Source of the DNA: Myxococcales bacterium
GTDB taxonomy: Bacteria > Myxococcota > Myxococcia > Myxococcales > Myxococcaceae
Direction: 5' to 3'
Assembly (NCBI GenBank): GCA_020846875.1
Contig: JADLDB010000026.1
Location: 1-42,570 of the forward strand
Length of the DNA: 42,570 bases
Part shown: positions 1-42,570 of the stretch, piece after piece
Numbering within the stretch: position 1 is the first letter of the stretch
How the letters are laid out: each line of letters begins with the position of its first letter
Translations under genes and position numbers: made by a program
The notes under the pieces: model-generated
Told to the model about the DNA's origin: nothing
What the model saw: only the letters and a program-made list of their open reading frames with translations
Databases searched by the model: none

Positions 1-24
1 CGATCCGCGTCGCCGGGCATCGTC

Positions 25-65
25 AGAGGCCCTTGAAATACCGACAAGTATTCCTGCGGGCCTCT
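25..65 (+). terminator. Hairpin at window edge, possible terminator of an upstream gene
   Basis: Arms AGAGGCCC (25-32) and GGGCCTCT (58-65) are perfect reverse complements. Inside them AATAC (37-41) pairs with GTATT (48-52) across a CGACAA loop, giving a two-part stem. A pyrimidine-rich stretch (TTCCTT) follows instead of a clean T run. It lies upstream of the first gene, so it would end a gene to the left of the window; a palindromic protein-binding site is the alternative. Confidence 0.35.
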
Positions 66-121
66 TCCTTGCGCGGCTCGCGGCTCCTCGGTCGGGCTCG
101 GTCCGGCCTTCCTCAGCACCC

Positions 122-130
122 TGCTAGACT
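122..130 (+). promoter_or_regulatory. Possible extended -10 promoter element
   Basis: TG-C-TAGACT resembles an extended -10 box (TGnTAnnnT). It ends 10 bases before the ATG at 141, so the transcript would be almost leaderless. No convincing -35 box or Shine-Dalgarno sequence is visible. This is inferred from pattern only. Confidence 0.3.
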
Positions 131-140
131 TCCCCGCGTC

Positions 141-878
141 ATGTGCAGGATGTTCGCCGTTCGCGCTCACGAGCCGGTCCGCATCGCCCGGGCCTTCTCC
201 GGCCTGCGCACGCTGGCGCACGAGCACGCAGACGGCTGGGGGGTCGCCCGCTTCGACGGCGACACGGCGGTGATCGAAACCAACCTGACGCCGGCGCACT
301 CCTGCCCCCGCTTCTCGGCGATCGGCGACGACGTGGAGACGCGCAGCATGCTGGCGCACATCCGCAAGGCGTCGGTGGGCGCGGTGCACGCCGACAACAC
401 CCACCCCTTCTACGCGCGCGGGCTGGCCTTCATGCACAACGGCACCCTGCGGTACTTCGAGGATCGCCGCGCAGCGCTGGAGGCAGAGATCGCCCCGAAG
501 TGGCGCGCGACGCTCAAAGGCGAGACGGACTCGGAGCGCTGCTTCGGCCTCTTCCTCACCTACCTCGAGGACGTGCAGACGCCCGCACCTGCGGACGTGG
601 CCCGGTGCCTGGCGCGGGTGATGCGCACGGTGGAGCGGGTGTGTGACGTGCCCGGGGAGAAGCGATCCGCGCTGAACTTCCTGGTGGGCGATGGGCACTC
701 GATCGTCGCCACCCGGCGCGGCCGCACGCTCTTCACCGCGCACCGCCACGGCGTGTGCTTCATCGCCAGCGAGGCGCTCTGGCCCGAGGAGGACTGGAGC
801 GAGGTGCCGGAAGATCACCTGGTGATCTGCGAAGGCCCTCGCCCGCCCGCGGTGACGCCGCTGTCGGCCTGGGACTGA
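141..878 (+). CDS. Class II glutamine amidotransferase, YafJ type
   Basis: The 245-residue protein starts Met-Cys-Arg-Met-Phe, placing Cys2 as the N-terminal nucleophile once Met is removed, the hallmark of class II (Ntn) glutamine amidotransferases. The family motifs follow: HADGWGVARFDG near residue 28, then AHIRKASVG, NTHPF and HNG, the last contributing the oxyanion-hole Asn. The frame stays open upstream to 33, but only the ATG at 141 puts Cys at position 2, so that start is chosen. The domain hydrolyses glutamine to release ammonia; in YafJ-like stand-alone proteins the acceptor is unknown. No synthase or ammonia-acceptor domain is attached. The next gene begins 7 bases after the stop, so the two are probably co-transcribed, with no functional link visible. 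Confidence 0.88.
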   Translation: MCRMFAVRAHEPVRIARAFSGLRTLAHEHADGWGVARFDGDTAVIETNLTPAHSCPRFSAIGDDVETRSMLAHIRKASVGAVHADNTHPFYARGLAFMHNGTLRYFEDRRAALEAEIAPKWRATLKGETDSERCFGLFLTYLEDVQTPAPADVARCLARVMRTVERVCDVPGEKRSALNFLVGDGHSIVATRRGRTLFTAHRHGVCFIASEALWPEEDWSEVPEDHLVICEGPRPPAVTPLSAWD

Positions 879-885
879 ACTCGTC

Positions 886-1806
886 GTGGACAAGGGCGAC
901 GCGGTGCGGCATGTGCCAGCGCCCGTGACGCCCAGCGATCTCAAGGTCGAGCATCACTTCGTCGAGCTGCCCACGCTGCGGATGCACTACGTGGCCGCGG
1001 GCCAGGGGCCGACGATCGTCCTGCTGCACGGCTTCCCCGAGAGCTGGTGGTCCTGGCGCTACCAACTGCAAGCGCTAGCAGACGCCGGGTTCTGCGTAGT
1101 GGCGCCGGATCAACGCGGCTACGGCGAGACGGACAAGCGCGGGCCGTACGATCTCGACACCCTCTGCGGCGACGTGTGCAACCTGATCGTCGCGCTGGGC
1201 GAGAAGCGGGTGAAGATCGTCGGCCACGACTGGGGTGGCGCGGTGGCGTGGCACCTGGCGTCGAAGCGGCCTGAGTTCTGCGAGCGGCTGGCGGTGCTCA
1301 ACTGCCCGCACCCGGCGCTGATGCGCGAGCGGCTGATCACCCGGCCTTCGTGGAAGCAGCTCAAGAAGAGCTGGTACATGTTCTTCTTCCAGCTGCCGTT
1401 CCTCCCGGAGTGGATGCTGACGAAGGACGACGCGGTGGAGATCGTCCGCCAGTTGCGTGGCTCGTCGGTCGACCGCGCCCACTTCACCGAGGACGAGCTG
1501 CGGCCTTTCCGTGACTCGATCCAGCGGCCAGGCGCAGCGAGCGCGATGGTGGGCTGGTACCGGGCGGCGCTGCGCGACGGCTTCAGGCACCCGTTCACCA
1601 CGCCGCGCTACCCGGCGATCACCGTGGACACGATGCTGGTGTGGGGCAAGGACGACGTGGCGCTGGACTTCGACGAGGTGGTGCCGGGCACCGAGCGGTA
1701 CGTGCGGCACCTTGACATCAAGCCGGTCGAGAGGTGCGGGCACTTCGTCCAGTCGGAGCGGCCGGGCGAGGTGAACCGGCTGCTCACCGACTTCTTGAAG
1801 AAGTAG
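886..1806 (+). CDS. Alpha/beta hydrolase, epoxide-hydrolase-like
   Basis: This 306-residue soluble alpha/beta hydrolase has the oxyanion motif HGFPE at 48-52 and a nucleophile elbow GHDWGG with Asp115 as nucleophile. Asp instead of Ser is typical of epoxide hydrolases and haloalkane dehalogenases. A late VERCGHF segment supplies the catalytic His, and WGKDD lies where the acid residue is expected. HGFPE and two cap-region tyrosines (SWYMFF and GWYRA) favour an epoxide hydrolase, which opens epoxides to diols through an ester intermediate. The start is a GTG at 886; no in-frame ATG occurs before Met33, inside the first conserved strand. The last 23 bases overlap the end of the convergent GNAT gene. 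The natural substrate cannot be told; haloalkane dehalogenase is the main alternative. Confidence 0.85.
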   Translation: MDKGDAVRHVPAPVTPSDLKVEHHFVELPTLRMHYVAAGQGPTIVLLHGFPESWWSWRYQLQALADAGFCVVAPDQRGYGETDKRGPYDLDTLCGDVCNLIVALGEKRVKIVGHDWGGAVAWHLASKRPEFCERLAVLNCPHPALMRERLITRPSWKQLKKSWYMFFFQLPFLPEWMLTKDDAVEIVRQLRGSSVDRAHFTEDELRPFRDSIQRPGAASAMVGWYRAALRDGFRHPFTTPRYPAITVDTMLVWGKDDVALDFDEVVPGTERYVRHLDIKPVERCGHFVQSERPGEVNRLLTDFLKK

Positions 1807-2323
1807 CGGCGCGGGCGATCGTGTCCACCGGAAGGAACATCGGCACCGCCCCGCCGTGGAGCGAGCCTTCGGTCAGGTACGTCCTGAGGAAGCCGAGGCG
1901 CTCGTAGAACTGCGTCGCCTCGGGCTTGGCGTCGGTCACCACGCCCAGGCATCCCACGCGATCACGCAGCCCGATCGCCAACCCGAGGACGTGGCCGATC
2001 AGCGCCTGACCGACGCCGCGACCCTGCGCAGACACCGTCACGCCGAGCCGCGCCAACCGAAGGACGGGGAGCGGATAGGCGGGCAGCCTCTTGCGGACTG
2101 CCTGGCTTGGGAGGGCGGAGCGCTCGATCGAGCCGGACGCGACCGTCGCGAAGCCGACGATGGCGCCGTCGGAAAGCGCCACGTACGTCACGGCGAGGTG
2201 CAGCTTGAACTGGTTCTGCCCCGCGTAGTCGCGGAAGAAGCGATCGAGATCCGGTTGTCCGCAGGTGAATCCAGAGCGATCGTCGTCCTCGCGGAGCGAG
2301 CGGATCTCAAGGTCGCTTGCCAC
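1784..2323 (-). CDS. GNAT acetyltransferase, TacT-like toxin
   Basis: This 179-residue GNAT protein has the TacT-type layout. Near the N terminus is FTCGQPDLDRFF, like the CG-x-x-x-LD-x-FL signature. The core strand reads LARLGVTV, followed by the acetyl-CoA-binding loop QGRGVG (100-105) and FYERLGF with Tyr140, which lines up with the catalytic Tyr of Salmonella TacT. Known TacT toxins acetylate the amino group of charged tRNA and block translation. It starts with GTG at 2323, inside the last codons of the upstream antitoxin gene (17-base overlap), the normal order antitoxin then toxin. Its 3' end overlaps the convergent hydrolase gene by 23 bases. A housekeeping GNAT is possible, but the paired regulator argues for a toxin-antitoxin module. 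Confidence 0.82.
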   Translation of the reverse strand: MASDLEIRSLREDDDRSGFTCGQPDLDRFFRDYAGQNQFKLHLAVTYVALSDGAIVGFATVASGSIERSALPSQAVRKRLPAYPLPVLRLARLGVTVSAQGRGVGQALIGHVLGLAIGLRDRVGCLGVVTDAKPEATQFYERLGFLRTYLTEGSLHGGAVPMFLPVDTIARAATSSRSR

Positions 2324-2582
2324 GCATCAGCTTCCGGAGGGCGGCGGTGGGCGCGGGAGGTTTCTCGAGGAGCTTCGCGACCTCGTCGAAGGACTTGTCC
2401 TCCAGGACCATGCGCGTGGGGATGAAGGCCTCGTCTGGGAGCTCTCGACGCGCCTCGATAAAGTAGAGCAGCGCCTGCTCCACCACGAAGTTCTTCTTGA
2501 GCCCCTGGCTCTCGGTGAAGCGGTCCAGGCGCTCTTTGGTGGTCGCCGAGACGGTGGCGGAGATTTGAGAATAGGCGCTCAT
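2307..2582 (-). CDS. TacA-like antitoxin (ribbon-helix-helix DNA-binding protein)
   Basis: The 91-residue protein opens with SQISATVSATTKERLDRF, a beta-strand followed by a helix as in ribbon-helix-helix / DUF1778-type antitoxins. A second helix (NFVVEQALLYFIEARRE) completes the fold. The C-terminal half, which includes FIPTRMVLEDKSFDEVAKLL, would be the part that wraps and neutralises the GNAT toxin. GGAG sits about six bases before the ATG at 2582. The coding sequence overlaps the toxin gene by 17 bases. Directly upstream are two 10-base direct repeats that could be its operator. Family assignment is by pattern and by the GNAT neighbour; the C-terminal half is less recognisable than the N-terminal half. 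Confidence 0.78.
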   Translation of the reverse strand: MSAYSQISATVSATTKERLDRFTESQGLKKNFVVEQALLYFIEARRELPDEAFIPTRMVLEDKSFDEVAKLLEKPPAPTAALRKLMRGKRP

Positions 2583-2591
2583 GGCGACTCC

Positions 2592-2610
2592 ATGGAAAAC
2601 TATGGAAAAC
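2592..2610. promoter_or_regulatory. Tandem 10-bp repeat, likely operator of the toxin-antitoxin pair
   Basis: ATGGAAAAC occurs at 2592-2600 and again at 2602-2610, spaced exactly 10 bases or one helical turn, starting 9 bases upstream of the antitoxin ATG. Ribbon-helix-helix antitoxins usually autoregulate through short repeats in just this position. The AT-rich repeats also stand out against the GC-rich surroundings. Function is inferred. Confidence 0.5.
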
Positions 2611-2683
2611 CTAGCGCATCACAGAGGCTCGCAACAACTCACCGCTGCTCGACGGGCACCATGCGGCTGCCCTTCGGCGGCGT

Positions 2684-2706
2684 CGTTCGACCGAAACGGT
2701 CGAACG
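2684..2706. repeat. Perfect 10-bp inverted repeat after tsaE
   Basis: CGTTCGACCG (2684-2693) and CGGTCGAACG (2697-2706) are exact reverse complements around an AAA spacer. It lies 18 bases past the tsaE stop, at the end of the long minus-strand operon, and about 100 bases upstream of the antitoxin gene. No T run follows on the minus strand. It could be a high-GC terminator stem or the binding site of a dimeric regulator. Confidence 0.5.
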
Positions 2707-2724
2707 CGTGACAACGGGTTCCGC

Positions 2725-3189
2725 CTACCCGTCCAGCCAGCGGAGGAGCAGCGCGTCACTCGCAGGCCCGGTGCTCTTCACGACGATTCTCCGGCGCTCG
2801 GGTTTAAGGACCTCGAGGGTGATCCGCAGCGCGTCAGCGGGCGCCGCGCTCGCCACGTGATCGATCCACTCCACCAGGCAGGCCCCCTCGGTCTCGAGCA
2901 GATCGAAGTACCCGGTAGCGTAGAGGTCGTCCTCGCTGGTCAGCCGGTACAGATCCGCGTGGTGCAGCGTCACGCGTCCCCGGTACGACTGGACGATCGA
3001 ATAGGTGGGGCTCGAGACGTCATCGGGCGGCACCCCTGCCCCGTCGGCCACCCCGCGCGCGAACAACGTCTTGCCTGCGCCGAGCTGTCCAGCCAGTCCG
3101 ACGAAGTCGCGCGGCACGAGCGCCGCCCCGAGCCGCTTCCCCAGCGCGAACGTCTCGTCGGGTGACGCCGTCTCGAGGGTGCGCTCCAT
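2725..3189 (-). CDS. tsaE: tRNA threonylcarbamoyladenosine biosynthesis ATPase TsaE
   Basis: The 154-residue P-loop ATPase works with TsaB, TsaC and TsaD in making t6A at position 37 of ANN-decoding tRNAs, in the cytoplasm. It has a Walker A GQLGAGKT at 34-41, the family motif SPTYSIV soon after, and a C-terminal LVEWIDH like the conserved EW-x-E/D segment. The ATG at 3189 is preferred to a GTG or ATG further upstream because it shares one base with the stop of nnr (TGATG), a common translational coupling. Fusion or adjacency of nnr and tsaE is frequent in bacteria. Length is normal. It is the last gene of the operon, followed by a strong palindrome. Confidence 0.93.
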   Translation of the reverse strand: MERTLETASPDETFALGKRLGAALVPRDFVGLAGQLGAGKTLFARGVADGAGVPPDDVSSPTYSIVQSYRGRVTLHHADLYRLTSEDDLYATGYFDLLETEGACLVEWIDHVASAAPADALRITLEVLKPERRRIVVKSTGPASDALLLRWLDG

Positions 3190-4718
3190 CAGCGGTCCCA
3201 GCGCACCCACACCTCACCCAGCCCGTCGAGGAGATCCGAGGCCATCAAGCCCGCCTGCCCGCGGCGCTTGACCGCCAGATCGCCCGCCAGCCCGTGCGCG
3301 AAGCAGCCGGTCACCGCCGCGTCCTCGCTGGACAGCCCCTGCGCGAAGAGCGCTCCGCACAGCCCGGCCAGCACGTCACCCGTGCCGCCGGAGGCCATGC
3401 CCGGGTTTCCGGTGGGGTTCAAGAACACCGTGCCGTCCTCGCGGGCGATCGCCGTGCGCGCGCCCTTGAGCGCCACCACCACCTGCGTCTCCTGCGCCAG
3501 CCGCCGCACCACGCCGATCCGATCCCGCTGCACGTCGGAGTTCTGGAGCTTGAGCAGCCGCGCCATCTCGCCCGGGTGCGGCGTCAGCAGCAGATCGCCC
3601 TTGGCCTTCTTGAGCAGCTCCAGTTGCCCCTCGAGCGCGTTGAGCCCGTCGGCGTCCAGCACGCAGGGGATCTCCAGCTCCTCGAGGAAGGCGCCCAGCA
3701 GCCGGCCCGTCTCGTCCCCACGGGGGATGCCCGGGCCGAACACCACTGCGGTCTTCTCGTCGGCCGCGTCGAGGAGCGCGTTCAAGTCGGCAGGTCCGAG
3801 CGGCCCGTCGTTGATCAACTCCACGCCCATCAGCTCCGGGGCGTGCTGCATCACCGGCACCAGCGCCTCGGGCCGGGTGGCCACGGTGACGAGGCCCGCG
3901 CCTCCCCGCAACGCCGCCATCCCCGCCAGCGCCGCCGCGCCTGTCTTGCCCCAGCTCCCGGCGATGACGAGCACGTGCCCGAAGGTGCCCTTGTGCGCAT
4001 CGGCGCGCCGCTCGGGGATCCGTCCGCGCACGTCGGACTCCTCCAGCAGGTACACGGCCGGCTCCTGCAGCGCCGAGTGGGCCGCCCTTGGGATGCCGAT
4101 ATCGACGATCTCGATTCGCCCGCAGCGGCTGGCGCCGGGTTCGATCGCCTGGCCAACCTTCAGGAAGCCGAACGCCAGCGTCGCGTCCGCCGCCACGCAC
4201 GGGGCCTGCGCGGCACCGGTGTCGCTCTGCAGCCCCGACGGCAGGTCCGCCGACACCACCTTCGCGCCCGAGGCGCGCCACACGGAGATCCGCCCGATCG
4301 CGTCCGCGTACTTCCCTTCCGGAGCGCGCGACAGCCCGGTGCCGAGCAGCGCGTCGATCACCACGTCTCCCGGCCCGACCGGCACGTCCTCGCCGATCCG
4401 CCCCACCGAGACGCCCGAGGCCTTGAGCGCCTTCCCGTTTCGCGCGGGCTCACCCTCCAGCGCCTCCGCGAGGCCCATCAGCTCCACGTGGACCAGCTTG
4501 CCCAGCGCCTGGAGCGCCCGCGCGGCCACCAGCCCGTCGCCGCCGTTGTTCCCCATGCCGCAGAGCACCAGGAAGCGCCCCTGGGGACCGGCGAGCTCCA
4601 GCGCGGCCTTCGCCAGTGCCTGTCCGGCGTTCTCCATCAGCACGGAGGCGGGCATGCCGTGCTCGGCCGACGCCGCGTCCACCGCCCGCATCTCGGCCGC
4701 GGTCAGGGCGCGCCTCAC
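3189..4718 (-). CDS. nnr: Bifunctional NAD(P)H-hydrate epimerase / ADP-dependent dehydratase
   Basis: This 509-residue fusion repairs hydrated NADH and NADPH. Residues 1-210 are the YjeF-N (AIBP) epimerase domain with GMGNNGGDG, which binds the nicotinamide nucleotide. Residues about 225-505 are the ribokinase-fold dehydratase, with the signature [12 protein letters not shown] whose final Asp is near residue 448. The epimerase interconverts R and S hydrates; the dehydratase uses ADP to regenerate the S form. The start codon is GTG and overlaps the pdxJ stop (GTGA). The stop overlaps the tsaE start (TGATG), so pdxJ, nnr and tsaE look translationally coupled. Both domains appear complete. In many bacteria acpS sits between pdxJ and nnr; here it does not. 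Confidence 0.95.
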
Positions 4719-5437
4719 GGGGTCCTCATGATCTCCACCATCTCCCGCACCGCGCGGTCGAACCCGACCATCACGGCGCGCGCGACGATGGCATGGCCGA
4801 TGTTCAGCTCGTCGATCTCCTGGATCCGCGCTACGGGGCGCACGTTGTCGTAGTTGAGCCCGTGGCCGGCGGCGCAGCCCAGCCCCAGCTTCACCGCCGC
4901 CTTGGAGGCGTCGACGATCCGCCCCAGCTCGCGCATCCGGTCCTTCTCGGTGCGGGCCTCGCAGTAGCGGCCGGTGTGGATCTCCACCCGATCCGCGCTC
5001 ACCTTGTGGGCGGCCTTCACCTGATCGACGTCGGGATCGATGAAGAGCGAGACGATCATGTCTCCGTCCTTGAGGTTCTTCACCACGCGGGACACGACGT
5101 CTTTCTGGGCGTTGACGTCGAGGCCGCCCTCGGTGGTGACCTCCTCGCGGCGCTCCGGCACCAGGGTGGCCATGTCCGGCTTGTACTCGTAGGCCACCTT
5201 CACCATCTCCTGGGTGGCGGCCATCTCCAGGTTGAGCATCGTCTGCACGGTCTCGCGCAGGACGCGCAGGTCGCGGTCCTGGATGTGCCGGCGATCTTCC
5301 CGCAGGTGGATCGTGATCTGCTCGGCGCCCGCGAGCTCGGCGATGCCGGCCGCCGTCACCGGATCCGGATAGGTCGCCTTCCGCGCCTGGCGCAGGGTGG
5401 CGACGTGATCGACGTTCACTCCGAGACGCTGGGTCAT
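4715..5437 (-). CDS. pdxJ: Pyridoxine 5'-phosphate synthase
   Basis: At 240 residues this is a full-length PdxJ, the TIM-barrel enzyme that condenses 1-deoxy-xylulose 5-phosphate with 3-amino-2-oxopropyl phosphate to pyridoxine 5'-phosphate, the last ring-forming step of DXP-dependent vitamin B6 synthesis. Characteristic segments are [15 protein letters not shown] at the N terminus, [33 protein letters not shown] and [13 protein letters not shown] with the late catalytic His. The start is ATG at 5437. The 3' end overlaps nnr by four bases (GTGA). The alpha/beta hydrolase gene lies 42 bases upstream. Confidence 0.97.
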
Positions 5438-5479
5438 GGAGGCGGCTTGTAGCGCTTCGCGCCCGAAAAAGTCGCGGTT

Positions 5480-6241
5480 TCAGCCGTGGACCGCGTCGTG
5501 GATCGCCTCGGGGTGCTCCTCAGGGAGGCAGTGGCCCACGTCGGGCAGCACCTTGAAGTCCGCCCTGAGCGCGCGCGCCAACTGCTCGCCCTGGAGCACC
5601 GACACCAACCGGTCCTTCTCGCCCCACAGCACGCGGCGCGGGAACGGCGCGTTGGCCAGCACGTCGAAGGGCGCGCGGTAGCGGCCCACGGCGCGCAGGG
5701 CCTCGAGCATCGACTCAGAGAAACCCTGCGCCTGGGTGGCCTCTTCGTACAGCTCGTAGTGGTGCTCTTCCGGCTGCGACTTCGAGCCCCACATCATGCC
5801 GACCCAGCTCTTGAGCGCGGGCCGCCACATTGGCATCCGGCCGAACCAGCTCGTCGTGAGGTCCGCCATCGGGTTGTGAAGGAGCAGCTTGAGCTCCATG
5901 GGCAGACCGAGCGCCGGCGCCGACGCCACGGTGAGCCCCTCCACCCGATGCAGGTGGGACGCGGCGACGTGCAGTGCGACGAGGCCCCCGAAGCTGTGGC
6001 CGAAGAAGTGAAAGCGCTCCACCTTGCGCGAGTCGAGGAAGCGCACCAGCGCATCACCGATCGCCTCCGGGGTGGACGGCGCCCAGTGGCGGGAACGCCC
6101 GGACCGCGGAAGATCGACGGAGATCAGCCTCCGCGGGCCACGCTTCTCGAAGAGCGGATCGAAGACGCGGCTGGAGGCCCCCAGGCCGTGCACGAGGACG
6201 ACCGGGTGGCCTTCGCCTTCATCGCGGAAATGCAACGGCAT
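5480..6241 (-). CDS. Alpha/beta hydrolase, serine type
   Basis: This 253-residue alpha/beta hydrolase has an oxyanion HGLGASS segment near residue 18, nucleophile elbow GHSFGG with Ser83, an acidic WGEKDRLV segment and a catalytic His in LPDVGHCLPEEHP near the C terminus. The triad is complete, so an active esterase, lipase or acyl-transfer-like enzyme is expected; the substrate is unknown. There is no signal peptide, so it should be cytoplasmic. The start is ATG at 6241, 15 bases after the glmM stop, and pdxJ follows 42 bases later, so it is part of the housekeeping operon. Its role there is not evident; this type of hydrolase is not a standard member of glmM or pdxJ operons. Confidence 0.85.
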   Translation of the reverse strand: MPLHFRDEGEGHPVVLVHGLGASSRVFDPLFEKRGPRRLISVDLPRSGRSRHWAPSTPEAIGDALVRFLDSRKVERFHFFGHSFGGLVALHVAASHLHRVEGLTVASAPALGLPMELKLLLHNPMADLTTSWFGRMPMWRPALKSWVGMMWGSKSQPEEHHYELYEEATQAQGFSESMLEALRAVGRYRAPFDVLANAPFPRRVLWGEKDRLVSVLQGEQLARALRADFKVLPDVGHCLPEEHPEAIHDAVHG

Positions 6242-6256
6242 GCTTCGTCGTCTCGC

Positions 6257-7639
6257 TCACCCCAGCGCGCGCTGGAGCGCCTCGCCGATCTCCTCGGCGT
6301 ACTGCTTGATCTTCTTTGCGTCGGGTCCTTCGACCAGCACCCGCACCTTGGGCTCGGTGCCGGAGTACCGCACCAGCACGCGACCATCCTTGCCCAGCTT
6401 CTTCTCGACGCCACGAATGGCCTTCGTCGGTTCGGGCAGGTGGGACAGCTCCCGCTTCTCCTTCACCGCGAAGTTGAGCAGCACCTGCGGGACGGGCTGG
6501 AAGATCTTCGTCAGCTCGCTCATCGGCTTCTGCTTGCGGGCCATGACGGCGAGGACCTGCAGCGCGGCCAGCGTGCCGTCACCGGTGGTGGCGTGATCCA
6601 TGAACACCAGGTGCCCGGACTGCTCGCCGCCCAGGCTGAAGTGGTGCTTGCGGAGTTCCTCGACGACGTAGCGATCGCCCACCTTCGTGCGGACGACCTT
6701 CACGCCCCACTTCGCGACGGCGCGCTCCAGGCCGACGTTGCTCATCACGGTGGAGACGAGGGTGTTCTTCTTGAGCTCCTTCCGCTCCGCGAGCTCGCCG
6801 GTGCAGATGGCCATGATCGCGTCGCCGTCCACCACCTGGCCCTTCTCGTCGACGACGATGAGGCGATCCGCGTCGCCGTCGAGCGCGATGCCCAGGTGCG
6901 CCTTGTGCTTGAGCACCGAGGCCTGGAGGTTCTCCGGGTGCAGCGCGCCGCACTTGTGGTTGATGTTCTTCCCGTCGGGCGAGACGCCGAGCGAGATCAC
7001 CTTCGCGCCCAGCTCCTTCAGCACCGCGGGGGCGACCTTGTACGCGGCGCCGTGGGCGCAATCGATGGCGAGCGTGAGGCCGTCCAGCGTCAGCTCGCGG
7101 GGGAAGGTGGCCTTCACCTGGGCGATGTAGCGGCCGGGCGCGTCGTCGAGGCGGACCGCGCCGCCGATCTTCGTGGCCGTGGGCCGCAGCGAGTCGAGCG
7201 CCTTCTCGAAGATGAGCGTCTCGATCTTCGACTCGGTCTCGTCGGGCAGCTTGAAGCCGTCGCGCCAGAAGAACTTGATGCCGTTGTCCTGGTATGGGTT
7301 GTGACTGGCGGAGATGACGGCGCCGGCGTCGGCGCGCATCGACGAGGTGAGCAGCGCGATGGCGGGCGTGGGCAGCGGGCCGACCAGCTCCACGTCGACG
7401 CCCATGGACATGATGCCCGAGGCGAGCGCCTGCTCGATCATGTAGCCCGAGAGTCGCGTGTCCTTGCCGATGACGACCCGGTGCCGGTGCGGTCCGCTGC
7501 GGATCAGGTACGCCAGCGCGCGGCCGAGCTGCATCGCGATCTCGGCCGTCATGGGGAAGACGTTGGCGACGCCGCGCACGCCGTCGGTGCCGAAGAGCTT
7601 GGGGTGGGCGCTGCCGTTGGGCTGAGTCTGTTCCGACAT
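6257..7639 (-). CDS. glmM: Phosphoglucosamine mutase
   Basis: The 460-residue enzyme converts glucosamine 6-phosphate to glucosamine 1-phosphate on the path to UDP-GlcNAc, needed for peptidoglycan and lipopolysaccharide. All four hexomutase signatures are visible: FGTDGVRG at 16-23, the catalytic serine loop [12 protein letters not shown] with Ser112 (phosphorylated in the family), the metal loop DGDADR, and the C-terminal phosphate-binding [11 protein letters not shown]. The frame is open upstream to 7783, but homology starts at the ATG at 7639, which leaves a normal N terminus. A gap of 100 bases separates it from folP, the common folP-glmM gene order. A small CTGGC/GCCAG hairpin lies in the gap at 7669-7682. 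Confidence 0.97.
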
Positions 7640-7739
7640 GCGCGGGCTTCTACCGGAGGAGCCACGGCCTGGCGATTGCCAGTTCAACGTGGGGTTGTGT
7701 AGGACGGGCTCCGCGAGGCCATGCCGATGGTCCTCCGAG

Positions 7740-8918
7740 CTACTCCAACAGTGAGCCACCCTCGCGCGCCAGACGCACCGCATCCGCCACCGCGACGGCG
7801 TCCCTGGTCTCGGCCACGTCGTGCACCCGCACCATGTCCGCGCCGCGACACACCGCTGCGATGGCCGCCGACGTCGCGCTCGCCACCACCCGCTCCGCCG
7901 GAGCCTTCCCGCCCGTCAGCGTCCTCAGGAACGCCTTTCGACTCGTGCCGACCAACACGGGCGCTCCGAGCAGCCGCAGCTCTCCCAACCGCCGGAGCAG
8001 GTACAGGTTGTGCCCCACCGATTTTCCGAAGCCGATCCCTGGATCCACGAGCACCGCGTGACGCGACACGCCCGCCGCCTCCGCGCGCCTGAGCGCCGCT
8101 TCCAGAAAATCGAGCACCTCGCCCACGAGGTCCGCGTAGCTCGGCGCCTGCTGCATCGTCTCCGGCGTCCCCTGCATGTGCATCGCGCACGCCCCGGCCT
8201 TCGCCTTCGCCACCTCGGCCAGCAGCAGGTCGTCGGTCAACCCGGTAACGTCGTTCACCACCGCCACGCCCGCCGCCAGTGCCGCCTTCGCCACGGCCAC
8301 CCGCGACGTGTCGATGGACAGCGGAACGTCAGGCAGCGCCTTGCGCAGCCGCTCCACCACCGGCAGCACGCGCTCGACCTCCTCGCCTTCCGACACCGCC
8401 TTCGCCCCGGGCCGCGTGGACTGTCCGCCGATGTCCAGCAGATCCGCACCGGCCTTCACCAGGCCGTCCGCGTGCGCCGCGGCCGCGTCGGGCGAGAGGA
8501 ACTCCCCCCCGTCCGAGAACGAGTCGGGCGTCACGTTCACCACGCCCATCACGTACGTCCGGCTGCCCCACTCGAAGCGCTTGCCGCCCCACTCCGCAGC
8601 CTGCAGCGGCACCACCGCTACCTCCAGCCGGGCCAACGCCTCTTTCAGCGCCGGCTGCTCGCCCAACTGCGCGCACCAACCCTGCACCGAGGCTCTCGAG
8701 TAACGGATGATCGCCGTGTCTCGAGTCCCGCCGATCCACGCGGCGTCCACCACGTCGGCCAGCGCCTCGCGCGACCTCTCGTCGAGGCCCGTGACGACAG
8801 CGACCCGCTCCAGGCCGCCGGCCACCAGGCCCCGCTCATTTGACGACAGCCCCGTCCGCGCCAGCAGCGGATGGGCCTCGTACGCGCCGTCGAGTGACAG
8901 CGGCCGGGCCCAGATCAC
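7740..8918 (-). CDS. folP: Dihydropteroate synthase with N-terminal extension
   Basis: The C-terminal part (about residues 120-392) is a complete dihydropteroate synthase, joining p-aminobenzoate to dihydropterin pyrophosphate in folate synthesis. Visible motifs are [11 protein letters not shown] (128-138), [38 protein letters not shown] and GTSRKAF. The first roughly 115 residues are extra compared with the usual 270-280 residue enzyme. The start is inferred as GTG at 8918, which overlaps the ftsH stop (GTGA); there is no in-frame ATG before the core domain. The N-terminal segment has the even composition of a folded domain, not low complexity, but I do not recognise it. It lies between ftsH and glmM, as in many bacteria. 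Confidence 0.93.
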
Positions 8919-10831
8919 GCGTTGCCAGGCTCCATCTTCCCGGGCAACCCATCGAGCGCGTCGAGGATCCGCTTGTCCTTCTTCTTCTCGTCCTTGGGCG
9001 GCGCCACCACCCGCGGGGGCGGCTTCTCGCGGCTGATCGTCCCACCGGCGATCAACGTGTCGAGGTCGGCCGCGTCGATGGTCTCGTACTCGATCAGCGC
9101 GTCGGCGACGCGCTTCAGCGTATCCAGGTTCTCGTTGAGCACCTTCCGCGCCCGCTCGTAGGCGCCCATCACGATCCCGCGCACCTCGGCGTCGATCTGC
9201 CGCGCCGTCTCCTCCGAGTAGTCCGGCCGCGACGCGAAGTCGCGCCCGAGGAAGACCTCGCCGTCGCGGTTCCCGAAGGCCAGCGGCCCCAGCTTCTCGC
9301 TCATGCCCCAGCGACACACCATCGCGCGCGCGAGCTGCGTCACCTGCTCGATGTCGCTCGCCGCGCCGGAGCTGATCTCACCGAAGACGAGCTCCTCCGC
9401 GATTCGCCCACCCAGCGACATCTGCAGCTGGTCCATCAGCTTCTTCTTGTAATAGCTGAGCTTGTCTTCCTTCGGGATGAAGCTCGTCACGCCGAGCGCC
9501 TGCCCGCGGGGGATGATCGTTACCTTGTGCACCGGATCGCAGCCGGGCAGCAGCTTGCCGACCAGCGCGTGGCCCGCCTCGTGGACCGCGGTGAGCCGCT
9601 TCTCGGCGTCGGTCATGATCATCGACTTCCGCTCGGGCCCCATCAGGATCTTGTCCCGCGCCATGTCGAAGTCGTGCTTGGTGACGCGCTCCCGGTTGCT
9701 GCGCGCCGCGTAGAGCGCCGCCTCGTTGACCAGGTTCTCCAGGTCCGCGCCCGTCATCCCCGGCGTGCCGCGGGCGATGAGATCCAGGTCGACCTCCTCG
9801 CCCAGCGGGACGCGCCGGGTGTGCACCTTGAGGATCCCCAGGCGCCCCTTCAGGTCCGGCCGCGGCACGACGATGCGCCGATCGAAGCGCCCGGGCCGCT
9901 GCAGCGCGGGATCGAGCACGTCCGGCCGGTTGGTGGCCGCGATGATGATCACGCCCTCGCTGGACTCGAAGCCGTCCATCTCCACCAGCAACTGGTTGAG
10001 GGTCTGCTCGCGCTCGTCGTGACCACCGCCCAGGCCCGCGCCGCGGTGGCGGCCGACGGCGTCGATCTCATCGATGAAGATGATGCACGGCGCGTTCTTC
10101 TTGCCCTGCTCGAAGAGGTCGCGCACGCGGCTGGCGCCGACGCCCACGAACATCTCCACGAAGTCCGAGCCAGAGATGGAAAAGAACGGCACCCCCGCCT
10201 CGCCGGCCACCGCCTTGGCCAGCAGCGTCTTGCCCGTGCCGGGGCTGCCCATCATCAACACGCCCTTGGGGATCCGCCCGCCCAGCTTGGTGAACTTCTT
10301 GGGATCCTTGAGGAAGGCGATGATCTCTTCCAGCTCTTCCTTGCACTCGTCGATGCCCGCGACGTCCGCGAAGGTGACCTTGTTGTGGCTCTCGGACAAG
10401 AGCTTGGCCTTGGACTTCCCGAAGGACATCGCCTTGCCGCCCGAGCCCTGCAGTTGCCTCATGAAGAAGATGAAGAAGAGGAAGAGGAAGAGAATGGGCA
10501 CCGACTGCACGAGCAGCGTCACCCACGTGGAGTTCTCCTCGGGCTTGTCGATCGCCACGTCGATGTTGGCCTCCCGGAGCTCCTTGAGCAGCGCCGAGTC
10601 GGCGGTGGGGCCCGTGGTGCGGAAGTCCTCGTTCGTGTCCGCCAGCTTGCCGGTGTAGACGTTGCCCTTGATGGTGACGGCGGTGATCTTCTTCTCCGCG
10701 ACCTTCTTCTGGAACGCGGAGTAGGTCAGCACCTGGACGTCAGGCTTGTTGCCGGAGAAGAACTGGTAGAAGGCCACGAAGAGGATGATCAGGATCACCC
10801 ACAGGCCGATCGTCTTGTAGCTGGAGCGCAC
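8915..10831 (-). CDS. ftsH: ATP-dependent zinc metalloprotease FtsH
   Basis: This 638-residue inner-membrane AAA protease degrades damaged membrane proteins and short-lived regulators. The first transmembrane helix is at about 8-25, followed by a periplasmic domain and a second helix at about 105-124. The AAA module has Walker A GSPGTGKT (195-202), Walker B IIFIDEID (250-257) and the SRH region around [10 protein letters not shown]. The protease domain has the zinc motif HEAGH (417-421), with the third ligand Asp in ASDIEQ (493). The start is GTG at 10831, which gives a normal N terminus; the frame upstream lacks homology. A weak AAGG precedes it. The stop overlaps the folP start. A TATAAG box 35 bases upstream may provide its own promoter. 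Confidence 0.97.
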
Positions 10832-10865
10832 GGGAACCCTTGGTAGGCGTGAACGTCGTCGCCTC

Positions 10866-10871
10866 CTTATA
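10866..10871 (-). promoter_or_regulatory. Possible -10 box for ftsH
   Basis: On the minus strand TATAAG matches the -10 consensus at five of six positions and lies 35 bases before the ftsH GTG, in the 82-base gap after tilS. No good -35 box is seen at the right spacing. The box runs into an AAGGAGG sequence that is too far from the GTG to act as its ribosome site. Confidence 0.35.
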
Positions 10872-10883
10872 ACCCATGACTCA

Positions 10884-10897
10884 CCCGGGCGCCCGGG
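10884..10897. repeat. Perfect 14-bp palindrome in the tilS-ftsH gap
   Basis: CCCGGGCGCCCGGG is fully self-complementary. It lies 13 to 26 bases upstream of the possible ftsH -10 box and 17 bases past the tilS stop. It could form a short hairpin or serve as a regulator site; neither can be decided here. Confidence 0.4.
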
Positions 10898-10913
10898 GGT
10901 TCCGCGTGAACTT

Positions 10914-11900
10914 TCATGAAGCCCTGCGCGGGGGGGCCGGCTCGAGGCGGACCTGGTCATTGGCGCAGGACAGGAGCTGATCCTTCGGCAGGGTCGCCGT
11001 CCCTCCCTCGGCGACGGCGCGCAGGGCCTCCTCGATGACCAGCGCGTCCACCGGCAACCCCGCCGACGACAGGAGCAGCGCCACCACCCGGCGCCGCACC
11101 GGGCCCGCCAGCGCCTGGACCGCGAGGCGATCGAGCCCCCCACCCACGAGCCCACAGCGCTCCAGGGCACGCCGGGCCTCCAGGGTGAGCAGGCGATCGT
11201 CCTCCTCTGCCAGCCGGGCGAAGCGCGCCAGGGCGGGCTGGGCGTCGAAGCCCACCGCGGCGCTCAAGGCAGGCAGTGCCTCCCGCCGGATGCGCGCGCG
11301 GAGGAGCGATGGATCCTCGTTCATCGGATCGTTCACCCACGAGAGCTCCAGCGCCCGGGCCCACGCCTCCACCTCCGCGCGGGTGGCGAACAGCAGGGGC
11401 CGCACCACGTGATCGCCCCGCTCCTCGAGAACGCTGCCCGCTCCCCCGAGGGCGGCCCCGCGCGCCAGGCGCATCAGCAGCGTCTCCGCTTGATCTGACG
11501 CCGTGTGCGCCGTGGCCACCACGTCGAGGCCCGCCTGCCGTCGCACCCTCTCCAGCGCCACGTAGCGGGCGTCGCGCGCCACCGCCTCGAGGCCGCTCGA
11601 CGCAGGATCGAGCTGCACTGCCACCCGGTGACAACGCACCGACAGCGACGCGGCCGATCGCTCCACCGCGTCGGCCCACGCGCGGCTCTCCGGACACAGC
11701 CCGTGATCCACCGTCGCGACCTCCAGCCTCAGCTCAAGGCGCGGCGCCGCCGCCGCCAGCGCGTGCAGCAGCACCGTCGAGTCCACGCCGCCTGAAGCCG
11801 CCGCCAGGATCCCCCGCCCGGTGAGGCCCAGCCGGCGCAAGCCCCGCTCCAGCTCGCCCTGAAGCCTCGTAACCGCCAGCCGTTCCTGTGTTTTCTCCAT
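10914..11900 (-). CDS. tilS: tRNA(Ile)-lysidine synthase
   Basis: The 328-residue N-type ATP pyrophosphatase converts the wobble C34 of tRNA-Ile(CAU) to lysidine, changing both its codon reading and charging. The PP-loop SGGVDSTVL is near residue 35. It is followed by [10 protein letters not shown], the [19 protein letters not shown] segment typical of TilS, and [18 protein letters not shown], which in the family contributes to catalysis and tRNA contact. It is shorter than the roughly 430-residue E. coli enzyme: the central helical domain is present but the usual C-terminal domain seems reduced to about 90 residues. The ATG at 11900 has AAAGGG about nine bases upstream. It is the first gene of the housekeeping run leading to ftsH; tilS-ftsH adjacency is very common. 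Confidence 0.93.
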
Positions 11901-12030
11901 CGGTCAACCCTTTCGGGGGGACGGGTTGCTGGCCCCGGGGTGTCACCTTATGATTGCACTGAACAATCGCTCCGGTCCGAGGAATGCAAGAGGGCAGACC
12001 GGGTTGAAGCGATACGAGTCTTGACGTTGG

Positions 12031-12060
12031 GCCCAGGGGTCCCCCCCTCCCCCCCTGGGC
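12031..12060 (-). terminator. GC-rich hairpin, likely terminator of the anchor-D lipoprotein gene
   Basis: GCCCAGGGG (12031-12039) and CCCCTGGGC (12052-12060) are perfect reverse complements with a 12-base pyrimidine loop on the plus strand. It lies between the stop at 12152 and the tilS start at 11900. There is no T run, which is common for terminators in very GC-rich genomes. Together with the hairpin at 12105 it would separate the lipoprotein transcript from tilS. Confidence 0.45.
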
Positions 12061-12104
12061 TCACGGGTCGGGTCGACTTCGGTCGGCCCGTCCCTCTTTC
12101 TGGG

Positions 12105-12127
12105 CGCTCCTTCGGGCCGGAGGAGCG
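12105..12127. terminator. Second hairpin in the tilS upstream region
   Basis: CGCTCCT (12105-12111) pairs with AGGAGCG (12121-12127), and the inner bases UCG/CGG extend the stem to about ten pairs around a GGC loop. A T5 run follows on the plus strand (12133-12137), but no plus-strand gene ends here. On the minus strand it lies 24 bases past the stop of the lipoprotein gene and lacks a T run. Confidence 0.4.
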
Positions 12128-12151
12128 ACCCCCTTTTTCCTTCGACGGCCC

Positions 12152-14242
12152 CTACCTCGGCTGCTCGGCGTACCACTGGACGCCGCCGAGCGTGACGTCA
12201 GGACTGCACTGCAGGCTGCCGCCCGTCTGCCGCCAGCCGAAGCGGGAGATCACCGGCGCGGTGATCCGCCCGTTGACGTCGGCGCCCTTCACCTCCACCA
12301 CCGGAGGAGGGGTGCCGCCGTCGGGCAGCGAGCCCAGCGCCGACTTCGCAGGCCACTCCACGTCTGCGACGTAGAGCATCTGACAGGGAGCGCCCAGGAA
12401 GAGCTCGTCGGGCGGCACCAGCGCGTCGAGCGGAATGACGGCTGCGGGCGCGGGGCTGCCCCTGAAGAAGAGGCGCACCACCGGGCTGGGCGGCGGGAAG
12501 CACTTGCCGGTGCCCAGCCCCGCGTCGGCGATGGGCGCGCCGTCCGCCACGCAGCGTTGAGGCGCGGCGCAGGTGCAGGCCTCCCCGTCGAGGCACCCCG
12601 CGTCACCCGTCACCACGCAGCCCGCCGGCGCGTGGTTGCGCGCGTCCTTGAAGTAGTGGACCAGCACCTTGTACCGGCAGCTCGCGGTGGCGCAGGCCAG
12701 ATCGTTCTCCGGGTAGTTCAAGGACACGTTCTCCAGCAGCGCGCCCGCGCCGGTGTCGTCCACGTTGAGGCGCGGATCGTCCGAGGAGCCGGCCTGGCCC
12801 CAGTCGAAGTCGAAGCCCGCGCCGGGCATGGCCCGCTGGGTGGTGACGGCATAGCCGTTGATGTCGCCGGACGTCTTGCTGGCCGGGCCATGGCTGAAGA
12901 AGTCGAAGGTCCCGCTGAAGGGCGCGGCCGTGGCGGCGGCGGACGGCCTCACCAGGTGGACGTCGAGATCGACGTCGGCCGCGCCGGTCCACTGGAGCTG
13001 CGCGACCAGGTCCTCCTTCACCGCCACGGCGAAGCGGATCGGCACCGTAGTGGTGTGGCCCTGCACGTCGCCCACCGTGAGCTCGAGCACGTACTCACCC
13101 GTCACCACCGGCCTCAGTTGGACCTGGGGCGTCATCGCGCCCGACAGGCCCAGCCCCTCCGCTCCGCGCGGCGTCATGGCCAGCCGCCACGCCCAGGTGA
13201 GCGAGGTCCGCCCGTCCTCGGGATCGAAGCTGCACGACGTGTTCGGATCTCCCGGCGACTGCGCGGAGAAGATCGCCAGATCTCCCGGACGCACGTCGCG
13301 CCGGTTGGTGAAGTCGTAGCCGCCCATCGGGGGCATGCGCAGCGAGTCCCACTCGGACGCTGAGCTGTAGTCGCGCGGGGCGTCTCCAGACGGCGGCGGC
13401 ACCACCCGCACCAGGTTGGCGCAGACCTCGGGAGGGAGGTTGGGCCGCAGCGTACCGGCGAGCGCCACCGACACCTGCAGGGCGTCGGTGTCGTCGGACT
13501 CGATCACCAACTGCGCGGAGTAGCCCTGCCGCGCCTCGCTGGTGGGCGTGAAGCGGATCGGCACGTTGAAGCCTTCGTTCGCCTGCAGCACCCGCCCGCC
13601 GGGCTCGAGTGCGCCCATGAAGGTGAAGGCCGCCGCGTCCGTGCCCTCCACCGCCAACTTCGTCACCGTGAGCGCCACCGGGCCTGCGTTCACCACCACC
13701 ACCGTGGGCAACTGCGTCTCGGGGAGCGGCACCAGGCGATCCTTCGGCTCGGCGCCGAAGTCGATCGCAGGCGGCGTCACCGTCACCGTGCCCTTGCACA
13801 GGAGCGCCGGGTCGCAGGTGGGCGTCACCTGGAGGATCGGCTTGGCGCCCTCCCCCGCCAGCGCCACCCGCGTCGTCGGGTGATCCGGATCGTCGCTGGC
13901 GATCACCAGCGTGGCCACGGACGCTTCCAGCGCGATGGGCCGGAAGGTGATCTGCAGCGACGCCTCGCCCAGCGGGACCACCTGCGTCGGCGCCGCCCCC
14001 AGGGTGAAGGCGGCCCGCCCCGCGCCTTCGAGCGTCACCGAGGAGATCGTCACCTGCGTCTGGGTGCGCGCGGCCAGCGTCACCGTGCGGACCTGCGCCT
14101 CGTTCACCTTCACCTGCCCGAAGTCCACACCCGCCGGCGTCACCCCCAGCGAGGGAGGAATGGTGTTCACGTTCTGCTTGCAGTTGCACCCTGCCGCAGA
14201 AAGGAGGAGTGCGAGGCACCACAGGGGCGCGAGTGTCCGCAT
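12152..14242 (-). CDS. Choice-of-anchor-D domain lipoprotein
   Basis: The 696-residue protein has a lipoprotein signal peptide ending in SAAGC (lipidated Cys19), so it should be membrane-anchored. Two ASH-type immunoglobulin-like repeats follow (about 30-135 and 150-265), each with the pattern xxLDFGxV...N, RPxxxG and a late S-D-D pair, as in choice-of-anchor-D proteins. Next is a PKD-like segment ending in GEYVLELTVGD. The C-terminal half contains VDLDVHLVRP and repeated Cys-containing loops (ACATASC, CLDGEACTC), a form seen in large myxobacterial surface proteins. The start is ATG at 14242 with no clear ribosome site. It is monocistronic, divergent from the ribbon-helix-helix pair, and followed by two hairpins. 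No enzymatic motif is visible; an adhesive or structural surface role is a guess. Confidence 0.8.
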   Translation of the reverse strand: MRTLAPLWCLALLLSAAGCNCKQNVNTIPPSLGVTPAGVDFGQVKVNEAQVRTVTLAARTQTQVTISSVTLEGAGRAAFTLGAAPTQVVPLGEASLQITFRPIALEASVATLVIASDDPDHPTTRVALAGEGAKPILQVTPTCDPALLCKGTVTVTPPAIDFGAEPKDRLVPLPETQLPTVVVVNAGPVALTVTKLAVEGTDAAAFTFMGALEPGGRVLQANEGFNVPIRFTPTSEARQGYSAQLVIESDDTDALQVSVALAGTLRPNLPPEVCANLVRVVPPPSGDAPRDYSSASEWDSLRMPPMGGYDFTNRRDVRPGDLAIFSAQSPGDPNTSCSFDPEDGRTSLTWAWRLAMTPRGAEGLGLSGAMTPQVQLRPVVTGEYVLELTVGDVQGHTTTVPIRFAVAVKEDLVAQLQWTGAADVDLDVHLVRPSAAATAAPFSGTFDFFSHGPASKTSGDINGYAVTTQRAMPGAGFDFDWGQAGSSDDPRLNVDDTGAGALLENVSLNYPENDLACATASCRYKVLVHYFKDARNHAPAGCVVTGDAGCLDGEACTCAAPQRCVADGAPIADAGLGTGKCFPPPSPVVRLFFRGSPAPAAVIPLDALVPPDELFLGAPCQMLYVADVEWPAKSALGSLPDGGTPPPVVEVKGADVNGRITAPVISRFGWRQTGGSLQCSPDVTLGGVQWYAEQPR

Positions 14243-14283
14243 AGGGGCGGACTTCTACCGCTGTACGGCAGTGGGGGAAATGG

Positions 14284-14312
14284 TTGACCCCCGGCGCCAT
14301 GTGTCGGATAAA
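14284..14312 (+). promoter_or_regulatory. Sigma-70-like promoter for the ribbon-helix-helix pair
   Basis: TTGACC (14284-14289) and GATAAA (14307-14312) are spaced by 17 bases, matching the -35 consensus at five and the -10 at four of six positions. The predicted start of transcription is about 40 bases before the ATG at 14359. It lies in the 116-base divergent gap. Confidence 0.45.
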
Positions 14313-14358
14313 CGCCAACTTACGTCGTCACGTCGTTCGCACTCGCGGAGATCCCCAC

Positions 14359-14559
14359 ATGTCTGGCACCGACAAGCGCAAGCAGTCCCTGTACTTTCCT
14401 GAGGAGATGTTGAAGGAGATCCAGGAGGAGGCGAACCGCCAGGATCGCTCGCTGTCGTGGGTCGTCCAGCAGGCGTGGAAGATCGCCCGCGATCGCATCA
14501 AGGCCTTCCCCGCGGTGAATGACGTGGCCGGCGCTCCGGATCCCCGCGAGGACCGCTGA
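14359..14559 (+). CDS. Small ribbon-helix-helix protein, first of a tandem pair
   Basis: The 66-residue protein begins with a charged stretch and then KQSLYFPEEML, a short beta-strand leading into a helix. The turn QDRS and a second helix LSWVVQQAWKIARDRI complete a ribbon-helix-helix (MetJ/Arc-like) fold. Such proteins bind DNA as dimers through the strand. Small myxobacterial proteins with this KQSLYFPEEM signature are a known family (TIGR04563, as I recall) with no assigned function. The ATG at 14359 is chosen because conserved sequence begins there. Its stop overlaps the start of a paralogue by one base (TGATG), and the two share 33 of 38 residues in the core (7-44). No toxin-like partner is adjacent. 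Confidence 0.78.
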   Translation: MSGTDKRKQSLYFPEEMLKEIQEEANRQDRSLSWVVQQAWKIARDRIKAFPAVNDVAGAPDPREDR

Positions 14560-14750
14560 TGGCCACCACGGATCATCGCAAGCAGTCGCTCTATTTCCCC
14601 GAGGAGATGCTCTCGGAGATCGAGCATGAGGCCGAGCGCCAGGATCGCTCGCTGTCGTGGATCGTCCAGCAGGCCTGGAAGATTGCACGCACGGATCTGC
14701 GGCGGATCCCCTCGCCCAACGACGTGCTCGATCCTCCGTCGAACGGCTGA
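14559..14750 (+). CDS. Small ribbon-helix-helix protein, second of a tandem pair
   Basis: The 63-residue paralogue of the preceding gene has the same layout: strand HRKQSLYFP, helix EEMLSEIEHEAERQ, turn DRS and helix LSWIVQQAWKIAR. The C-terminal tails differ, ending in PNDVLDPPSNG here; PxxNDV is shared by both tails. Its ATG overlaps the stop of the first copy, so the two proteins are likely made in fixed ratio and could form a heterodimer. It ends 72 bases before the stop of the convergent nucleotidase-like lipoprotein gene, with a strong hairpin between. DNA binding is inferred from the fold; the target is unknown. Confidence 0.78.
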   Translation: MATTDHRKQSLYFPEEMLSEIEHEAERQDRSLSWIVQQAWKIARTDLRRIPSPNDVLDPPSNG

Positions 14751-14772
14751 AATCAGGCTTCGGCAGCGCCCG

Positions 14773-14804
14773 CGCCCTCCCCTGGCTCACTCGCCGGGAG
14801 GGCG
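14773..14804. terminator. Hairpin between convergent genes
   Basis: CGCCCTCCC (14773-14781) pairs perfectly with GGGAGGGCG (14796-14804), and GGC/GCC inside adds three more pairs around a TCACTC loop with a two-base bulge. It lies between the stops at 14750 (+) and 14823 (-), the expected site of a terminator serving both strands. There is no T run. Confidence 0.6.
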
Positions 14805-14822
14805 TCGTCGCGTCTGGGCTCT

Positions 14823-15665
14823 TCAGTTCGGCGGCCGCGTGGGCGTGGAGCAGTTGGTGAAGCGGATGCGCGCGCCGTCCACCCGCATCCCATTCTCCAC
14901 CGTCTGGTTGGCGGGGCTCTGCTTGAGGTACTCGGCGGCGATGTTGGAGTCGATGCCGCCGAAGCGCTTGGCCTGCTCCGGGTTGCGCGAGGGGTCGGTA
15001 CTGGTGCCTTCCAGCATCGAGTAGCCGTCGCCGCCCTTGACGATGAAGGACGACATGGCCCCGCGGAACTTCGCCTGCTCGATGGGCCGGCCCGGCTTCT
15101 GGAGCTGCTGCCCCTTGATCCGCAGCGACGTCACCCGGCTGCCCGCGGGCTGGGCGCAGTCCACGTCCAGGGCCACCTCTGCCGACACCTGCAGGAACTG
15201 GCCCGACGGCGAGACGATCGGCGCGGGCGCGGCGAACAGGCGCTCCACCGAGTGCTCGAACATCTCCACCACCTGCGCCTCGGAGAGATCGACGGCGATC
15301 ACCGGGTTCTCGAAGAGGAGGATCTCATGCAGCGTGCCGTTGGTGAGCGGCCCTTCCCGCAGGATGTTGCGCGTCACGCACAGCCCTTCCGCGCGGATCG
15401 CCCCGCCGTTGACGACCGCGAAGTCCACCGGGCGATCGCCGTCCCGGTACACCCAGACGAAGCCGTCCGCCGTCTGCTGGCCGATCGCGTTGTTGGCGTG
15501 GCGGGCGTTGGGGCGGTCCAGCCAGATCTCCGTGCCCTTCGCCACGAAGGCCACCCGCTCGTTGGGGTTGTCCACCAGCGGCTGGCAGGTGTCGTTGTAG
15601 GCGATGCAGCCGGGCAGCGCGGCGGCGCCGGCAGCGAGGGCAGTGAGGAGGAGCCAGCGAGCCAT
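14823..15665 (-). CDS. Lipoprotein consisting of a 5'-nucleotidase C-terminal domain
   Basis: This 280-residue protein has a lipoprotein signal ending in ALPGC (Cys20). The remainder matches the C-terminal, substrate-binding domain of UshA-type 5'-nucleotidases: VDFAVVNGGAIRAEG with Asn86 and Arg91, LLFENPVIAVDLSEAQVVEM, GQFLQVSAE, and SSFIVKGGDGY with Gly211-Gly214. The N-terminal metallophosphatase domain, which holds the two metal ions and performs hydrolysis, is absent; too little sequence is available for it before the domain. A nucleotide- or sugar-phosphate-binding role without hydrolysis is therefore the simplest inference. Its ATG lies two bases after the stop of the TonB-dependent receptor gene, so the two are one operon and may act together at the outer membrane. 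Confidence 0.82.
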   Translation of the reverse strand: MARWLLLTALAAGAAALPGCIAYNDTCQPLVDNPNERVAFVAKGTEIWLDRPNARHANNAIGQQTADGFVWVYRDGDRPVDFAVVNGGAIRAEGLCVTRNILREGPLTNGTLHEILLFENPVIAVDLSEAQVVEMFEHSVERLFAAPAPIVSPSGQFLQVSAEVALDVDCAQPAGSRVTSLRIKGQQLQKPGRPIEQAKFRGAMSSFIVKGGDGYSMLEGTSTDPSRNPEQAKRFGGIDSNIAAEYLKQSPANQTVENGMRVDGARIRFTNCSTPTRPPN

Positions 15666-15667
15666 GG

Positions 15668-18460
15668 CTAGAAGAACACCCGAATCGTCCCGAAGACGAG
15701 CACGCTCTCGCGCGGTACGCCGCCCGGCACCCGGTCCGGTCGGGGGACGTCGTCAATATAGTCGAAGGTGAAGACGTTCTGGCCCAGCACCCCCAGCTCC
15801 AGGTGCTCGAAGAGGGGCTCGGTCCGCAGCTGCGCCGTCACCGTGGTGTACGCGGGCAGCGTGTAGCGGCGGATCTGCTCCAGCACCGAGCGGCTGTTGT
15901 TGCGGCGCTCCGAGTGGTAGCGCACCACGAAGTCCAGGTTGAGCCAGCGGCCCAGCGGCAGTGAGAAGCCGCCGTTGAAGCGCACCTGGGGCACGTCGGT
16001 GAGCAGCCTGCCGGACGCTGGAGTGCCCAGATCCTCCGCGCGCTGCCACGCGGCGTTGAGCCAGGCCACGCCCCGCTGCGTCACCTCCAGGCGCGCCTCG
16101 CCTTCGAAGCCCCAGCTCTGCACGCCGATGGGGCGGTTGGTGTAGGGGATCAAGTTGCCGGTGTTGTCGACCAGCGCGATCGCGTCGGTGAGCTTCTCGA
16201 AGAAGGCGTTGGCCTTGAGCCGCAGCTTCGCCTCGCCCAGTCCCTGCAGGTACTCCACCCCGCCCTCCACCAGATCGACGTACGCGCCCTTCAGGCCGGG
16301 GTTGCCCACCGCGCGCCCCTGGTTGGAGTCGCTGTCGGGGATCGTCTCGGCCAGCTCCTGCACGGTGGGCGCGCGCCAGGCCCGGCCGTAGTGCCCGCGG
16401 ACGACCAGGTTGGTGAAGGGCGTCACCGCGAGGCCGAGGCGGGGCCCGAAGGAAGGCACCAGCGCGGCACCCGTCCAGGCGCCGTTGGCGTCGGCGGTGG
16501 GAAGCTGGGTGAAGTCGAGCCTCAAGCCAGCCTGAATGGAGAGCGCGTCCAGCGGGGTCCAGGTGTCCTGGCCGAACAGCCCGAGGCCGAAGCGATCCGC
16601 CGCGGGGCCGCGCCCGCCCTGCCCGTTCTCCGTCGGGTAGCGCAGCCCGTCGGGGCGCGCCAGCGAGCCCGCGCTCTCGTTGGTGCTGGGCACGTAGTTG
16701 GCGAGGTAGGCGTAGCTGGAGATCGACTGCAGCTGCGCGTCGAGGCCCACCGCCAATTGGTTCTTCGCCGGCAGCGAGAGATCCGCTCTTCCCGACAGGC
16801 CGAAGCTGCGCGCGCCCACCGTCACCTGCTCGAGGATCCCGTCCGCGAACAGCGTGTTCGGGTTGGAGGCGACCACCTGATAACCGTCTGGCGCCAACTG
16901 CCAGAGGCGGTCCGTGTCCTGCTGATCGAAGGAGAAGCGCGCCGAGACGGTGCCGAGTTCCCCCAGGGGCCTGGACCAGGTGAGCGCCGCGTCGATGGAC
17001 TGCCAGCGCAGCCGCGAGTCGTTGCCCACCACGTCGAACAGGCCCACCAGCGCGCTGCGGTTCTCCAGCAGGAAGCGGCCGGCCACCCCGAAGGTGCCGG
17101 CGGACTCCGTGTCCAGGCTGACAGCCAGGCCCACGTTCACCAGGAAGCGGTTGTCGAGGGTGCTCTTGGACCGCGGCGTCCCGGTGGGGGGATCGAGGCC
17201 GTCCTTCGTCACCGGCTTGCGGTACCCGTACTGGCTGGCCACGTCGGCGTCGCCCTGGATCGTCACCGGGCCGAGTCTCTTGGCGCCCACCAGGTGGCCG
17301 TCGAAGGCGTCGAAGCTGCCGCCGGTGAAGACGCCGCGCAGGCCTTCCTCGGTGCGCGTCACCAGGTTCACCACCGCGAGGTAGTTGCCCAGGCCGACCT
17401 CGGCGGTGGCCGGTCCGCGGATGATCTCGATGCGATCCAGGTTGTCCACCGGCAGCGTGGCCAGCGCCTGCCCGTCGTAGAAGTGGTTGAGCCGCTGCCC
17501 GTTGACGAGGAAGAGGACCTCGGGGGCGCCGCGCAGGCCCCGCACGCCCACCCGGTAGAAGCCCTGGACGTCGCGGCTGACCGAGAGGCCAGGGACCACC
17601 TCGAGCGCCTCGTGCACGTAGCGAACGCCCAGTTGCTTCAGGTGGCCGGCGCTCAGCACCACCGGGGCCAGCACCGTGGTGCGCGTCCGCTCGTCGAGGT
17701 GCTGGGCGAAGCCGGAAGGGGCCTCGGCGCCATAGACGGCCAACTCCTCGTCCAGCGCGGTGCGCGGCTTCGAGGTGGCGAGCGGCTCTCCCGGCGCGCT
17801 CTTCTCGGGGGGCGTCTTCTCGGGCGCGGCTCTCTCCGGGGGGGGCTCGGGGGCTCTGTCTGGAGGCTTGTCAGGCGGCCTCTCGGCCACGGCCTTCGCC
17901 GCCACCGGGTCGCCGGCGGTGGCCTTGTCGGAGGCGGAGGTGTCGGAGGTGTCCGTCCACTCGGTCGGCGGCTTGTCCGGCACCTCGGCGGGAGGCGGCT
18001 TCTCTGGCTCCTCGGGCGGGCACTTCTTGCCCTTCCTCGGCTTGCACTTCGGCTTCTTCTTCTCCGGCTTCTCGGCGGCCGCGTCGGTGCTGTCGCCGAC
18101 GATGATCACCCGCGCCGGGCGCGAGGCTGTGGCGAAGAGGGGCGTCGCCTTCCCGCTGGAGGTGACGCCTTCGACGTACAGCTCGATCCCCGGCGGCACC
18201 ATCCGCGAGGCTGGCAGCGTGGCCCGGTAGAGATCGCCGTACTGCAGGGACAGCTCGTGGTCCTCGTAGTCCTCGCCCGGCCCGCGCACCTTCACCACCA
18301 GCTTCGCGAACGGCCCCCCGGACAGGTTCCCTTCCACCTTGAAGGGCTGCCCCATGGGCGCCTCCACCGGCGGGGTGTACAGAAAGGTGGCGCGGGAGTC
18401 GGCGGCGGACGAGCGCGCGACCAGGGCGAGGCCGAGACCGAACAGGAGTGCCGTCCGCAA
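15668..18460 (-). CDS. TonB-dependent outer-membrane receptor with long N-terminal extension
   Basis: The 930-residue protein has a signal peptide (about 1-19) and an Ig-like domain (about 24-122). A Lys/Pro/Glu-rich linker (about 128-225) follows, then a plug domain (about 260-370) with VLSAGHLKQLGVRYVHEAL, GVRGLRGAPEVLFLVNG and DRIEIIRGPATAEVG. The 22-strand-type barrel runs to the end. The last residue is Phe (TIRVFF), the usual outer-membrane assembly signal. The start appears to be TTG at 18460; no in-frame ATG or GTG is near. Energised by TonB-ExbBD, such receptors import siderophores, haem, cobalamin or sugars; the ligand is not predictable. The nucleotidase-like lipoprotein follows two bases downstream, and a ChaN-like gene is divergent across 88 bases. 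Confidence 0.9.
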   Translation of the reverse strand: MRTALLFGLGLALVARSSAADSRATFLYTPPVEAPMGQPFKVEGNLSGGPFAKLVVKVRGPGEDYEDHELSLQYGDLYRATLPASRMVPPGIELYVEGVTSSGKATPLFATASRPARVIIVGDSTDAAAEKPEKKKPKCKPRKGKKCPPEEPEKPPPAEVPDKPPTEWTDTSDTSASDKATAGDPVAAKAVAERPPDKPPDRAPEPPPERAAPEKTPPEKSAPGEPLATSKPRTALDEELAVYGAEAPSGFAQHLDERTRTTVLAPVVLSAGHLKQLGVRYVHEALEVVPGLSVSRDVQGFYRVGVRGLRGAPEVLFLVNGQRLNHFYDGQALATLPVDNLDRIEIIRGPATAEVGLGNYLAVVNLVTRTEEGLRGVFTGGSFDAFDGHLVGAKRLGPVTIQGDADVASQYGYRKPVTKDGLDPPTGTPRSKSTLDNRFLVNVGLAVSLDTESAGTFGVAGRFLLENRSALVGLFDVVGNDSRLRWQSIDAALTWSRPLGELGTVSARFSFDQQDTDRLWQLAPDGYQVVASNPNTLFADGILEQVTVGARSFGLSGRADLSLPAKNQLAVGLDAQLQSISSYAYLANYVPSTNESAGSLARPDGLRYPTENGQGGRGPAADRFGLGLFGQDTWTPLDALSIQAGLRLDFTQLPTADANGAWTGAALVPSFGPRLGLAVTPFTNLVVRGHYGRAWRAPTVQELAETIPDSDSNQGRAVGNPGLKGAYVDLVEGGVEYLQGLGEAKLRLKANAFFEKLTDAIALVDNTGNLIPYTNRPIGVQSWGFEGEARLEVTQRGVAWLNAAWQRAEDLGTPASGRLLTDVPQVRFNGGFSLPLGRWLNLDFVVRYHSERRNNSRSVLEQIRRYTLPAYTTVTAQLRTEPLFEHLELGVLGQNVFTFDYIDDVPRPDRVPGGVPRESVLVFGTIRVFF

Positions 18461-18493
18461 GTGGGTGAGAGCGTCGAATGAAGGCAGCGTGAA

Positions 18494-18513
18494 GGCAAGT
18501 CAGGAAATTTGCC
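18494..18513. promoter_or_regulatory. Inverted repeat in the receptor/ChaN divergent gap
   Basis: GGCAA (18494-18498) and TTGCC (18509-18513) form an inverted repeat with a 10-base spacer, in the 88-base gap between the divergent TonB receptor and ChaN-like genes. It could bind a dimeric regulator controlling both. It does not resemble the canonical Fur box. The arms are short, so this may be chance. Confidence 0.3.
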
Positions 18514-18548
18514 GCGTCGGGGCGCGCGTGGGACCGTTCGCGTCGCCC

Positions 18549-20123
18549 ATGCGTTCGTCGTTGACGCTGCAGCGATCCCTCTTCCAGCACCAGCAACGCC
18601 AGATCGATCAACGGGTCCAGGGCGCTTCCCGCGCCTTCCGCGCGTACGAGGCCCGCTACCGCCGCGCGACCCGCGCCTACCGCCGGGTGATCGACGTGGA
18701 GGAGGTGCACGAGCGCATCGCTGCCGCCGACGTGGTGCACGTGGGCGACTACCACACGCTGCGCCTGGCCCAGCAGACGTTCCTGGAGCTGGTGCACCGC
18801 GCGCTCAAGGGGCGCCGCCGGGTGGCGCTGGCCCTGGAGTTCGTCGAGGGCCGCCACCAGCCTGCGCTGGACGCCTTCCTCGCCGGGCGGCTGAAGAGCC
18901 GCGCCTTCCTGGAGCGGATCGGCCACCCTTACCGCGGGCCCTTCGACATCTGGCCTGGGTTCGAGCCGATCCTCACCCTCGCCCGCCGCCACCGGCTGGA
19001 GGTGGTGGCCGTCGATCGCCGCGCGGAGGGCCCTCGGTCCCTGGAGCTGCGTGACGCCTACGCCGCCGAGCGGATCGCGAAGGTGGCCCGCGCCGGCGAT
19101 CGGCCCCTGGTGCTGTCGTTGATCGGCCAGTTCCACGTGGCGCCCGGACACATCCCCCGGCAGGTGGCGCGCGCGCTGGGCGACGTGGAGCGCCGGCAGT
19201 TGATCGTCTACCAGAACGCGGAGGGCGCCTGGTGGCGGCTGGCGAAGGCGGGCCTGGCGGAGACGGCGCGGGCGGTGGAGGTGTCGGACGACGAGCTGTG
19301 CGTCTTCTCTGCGTCCCCCGTGGTGTGCCAGCGCAGCTTCCTCGACTACGTGGAGGCCGAGTCCGGCGACGCGCCCCTCACCGAGTCCGGGCTGGCGCAG
19401 ACCTTCCGGCTGTTGGCGAAGGACATCGGGCGGCTCACCGGCGTCAAGGTGGGCCCGGAGCTCTCGGACATCACCGTGCTGGCGGCCGGCGATCTGGACG
19501 CGCTGGAGCAACTGCGCGCGCGCGGCCGCTTCACGCCTCGGGAGCTGGGGCAACTGGAGCGGCACGTGCTGTCCCGGGAGAGCGCGTGGGTCCCAAGGGC
19601 GCGCGCCGCCTGGCTGGCCAGCCTCTCGCTCAACCACGCCGCCGAGGAGGCCGCCCACTGCGTGCGCTTCCTGGCGGTGGGTGACGCGATGCAGCGGGAG
19701 CGCTCGAAGGAAGAGGCCTTCTGGGCGCGCTGCCTGGAGGAGGCGCTGGGCTTCTTCGGCAGCCGGCTGGTCAACCCCGCCCGGCGCTGCACCTCGCTGG
19801 AGGACTGGGCCGCCCACTTCCAGCGGGGCACCGGCGAGGCCCACCGGGCGGCCGCCTTCGTGCTGGCGATCACCGCCGCCCTGCCCGAGGAGCCGAAGGC
19901 CAGCCGCGCGCTGTGGCCGCGCTCGCCGCTCTCGCTCTTCAACGGGGTGAGCCACGCCCTGGGCTACCTGCTGGGCGATGCGCTGGCTCGAGCCTTCTCC
20001 CGAGGGCAGGTGTCGCGGGCGGAGGTGCGCGAGCTGTTCGAAGATCGCTTCGAGCACCCGCACGCCACCTTCCGCGCCTGGTCGCTCCGCCTGGCGCAGC
20101 GCCCGGCTCGTCGCGCTGCGTGA
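18549..20123 (+). CDS. ChaN-like (Tiki/haem-binding superfamily) protein
   Basis: The 524-residue protein matches the ChaN/EreA-like fold in its first 300 residues: VVHVGDYHTLRLAQQ for the GE-x-H-D motif, ALEFVEGRHQPALDAFLAG, and IGQFHVAPGHIPRQV for the G-x-x-H segment. ChaN proteins bind haem or iron and are usually lipoproteins, often next to iron-uptake receptors; here the divergent neighbour is a TonB-dependent receptor. No signal peptide or lipobox is present at the ATG at 18549, and the extra C-terminal 200 residues are helical and unrecognised. A GTG at 18489 with AAGG upstream is an alternative start but still gives no signal peptide. A cytoplasmic role is thus likely, and the link to iron is an inference from family and position. 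Confidence 0.72.
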   Translation: MRSSLTLQRSLFQHQQRQIDQRVQGASRAFRAYEARYRRATRAYRRVIDVEEVHERIAAADVVHVGDYHTLRLAQQTFLELVHRALKGRRRVALALEFVEGRHQPALDAFLAGRLKSRAFLERIGHPYRGPFDIWPGFEPILTLARRHRLEVVAVDRRAEGPRSLELRDAYAAERIAKVARAGDRPLVLSLIGQFHVAPGHIPRQVARALGDVERRQLIVYQNAEGAWWRLAKAGLAETARAVEVSDDELCVFSASPVVCQRSFLDYVEAESGDAPLTESGLAQTFRLLAKDIGRLTGVKVGPELSDITVLAAGDLDALEQLRARGRFTPRELGQLERHVLSRESAWVPRARAAWLASLSLNHAAEEAAHCVRFLAVGDAMQRERSKEEAFWARCLEEALGFFGSRLVNPARRCTSLEDWAAHFQRGTGEAHRAAAFVLAITAALPEEPKASRALWPRSPLSLFNGVSHALGYLLGDALARAFSRGQVSRAEVRELFEDRFEHPHATFRAWSLRLAQRPARRAA

Positions 20124-20136
20124 CGCAGGCCTGCTG

Positions 20137-20157
20137 GTGTCGGCGCGCACCCGACAC
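20137..20157 (+). terminator. Hairpin after the ChaN-like gene
   Basis: GTGTCGG (20137-20143) pairs with CCGACAC (20151-20157) around a seven-base loop, 13 bases past the stop at 20123 and 73 bases before plsB. No T run follows. It is a weak terminator candidate. Confidence 0.35.
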
Positions 20158-20230
20158 GGCGCTTTCGGGCCCAGCCGGGGTTAACGTTTGTCCTTGGTCC
20201 TGAAGCGCTTCCCCGTGGAGACTTACCTGC

Positions 20231-22768
20231 GTGGCCGATGACGCCCTCAGCACCCGCGAGCCCTTCGTCCCCGGGCGGCTGCGTCATGAGCTCGGCCCCT
20301 TCGGGCGCGCGCTGGCGGATCACTACTTCGAGCCAGTGCGCTTTCCGGCCTCGGCCATCGAGCAGCTCAAGGCCTTGAGCCACCAGGGCTTCGTGGTGCA
20401 CGTCATGCGCACCACCGCGTGGATCAACTACCTGTACCTCTCGTGGGCCATGGTGCGGCACGGGCTGCCCCCGGTGCGCGCGGTCGTGAACCTGCGTCGG
20501 TGGTTCACCCGGCCCTTCACCCTGGCCGCGATGCGCGGAGAGTTCGACGTGCGCTTCACCTACGCACGGCGCCAGGGCGGCAGCGGCCTCATCTTCCTGC
20601 GCGAGAGCGCCTTCAACACCGCCCGCGGCCGGGAGACGCGCGAGGATCCCTTCCCCGCCCTGGTGGGCATGGCGCGCGCTTCCGACAAGCCCCTGTTCCT
20701 CGTGCCCGAGCTGCTCCTCTGGGAGAAGTGGCAGCAGAAGGTGACGCCCAGCGTCTTCGATCGGATCTTCGGCAGCCCGGAGGCGCCCGGCTTCGTCCAC
20801 ACCGTGGCCACCTTCATGCGCAACTTCCGGCGCGCGCAGCTGCGGGTGGGCGAGCCCATCAACCTGAAGCGCTTCATCGAGGAGTCTGAGGACGAGAGCG
20901 ACGCGGTGATCGCCCGGAAGGTGCGCAGCTCCTTGAATCATCACCTCTCGCGCGAGACGCGGGCGGTGTTCGGGCCGCCGCGCAAGCCGGTGGATCGGCT
21001 GATCGAAGAGGCGATGCGCGATCGGGTCTTCCAGCAGACGGTGACGGCGGTGGCGAAGGAGCAGGGCCGCGCGCTCGCCTCGGTCGAGCGTGAAGCGGCG
21101 CGCAACTTCAACGCCATCGCCTCGCGGTACAGCCCGACGGTGGTGGGGCTCACCGCGCCGGTGCTGCACTGGGTCTTCAACCGGATCTACGACGGCGTGG
21201 AGGTCGACGAGGCGGGCCTGGAGCGGGCGATGAAGGCCGCGGCGAAGGCCCCGGTGGTGATCGCCCCCAGCCACAAGAGCCACGTCGACTACCTGATCAT
21301 GAGCTACGTGCTGTGGCAGCGCGGCTACACCGTGCCACTGGTGGCCGCGGGCGCCAACCTGTCCTTCTTCCCCCTGGGGCCGTTCCTGCGCCGCGCCGGG
21401 GCCTTCTTCCTGCGGCGCAGCTTCAAGGGCGACGCGCTGTACACCGCGTCCTTCAAGGCGTACCTGAAGAAGCTGGTCCACGACGGCATTCACCACGAGT
21501 TCTTTCCGGAAGGTGGCCGCAGCCGCACCGGCAAGCTGCTCCAGCCCAAGCTGGGCATGTTCACCTGGCTGGTGGACGCGGTGCTGGAGGGCGCGCGCAA
21601 CGAGCTGCTCTTCGTGCCCGCGGCCATCGACTACGAGAAGGTGGTGGAGGGCGGCAGCTACAGCCAGGAGCTCAAGGGCGGGGAGAAGAAGCCCGAGGAC
21701 TTGAAGGCGCTCTTGTCGGCGCCCAGCGTGCTGACAGAGAACTACGGCCGCATCCACCTCACCTTCGACGAGCCGGTGTCCCTGGCCGAGCTGATGAAGG
21801 AGCGCGGCGTGGAGGCCGCAAAGGCCACCGAGGAGCAGAAGAAGGGCCTGGTGCGAGCGCTGGGCCACCGGGTGATGTACGGGATCAGCAGGGTGTCGAC
21901 GGTGACGCCGCACGCGCTGCTGGCCTCCGCCCTGCTCGCCCACCGCCGCCGGGGGATCTCGGTGCGCGAGCTGACCGATCGGATCGTGCTGTTGCGCCGG
22001 ATCGCGGAGGATCTGCACGCGCCGCTCTCCAGGCAGTTGGAGAACGCGCCGTCGTCCCCCATCGTGCTGGGGCCGATCGCCGACGCGATGCACATGTTCT
22101 CGTCGGGCGGCTTCGTGCGGATCGTCGAGGCGCGGGGCGAGCCCATCTACCAGGTGGAGGACGATCGACGCGCGGAGCTGTGCTTCTACAAGAACACGCT
22201 GCTCAACCTGGTCGCCGGCCGAACCATCGTCTGCGCGGCGCTGCTGGTGGACGAGACCGCCAATTCCCGGGAGCAGATCCGCCAGCGGGCGCTGTTCCTC
22301 TCCCGGCTGCTCAAGTTCGAGTTCCTCTACCCGGTGGGCAAGACGTTCGAGTCGATCTTCGACGAGACGCTGGAGCACCTGGTGGGGTTGAGCCTGGTGG
22401 TGAAGGCCGAGGAGGCGGTGCGGGTGGCGCCGGAGCCGCACGCCCGGCCCCAGGTGCAGTTCCTCGCCGATCTGCTGCGCGACTCGCTGGAGTCCTACCT
22501 CCTCGCGGCGCGCACCGTGGCCGAGGCGGGAGGCGGCCTCGAGAGGAAGGACTTCATCAAGCGCGCACTGGAGGCCGGGCGCGCCGACTACCTGGCGGGG
22601 ATCATCACCGCCGCCGAGGCGCTGTCCCGCACCACGCTGGAGAACGCCCTGCTGTACCTGATCGATCGCGGCCACCTCGTCGCTCAGGAGAAGAAGGTGC
22701 TGACTGGCCCAGTGCCCGCGCAAGAGTTGGTGGCTACGCTGCGCCCCTACGTCCCGGAGATCAGGTGA
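20231..22768 (+). CDS. plsB: Glycerol-3-phosphate acyltransferase, PlsB type
   Basis: The 845-residue protein is a PlsB-like acyltransferase that adds the first fatty acid to the sn-1 position of glycerol 3-phosphate at the inner membrane. The four acyltransferase blocks are clear: APSHKSHVDYL with His348 and Asp353 (HX4D), GAFFLRRSFKGD, FFPEGGRSRTGKLL and VPAAIDYEKVVE. It is slightly longer than E. coli PlsB (about 807 residues), and its start is GTG at 20231 with GGAG ten bases upstream. The N-terminal 300 and C-terminal 300 residues follow the PlsB family layout. The stop overlaps the next gene (GTGA), tying it to a PEGA-domain secreted protein with no obvious lipid role. Confidence 0.92.
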   Translation: MADDALSTREPFVPGRLRHELGPFGRALADHYFEPVRFPASAIEQLKALSHQGFVVHVMRTTAWINYLYLSWAMVRHGLPPVRAVVNLRRWFTRPFTLAAMRGEFDVRFTYARRQGGSGLIFLRESAFNTARGRETREDPFPALVGMARASDKPLFLVPELLLWEKWQQKVTPSVFDRIFGSPEAPGFVHTVATFMRNFRRAQLRVGEPINLKRFIEESEDESDAVIARKVRSSLNHHLSRETRAVFGPPRKPVDRLIEEAMRDRVFQQTVTAVAKEQGRALASVEREAARNFNAIASRYSPTVVGLTAPVLHWVFNRIYDGVEVDEAGLERAMKAAAKAPVVIAPSHKSHVDYLIMSYVLWQRGYTVPLVAAGANLSFFPLGPFLRRAGAFFLRRSFKGDALYTASFKAYLKKLVHDGIHHEFFPEGGRSRTGKLLQPKLGMFTWLVDAVLEGARNELLFVPAAIDYEKVVEGGSYSQELKGGEKKPEDLKALLSAPSVLTENYGRIHLTFDEPVSLAELMKERGVEAAKATEEQKKGLVRALGHRVMYGISRVSTVTPHALLASALLAHRRRGISVRELTDRIVLLRRIAEDLHAPLSRQLENAPSSPIVLGPIADAMHMFSSGGFVRIVEARGEPIYQVEDDRRAELCFYKNTLLNLVAGRTIVCAALLVDETANSREQIRQRALFLSRLLKFEFLYPVGKTFESIFDETLEHLVGLSLVVKAEEAVRVAPEPHARPQVQFLADLLRDSLESYLLAARTVAEAGGGLERKDFIKRALEAGRADYLAGIITAAEALSRTTLENALLYLIDRGHLVAQEKKVLTGPVPAQELVATLRPYVPEIR

Positions 22769-23925
22769 GAGTCCTCTTCGTTGCCGTCGCCGTGTTGTTC
22801 GCCGCCCCCTCCCTGGCCCAGGACTTCGAGCTCGACCTGTCCGAGGAGAAGCCGCCCAAGCCGCCTCCAGAGCTGCGCCCCACCGTGGCCGTGCTGTCCG
22901 TCACCGCCGCGGACAAGGAGGAGTCCAGCGCGGGGCGCGCGAAGATCCTCGAGTCCGAGGTGCTCAAGCAGTTGGCCCAGAGCGACGACTTCCAGACGGT
23001 GGTGGAGCCGTCGCTGGTGGTGAAGACGCTGGGCGCCGAGGCGACGAAAGCGCAGACCTGCGCCGACTGGGCCTGCTTCGAGTGGGCCGCGAAGGCGCTC
23101 AAGGTGCACCGCGCGCTGCGGATCACCGTGGCGAAGGCCGGCCCCGGCAGCGTGGTGACGGTGATCGGGTACGATCCCGGCTTCGCCGAGCTGCTCACCC
23201 TGTCGCAGGAGTCGGGCGAGAAGGCCGAGAAGTCCTTCCTCGGGGTGGCCGGCAAGTCCCAGGCCCAGAAGGACCGCGAGTTCATCAAGAAGATCGCCGG
23301 CTTCATCAAGTCCTCGCTGGTGAAGATGGCCACGCCCAACGGGAAGATCTCCGTCGACAGCCCCGAGGCCAGCGCCGCGGCCACCATCGACGGTGTGGAG
23401 GCGGGCGTGGGCAGCTTCGAAGCGGTCGTGCAGCGCGGCCTGCGCACGGTGCGGGTGGCGGTGGCCGGCTTCGAGCCCTTCGAGGAGCAGGTGAAGGTGG
23501 AGCCGCAGAAGACGGCGCCGGTGAAGGTGACGCTGAAGGCGAAGCCGATGGAGGTGGTTGCTCCTGTCGCCGTGGTGCAGGACCCGGGGACGCCCATCTA
23601 CCAGCGGCCTGGCCTGTACCTGGCGGTGGCGGGTGCGGTGGCGGTGGGCGTGGGGATCGCCTTCGGGCAGATGGCGATGAGCACCCAGCGGGCGCTCGAC
23701 GCGGGCGGGGATCCGGTGAGCGTCACCCGCGCCCAGGCGAAGAACGCCTCCACCCAGGCGCTCCTGGCCAACATCCTCGTGGCGGGCGGCGGCGCGCTGG
23801 TGGCGGGAGGCGCGGTGTGGGTGATCCTCACCCCGTCGGGCGGTGCGCCTCCTCCCCCGGCAGGCGAGCCCGGCAGCAAGGGCACAGGCGCCGGCGCGAT
23901 GGTGCACCTCGGGGGCACCTTCTGA
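22765..23925 (+). CDS. Secreted PEGA-domain protein with CsgG-like N-terminal region
   Basis: The 386-residue protein starts with GTG overlapping the plsB stop and has a clear signal peptide (MRVLFVAVAVLFAAPSLAQ). Residues about 40-170 begin RPTVAVLSV and carry a Cys pair in CADWACFEWAAKAL, the pattern of CsgG/TolB-N-like domains. A PEGA domain follows (ISVDSPEASAAATIDGVEAG ... GLRTVRVAVAGFEPF), normally a peptidoglycan- or surface-associated beta domain. Two hydrophobic segments near 295 and 345 may be membrane helices, with a Pro/Gly-rich tail. The overall plan resembles the gene at 41513. The function is unknown; an envelope role is inferred. The MopE-like gene begins two bases after its stop. 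Confidence 0.75.
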   Translation: MRVLFVAVAVLFAAPSLAQDFELDLSEEKPPKPPPELRPTVAVLSVTAADKEESSAGRAKILESEVLKQLAQSDDFQTVVEPSLVVKTLGAEATKAQTCADWACFEWAAKALKVHRALRITVAKAGPGSVVTVIGYDPGFAELLTLSQESGEKAEKSFLGVAGKSQAQKDREFIKKIAGFIKSSLVKMATPNGKISVDSPEASAAATIDGVEAGVGSFEAVVQRGLRTVRVAVAGFEPFEEQVKVEPQKTAPVKVTLKAKPMEVVAPVAVVQDPGTPIYQRPGLYLAVAGAVAVGVGIAFGQMAMSTQRALDAGGDPVSVTRAQAKNASTQALLANILVAGGGALVAGGAVWVILTPSGGAPPPPAGEPGSKGTGAGAMVHLGGTF

Positions 23926-23927
23926 CG

Positions 23928-25022
23928 ATGCGCCTCGCCCCGCGCGCGCTCTGGGCCTTGCTGGCTGGCGTGGCGCTCGGCGCCGCCTGCCGGGTCTCCT
24001 TCACCGATGAGCTCCGCTACTCGTGCCAGGCCGACTCGGACTGCGGCGGAGACGGATTCAAGTGCATCGACGTCCCCGGCGGGGCGAAGGCCTGCTGCAA
24101 GGACACCGGCGCCGAGGTGTGTGGGGACAGGCAGGACAACGACTGCGACGGGCTGGTGGACGGGCTGGACTCCTGGCCTTCCGAGTCGTGCAACGGCAGC
24201 GACGACGACTGCGACGGCCAGGTAGACGAGGGCTTCGACCTGCGCGGCGATCCCTTCAACTGCGGCCGCTGCGGCAACGCCTGCCCTCCCGCCAACGCCT
24301 GCGTGGACAGCGCCTGCGTGCTGGCCGGAGAAGCCAACTGCAACGACGGCCTCGACGACGACCTGAACGGGGTGGCCGACTGCGCCGACGTGTCCTGCAA
24401 CCTGGCCCTCTGCGGCCAGGGCTGCCAGTGCCAGGCCCTCAAGAAGGCGGAGAAGAACTGCACCGACACCAACGACAACGACGGCGACTCCATGGCCGAC
24501 TGCGCGGACGACAACTGCGCGGGCGCCGGCTGCGGAGACGGCGGCTGCGCCTGCCTGGGGAACAAGAAGACGGAGACGGCCTGCGCGGATCAGTCCGACA
24601 ACGACGACGACGCCCAGGCGGACTGCGCGGACAACGACTGCGACGGAAAGCTGTGCGAAGGCAGCGGCACGCGCAGGTGCGCGGGGGGATCCTGCCTGTG
24701 CAACGGCGGCCCCCCGGTGACGGAGAACCCGATGAGCGGCCGCTGCCACGATCGCGTGGACAACGACTGTGACGGTGAGACGGACTGCCAGGAGGCCGCC
24801 TGCGAGATGGTGTCCTGCAGCCCCGACGGCGGGCCTGGGTGCCTGTGCGCGAACGGCGTGGGGCGTGAGACCAACTGCGTCGACCGTCAGGACAACGACG
24901 ACGACGGCCTCACCGACTGCGCTGACGACGCCCAGTGCCCGGCGGGCACCGCCTGCACGTACTTGAGTCCCGGAGGCCAGGTGCGGACGGGCACGTGCAG
25001 CGCGAGCAAGCTGTGCGAGTGA
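23928..25022 (+). CDS. MopE-like Asp/Cys-rich lipoprotein
   Basis: This 364-residue protein has a lipoprotein signal ending in LGAAC (Cys21). The mature part is dominated by repeats of Asp/Asn-rich loops bracketed by cysteines: NDCDGLVDG, DDDCDGQVDEG, DDDLNGVADC, DNDGDSMADC, DNDDDAQADC, NDCDGETDC and DNDDDGLTDC, seven in all. DxDxDG spacing is typical of calcium-binding loops, and NDCDGxxDE is the MopE motif, named from the copper-associated protein of methanotrophs and common in myxobacteria. It should be extracellular, disulfide-rich and metal-binding; which metal is unknown. The ATG at 23928 gives the signal peptide. It closes the plsB operon, after a gap of two bases. Confidence 0.8.
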   Translation: MRLAPRALWALLAGVALGAACRVSFTDELRYSCQADSDCGGDGFKCIDVPGGAKACCKDTGAEVCGDRQDNDCDGLVDGLDSWPSESCNGSDDDCDGQVDEGFDLRGDPFNCGRCGNACPPANACVDSACVLAGEANCNDGLDDDLNGVADCADVSCNLALCGQGCQCQALKKAEKNCTDTNDNDGDSMADCADDNCAGAGCGDGGCACLGNKKTETACADQSDNDDDAQADCADNDCDGKLCEGSGTRRCAGGSCLCNGGPPVTENPMSGRCHDRVDNDCDGETDCQEAACEMVSCSPDGGPGCLCANGVGRETNCVDRQDNDDDGLTDCADDAQCPAGTACTYLSPGGQVRTGTCSASKLCE

Positions 25023-25030
25023 GCCTCGCG

Positions 25031-25283
25031 CTACCCTTCCCAGGTGACGAGGAGCTCGCGCGCGCCAGGCGTCCACCTCCACCAGCGTGGTGCGGTACGG
25101 CTGCGAGAGGCGATCGAGCGCTGCTTCCAGCGCGCCGATGAAGAAGGAACCAGCGAGCCGGGGATGTGGCACGGGAGGATGCGTGCCGAAGGCGGGGGCG
25201 CACGGAGGCGGCCTCGCAGCTGGCCGGAGCGGCTCCCGGGCGTGGGGCGGCGGCGACGGCCTTGCGTCGAGGAGCAGCGGCTG
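25031..25283 (-). pseudogene. Antisense remnant of an unidentified gene
   Basis: On the minus strand a protein-like segment reads HPRLAGSFFIGALEAALDRL then SQPYRTTLVEVDAWRAR. A shift of frame at the CG run 25057-25065 then continues it naturally as ELLVTWEG followed by TAG (25033-25031). Losing one CG unit from the run would explain the break. Upstream the frame stays open to a TGA at 25286-25284, beyond which similar sequence continues. No start codon with a ribosome site is seen. I do not recognise the family. Chance is possible in such GC-rich DNA, but the smooth reading across the repair and the lack of a plus-strand gene support a decayed gene. Confidence 0.3.
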
Positions 25284-25555
25284 TCAGAGCGCCAGCAGGA
25301 AGTGCGGTGTGGGGCGAGAGAGCCGGCGCGGAGCGACTGGTCGCAGCGCGCGGGGCCCGCTTGCCCCGGCTCTGGCGCGCCGCTCTCGGCTGGGCGGCGC
25401 TCGCCGTTCCTCGCCCTCTCCGCACCTCAACACCGCGCTCGCAGCACCGCGTGCTACCTTTCACACGCTCGGATTCTAGCCCTCGACTTCGACTCGCCCT
25501 TGGGGCCGCCTGAGGTGGCGCCACCGCAACCAACACCCGCCGACCTGGAGTCCTC
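25284..25555. other. Non-coding stretch upstream of the Sel1 gene
   Basis: I find no gene with homology here on either strand; open frames are present but have shadow-like composition. The sequence TGCTACCTT (25452-25460) is a possible extended -10 box for the gene at 25556, and GGAG lies six bases before that ATG. The part nearest 25284-25320 may continue the minus-strand remnant. Confidence 0.4.
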
Positions 25556-28066
25556 ATGCTCATCTTCTTCGCACTGCTCTTGGCCGCCTCGCCCACTTCG
25601 AAGCGGGTCTGCCGCACGCTCGAGAAGTGTGCCGCGCAGTGCTCAGCGCCGAAGGGGAGCGCCGAGGCCTGTTTCGCAGAGGGGCAGCTCCAGCGGGTGA
25701 AGAGCGCAAAGCGCGCTCCCGACGCCGCCGCGGCTCGCGCGGCCTATGCTGCGGGCTGTGAGAAGGGCCACGCTCGCGCGTGCGTCGAGCACTACGAGCT
25801 GAACCGCCATGGCTGGGGAGGGATGATCGACCTCGACGCCGCGGCGAGGAGCGCACAGCGGGCGTGCGAGCTCGGCTCGGCCGCGGGCTGCGCTGCGATC
25901 GCCGAGACGAAGCTCAACGCGGTCGGCACAGCGCACGACCCTGTAGGCGGGCGGATCTTCGCAGCGCAGGCACGCGCCGGCCTCGAGAAGGACTGCAAGT
26001 CGGGCGACGCACTCTCGTGCTGGTTCGTCGGCATCTTCGGGCAGATGCGGCTGTACCCCGAGGCGCTGGAGACGAGCGGGTTCGCCGCGGCGGCAAAGGC
26101 GCTCGCTCCGCGGTGCGAGAACGACGACGCGTGGGCGTGCTCCCTGCTCGGGTTGCAGTACGAGCTCGGGTGGGGCGTCGGGGTCGACCTGACCAAGGGC
26201 GTGGCGCTCAGCCGCCGCTCGTGCGACCTCGGTGATGGCGCTGCGTGCAACGTCGTCGCCAATGACTACGCGAACGAGCGCGGAGTCGCCAAGGACGGGC
26301 CGCTGGCGCTGCGCTACGCGAAGTTGGGTTGCGATGCCGGCTCGCAGTGGGCGTGCAACTCCGTGTGCTGGTGGCTGACGAGGAGCAACGGAGTCGAGAA
26401 GGACGAGGCGGCCGCGCGCCTCGCATGCGAGAAGGCGGAGAGGCTGCTCTCGGCGGCGTGCGAGCTGGGACAAGGCTCGAGCTGTTGGGCGCAGGCGCAC
26501 CTCAACAAGGAGCGGTTCATCGCGGACGCGAAGGTGGAGCGCGTGCAGTCATTGTTCGCGGTGGCGGCCGAGGAGACCCGCGTCACCTGTGGGTTGCGCC
26601 AGTCGTGGTCGTGTCAGCTCTTGGCGTGGATGCACTGGAACGGAGACGGCGTCCCGGTCGATTGGGAGCTGGCAGTCGACTTCGAACGTCGCGCGTGCGA
26701 GGCAGGGCTCGGAGCAGCGTGTGCCACGATCGCCGGGCGCTTCGAGGCAGGCGACGCCGCCGAGGTGTCGCCCGCGCGCGCGAAGGCCTTTCACCTGAAA
26801 GCGTGCGCGCTCGGCACCACCGCGTCATGCGGCAGGGCGCAAGCGCTCGAGGTGAAGGCGGACGAGACGGTTGTCCCGGTGCGTTGCGAGGGTGGGCAGC
26901 GGGCGTCGTGGTCCGCGCCGCAGCGGTGCTGCCACCCGGGACAAGCGTGGTCGGGGAAGGACGGGCGCTGCCGCGGAACGCCACGTTGCGCCGCCGGCTT
27001 CGTGGTGCGCGGCGAGACCTGCATCGATGCGGTGAAGCTTCGGGACGAGGATTTCGCCGCCAAGCTCGAACAAGCGAACAAGCTGCTGCCGTGGGTGGAG
27101 GACGAGAACGTTCGCAAGCAGCAGGGCGCGCAGGCCGAGGCGATCGCGCTCGAAGCTGTGAAGCTGAAGCCGTCGGATCTTCGTGGCTACCAGGCGTTGG
27201 CCTCCGCGCTCACGCTCCAAGACCGGCGGTACGCGGCGCTCGAGGCGTACCAAGCTGGCTTGAAGGAGGTGGCGCCCGAGGACGTACCCAAGCTCCAGGA
27301 AAACATCGCCCAGCAGCGCGAGCACATCGCGTTCATGGAGGAGACGGAGCGCGCGATCCTCGCGGCGAAAAACAGCCCCGGCTACACGCGCAGCCCCGAG
27401 TACTGCGGCGTCGCGAAGATCTACGATCCCTGGTGCGCCGCGAACGGCTACGCGATGCCGAGCCTGTTGCCCGGCGAAGACCCGTCGGATCCGAAGCGGC
27501 GCGGCCCGAGCATGGGTGACGTGGTCGCCGCGGCGCTGCGCGAGCAACGGGAGCAGCAGCAGCGCGGCGGTGCGCCGTCCTTCGAGATGCCGAGCGCCGG
27601 CGGGCAGACCCTCGGCACGGGGGCGATCAGCGCGACTCCCGTCGGCAACTGCCAGCCCTGCGAAACCGTGGACTGCGGCGCGCAGATCGCTGCGTGCAAG
27701 GCGACCACGCACGGGCAACGTGCCTGCTACGAGGCCGCGGCGTGCGTCTGCGAGTGCCACCGCCGAAACGGCGGCTGCGGGACGTCGATCTCGTTTCTCG
27801 AGCGCTGCATCGCCAACAACCGCGCGAACGCGGCCCGGCTCGTCGGCTCGGGCACCGCGGTGGACACCCGGCAGGTGACACCGCCACCCGCGGCTCCTCC
27901 GGCTCCGCAGCGCGACTGCGCCGCGGCCTACAAGAACTGCATGGCCGGATCGGGGGGCTGCGCGGGACAGGCCTGCGCGGCGCCTGCTGAAGACCCGTGC
28001 GTGCTGAACCCCGGAGGCCCGGTGTGCCGATGCTGGAGACAGCGCGAGGCATGCGAGCGGCAGTGA
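25556..28066 (+). CDS. Secreted Sel1-repeat protein with paired cysteines
   Basis: The 836-residue protein has a short signal peptide (MLIFFALLLAASP). Residues about 55-440 are ten Sel1-like repeats of the Cys-pair type (C-x-x-G-x-x-x-x-C), for example CEKGHARAC, CELGSAAGC, CDLGDGAAC, CELGQGSSC and CEAGLGAAC, as in the disulfide-stapled Helicobacter Hcp proteins. A compact Cys cluster follows (CCHPGQAWSGKDGRC). Next is a TPR-like helical region (about 505-600), and the C terminus carries many cysteines (CQPCETVDCGAQIAAC, CVCECHRRNGGC, CRCWRQREAC). It should fold in the periplasm or outside with many disulfides. No catalytic motif is visible; protein binding is the general Sel1 role. ATG at 25556 has GGAG six bases upstream. 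It stands alone between remnants. Confidence 0.8.
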   Translation: MLIFFALLLAASPTSKRVCRTLEKCAAQCSAPKGSAEACFAEGQLQRVKSAKRAPDAAAARAAYAAGCEKGHARACVEHYELNRHGWGGMIDLDAAARSAQRACELGSAAGCAAIAETKLNAVGTAHDPVGGRIFAAQARAGLEKDCKSGDALSCWFVGIFGQMRLYPEALETSGFAAAAKALAPRCENDDAWACSLLGLQYELGWGVGVDLTKGVALSRRSCDLGDGAACNVVANDYANERGVAKDGPLALRYAKLGCDAGSQWACNSVCWWLTRSNGVEKDEAAARLACEKAERLLSAACELGQGSSCWAQAHLNKERFIADAKVERVQSLFAVAAEETRVTCGLRQSWSCQLLAWMHWNGDGVPVDWELAVDFERRACEAGLGAACATIAGRFEAGDAAEVSPARAKAFHLKACALGTTASCGRAQALEVKADETVVPVRCEGGQRASWSAPQRCCHPGQAWSGKDGRCRGTPRCAAGFVVRGETCIDAVKLRDEDFAAKLEQANKLLPWVEDENVRKQQGAQAEAIALEAVKLKPSDLRGYQALASALTLQDRRYAALEAYQAGLKEVAPEDVPKLQENIAQQREHIAFMEETERAILAAKNSPGYTRSPEYCGVAKIYDPWCAANGYAMPSLLPGEDPSDPKRRGPSMGDVVAAALREQREQQQRGGAPSFEMPSAGGQTLGTGAISATPVGNCQPCETVDCGAQIAACKATTHGQRACYEAAACVCECHRRNGGCGTSISFLERCIANNRANAARLVGSGTAVDTRQVTPPPAAPPAPQRDCAAAYKNCMAGSGGCAGQACAAPAEDPCVLNPGGPVCRCWRQREACERQ

Positions 28067-28132
28067 GTCCAAAGCGCCCCTCGTCCCGATGAAGTGCTGC
28101 CGCACGTCGGGTACTGCCAGTGAACGTTCGTC

Positions 28133-28591
28133 ATGATGCCTACTGGTTTCGTGTTCCCCAGAAATCAGGTCGCGTTCGAAGACGAACTCGTGGCTGCCGG
28201 CCTTCGCGCGCTGAGGACCAACCCATGCGACCTGGTCTGGCACCTTCCTCCGTCTCTCAGGGAATCGCCAGCGGCTCGGGCAGCGAGGCTTGCGTTGGCG
28301 TTCGGAGGCATCCGGCCGAAGAGGGCTCTCGGACCTCGGGTCCCGTCGAGCGCCTTCGTTCGCCTGGGGCTGCCTGGGCCCCTCGCCAAGGCTCACGCCC
28401 GCGCCATCACCCACGCGGTCGCGGACTGCCGATCGGCTGAGTTCGTGCAGCTGTGGTTTCACCCACACAACGTGGGCGAGGAACCCAACCGACGCCTTCC
28501 GGAACTCGACGTCCTCATCTCGCGGATCCGAGACTGCGCTCCCCGTACACCGTCGAGCTCGATGCAAAGACAATCTTCGGTCGCGGTATGA
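28133..28591 (+). pseudogene. C-terminal remnant of a polysaccharide deacetylase family protein
   Basis: The reading frame encodes 152 residues that match the part downstream of the NodB catalytic core in a polysaccharide-deacetylase subfamily: GFVFPRNQVAFEDELVAAG, a GLRALR step, HLPPSLR, KAHARAITHAV and VQLWFHPHNVGEEP. The catalytic NodB domain with its metal-binding Asp-His-His, normally before FPRNQ, is missing; a TGA at 28121 closes the frame just upstream. The homology ends near 28535, where the sequence passes into the antisense of an epimerase fragment, so the last 20 residues are not native. It cannot be an active deacetylase. The presence of an ATG at 28133 means a short protein could still be made. 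Confidence 0.65.
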
Positions 28592-28875
28592 GCGTGCGCG
28601 CCGCGTCGAGCAGCCGCAACAGCCCCCGACGTTCACCTGCGTGTACTCGTCCGGCGTGTTCAGGCTGTCGTGCGAGCTGATCAGCGCCCCCAGGTGGTAG
28701 ATGAGCGTCGCGCCCTCCAGCGCCTTCGCGTGCCGCGCCACGTCCAGCACCGAGGCCCGGAGGACCCGCACCTTCCCGTCGAGCTGCCGGTGGTTCTCCT
28801 CGCTCCCAAGCGAGAAGTCGTCGAGCACCACCACCTCGTACCCACCAGCCGGTCGCACAGCCCGATGCGTTACAC
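28530..28875 (-). pseudogene. Frameshifted fragment of an NAD-dependent sugar epimerase/dehydratase
   Basis: On the minus strand the sequence reads LCDRLV, then after a shift GYEVVVLDDFSLGSEEN, ATLIYHLGA and DEYTQVNVGG. After a one-base loss near 28621 it continues as LLRLLDAARTLIPRPKIVFA and SSSTVYGERS. These are the first Rossmann strands and the S-S-S-x-x-Y-G segment of short-chain-dehydrogenase nucleotide-sugar epimerases. The GxxGxxG NAD-binding motif is lost before LCDRLV, and everything after STVYG is gone. At least two frameshifts and truncation at both ends make it a clear pseudogene. It ends tail to tail against the deacetylase remnant near 28530, as if a deletion joined two polysaccharide genes. 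Confidence 0.75.
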
Positions 28876-28883
28876 CGCTCACC

Positions 28884-29195
28884 ATGAACGAGCTCTCGCG
28901 GGTGGCGACGTGGAAGGTGGTGGACGACCTGGTGACGCGGGTATACCGCGCGTCGGGCGAAGTGACGGACCTGGCGACGCGGGAGCTGTTGCGGGAAGCC
29001 GTACTCTCGCTGGGGCCGCTGCTCCCGCTCCCGGTGCTGAAACGCCGCCTGGAGGTCGTCTCCGCGCTCCTGCTCGCCGCCGCCGCCACCGGCGCCCTCT
29101 CCGACTCCTCCGCCCGCACCTTGAGCGACGCCGTCGCGGCCGGCGCCCACTCGCTGCGCCGCCTCGAGCCGGCCTCGTCCGCCGCTGCGCCCTGA
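28884..29195 (+). CDS. Small helical protein, four-helix-bundle-like
   Basis: The 103-residue protein is predicted all-helical. It has features recalling the four-helix-bundle / 23S-rRNA-intervening-sequence family: an early VATWKVVDDLVTRVYRASGE (compare W-x-x-A-x-x-L-x-x-x-V-Y) and a second helix LLREAVLSLG in the place of QLRRAAVSI. The diagnostic N-I-A-E-G motif is absent, so the assignment is tentative. The start is ATG at 28884, just beside the end of the epimerase remnant. The C terminus (SSAAAP) ends 14 bases before the stop of the convergent lipoprotein gene. It has no operon partner, and its role is unknown. Confidence 0.5.
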   Translation: MNELSRVATWKVVDDLVTRVYRASGEVTDLATRELLREAVLSLGPLLPLPVLKRRLEVVSALLLAAAATGALSDSSARTLSDAVAAGAHSLRRLEPASSAAAP

Positions 29196-29208
29196 AGGCC
29201 GGCCAACG

Positions 29209-31431
29209 CTACGGGCAGGTCCAGGGAGTGAGTGGCGTCTGCGCGTTGCCGGTATTCGCTGGATCGTGCTGGTGCCGTGGCCAGGGCGCGTTCTTGTCGA
29301 GCCCTTGGGAGTCCACCAGCACCGCCCACACGCGCGCGTTGGTGCTCTGCACCGATGAGACGTAGAGCACGCCAGGCTGGCGTGCGCCGCATCGCTTGGC
29401 CGAAGGGCCGCGGTTGACGTCGAGGTTCAGCTGCGAGATGCGCGTCGTCGCAGGCAAGAGACCGGTCCACTGCCATCCAACGCCAGGTCCGGTCCCACTC
29501 CACTGCGTCGCGCGAATCACACCATCGTTCCCGACGATGTACACCCAGCCGCCTTCTCCGATCAGAGCAGCACGATCTGCCAGTGTCGTCGCCACCGCAG
29601 GCGATGCGACGGCCGAGCCGAACACGACAGGGTTCAGGCTCGTCAAGGGCGTGCGGCGCAAGACGCCGGCGTTGTCACCGTAGAAAACGAGCGGTGAACC
29701 TGACGTCCCGCCCACAACCGCAGCTCCACCGGGCGCACCAGCGGTGGAGTTCGTCGTGTTCCCAGTCAACGATGCCCCGGTAGAATTCACGACCCCAAAC
29801 ACGCCTCCGACCGTTGGTCCTCCTCCTCCTCCTCCTACAAGAGTCATGCCGATTGCGAAGAGGTTTGCCGGGAAGAGCGTCATGGTCGATGCGCTCCCAG
29901 AGGGGGCAGGAGACGTTGAAGCTGCGGTGAACTTGAAGAGCGGAGCGCTTGCGGTGCCTGCAACGAAAGCCTCGTCTCCGGTGACGACCACTGCCGGGCG
30001 GCCGCTCAAGCCCGTCGCGGTCGCTCCGAAGCAGTTCGTGGTGCCGGACACGACCGCTGGAGGACTGCTTGAGCGCACACCAACGGCGACCTCTCCAACT
30101 CCGCTCCCGGCCAAACCGAGGTCCCCGTCGATCGACAGGCCACTGCCGTTTTGGCAGTCGGTCGATTCGACACCTCCGTCAGCGAGGTGAATTCGCGAGA
30201 TGGCAGAGTTGGCTCCGTCGCTGGTCGCGACGTATGCGCCCCGCGAGCCAACGACGGGTCCCGCTGTGACCGAGAGGGTCGATGACGTGCGCTCCCACAG
30301 CACCACACCGTCGCTGCTGAGGGTGACCAACCGGTAGGAACTTCCTGCTGTGCCCGTGCTCGTCCCTGCGATGACGGCACCATTTGGCGCCAAAGCAACC
30401 GCGGTTGGTGGAACGTTGCTGCCCACGCCGATGTCTCGCGACCACTTCAGCCTTGTGACGACGACATCACTGGAAGTCGGCGCGCTGAAATTCCCTGCGG
30501 CATCCTGCACGGCACCCAGCGCCACCGGGATGGCGCCGATACCTCCATCGAGGAAGTGCTGAGTGAGGTCCACGGAATAGCACCGACAGAATCTGCTCAT
30601 TCCGCACTGGCGCGTGCACAGGTTCGCGGCGACCGCTGTCACCGCTGACGTCGTGAAATCCGCGGGCGCAATCGTGATGTCCTCGGTCGACTCGGTCTGG
30701 ACCAACGCGGACTCCGACTTCTTCCACCGGTTCATTCCGTCGAGATCCAACTCATGGGGCTGCCGAGGCGGCGGCGACTCGACGAACAGGCTCACGGTGG
30801 GCGACATGGTGTCTTTCCGGATCGTCAACGAGCTGGCCACTCCAGCGTCTGGCCAACCGGCGACGAACGTCTTGTCGCCGTCAGCGCCGGTGAGCAGCAG
30901 AGTGCCGGCGAAGTCCCCCGTTGCGACAGCGAAGGAACCGCCCATCGCGCCCGCGACGGGCAGGCTCGTGAACCTTGGTGTGCTGCCGTCGGCCTTCGTC
31001 ACAGTGACCCGCCCGGGAATCGTCGCGCCGTTGAAGGACGACCCGGCCGCAGGCGCGGTCCACGTCAGAGACAGGTTCGAACTCACACAACGGCCGCCGT
31101 CTGTCGTCGGCTGGCATTCCTCGTAGTCGGGGCAGCTCAGCGTCGGCGCGCAGCCCACGGACCCACCACCGGTGCCGCCCCCCATCCCAGCGTCGCCTCC
31201 GCCCATTCCTCCTCCGGTGCCTCCACCGCCACCGATCCCACCCCCCATCCCGCCTCCCACGCTCCCATCAAGGCCCCCATCGCTCGCGACCAGACAGATC
31301 TTGAGCTGCGCGTCGCAGTAGCCTGAGCCGGGGCAGTCATTATCGCTGGCGCAGGGAATCGGCCTGAAGCACCCAGCGGCGAAGGTGGCGTTCAGGACCA
31401 AGAGACAGAACCAAAGCCATCGCTCACGCAT
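29209..31431 (-). CDS. Large lipoprotein with Gly-rich linker and beta-propeller-like domain
   Basis: The 740-residue protein has a lipoprotein signal ending in FAAGC (Cys21). A Cys-containing segment (CASDNDCPGSGYC) follows, then a Gly/Met-rich linker (about 56-92, GGGMGGGIGG-like), a Cys loop and bacterial Ig-like regions (LTWTAPAAGSSFNG; DTMSPTVSLF). The second half (about 400-740) has repeating beta-blades such as VVLWERTSS, VVGSRGAYVAT and GGWVYIVGNDGVI, typical of PQQ-like/quinoprotein propellers. It should be on the cell surface; no catalytic residue is recognised. The start is ATG at 31431. To the eye its codons end in A or T more often than those of the neighbouring housekeeping genes, which with the remnants around it suggests later acquisition. 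Confidence 0.78.
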   Translation of the reverse strand: MRERWLWFCLLVLNATFAAGCFRPIPCASDNDCPGSGYCDAQLKICLVASDGGLDGSVGGGMGGGIGGGGGTGGGMGGGDAGMGGGTGGGSVGCAPTLSCPDYEECQPTTDGGRCVSSNLSLTWTAPAAGSSFNGATIPGRVTVTKADGSTPRFTSLPVAGAMGGSFAVATGDFAGTLLLTGADGDKTFVAGWPDAGVASSLTIRKDTMSPTVSLFVESPPPRQPHELDLDGMNRWKKSESALVQTESTEDITIAPADFTTSAVTAVAANLCTRQCGMSRFCRCYSVDLTQHFLDGGIGAIPVALGAVQDAAGNFSAPTSSDVVVTRLKWSRDIGVGSNVPPTAVALAPNGAVIAGTSTGTAGSSYRLVTLSSDGVVLWERTSSTLSVTAGPVVGSRGAYVATSDGANSAISRIHLADGGVESTDCQNGSGLSIDGDLGLAGSGVGEVAVGVRSSSPPAVVSGTTNCFGATATGLSGRPAVVVTGDEAFVAGTASAPLFKFTAASTSPAPSGSASTMTLFPANLFAIGMTLVGGGGGGPTVGGVFGVVNSTGASLTGNTTNSTAGAPGGAAVVGGTSGSPLVFYGDNAGVLRRTPLTSLNPVVFGSAVASPAVATTLADRAALIGEGGWVYIVGNDGVIRATQWSGTGPGVGWQWTGLLPATTRISQLNLDVNRGPSAKRCGARQPGVLYVSSVQSTNARVWAVLVDSQGLDKNAPWPRHQHDPANTGNAQTPLTPWTCP

Positions 31432-31515
31432 GACGCTCTCCCAACGGCGCGGGTGAATGGCGCCAGACCGCCTGACATAGCACTGAGTTGCTGAGCCACA
31501 AGAAGCACGAGTTGC

Positions 31516-31731
31516 ATGTTCGATCACGAAGGCGCGGGCGGACACGTTGAGCAGGCCGCGGACGCCCTCGCGGATCCGCATCGCCTGGTAGTCCAGGGCG
31601 CCCTGGAACACCGGCTCGAGGATCGACCGCTCGGCGTGCGTCAACGGCCTGCGCGGGGTGCTGCCGGCGAGCGCCACGGCCCGGACGACGAGGGCGGCGG
31701 CGCGCCCGAGCGGCGACTTCCAGCCGATCAC
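31516..31731 (-). pseudogene. Truncated GTGA-coupled gene (vgr-related-like fragment)
   Basis: A GTG at 31731 overlaps the stop of the upstream lipoprotein gene (GTGA), as in the previous two junctions of this operon. The 72 native-looking residues include RPLTHAERSILEPVF, GALDYQAMRIREG and LLNVSARAFVIEH, resembling small proteins annotated as vgr-related or DUF4157-like (RPLTxxE, VFGxxxDYxxVRI). After VIEH (31516) the frame turns into unrelated sequence that serves as the upstream region of the lipoprotein gene at 31431. The rest of the gene is missing, so an operon was broken here. Family recognition rests on one short pattern and is tentative; truncation is the stronger claim. Confidence 0.55.
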
Positions 31732-32678
31732 CGGCAGCGGCTCTCGTAGAGCTGTACCGGGTCGGCGATCCGCTCCGACGCGGTGAAGAAGGAGGTGCCG
31801 TCGGCCGAGTACGCCACCGCCTCCCCCTGGGGCTCCTGAGCGACGGCCACGTCCACGGGCGAGGCAGCGAAGAGCTTCTCGAAGTCCGTCTCCCCGGGCG
31901 GCAGGCGTAGCTGGACCAGGCGGTTGTACATGCGCAGCAGCACCGCGTCGCCGCAGGGGCTCACGTCGGCGGCGGTGAGGGGGCGATCCGTAGACGACGG
32001 CACCGTCAGCGTCGCCACGTAGTCGAGGACGTTGACGCCTTGAGGATCCAGCGCCGCGGGGAAGCGGTACACCTGGCTGGGGGCGGTGAGCTCCTTGGTG
32101 ACCAGGTACAGGCGGCCGGTCACCGGGTGGGCGAAGAGGGACTCGCAGTTGTGCTTCTCGCCGCCGGGGTACTCGAAGGCGATCCTCTCGAAGGGGACGG
32201 AGGCGGTGCCGCCGTCGGCGGGGAGCGCGGGCTCCGCCACGCGGAAGACGGCGTAGTCGGTACGCACCCTTCCGTTGTCGCCGGTGTCGCCCAGGTACAG
32301 GCAGGCGCCGGCGTCACAGGGACCCAGCGCGATGTCCTCCCAGTCCCGAGCCACGGCGCCGGGCAAGAGGAAGCGCCCCAGCGCGGCGCCGGTGGTGGAC
32401 AGCGCGAAGAAGCGCGCCAGGTCGCCGGAGTCGTTGTGCGCATACAGCACGCCCGGGTGCGCGCGGCTCGCGACCAGCCCGGACAGCTCCCCCAGCTCCG
32501 GATCGCCCAGCGGCCCCGCCACCCGCGGGTTCCCGAAGCGCGCGCAGCCGCAAGCCAGAGCGCCAGCGTCGACGGGGCCCGCGTCCCCTCCGTCTCCCGG
32601 CTCGGGCACGAAGGACGCGGCGGGGTGTTGGCAGGCGCCCAGGAGGGAGACGAGGACGAGGACGTGGGGGGCTCTCAC
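31728..32678 (-). CDS. Lipoprotein with beta-propeller-like (SdiA-regulated/esterase-like) domain
   Basis: This 316-residue protein has a lipoprotein signal ending in LLGAC (Cys16) and then an acidic Gly/Asp linker. The mature domain has ELSGLVAS, VLYAHNDSGD, DWEDIALGPC, LYLGDTGDN and ESLFAHPVTGRLYLVTKE, a pattern shared by secreted propeller proteins of the SdiA-regulated or esterase-like type. The conserved Asp/Asn sites may bind calcium. No catalytic triad is visible. The start is GTG at 32678, overlapping the upstream stop (GTGA). Its own stop overlaps the truncated gene in the same way. It is part of the dsbD operon, which suggests a disulfide-containing envelope protein (several Cys in the mature part). 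Confidence 0.75.
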   Translation of the reverse strand: MRAPHVLVLVSLLGACQHPAASFVPEPGDGGDAGPVDAGALACGCARFGNPRVAGPLGDPELGELSGLVASRAHPGVLYAHNDSGDLARFFALSTTGAALGRFLLPGAVARDWEDIALGPCDAGACLYLGDTGDNGRVRTDYAVFRVAEPALPADGGTASVPFERIAFEYPGGEKHNCESLFAHPVTGRLYLVTKELTAPSQVYRFPAALDPQGVNVLDYVATLTVPSSTDRPLTAADVSPCGDAVLLRMYNRLVQLRLPPGETDFEKLFAASPVDVAVAQEPQGEAVAYSADGTSFFTASERIADPVQLYESRCR

Positions 32679-33310
32679 ATCGACGCATCATGCACGATGC
32701 GCCAGCGCCCGTTGTACCGAATGAAGACGACGACGGTGTGCCCGCTGGCGGGCGGCTTGTCGGGGTACGTCAGCGTCCACTTCGCGGCGACGGTGGCCGA
32801 GTCGCCGGAGACGCGGAGATCGATCGGCTCCAGCGCCAGCTTCCCCATGGCCTTCGCGTCCGGGTACTTCTTCTTGTACCGGGCCAGCACCTCGGCGCGG
32901 CCCTTCGTCACGCCGGACGGAGAGACGAAGACGGCGTCGTCCGCGTAGGACTGGCAGAAGCCGTCGAGATCTCCTTTGCTCCACGCGGCGGCCTGGCGCG
33001 CGAGGTACGCCGTGAGCTCTTCGGCCTCGGTGCGGCGAAACACGCGCAGCGGAAAGGACGCCTTCTCGCCCGAGCGGTACACGACACTCAGCGTGGCGTC
33101 GCCCTCCGACATCCCGGTGAGCCGCAGCCGGCCGTTCCCCACCACGGCGAGGTCGGCGATCGGCTTCTCTCCCATCGCGCCGATGTTCGCCTTGGCCAGC
33201 GCGGGGATCTCTACCTCGAGGCTGGCCCCGACGCGGAGATCCCAGCCCTCGCCGGCCACCGCGGAGAACGAGGTCATCGACACCATCACCGCGATCCACC
33301 CGGACTTCAC
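32675..33310 (-). CDS. Secreted protein joining a CpaC/pilus-N domain to an NTF2-like domain
   Basis: The 211-residue protein has a signal peptide (SGWIAVMVSMTSFSAVAG). Residues about 25-95 match the pilus-formation N-terminal domain of CpaC-type secretins (LRVGASLEVEIPALAKANIG, IADLAVVGNGRLRLTGMSEG, DATLSVVY). Residues about 100-211 are an NTF2/SnoaL/DUF4440-like fold (LTAYLARQAAAWSKGDLDGF, DDAVFVSPSG, GRAEVLARY, NGRWRIVHDAS). The two halves are not usually joined, and no secretin domain follows. The start is taken as GTG at 33310 because it overlaps the dsbD stop (GTGA); a GTG at 33325 is the alternative. Function is unknown; an envelope binding role is inferred from the parts. Confidence 0.72.
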   Translation of the reverse strand: MKSGWIAVMVSMTSFSAVAGEGWDLRVGASLEVEIPALAKANIGAMGEKPIADLAVVGNGRLRLTGMSEGDATLSVVYRSGEKASFPLRVFRRTEAEELTAYLARQAAAWSKGDLDGFCQSYADDAVFVSPSGVTKGRAEVLARYKKKYPDAKAMGKLALEPIDLRVSGDSATVAAKWTLTYPDKPPASGHTVVVFIRYNGRWRIVHDASM

Positions 33311-34704
33311 GGCGAGGCGGAGCACGTCGCGATGGCCACCTTCTGCATCTCCTTCACGAACTTCTCCGGGGGCAAGAAGCCGGTGACGCGCGGCTCGGTG
33401 AGCACCTGTCCCAGCGGATCGACGAAGGCGACCGTGGGCAGGCCCTGGATGCCGAAGCGCTCGTACAAGCTCTCGAGCACGTCGTGATCCTCGGTGCCGT
33501 CCACCTTGATGGTGACGAAGCGGTGCGACTCGGCGGTGACGTCCTTCGAGACGTAGGTGTGCTGGTCGAGCTCCTTACAGGCGGCGCACCAGTCGGCGAA
33601 GAAGTCGATCATCACCGGCTTGCAGTCGTGCTTCGCCTGCGCCAGCGCCTGCTCGAAGGGATCGGCGGTGTTCACCTCGTGCGCGTCGAAGGTGAGCGTC
33701 CAGGTGAACTGATCGGCGCCCTCGGTGACGGGCGGCAGGGGGCTGGCCATGCGCACCAGGAAGGCCACCAGCAGCGCGGCGACGCCCAGCCCCTTGGCGA
33801 TCCACTGCCTGCCTTCCTTGAAGGACAGGTGCACCGCGCCCACCAGGACGCCCACGAAGGCCAGGCCCGCCGCCAGCGCGATCGCCCCGTTCTTCCCCAG
33901 CGCGGTGGCCACCGAGTTGACCAGCCCGCCGAACGGCTGGAAGGCGTCGCGCAGGTAGCCCGCGGCCAGCGCCAGCAGCGCGACGCCGAAGACGCTCTTC
34001 ACCCACTCCATCCACACCCCGCCCTTGGGCAGCCGCACGGTGAAGACGCCGATCAGGAAGAAGGGGACGCCGATGCCCAGCGCGTAGGTGAAGAGGAGCG
34101 CCCCGCCGACCAGCGGATCCTGCGTGCGCGACACCCAGGCCAGCACGCCCGTCAGCACCGGCCCCGTGCAGGGCGCCGCGAGGAAGCCGGCCACGCTGCC
34201 CATGAGGAAGGCGCCGATGACGCCCCCGCCGCCCACGTTGTTCAGCTTCGTGGCCAGGCCCGTGGGGAGCGCCAACTCGAAGGCGCCGAACATGGACGTC
34301 GCCAGCACCACCAGGAAGACCGCCAGGCCGACGACGATCCAGGTGTTGCCCAGCAGCGAGCCGAAGGCCTTGCCGGAGAGCGCCGCGAAGACGCCCAGCG
34401 CGCTGAAGACCGCGCCCATCCCGACAACGTACGCGGTGGTGAGGAGGAAGGCCCGGCCCCGGCTGTCCGCCTTGCGCGCGCCGAAGACGCCGACGGTGAT
34501 CGGGATCAGCGGGTACACGCAGGGGGTGAGCGCCGTGAGGAGCCCCCCGAGGAAGATGGTGCCTCCCGCCACCCACATCTGCCCGGACTCCAGCAGCGCC
34601 GAGGCGTCGAGCGCCGAAGTGGGTCCGGTGGGGAGGATGGACGGGACGATCGCCAGGCCGATCGCCGCCAGGAAAGCCAATCCGATGACCTGAACGCGCT
34701 GCAT
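33307..34704 (-). CDS. dsbD: Thiol:disulfide interchange protein DsbD, short form
   Basis: The 465-residue membrane protein carries reducing electrons from cytoplasmic thioredoxin across the inner membrane. It has the central DsbD/CcdA membrane domain with the redox pair Cys62 (TPCVYPLIPIT) and Cys179 (APCTGPVLTG), and a C-terminal periplasmic thioredoxin domain with WCAAC (Cys373, Cys376). Eight or so hydrophobic helices lie between 40 and 320. The N-terminal periplasmic DsbD-alpha domain of the E. coli enzyme is missing: only about 45 residues precede the first core helix. The start is ATG at 34704, with GAGGG just upstream. The stop overlaps the next gene. Likely clients are the Cys-containing secreted proteins encoded downstream. 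Confidence 0.9.
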   Translation of the reverse strand: MQRVQVIGLAFLAAIGLAIVPSILPTGPTSALDASALLESGQMWVAGGTIFLGGLLTALTPCVYPLIPITVGVFGARKADSRGRAFLLTTAYVVGMGAVFSALGVFAALSGKAFGSLLGNTWIVVGLAVFLVVLATSMFGAFELALPTGLATKLNNVGGGGVIGAFLMGSVAGFLAAPCTGPVLTGVLAWVSRTQDPLVGGALLFTYALGIGVPFFLIGVFTVRLPKGGVWMEWVKSVFGVALLALAAGYLRDAFQPFGGLVNSVATALGKNGAIALAAGLAFVGVLVGAVHLSFKEGRQWIAKGLGVAALLVAFLVRMASPLPPVTEGADQFTWTLTFDAHEVNTADPFEQALAQAKHDCKPVMIDFFADWCAACKELDQHTYVSKDVTAESHRFVTIKVDGTEDHDVLESLYERFGIQGLPTVAFVDPLGQVLTEPRVTGFLPPEKFVKEMQKVAIATCSASP

Positions 34705-34762
34705 GAGCCCTCTTGTATGCCAGAGAGCCACGCAGCGTTTCAGAGGTTTCGCGCAGTCGCCC

Positions 34763-36244
34763 TCAGCCCTTGGAGTTTTCGGGCTTTGGCTCCGCCTTCG
34801 GCAGCTGGAGGCCCGCGCTCCGGGCGAGCCCCATCACGCCTTCTACCGCGGCGGCGACGTAGCCGAAGGGGTTGGCGCCGTCGACGGCGGTGACGTGCAC
34901 CTCGCCCATCTTCTGCTGGAAGGCCTGGGCCAGCTCGGGCAGCTTGTTGGCGACGGCGAGCTGGATCACCTCGGGGGACAGCGTGTTCTCGATCTCGCGC
35001 TGACGCTCTGCGCGATCGAGCTCCAGCTTGGCGAGGTGCTGCTGCTTCAACACCTCCAGCTCCACGGTGCGCGCTTCGATCTCTGCCAGCACGCGCTTCG
35101 CCTCGGCGGCCTCGGCCTGGGATCGCAACAGCTCGATGGTCTGCGCTTCCTCGGCCAGGCGAGCCTGGTGCTCGAGGTGATCCTGCTCCGCGCGCAGGCG
35201 AATCGCCTCCATCTCGGCGCGAAGCTTCTCACCCTGGAGCGCGGCTTCGTTCGAGAGCTTGTCGAGCGCGGCGGACTGCTCGGCCAGGGTCTGGCGCTGC
35301 TTGAGCTCCTGCTGCACGGCGATGCGCGAGAGGTGCTGTTCGCGTTCGGAGGCAAGCTGTGCCGCCTTGATGGCCCGCTCCTGGGCGAGCCGCTGGTCTT
35401 CCACCCGCGCGTCGCTGGCCAGCTTCTCGAGCCGCGCCTCCTCTTCGGACGCCTGGGTGCGCCGGCGGATCTCGTCGGACGCCTCCACCTTGGCGAGCTG
35501 CAGCTGCCGCTGGGTGGACGTCTCGTCGGTGCGGACCGCGCGCTCCTTGGCCAGCTCCGCCTCGCGGGCCAGCCGCTCCTGATCCTGGCGGAAGCGCGCC
35601 TGCATGTTGGCGAACACCTGGGCGCTCATCACCTTCACGTCCTGGATCTCGATGGTGTCCACCACCAGGCCCCAGCCGCGATCGGTCGCGTCCTCCACGC
35701 GGCCGATGCCGGAGACGACGGGGGCGATCTCGCGGATGAGCTCGGTGGACAGCGCTTCCTTCCGCCGGGTGAGGCATTGCTCGACGGTGAGGTTGGCGAT
35801 CAGCCGCCGGGAGGCGCCCACGCACATCTCTTCCATCATCTGGGCCAGCTTCTCCTGCGCGCGCTCGGGGAAGCTGAAGTTCAGCATGCGAAAGGCGATC
35901 AAGGGCTCGGCGATCCGGTACACGGCGATGCCCGTCACCTTCACGCCCACCTTCTCCTGGGTGATCTGATCGGCGACGAAGTGCAGGCGCTGGATGCTGG
36001 TGGGGACGATCGCCACCGACTCCCACGGCCACTTGAAGAGGGTGGCGCCCTGCCCCTGCGAGGTGACGCGCCCGCCGCGCATGCGGATCAGAAACTCGCT
36101 GGGCTTCGCGCTGATCCACCCCCAGCGCTTGGTCTTCTCCGGATCCTCCTCCGGCTTCCCGCGCCGCCAGCCCTCGCTGTACCGGGTGGGCTGGTGATCG
36201 GACGGAAGCGACTGGACGATCCCGGACGGGACGGGGCGGCTCAT
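34763..36244 (-). CDS. SPFH/Band 7 protein with long coiled coil
   Basis: The 493-residue protein has an SPFH (stomatin/prohibitin/flotillin) domain at about 45-220, with TSIQRLHFVADQITQEKVGV, VYRIAEPLIAFRML and LVVDTIEIQDVKVMS. A Glu/Ala/Arg-rich coiled coil spans about 220-440, and the C-terminal region is small. No N-terminal transmembrane helix or signal peptide is seen, so membrane association, if any, would be peripheral. Flotillin-like proteins organise membrane microdomains and protein quality control. AGGAG lies eight bases before the ATG at 36244. dsbD begins 58 bases after its stop and could be co-transcribed. The gene is divergent from the isc operon across 251 bases. Confidence 0.83.
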   Translation of the reverse strand: MSRPVPSGIVQSLPSDHQPTRYSEGWRRGKPEEDPEKTKRWGWISAKPSEFLIRMRGGRVTSQGQGATLFKWPWESVAIVPTSIQRLHFVADQITQEKVGVKVTGIAVYRIAEPLIAFRMLNFSFPERAQEKLAQMMEEMCVGASRRLIANLTVEQCLTRRKEALSTELIREIAPVVSGIGRVEDATDRGWGLVVDTIEIQDVKVMSAQVFANMQARFRQDQERLAREAELAKERAVRTDETSTQRQLQLAKVEASDEIRRRTQASEEEARLEKLASDARVEDQRLAQERAIKAAQLASEREQHLSRIAVQQELKQRQTLAEQSAALDKLSNEAALQGEKLRAEMEAIRLRAEQDHLEHQARLAEEAQTIELLRSQAEAAEAKRVLAEIEARTVELEVLKQQHLAKLELDRAERQREIENTLSPEVIQLAVANKLPELAQAFQQKMGEVHVTAVDGANPFGYVAAAVEGVMGLARSAGLQLPKAEPKPENSKG

Positions 36245-36412
36245 GGTGGCTCCTGTGGCGAGGGGTGTCAGAGCACCTGTTCACCTTTGGGGCCGCCACA
36301 GCCGCCGCGTCATTTCAGGTGCTTGCCGCAAGCGTAGCGCAACGAATCGGAGCGAGCGCCCCAGCTTGACCCGCCTCACCCTGGAGCAGCGCCTAAGCCC
36401 TTGAAGTCACGG

Positions 36413-36437
36413 ATAGTGGACTTGACGAGTCCGCTTC
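36413..36437 (+). promoter_or_regulatory. IscR-like type 1 operator, upstream copy
   Basis: ATAGTGGACT-TGACG-AGTCCGCTT matches the E. coli IscR type 1 site (ATASYYGACT-N5-AGTCRRSTAT) in the ATA, the GACT-N5-AGTC core and several flanking positions. The arms AGTGGACT (36415-36422) and AGTCCGCT (36428-36435) are inverted repeats with one mismatch. It covers the -35 box, so a bound [2Fe-2S] Rrf2-family repressor would block RNA polymerase. Confidence 0.6.
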
Positions 36438-36451
36438 GGAACCGTTACAAG
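36422..36451 (+). promoter_or_regulatory. Promoter of the isc operon
   Basis: TTGACG (36422-36427) and TACAAG (36446-36451) with an 18-base spacer match the -35 at five and the -10 at four of six positions. Transcription would begin near 36458, leaving a 38-base leader before the iscS ATG, with GAGGG as ribosome site. Confidence 0.55.
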
Positions 36452-36458
36452 AGATCTC

Positions 36459-36483
36459 AATCTGGACTCCTTTGGTCCACATT
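36459..36483 (+). promoter_or_regulatory. IscR-like operator, downstream copy
   Basis: A second GACT-N5-GGTC site (core 36465-36477) lies 46 bases after the first, around the predicted transcription start. The arms TGGAC (36463-36467) and GTCCA (36475-36479) are inverted repeats. The match to the type 1 consensus is weaker than the first copy (GGTC for AGTC). A leader hairpin is an alternative reading. Confidence 0.4.
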
Positions 36484-36495
36484 CGAGGGTGAGTC

Positions 36496-37857
36496 ATGAA
36501 GCTGCCGATCTACATGGACTACCACGCCACCACGCCGATGGATCCGCGGGTGCTGGAGGCGATGGAGCCGTACTTCCATGACGACTTCGGCAACGCGGCG
36601 TCGCGCAACCACGCCTTCGGCTGGAAGGCCGAGGCGGCGGTGGAGAAGGCGCGCAAGCAGGTGGCGGCGCTGATCGGCGCCTCGGACAAAGAAATCGTCT
36701 TCACCTCCGGCGCGACCGAGTCGGACAACCTGGCGATCAAGGGCGTGCTCGAGTTCTACCGGGAGAAGGGCGATCACCTCGTCACGCTGCAGACCGAGCA
36801 CAAGGCGGTGCTGGACACCTGCAAGCGGCTCGAGCGGCAGCGCCAGGAGCGGATCGACGAGCTCAAGCTGATGCGCCTGATGGAGTTGACCGGCCGGGAC
36901 GTGAGCGGCGAGGAGCTGGCGGCCCTGGAGATCAAGCACGAGCTGGAGAAGGACGAGGTGCTCAAGCGCTGGATCGGCGCCGTCCGCACCGGGGCGCGCG
37001 TCACGTACCTGAAGCCGAAGAAGGACGGACTGGTCGATCTGGCGGAGCTGGAGGCGGCGATCACCGACAAGACGGTGCTGGTGTCGATCATGCTCGCCAA
37101 CAACGAGGTCGGCGTGGTGCAGCCCGTGGCCGAGATCGGCGCGCTGTGCCGGAAGAAGGGCGTGCTGTTCCACACCGACGCGGTGCAGGGCCTGGGCAAG
37201 GTGCCGTTCGACGTGGAGTCGTCGAAGGTGGATCTCGTCTCGATCACCGCGCACAAGATGTACGGGCCCAAGGGCGTGGGCGCCTTGTACGTCCGCCGGA
37301 AGCCGCGCGTGCGCCTCGCGCCGATCATCGACGGCGGCGGTCACGAGCGGGGCATGCGATCCGGCACGCTGAACGTCGCGGGGATCGTCGGCTTCGGGAA
37401 GGCCGCCGAGCTGGCGAAGGCGGAGCTGGAGGCCGAGGCGAAGCGCCTCCTGGCCCTGCGCGAGCGGCTGTGGAAGGGCCTGTCCGCGAAGCTGGACATG
37501 CTGCACCTCAACGGCTCGATGGAGCACCGGCTGCCGGGCAACCTGAACGTCTCCTTCGCGTACGTCGAGGGCGAGGCGCTGATGATGGCCATCAAGGACG
37601 TGGCCGTGTCTTCGGGCAGCGCGTGTACGTCGGCCTCGCTGGAGCCGTCCTACGTCCTGCGCGCGCTGGGCATCGACGAGGATCTGGCGCACTCGTCCAT
37701 CCGCTTCGGGCTGGGCCGCTTCACCACCGAGGAAGAGGTCGACTTCGTGATCGACCTGATGGTCAAAGCCGTCACGCGGCTGCGCGAGATGAGCCCGCTC
37801 TACGAGATGGCCCGCGAGGGCATCGATCTCAAGTCCATCCACTGGGCGGCACACTGA
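36496..37857 (+). CDS. iscS: Cysteine desulfurase IscS with a 50-residue insertion
   Basis: This 453-residue PLP enzyme takes sulfur from L-cysteine as a persulfide and passes it to IscU and other acceptors. Key residues are visible: His102 in EHKAVLD, PLP-lysine Lys254 in [10 protein letters not shown], and the persulfide Cys377 in [21 protein letters not shown] (E. coli His104, Lys206, Cys328). The His-Lys spacing is 152 instead of 102 residues, a 50-residue insertion at about 114-164 made of charged helix ([19 protein letters not shown]), placed before the [12 protein letters not shown] strand. The rest has the usual length. It is the first gene of iscS-iscU-iscA-hscB-hscA-fdx, with two IscR-like sites in the promoter. 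Confidence 0.97.
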
Positions 37858-37873
37858 TTCTCAGGAGGTCCGT

Positions 37874-38293
37874 ATGGCGTACACCGACAAGGTCATCGAA
37901 CACTTCGAGCACAGCCGGAACGTCGGCACCCTGGACAAGGATGATCCGAACGTGGGGACGGGCCTGGTAGGCGCGCCCGCGTGCGGCGACGTGATGCGCC
38001 TGCAGCTCAAGATCACCGACGACGGCACCATCCAGGACGCGAAGTTCAAGACGTTCGGCTGCGGCTCGGCGATCGCCTCGTCCTCGCTCGTCACCGAGTG
38101 GGTGAAAGGCAAGTCCATCGAGGACGCGGTGAAGATCACCAACAAAGAGATCGCGAAGGAGCTCTCGCTGCCTCCGGTGAAGATCCACTGCAGCGTGCTG
38201 GCCGAGGACGCGATCAAGGCGGCGATCAAGGACTTCCAGGAGAAGCGCGCCAAGCGGCTCGGCCCGGCGGCGGCGGCCTCGGAGACGCGATGA
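37874..38293 (+). CDS. iscU: Iron-sulfur cluster scaffold IscU
   Basis: The 139-residue scaffold builds a [2Fe-2S] cluster from IscS sulfur and iron. The three ligand cysteines fall at Cys37 (GAPACGD), Cys63 (FGCGSAIASSS) and Cys106 (KIHCSV), the same numbers as in E. coli IscU, and Asp39 is present. LPPVK (99-103) is the HscA-binding motif, fitting the presence of hscA in the operon. A strong AGGAGG lies five bases before the ATG at 37874. The C-terminal tail (RLGPAAAASETR) is slightly longer than usual. The stop overlaps the start of iscA (ATGA). Confidence 0.98.
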   Translation: MAYTDKVIEHFEHSRNVGTLDKDDPNVGTGLVGAPACGDVMRLQLKITDDGTIQDAKFKTFGCGSAIASSSLVTEWVKGKSIEDAVKITNKEIAKELSLPPVKIHCSVLAEDAIKAAIKDFQEKRAKRLGPAAAASETR

Positions 38294-38682
38294 TGACCCA
38301 GACCGTCGCCACGCAGACCCCGGCGGCTCCCCTCTCGGTCGGCAGGCCCGCCGGGAAGGGCATCGGCCTGGCCGACAACGCGGTGGAGCGCTTGAAGCGC
38401 CTCTTGTCCGAGCGCAACACCCCCGAGGCTGGCCTGCGGATCGCGGTGAAGGGCGGCGGCTGCTCAGGCCTCGCGTACCACATGGAGTGGGCGGAGAAGG
38501 CGAAGGAGCGGGACAAGGTGTTCGAGCGCGAAGGCGTGCGCGTCTTCGTGGATCCCAAGAGCTACCTGTACCTGATGGGCACGGAGCTCGTGTACGAGGA
38601 AGGACTGCTCGCCTCGGGCTTCAAGCTCAAGAACCCGAACGAGAAGGCTGCGTGCGGCTGCGGCGAGTCCTTCACCGTCTGA
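38290..38682 (+). CDS. iscA: Iron-sulfur cluster carrier IscA
   Basis: The 130-residue A-type carrier has the three conserved cysteines: Cys58 in GGGCSGLAY, and Cys122 and Cys124 in ACGCGESF. About 25 extra residues (TQTVATQTPAAPLSVGRPAG) precede the usual N terminus (GIGLADNAVERLK). The ATG at 38290 overlaps the iscU stop (ATGA); the adjacent ATG at 38293 is equally possible and gives one residue less. A-type proteins deliver clusters to [4Fe-4S] apo-proteins. hscB begins 19 bases downstream. Confidence 0.96.
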   Translation: MMTQTVATQTPAAPLSVGRPAGKGIGLADNAVERLKRLLSERNTPEAGLRIAVKGGGCSGLAYHMEWAEKAKERDKVFEREGVRVFVDPKSYLYLMGTELVYEEGLLASGFKLKNPNEKAACGCGESFTV

Positions 38683-38701
38683 CGCGAGGGCTGGCGCGGA
38701 C

Positions 38702-39223
38702 ATGGACTACTTCGAGCTGTACGGAATTCCACGCAGCGCGGAGCTCGACGTGAAGGCGCTCGAGCAGCGCTTCCGCGAGCTGTCGCTCGAGGTGCACCCG
38801 GACCGCCTGGTGGGCGCCGACGCGCACGCCCGCAGGGTGGCCGCCGAGAAGACCGCGTCGCTCAACGAGGGCGTCCGGGTGCTGAAAGATCCGGTGCGGC
38901 GCGCGCTGTACCTCTTGAAGCTCAAGGGCGTGGACCTCGAGAGCGAGCAGGCGGCGGCGAAGCTGCAGATGCCGCTGGAGTTCCTCGAGGAGATCATGGG
39001 GCGCCGCGAGGCGCTGGAGGGCGTGAAGGTGAAGCGCGATCTCGATCGGGCGCACGCCATGGCCGCGGAGATCCGCACCGCCCGTGACGCGCACCTGGCC
39101 CAGGCGAAGGCCGCGCTGGAGAAGGACGACGTTCCAGCCGCCACGCAGGCGCTCGGACGGCTGCGCTACTACGCGCGCTTCCTCGAAGAGGTGGACGCGT
39201 TCGAAGAGGAGCTGCTGTCGTGA
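38702..39223 (+). CDS. hscB: Fe-S assembly co-chaperone HscB
   Basis: This 173-residue J-protein presents IscU to HscA and stimulates its ATPase. The J-domain carries VHPDR with His32-Pro33-Asp34, the same positions as in E. coli HscB. The C-terminal three-helix domain contains [18 protein letters not shown], the IscU-binding face. The start is ATG at 38702 ([10 protein letters not shown]), typical of the family. Its stop overlaps hscA (GTGA). No zinc-finger Cys motif is present at the N terminus. Confidence 0.96.
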
Positions 39224-41091
39224 AGGGCTACCTGCAGATCCACGATCCGTTGAAGCCGAAGGGCCAGGTGGTGGGCATCGATCTGGGCACCACCAACTCG
39301 CTCGTCGCCGCGGTGGTGAACGGAAAGCCCGTCTGCGTCCCGGTGGACGTGGGTGACGCGCTGCTGCTGCCGTCCGTCGTGCACTACCACCGGAACGGCG
39401 GCGTGATCGTCGGTCGGCCCGCGGTGGAGCAACTGGCCGCGCACCCGACGGACGTCATCAAGTCGGTCAAGCGCTTCATGGGCAAGTCCCTGGGCGACGT
39501 CGAGACGAAGAAGCTGGGCGCGTACCAGTTCGTCCCAGGCAGCAACGGGATCGTCCGCTTTCAGGTGGCGGGTGGGCAGCCGGTGACGCCCATCGAGGTG
39601 TCGGGGGAGATCCTCCGGCAGCTCAAGCGGCGCGCGGAGTCGCACTTCGCGACGAAGGTGGAGCAGGCCGTCATCACCGTGCCGGCGTACTTCGACGACG
39701 CGCAGCGGCAGGCGACGAAGGACGCGGGCCGGCTGGCGGGGCTGGAGGTGCTGCGGCTGCTCAACGAGCCCACCGCGGCGGCGCTGGCGTACGGCCTCGA
39801 CAAGGGCGCGCAGGGCCTCTACGCCGTCTTCGATCTCGGCGGCGGGACGTTCGACGTCTCCATCCTCGAGCTGGTGGAGGGCGTCTTCCAGGTGAAGGCC
39901 GTCGGCGGTGACTCGGCGCTCGGAGGGGATGACTTCGATCGAGCCATCGTCGAGAAGGTGATGGCGGCGCGGGGGCTGACCGGCCCCACGCCCTCTCAGG
40001 TAGCGACGCTGCTGCAGGCGGCGCGCGCGGCCAAGGAGCGGCTCACCGACGTGGAGGTGACTGAGCTCGTCTTCGAAGGAGTCCCCTTCCCTGTCAGCCG
40101 TGTCGGCTTCGACGAGTGGATCGCGCCGCTGCTCAAGAAGACAGGGCTGTCGGTGAAGCGCGCGCTCAAAGACGCGGGGGTGACGCCGGCCGACGTGAAG
40201 GGCGTGGTGCTGGTGGGCGGCGCGACGCGGGTGCCGGCGGTGCGACGGTACGTCGCGGAGCTGTTCGGCCAGGAGGCGCTCTACGATCTCGACCCCGATC
40301 AGGTGGTGGCGCTGGGCGCGGCGGTGCAGGCGGACCTGCTGACCAACGAGGCGCGCAAGGACGAGGTGCTGCTGCTGGACGTAATCCCCCTCTCGCTCGG
40401 CCTCGAGACGATGGGCGGCATCGCGGAGAAGGTCGTCACGCGCAACTCGTCGATCCCCACCGCACAGGCGCAGGTGTTCACCACGTTCCAGGACGGCCAG
40501 ACGGCCATGGACATCCACGTGGTGCAGGGCGAGCGGGAGTTGGTGAAGGACTGTCGGTCGCTGGCGCAGTTCCGGTTGTCGGGGATCCCGCCGATGGCGG
40601 CGGGTATGGGCCGCGTGCAGGTGACCTTCAAGGTGGACGCGGACGGGATCCTCTCGGTGGGGGCGAAGGAGCTGTCGACGGGCGTGGAGCAGTTGATCAC
40701 CGTGAAGCCCACGCACGGCCTCACCGACGAGGAGATCGAGCAGATGCTGCTGGACTCGATCGATCACGCCGAGGACGACATTCGGAATCGGCTGCTGATC
40801 GAGCAGCAGGTCGAGGCACGGCGGATGCTCATGGACGGCGCCAAGCAGCTCAAGGAGAACGGGGATCTGCTCGCCGCGGAGGAGCGGCGCGCACTCGAGT
40901 CCTCCCTGTCGTCACTCGAGACGCTCGCGGCGACGACGAAGGATCACGAGGCGCTGAAGGCGGCGATCCACGAGACGGACACGCTCGCCCGCCCGTTCGT
41001 AGAGAAGATCATGAACCGCGCCATCGGGAAGGCCGCGGTCGGCCACAAGATGGAGGAGTTCGAGGCCCATGCCCCGGATCGTCTTCCGTAG
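39220..41091 (+). CDS. hscA: Fe-S assembly chaperone HscA (Hsp70 family)
   Basis: The 623-residue Hsp70 protein uses ATP to release clusters from IscU. Family motifs are [12 protein letters not shown] near residue 17, the second phosphate loop [28 protein letters not shown], and [13 protein letters not shown] at the end of the ATPase domain. The substrate-binding domain starts around 380 ([16 protein letters not shown]). Length fits HscA (about 616), and the C terminus lacks the EEVD-like or extended tail of DnaK. Position between hscB and fdx confirms the assignment over DnaK. The GTG start at 39220 overlaps the hscB stop, and the last 23 bases overlap fdx. Confidence 0.96.
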
Positions 41092-41452
41092 CCCGCTGCA
41101 GGAGTTCGCGGTGGAGGTGCCCGACGGCACGACCATCCTCGAGGCCGCTGAGAGGTGCGGCGCGCAGGTGGGGCACTCGTGCGGCGGCGTGTGCGCGTGC
41201 TCGACGTGTCACGTGTGGGTGAAGAAGGGCCTCGAGTCGCTGCCCGAGCAGGACGACCTGGAGCTGGACCGGCTCGACCAGGCGTTCGACGTGAAGGCGA
41301 TCTCGCGGCTGGCGTGCCAGGCGAAGGTGAGCGGCGAGGACCTCGACGTGTGGATCACCGAGGAGTCGCTGAAGGCGTTCATGGACGAGAACCCGGACGT
41401 ACGGAAGGCCCTCGAGGCCGAGGGGAAGTGGCCGCCGCCGAAGTTCGCGTAG
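41069..41452 (+). CDS. fdx: Isc-operon 2Fe-2S ferredoxin
   Basis: The 127-residue adrenodoxin-type ferredoxin supplies electrons for cluster assembly. The ligand pattern C-x5-C-x2-C is Cys38, Cys44 and Cys47 ([15 protein letters not shown]), with the fourth at Cys83 (RLACQAK); Cys30 and Cys42 are extra. The first 100 residues match Fdx. The remaining tail ([20 protein letters not shown] and KWPPPKFA) is longer than in E. coli and loosely recalls IscX-like helices, but that is not established. The ATG at 41069 lies within the end of hscA (23-base overlap). No iscX follows; the operon ends here. Confidence 0.94.
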
Positions 41453-41512
41453 CGCCCACCCCGGGGATTCCCTCATTCCGGTGTGACCCGGCCGGAGTAC
41501 GCTTCGCGATCC

Positions 41513-42316
41513 ATGCTCACCGCTGCCCTACTGGTCGCCCTCACCCAGGCCCCACAGTCCGTGACGCTGCTCGAGGGCGGCTGGGTCGCCGCTGACGTCG
41601 ACGAGAACCAGATCACCCTCTGGAACGACGTCCTCTTCTCGGAGTTGTCGGAGTTCGGGATCTCCGTGCGCCGCAAGGGCGACATCGCCCAGGCGCTCGG
41701 TCTGGAACGGCAGAAGCAGCTCATGGGCTGCGCCGAGTCCAACTGCAGCGCCGAGATCGCCCAGGCCCTCAACGCCGACGGAATCATCAGCGGCAGCATC
41801 GGCAAGTCGGGATCCAGCCTGGTCCTCAACATCCGCGTGCTGAGCAACACCGGCGATCAGCTGGCGGCGAAGTCCGCGGTGGTTCCATCCGCAGACGCCG
41901 CCCTCGCCGAGATGAAGCCTATCGCCCGCGCGCTCGCCGAGGCCATGGCGCCTCACCTCGCGGGCCGCGTCACCGTCAAGGCGAAGGCCGCTCCCGGTCT
42001 GAAGCGCTTCTGGTGGATCCCTGCGTCCATCGGCGTGATCACCGCCAGCGTCGGAATCGGCCTCCAGGTGAGCGCCCACGGCATCGAGTCGAGCGTCCGC
42101 GAGGGCTCCAGCTTCAACTCCCTCACCGAGGTGCAGGTCGCCATGTCCTCAGGGAAGACCCAGGAGACGGTGAGCTACGTGATGTTCGGCCTCGCCGGCG
42201 CCGCGGCCGTGAGCACCGTGCTGCTAGTCGTCCTCGGCCAGGACTCCGTGGAGGCCGCGCCGGTGACGCTGGCGCCGACCCTCAACGGCTTCGTGCTGAC
42301 TGGGAGGTGGCCGTGA
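41513..42316 (+). CDS. Secreted CsgG-like envelope protein
   Basis: The 267-residue protein has a short signal peptide (MLTAALLVALTQAPQ) when started at ATG 41513; an upstream GTG-like start at 41483 would only add charged residues. Residues about 20-145 (LWNDVLFSELSEFGISVRRK, CAESNCSAEIAQALNADGI, LNIRVLSNTGDQLAAKS) fit the CsgG/TolB-N-like class of myxobacterial proteins. They contain the same closely spaced Cys pair seen in the gene at 22765. Two hydrophobic segments (about 163-185 and 222-242) may cross the membrane. It has no PEGA domain. It sits 60 bases after fdx, and its stop overlaps the next lipoprotein start (GTGA). Function unknown. Confidence 0.68.
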   Translation: MLTAALLVALTQAPQSVTLLEGGWVAADVDENQITLWNDVLFSELSEFGISVRRKGDIAQALGLERQKQLMGCAESNCSAEIAQALNADGIISGSIGKSGSSLVLNIRVLSNTGDQLAAKSAVVPSADAALAEMKPIARALAEAMAPHLAGRVTVKAKAAPGLKRFWWIPASIGVITASVGIGLQVSAHGIESSVREGSSFNSLTEVQVAMSSGKTQETVSYVMFGLAGAAAVSTVLLVVLGQDSVEAAPVTLAPTLNGFVLTGRWP

Positions 42317-42570
42317 ATCGCCGCGTGGTCGTCGTCCTTGCCGTCGCCGGAGGTTTCGCGGGCTGCATCGACTGGGCGGGCGCCGAAGAGGAGTTCTGCC
42401 GCGAGAACCCGACCGCTGCCGGCTGCGAGGCATTCCTCGATGCCGGCACGGGCGGAGGCGGCGGAGTGGGAGGCGGAACGGGCGGCGGCGGAGTGGGAGG
42501 CGGCACGGGCGGAGGCGGCGGAGTGGGAGGCGGAACGGGCGGCGGCGGAGTGGGAGGCGGCACGGGCGGA
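42313..42570 (+). CDS. Gly-rich repeat lipoprotein, partial (runs off window)
   Basis: A GTG at 42313 overlaps the upstream stop (GTGA) and opens a lipoprotein signal ending in FAGC (Cys18). After a short Cys-containing segment (CRENPTAAGC) the frame becomes a run of GVGGGTGGG units encoded by a 57-base tandem repeat and is still open at the window end, 86 codons in. Similar Gly linkers join the lipid anchor to a surface domain in other myxobacterial lipoproteins, as in the gene at 29209. The mature domain lies outside the window. Confidence 0.75.
   Translation, partial: MNRRVVVVLAVAGGFAGCIDWAGAEEEFCRENPTAAGCEAFLDAGTGGGGGVGGGTGGGGVGGGTGGGGGVGGGTGGGGVGGGTGG
42466..42570 (+). repeat. 57-bp tandem repeat encoding Gly-rich linker
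   Basis: The unit at 42466-42522 restarts at 42523 and matches as far as the window end (48 bases). Each 57-base unit encodes 19 residues, GVGGGTGGG-like, in two sub-units of 27 and 30 bases. In-frame length keeps the reading frame intact if copy number changes. Confidence 0.85.

Follow-up and report, generated by a model that had tools for sequence, protein, structure and literature searches.

Known operators of Fe-S cluster assembly genes

The closest described system is that of Myxococcus xanthus (PMC9973013). RisR, an Rrf2 repressor encoded by the first gene of the suf operon, is described there as acting on both assembly systems, and its footprints at the isc and suf promoters share the motif T(t/g)GAC-N7-GTCC(t/a). 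Breaking the box raised an isc reporter 3-fold and a suf reporter 4-fold, and deletion of risR raised isc expression more than disruption of the box did (PMC9973013). In the feedback model for M. xanthus, the repressor loses its cluster when clusters are scarce, upon which isc is de-repressed (PMC9973013). RisR belongs to an Rrf2 group distant from IscR, whose type 1 site at the E. coli iscR promoter (NC_000913.3) serves here as the second point of comparison.

The isc operon and the dyads before iscS

The window, i.e., the whole stretch of 42,570 nucleotides that was analysed, carries an isc operon that begins directly with iscS and contains no iscR, as a preliminary description of this DNA had stated; iscS is followed by iscU, iscA, hscB, hscA and fdx. 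The features are as follows.

36413..36437, plus strand: predicted operator 1, 25 bp, ATAGTGGACTTGACGAGTCCGCTTC; 15.3 bits, p 0.0018, two consensus mismatches; holds the predicted -35
36422..36427, plus strand: predicted -35, TTGACG, within operator 1
36445..36450, plus strand: predicted -10, TTACAA, 17 bp after the -35; weak consensus match
36459..36483, plus strand: predicted operator 2, 25 bp, AATCTGGACTCCTTTGGTCCACATT; 18.4 bits, p 0.0002, one consensus mismatch; over the predicted transcription start
36496..37857, plus strand: iscS, cysteine desulfurase, 453 aa (NF010611, 699.8 bits, cut-off 548)
37874..38293, plus strand: iscU, scaffold (PF01592)
38293..38682, plus strand: iscA-type carrier, start not fixed (PF01521; TIGR00049, 122.4 bits)
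38702..39223, plus strand: hscB, co-chaperone (PF07743, PF00226)
39220..41091, plus strand: hscA, chaperone (TIGR01991, 818.8 bits)
41069..41452, plus strand: fdx, [2Fe-2S] ferredoxin (PF00111)

Downstream, a tRNA gene follows fdx in M. xanthus, whereas none was found in the window from fdx to its end, where a 57-bp GC-rich tandem repeat (42444-42570) reaches the end of the contig. Upstream, the minus strand has a divergent open reading frame (34763-36244) with room for up to 493 aa; no Pfam or NCBIfam match was found for it, and it adjoins iscS in several close relatives as well. The IscS proteins of the window's family have a family-specific insert of about 47 residues (about residues 117-163), which is seemingly absent in other families of the order, their matches being split at the insert.

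Before iscS lie two dyads of the form GGACY-N5-RGTCC on the plus strand, GGACTTGACGAGTCC (36418-36432, core GACT-TGACG-AGTC at 36419-36431) and GGACTCCTTTGGTCC (36464-36478, core GACT-CCTTT-GGTC at 36465-36477). Both are less than 90 bp from the iscS start at 36496, their centres are 46 bp apart and an ATA (36413-36415) stands upstream of the first; position, spacing and flank had all been described correctly. The 25-bp operator consensus is AWWRTGGACY-N5-RGTCCACWTT, and the p values given above are per 400 bp of upstream sequence under a first-order Markov null. The bare cores alone are not significant in the window: GACTN5RGTC is observed 3 times against 3.1 expected, and GGACYN5RGTCC twice against 0.44 expected, two or more copies being reached in 9 of 100 shuffles. 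Their frequency being unremarkable, the case rests on their position at iscS and on their conservation.

In the whole 7.06-Mb genome of the window (G000, a draft of 200 contigs listed as 100% complete), the 25-bp consensus with up to three mismatches is found at operators 1 and 2 and at one further place, and the reversed pattern, used as a control, matches once on either strand. The further box (C56:127352-127376, locus L378; 20.0 bits) precedes a sigma-70-family gene by about 105 bp and has no counterpart upstream of the 21 orthologues examined, a search of 24 genomes at E <= 1e-70 having given an orthologue in 22, including the window's own genome; because the control also gives one match per strand, this box is treated as unproven. 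A genome scan for the site at other Fe-S genes, which had been proposed as a check, thus returned as its sole further good match a box that is not conserved and belongs to a sigma-factor gene. Two further dyads, C196:25130 (0.7 bits) and C40:43078 (3.3 bits), were dropped for their low scores.

The sites lie at the predicted isc promoter, as RisR boxes do on isc or risR-suf. TTGACG is a plausible -35 of the iscS promoter, contained in site 1, and site 2 spans the predicted start, in agreement with the earlier proposal that the first dyad covers the -35 box and the second lies near the start. The predicted TTGACG/TTACAA promoter is weak, and a sigma-70 consensus promoter scan reported none at the isc promoter.

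As to the identity of the motif, site 2 fits the RisR box fully and site 1 fits it except for the last base (G). The window shares with M. xanthus the T(t/g)GAC-N7-GTCC(t/a) dyad, its overlap with the promoter and the iscS-first operon without iscR, but differs in having two copies 46 bp apart instead of one protected region per promoter, and in the promoter element involved: the predicted -35 falls within site 1, while in M. xanthus the footprint at isc takes in the start and most of the -10 (PMC9973013). With the E. coli type 1 site the window has in common GAC-N7-GTC, the ATA three bases before it and a predicted feedback on isc; it differs in the flanks TGG/CC(A), in a regulator that is not IscR and in the absence of iscR from the operon. 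The type 1 core GACT-N5-AGTC is matched by site 1, whereas site 2 ends in GGTC. The label "IscR-type" given to the sites earlier is not supported: the resemblance is genuine, GAC-N7-GTC occurring also at the E. coli iscR promoter, but the motif is that of the RisR box and the Rrf2 protein of the genome is not an IscR by its score (see below). Of 24 RisR-type genes examined, 21 have GAC-N7-GTC in the 300 bp preceding them, so the motif goes with an Rrf2 regulator. The window's dyads look like RisR boxes, not established IscR sites, and are predicted to be Rrf2-type operators.

Rrf2 regulators encoded in the genome

M. xanthus has risR and suf, whereas no RisR, SufB/SufD or IscR over cut-off was found in the window's genome. 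It encodes one full-length Rrf2 protein (G000:C130:31505-31945; PF02082, 115.7 bits), which is unlinked and is termed "MQH-type" after its first residues; a second, weak Rrf2 match falls within a membrane-protein-like frame. The preliminary description had expected an Rrf2-type regulator encoded elsewhere and would have counted the lack of any Rrf2 protein against its reading; such a protein is present, as a putative reader of the sites. With the SUF-linked Rrf2 proteins of the RisR model TIGR02944 (suf_reg_Xantho) it shares the Rrf2 domain and three cysteines, but it scores 82.4 bits against a curated cut-off of 110.65, is not the first gene of a suf operon and occurs in a genome that has no SufBD core. 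Its cysteines C96, C107 and C113, invariant in 12 aligned MQH-type sequences, are spaced C-x10-C-x5-C instead of the C-x5-C-x7-C suggested earlier; by domain and by these three conserved cysteines, the MQH-type protein qualifies as a putative Fe-S-binding Rrf2 regulator.

A classical IscR of the E. coli kind acting on type 1 sites in this genome would account for GACT-N5-AGTC and the ATA three bases before it, which fit the E. coli site at -127 of iscR. However, the only full-length Rrf2 protein reaches 60.7 bits with the IscR model (cut-off 207.55), and in the family this motif is known as the target of RisR, a member of a remote Rrf2 group, so that this reading is extremely improbable.

Of 23 neighbourhoods of MQH-type genes, at least 13, including that of the window's genome, have the gene divergent to a PHP-domain-like gene (product read by eye) and not beside Fe-S genes. 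Most risR genes have a box of their own, whereas the upstream region of the MQH-type gene in the window's genome has none (p 0.43); at p <= 0.003, a box-like site precedes 2 of 23 MQH genes (G006, G039) and 21 are without one. Self-regulation of MQH genes via the box, which would apply to 2 of 23 at best, was discarded. In our own alignment, lysines at E. coli IscR positions 44 and 47 are common to MQH-type and RisR-type proteins, and both are without the Ser40, Glu43 and Gln44 of E. coli IscR. A regulator tree with long branches and unsettled bootstrap gives a RisR group (98/94) from which the MQH-type proteins are separate, the latter not being resolved as one group because of a long branch joining them. 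The RisR-type gene (TIGR02944) adjoins two SufBD-core genes in 14 of 14 genomes with both in the SufBD set. In 34 of 36 family genomes SufBD and RisR occur together or are missing together, the exceptions being G009 and G023.

Conservation and promoter layouts in the family

Of 30 iscS loci compared within the family, which is that of Myxococcus (the window and 29 relatives), 28 have GAC-N7-GTC no more than 350 bp before the gene, which disposes of the concern, voiced in advance, that the sites might not be conserved in relatives; one of the two misses is a contig starting inside the site and the other has a changed left arm. The iscS promoters of the family show three layouts, and these classes and the five genera below were named after the sites had been seen. 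In the first layout, with 13 printed examples, a single site directly follows the -10 (TATAAT or a variant). In the second, a single site contains the predicted -35 (G002, G005, G018, G019, G033 and G021; for G005 the layout script took a stray weak site, and the TTGAC was located in the real site by reading the sequence). The third, to which the window belongs, has a pair of sites at a distance of 43-50 bp, with the predicted -35 inside the first and the second over the predicted start, and is shown by every one of the 11 genomes scored from genera g1, g2, g5, g14 and g17; the first site contains TTGAC in 10 of these 11, the window included, and TTGCG in G001.

Doubling itself is not special to the window's lineage, since a second, weaker site also occurs 87-90 bp further upstream in seven RisR-bearing genomes (G007, G011, G027, G060, G067, G074 and G081), and G033 has a marginal one; the loci with such a box include L017 and L018. 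What distinguishes the five genera is the pair at 43-50 bp with the -35 inside. The variation in centre spacing among the 11 genomes, about two thirds of a helical turn, speaks against a fixed same-face contact of two rigid dimers, and the cooperative repression suggested earlier finds no support in helical phasing; two-step repression, with one site over the -35 and one over the start, is possible.

RisR over cut-off is absent from all 12 genomes of the two-site genera examined (including G031, whose contig starts at site 2), and SufBD from all 8 covered by the SufBD search. These counts and the listed completeness of 100% make it very unlikely that RisR and suf exist in the window's genome and were lost in assembly gaps, as its state as a draft of 200 contigs might suggest.

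The boxes might also be relics, left when RisR was lost along with suf and now without a reader, as the lack of RisR over cut-off and of SufB/SufD in the window's genome would allow. Against this, the close pair is present in 11 of 11 scored genomes of the five RisR-less genera named above. Moreover, in an IscS tree, for which SH-aLRT is the only support measure and which includes 37 of the 43 family rows tried and 3 outgroup rows, the four rows with a -35 in a single site and the six two-site rows form one group (SH-aLRT 100), and the six two-site rows are nested together (SH-aLRT 90) among MQH-only genomes, so that a second box arose or persisted in the absence of RisR. Six g5 genomes were missed by the start pattern used for this tree, and G031 is labelled two-site with a contig that holds only site 2. 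Strong boxes also occur in RisR-less G020, G006 and G023, near the base of the family in the same tree, where support is weak. The boxes are thus improbable as relics.

Box and regulator across the order

The association of box and regulator was scored on 138 iscS upstreams, five of them from second isc copies and the others from 133 genomes. The initial draw comprised 137 genomes, from which six were dropped for lack of an iscS N-terminus at E <= 1e-38 and to which G013 and G026 were added. With G031 left unscored (only 42 bp upstream), 132 genomes were scored; the second copies, in five large genomes (G135, G027, G007, G015 and G069; loci L371-L375), stand outside the class counts and have no box over threshold. 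A box was called where the score exceeded 99% of a null of first-order Markov resamples. RisR was called at its curated cut-off and MQH-type at 200 bits or more, the listed hits lying at 205-258 or below 100; G013 was called MQH-type from separate searches. The matrix was trained on 11 risR-promoter sites and the isc sites of RisR-only genomes, so the RisR-only class (box in 48 of 48) is no test of it, whereas the other classes are.

Among MQH-only genomes, 34 of 40 have the box; of the six under the threshold, five have a decayed site and G111 has none. Where both regulators occur, the box is found in 25 of 35 genomes, i.e., 15 of 15 outside family f5 and 10 of 20 within it. In three f5 genomes (G045, G059 and G057; loci L092, L093 and L094) the same box also precedes an aconitase B-like gene, for which L094, the single locus checked, scores 668 bits with TIGR00117 over the half on the locus, under the full-length cut-off. 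Genomes with neither regulator have the box in 3 of 9. Of these nine, G002 (78% complete) and G024 (87%) have a good box although no hit to MQH-type or RisR was found in them, whereas G056 (86%) has a borderline score (p 0.02); G026 is placed here as it was outside the MQH search set, and shows a 76.7-bit hit like that of the MQH-type. The five that are 89-100% complete (G040, G044, G046, G049 and G053) are all without the box and belong to two lineages only, which makes them a lead and not proof.

By hand-tallied genus, the box occurs in 22 of 26 MQH-only against 0 of 3 neither genera (Fisher p 0.0096, kinship ignored), or in 22 of 26 against 2 of 6 if less complete genera are included (p 0.023, kinship ignored). 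A matrix trained on risR promoters alone still places 26 of 39 MQH-only rows (of 41) over the 99% null. The box does not depend on RisR, being present in genomes from several families in which RisR over cut-off is absent and, within the window's family, in RisR-less genera that the IscS tree places near the base with weak support.

Which protein reads the box

As RisR and suf were not found, the reader in the window's genome is most likely its only full-length Rrf2, the MQH-type protein; that RisR-type genes usually carry the box and MQH-only genomes keep it without RisR is counted in favour of the same protein. On balance, we consider it probable that the dyads are RisR-type isc operators, read most likely by this unlinked putative regulator, its DNA binding being predicted, like the -35 and -10. 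Several observations stand against it as reader: the MQH gene of the window's genome and 20 others of the 23 are without a box, G002 and G024, both incomplete genomes, have boxes without either regulator, six MQH-only genomes score below the threshold, and the MQH-type and RisR proteins form separate groups. Family f5 is a counter-case, as only half of its scored genomes with both regulators have a box over the threshold.

Some of these observations would fit a third, so far unseen regulator that reads the box throughout the order, with RisR sharing it in some genomes and the MQH-type protein otherwise employed. The box is indeed found in RisR-only genomes, in MQH-only genomes and in the two incomplete genomes with neither, and the neighbourhoods of the MQH genes, often divergent to the PHP-like gene, together with their mostly box-less promoters point the same way. 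In M. xanthus, however, the effect of the risR deletion exceeds that of box disruption and RisR footprints on the box, so that a third factor is unneeded there (PMC9973013). The GAC-N7-GTC spacing is common to RisR and IscR sites, and the five nearly complete or complete genomes without both Rrf2 types are also without the box. A third regulator is, on this evidence, rather unlikely.

If the MQH-type protein is the reader, a homodimeric Fe-S Rrf2 repressor would bind each dyad; occupation of site 1 would block sigma at the -35 and that of site 2 the transcription start, and when clusters are scarce the repressor would lose its own cluster and release the DNA, upon which iscSUA-hscBA-fdx would be made. 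Binding by the cluster-loaded form and de-repression upon cluster loss are carried over from M. xanthus RisR, and we infer them for the MQH-type by analogy.

Tentatively, and at somewhat less than even chance, the isc operator may be older than RisR and the MQH-type protein its original repressor, with RisR, arriving with suf, taking over the word in the Myxococcus branch and some genomes still having the two readers side by side; a shift of the promoter within the window's lineage would have left the -35 inside one operator and the second over the start, both predicted to be bound.

The RisR motif was already known, and the operator pair is real. In the literature searched, mostly without subscription papers, we found no mention of the close pair, of the embedded -35 or of the survival of the box without its known reader, and no further publication that deals with the sites or with a second regulator of isc in myxobacteria. 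In a lineage that yielded neither RisR nor suf, the presence of the same operator as a close pair points to another Rrf2 protein as its reader. With one DNA word, two proteins and genomes that have either or both, the replacement of a regulator on a fixed operator becomes testable.
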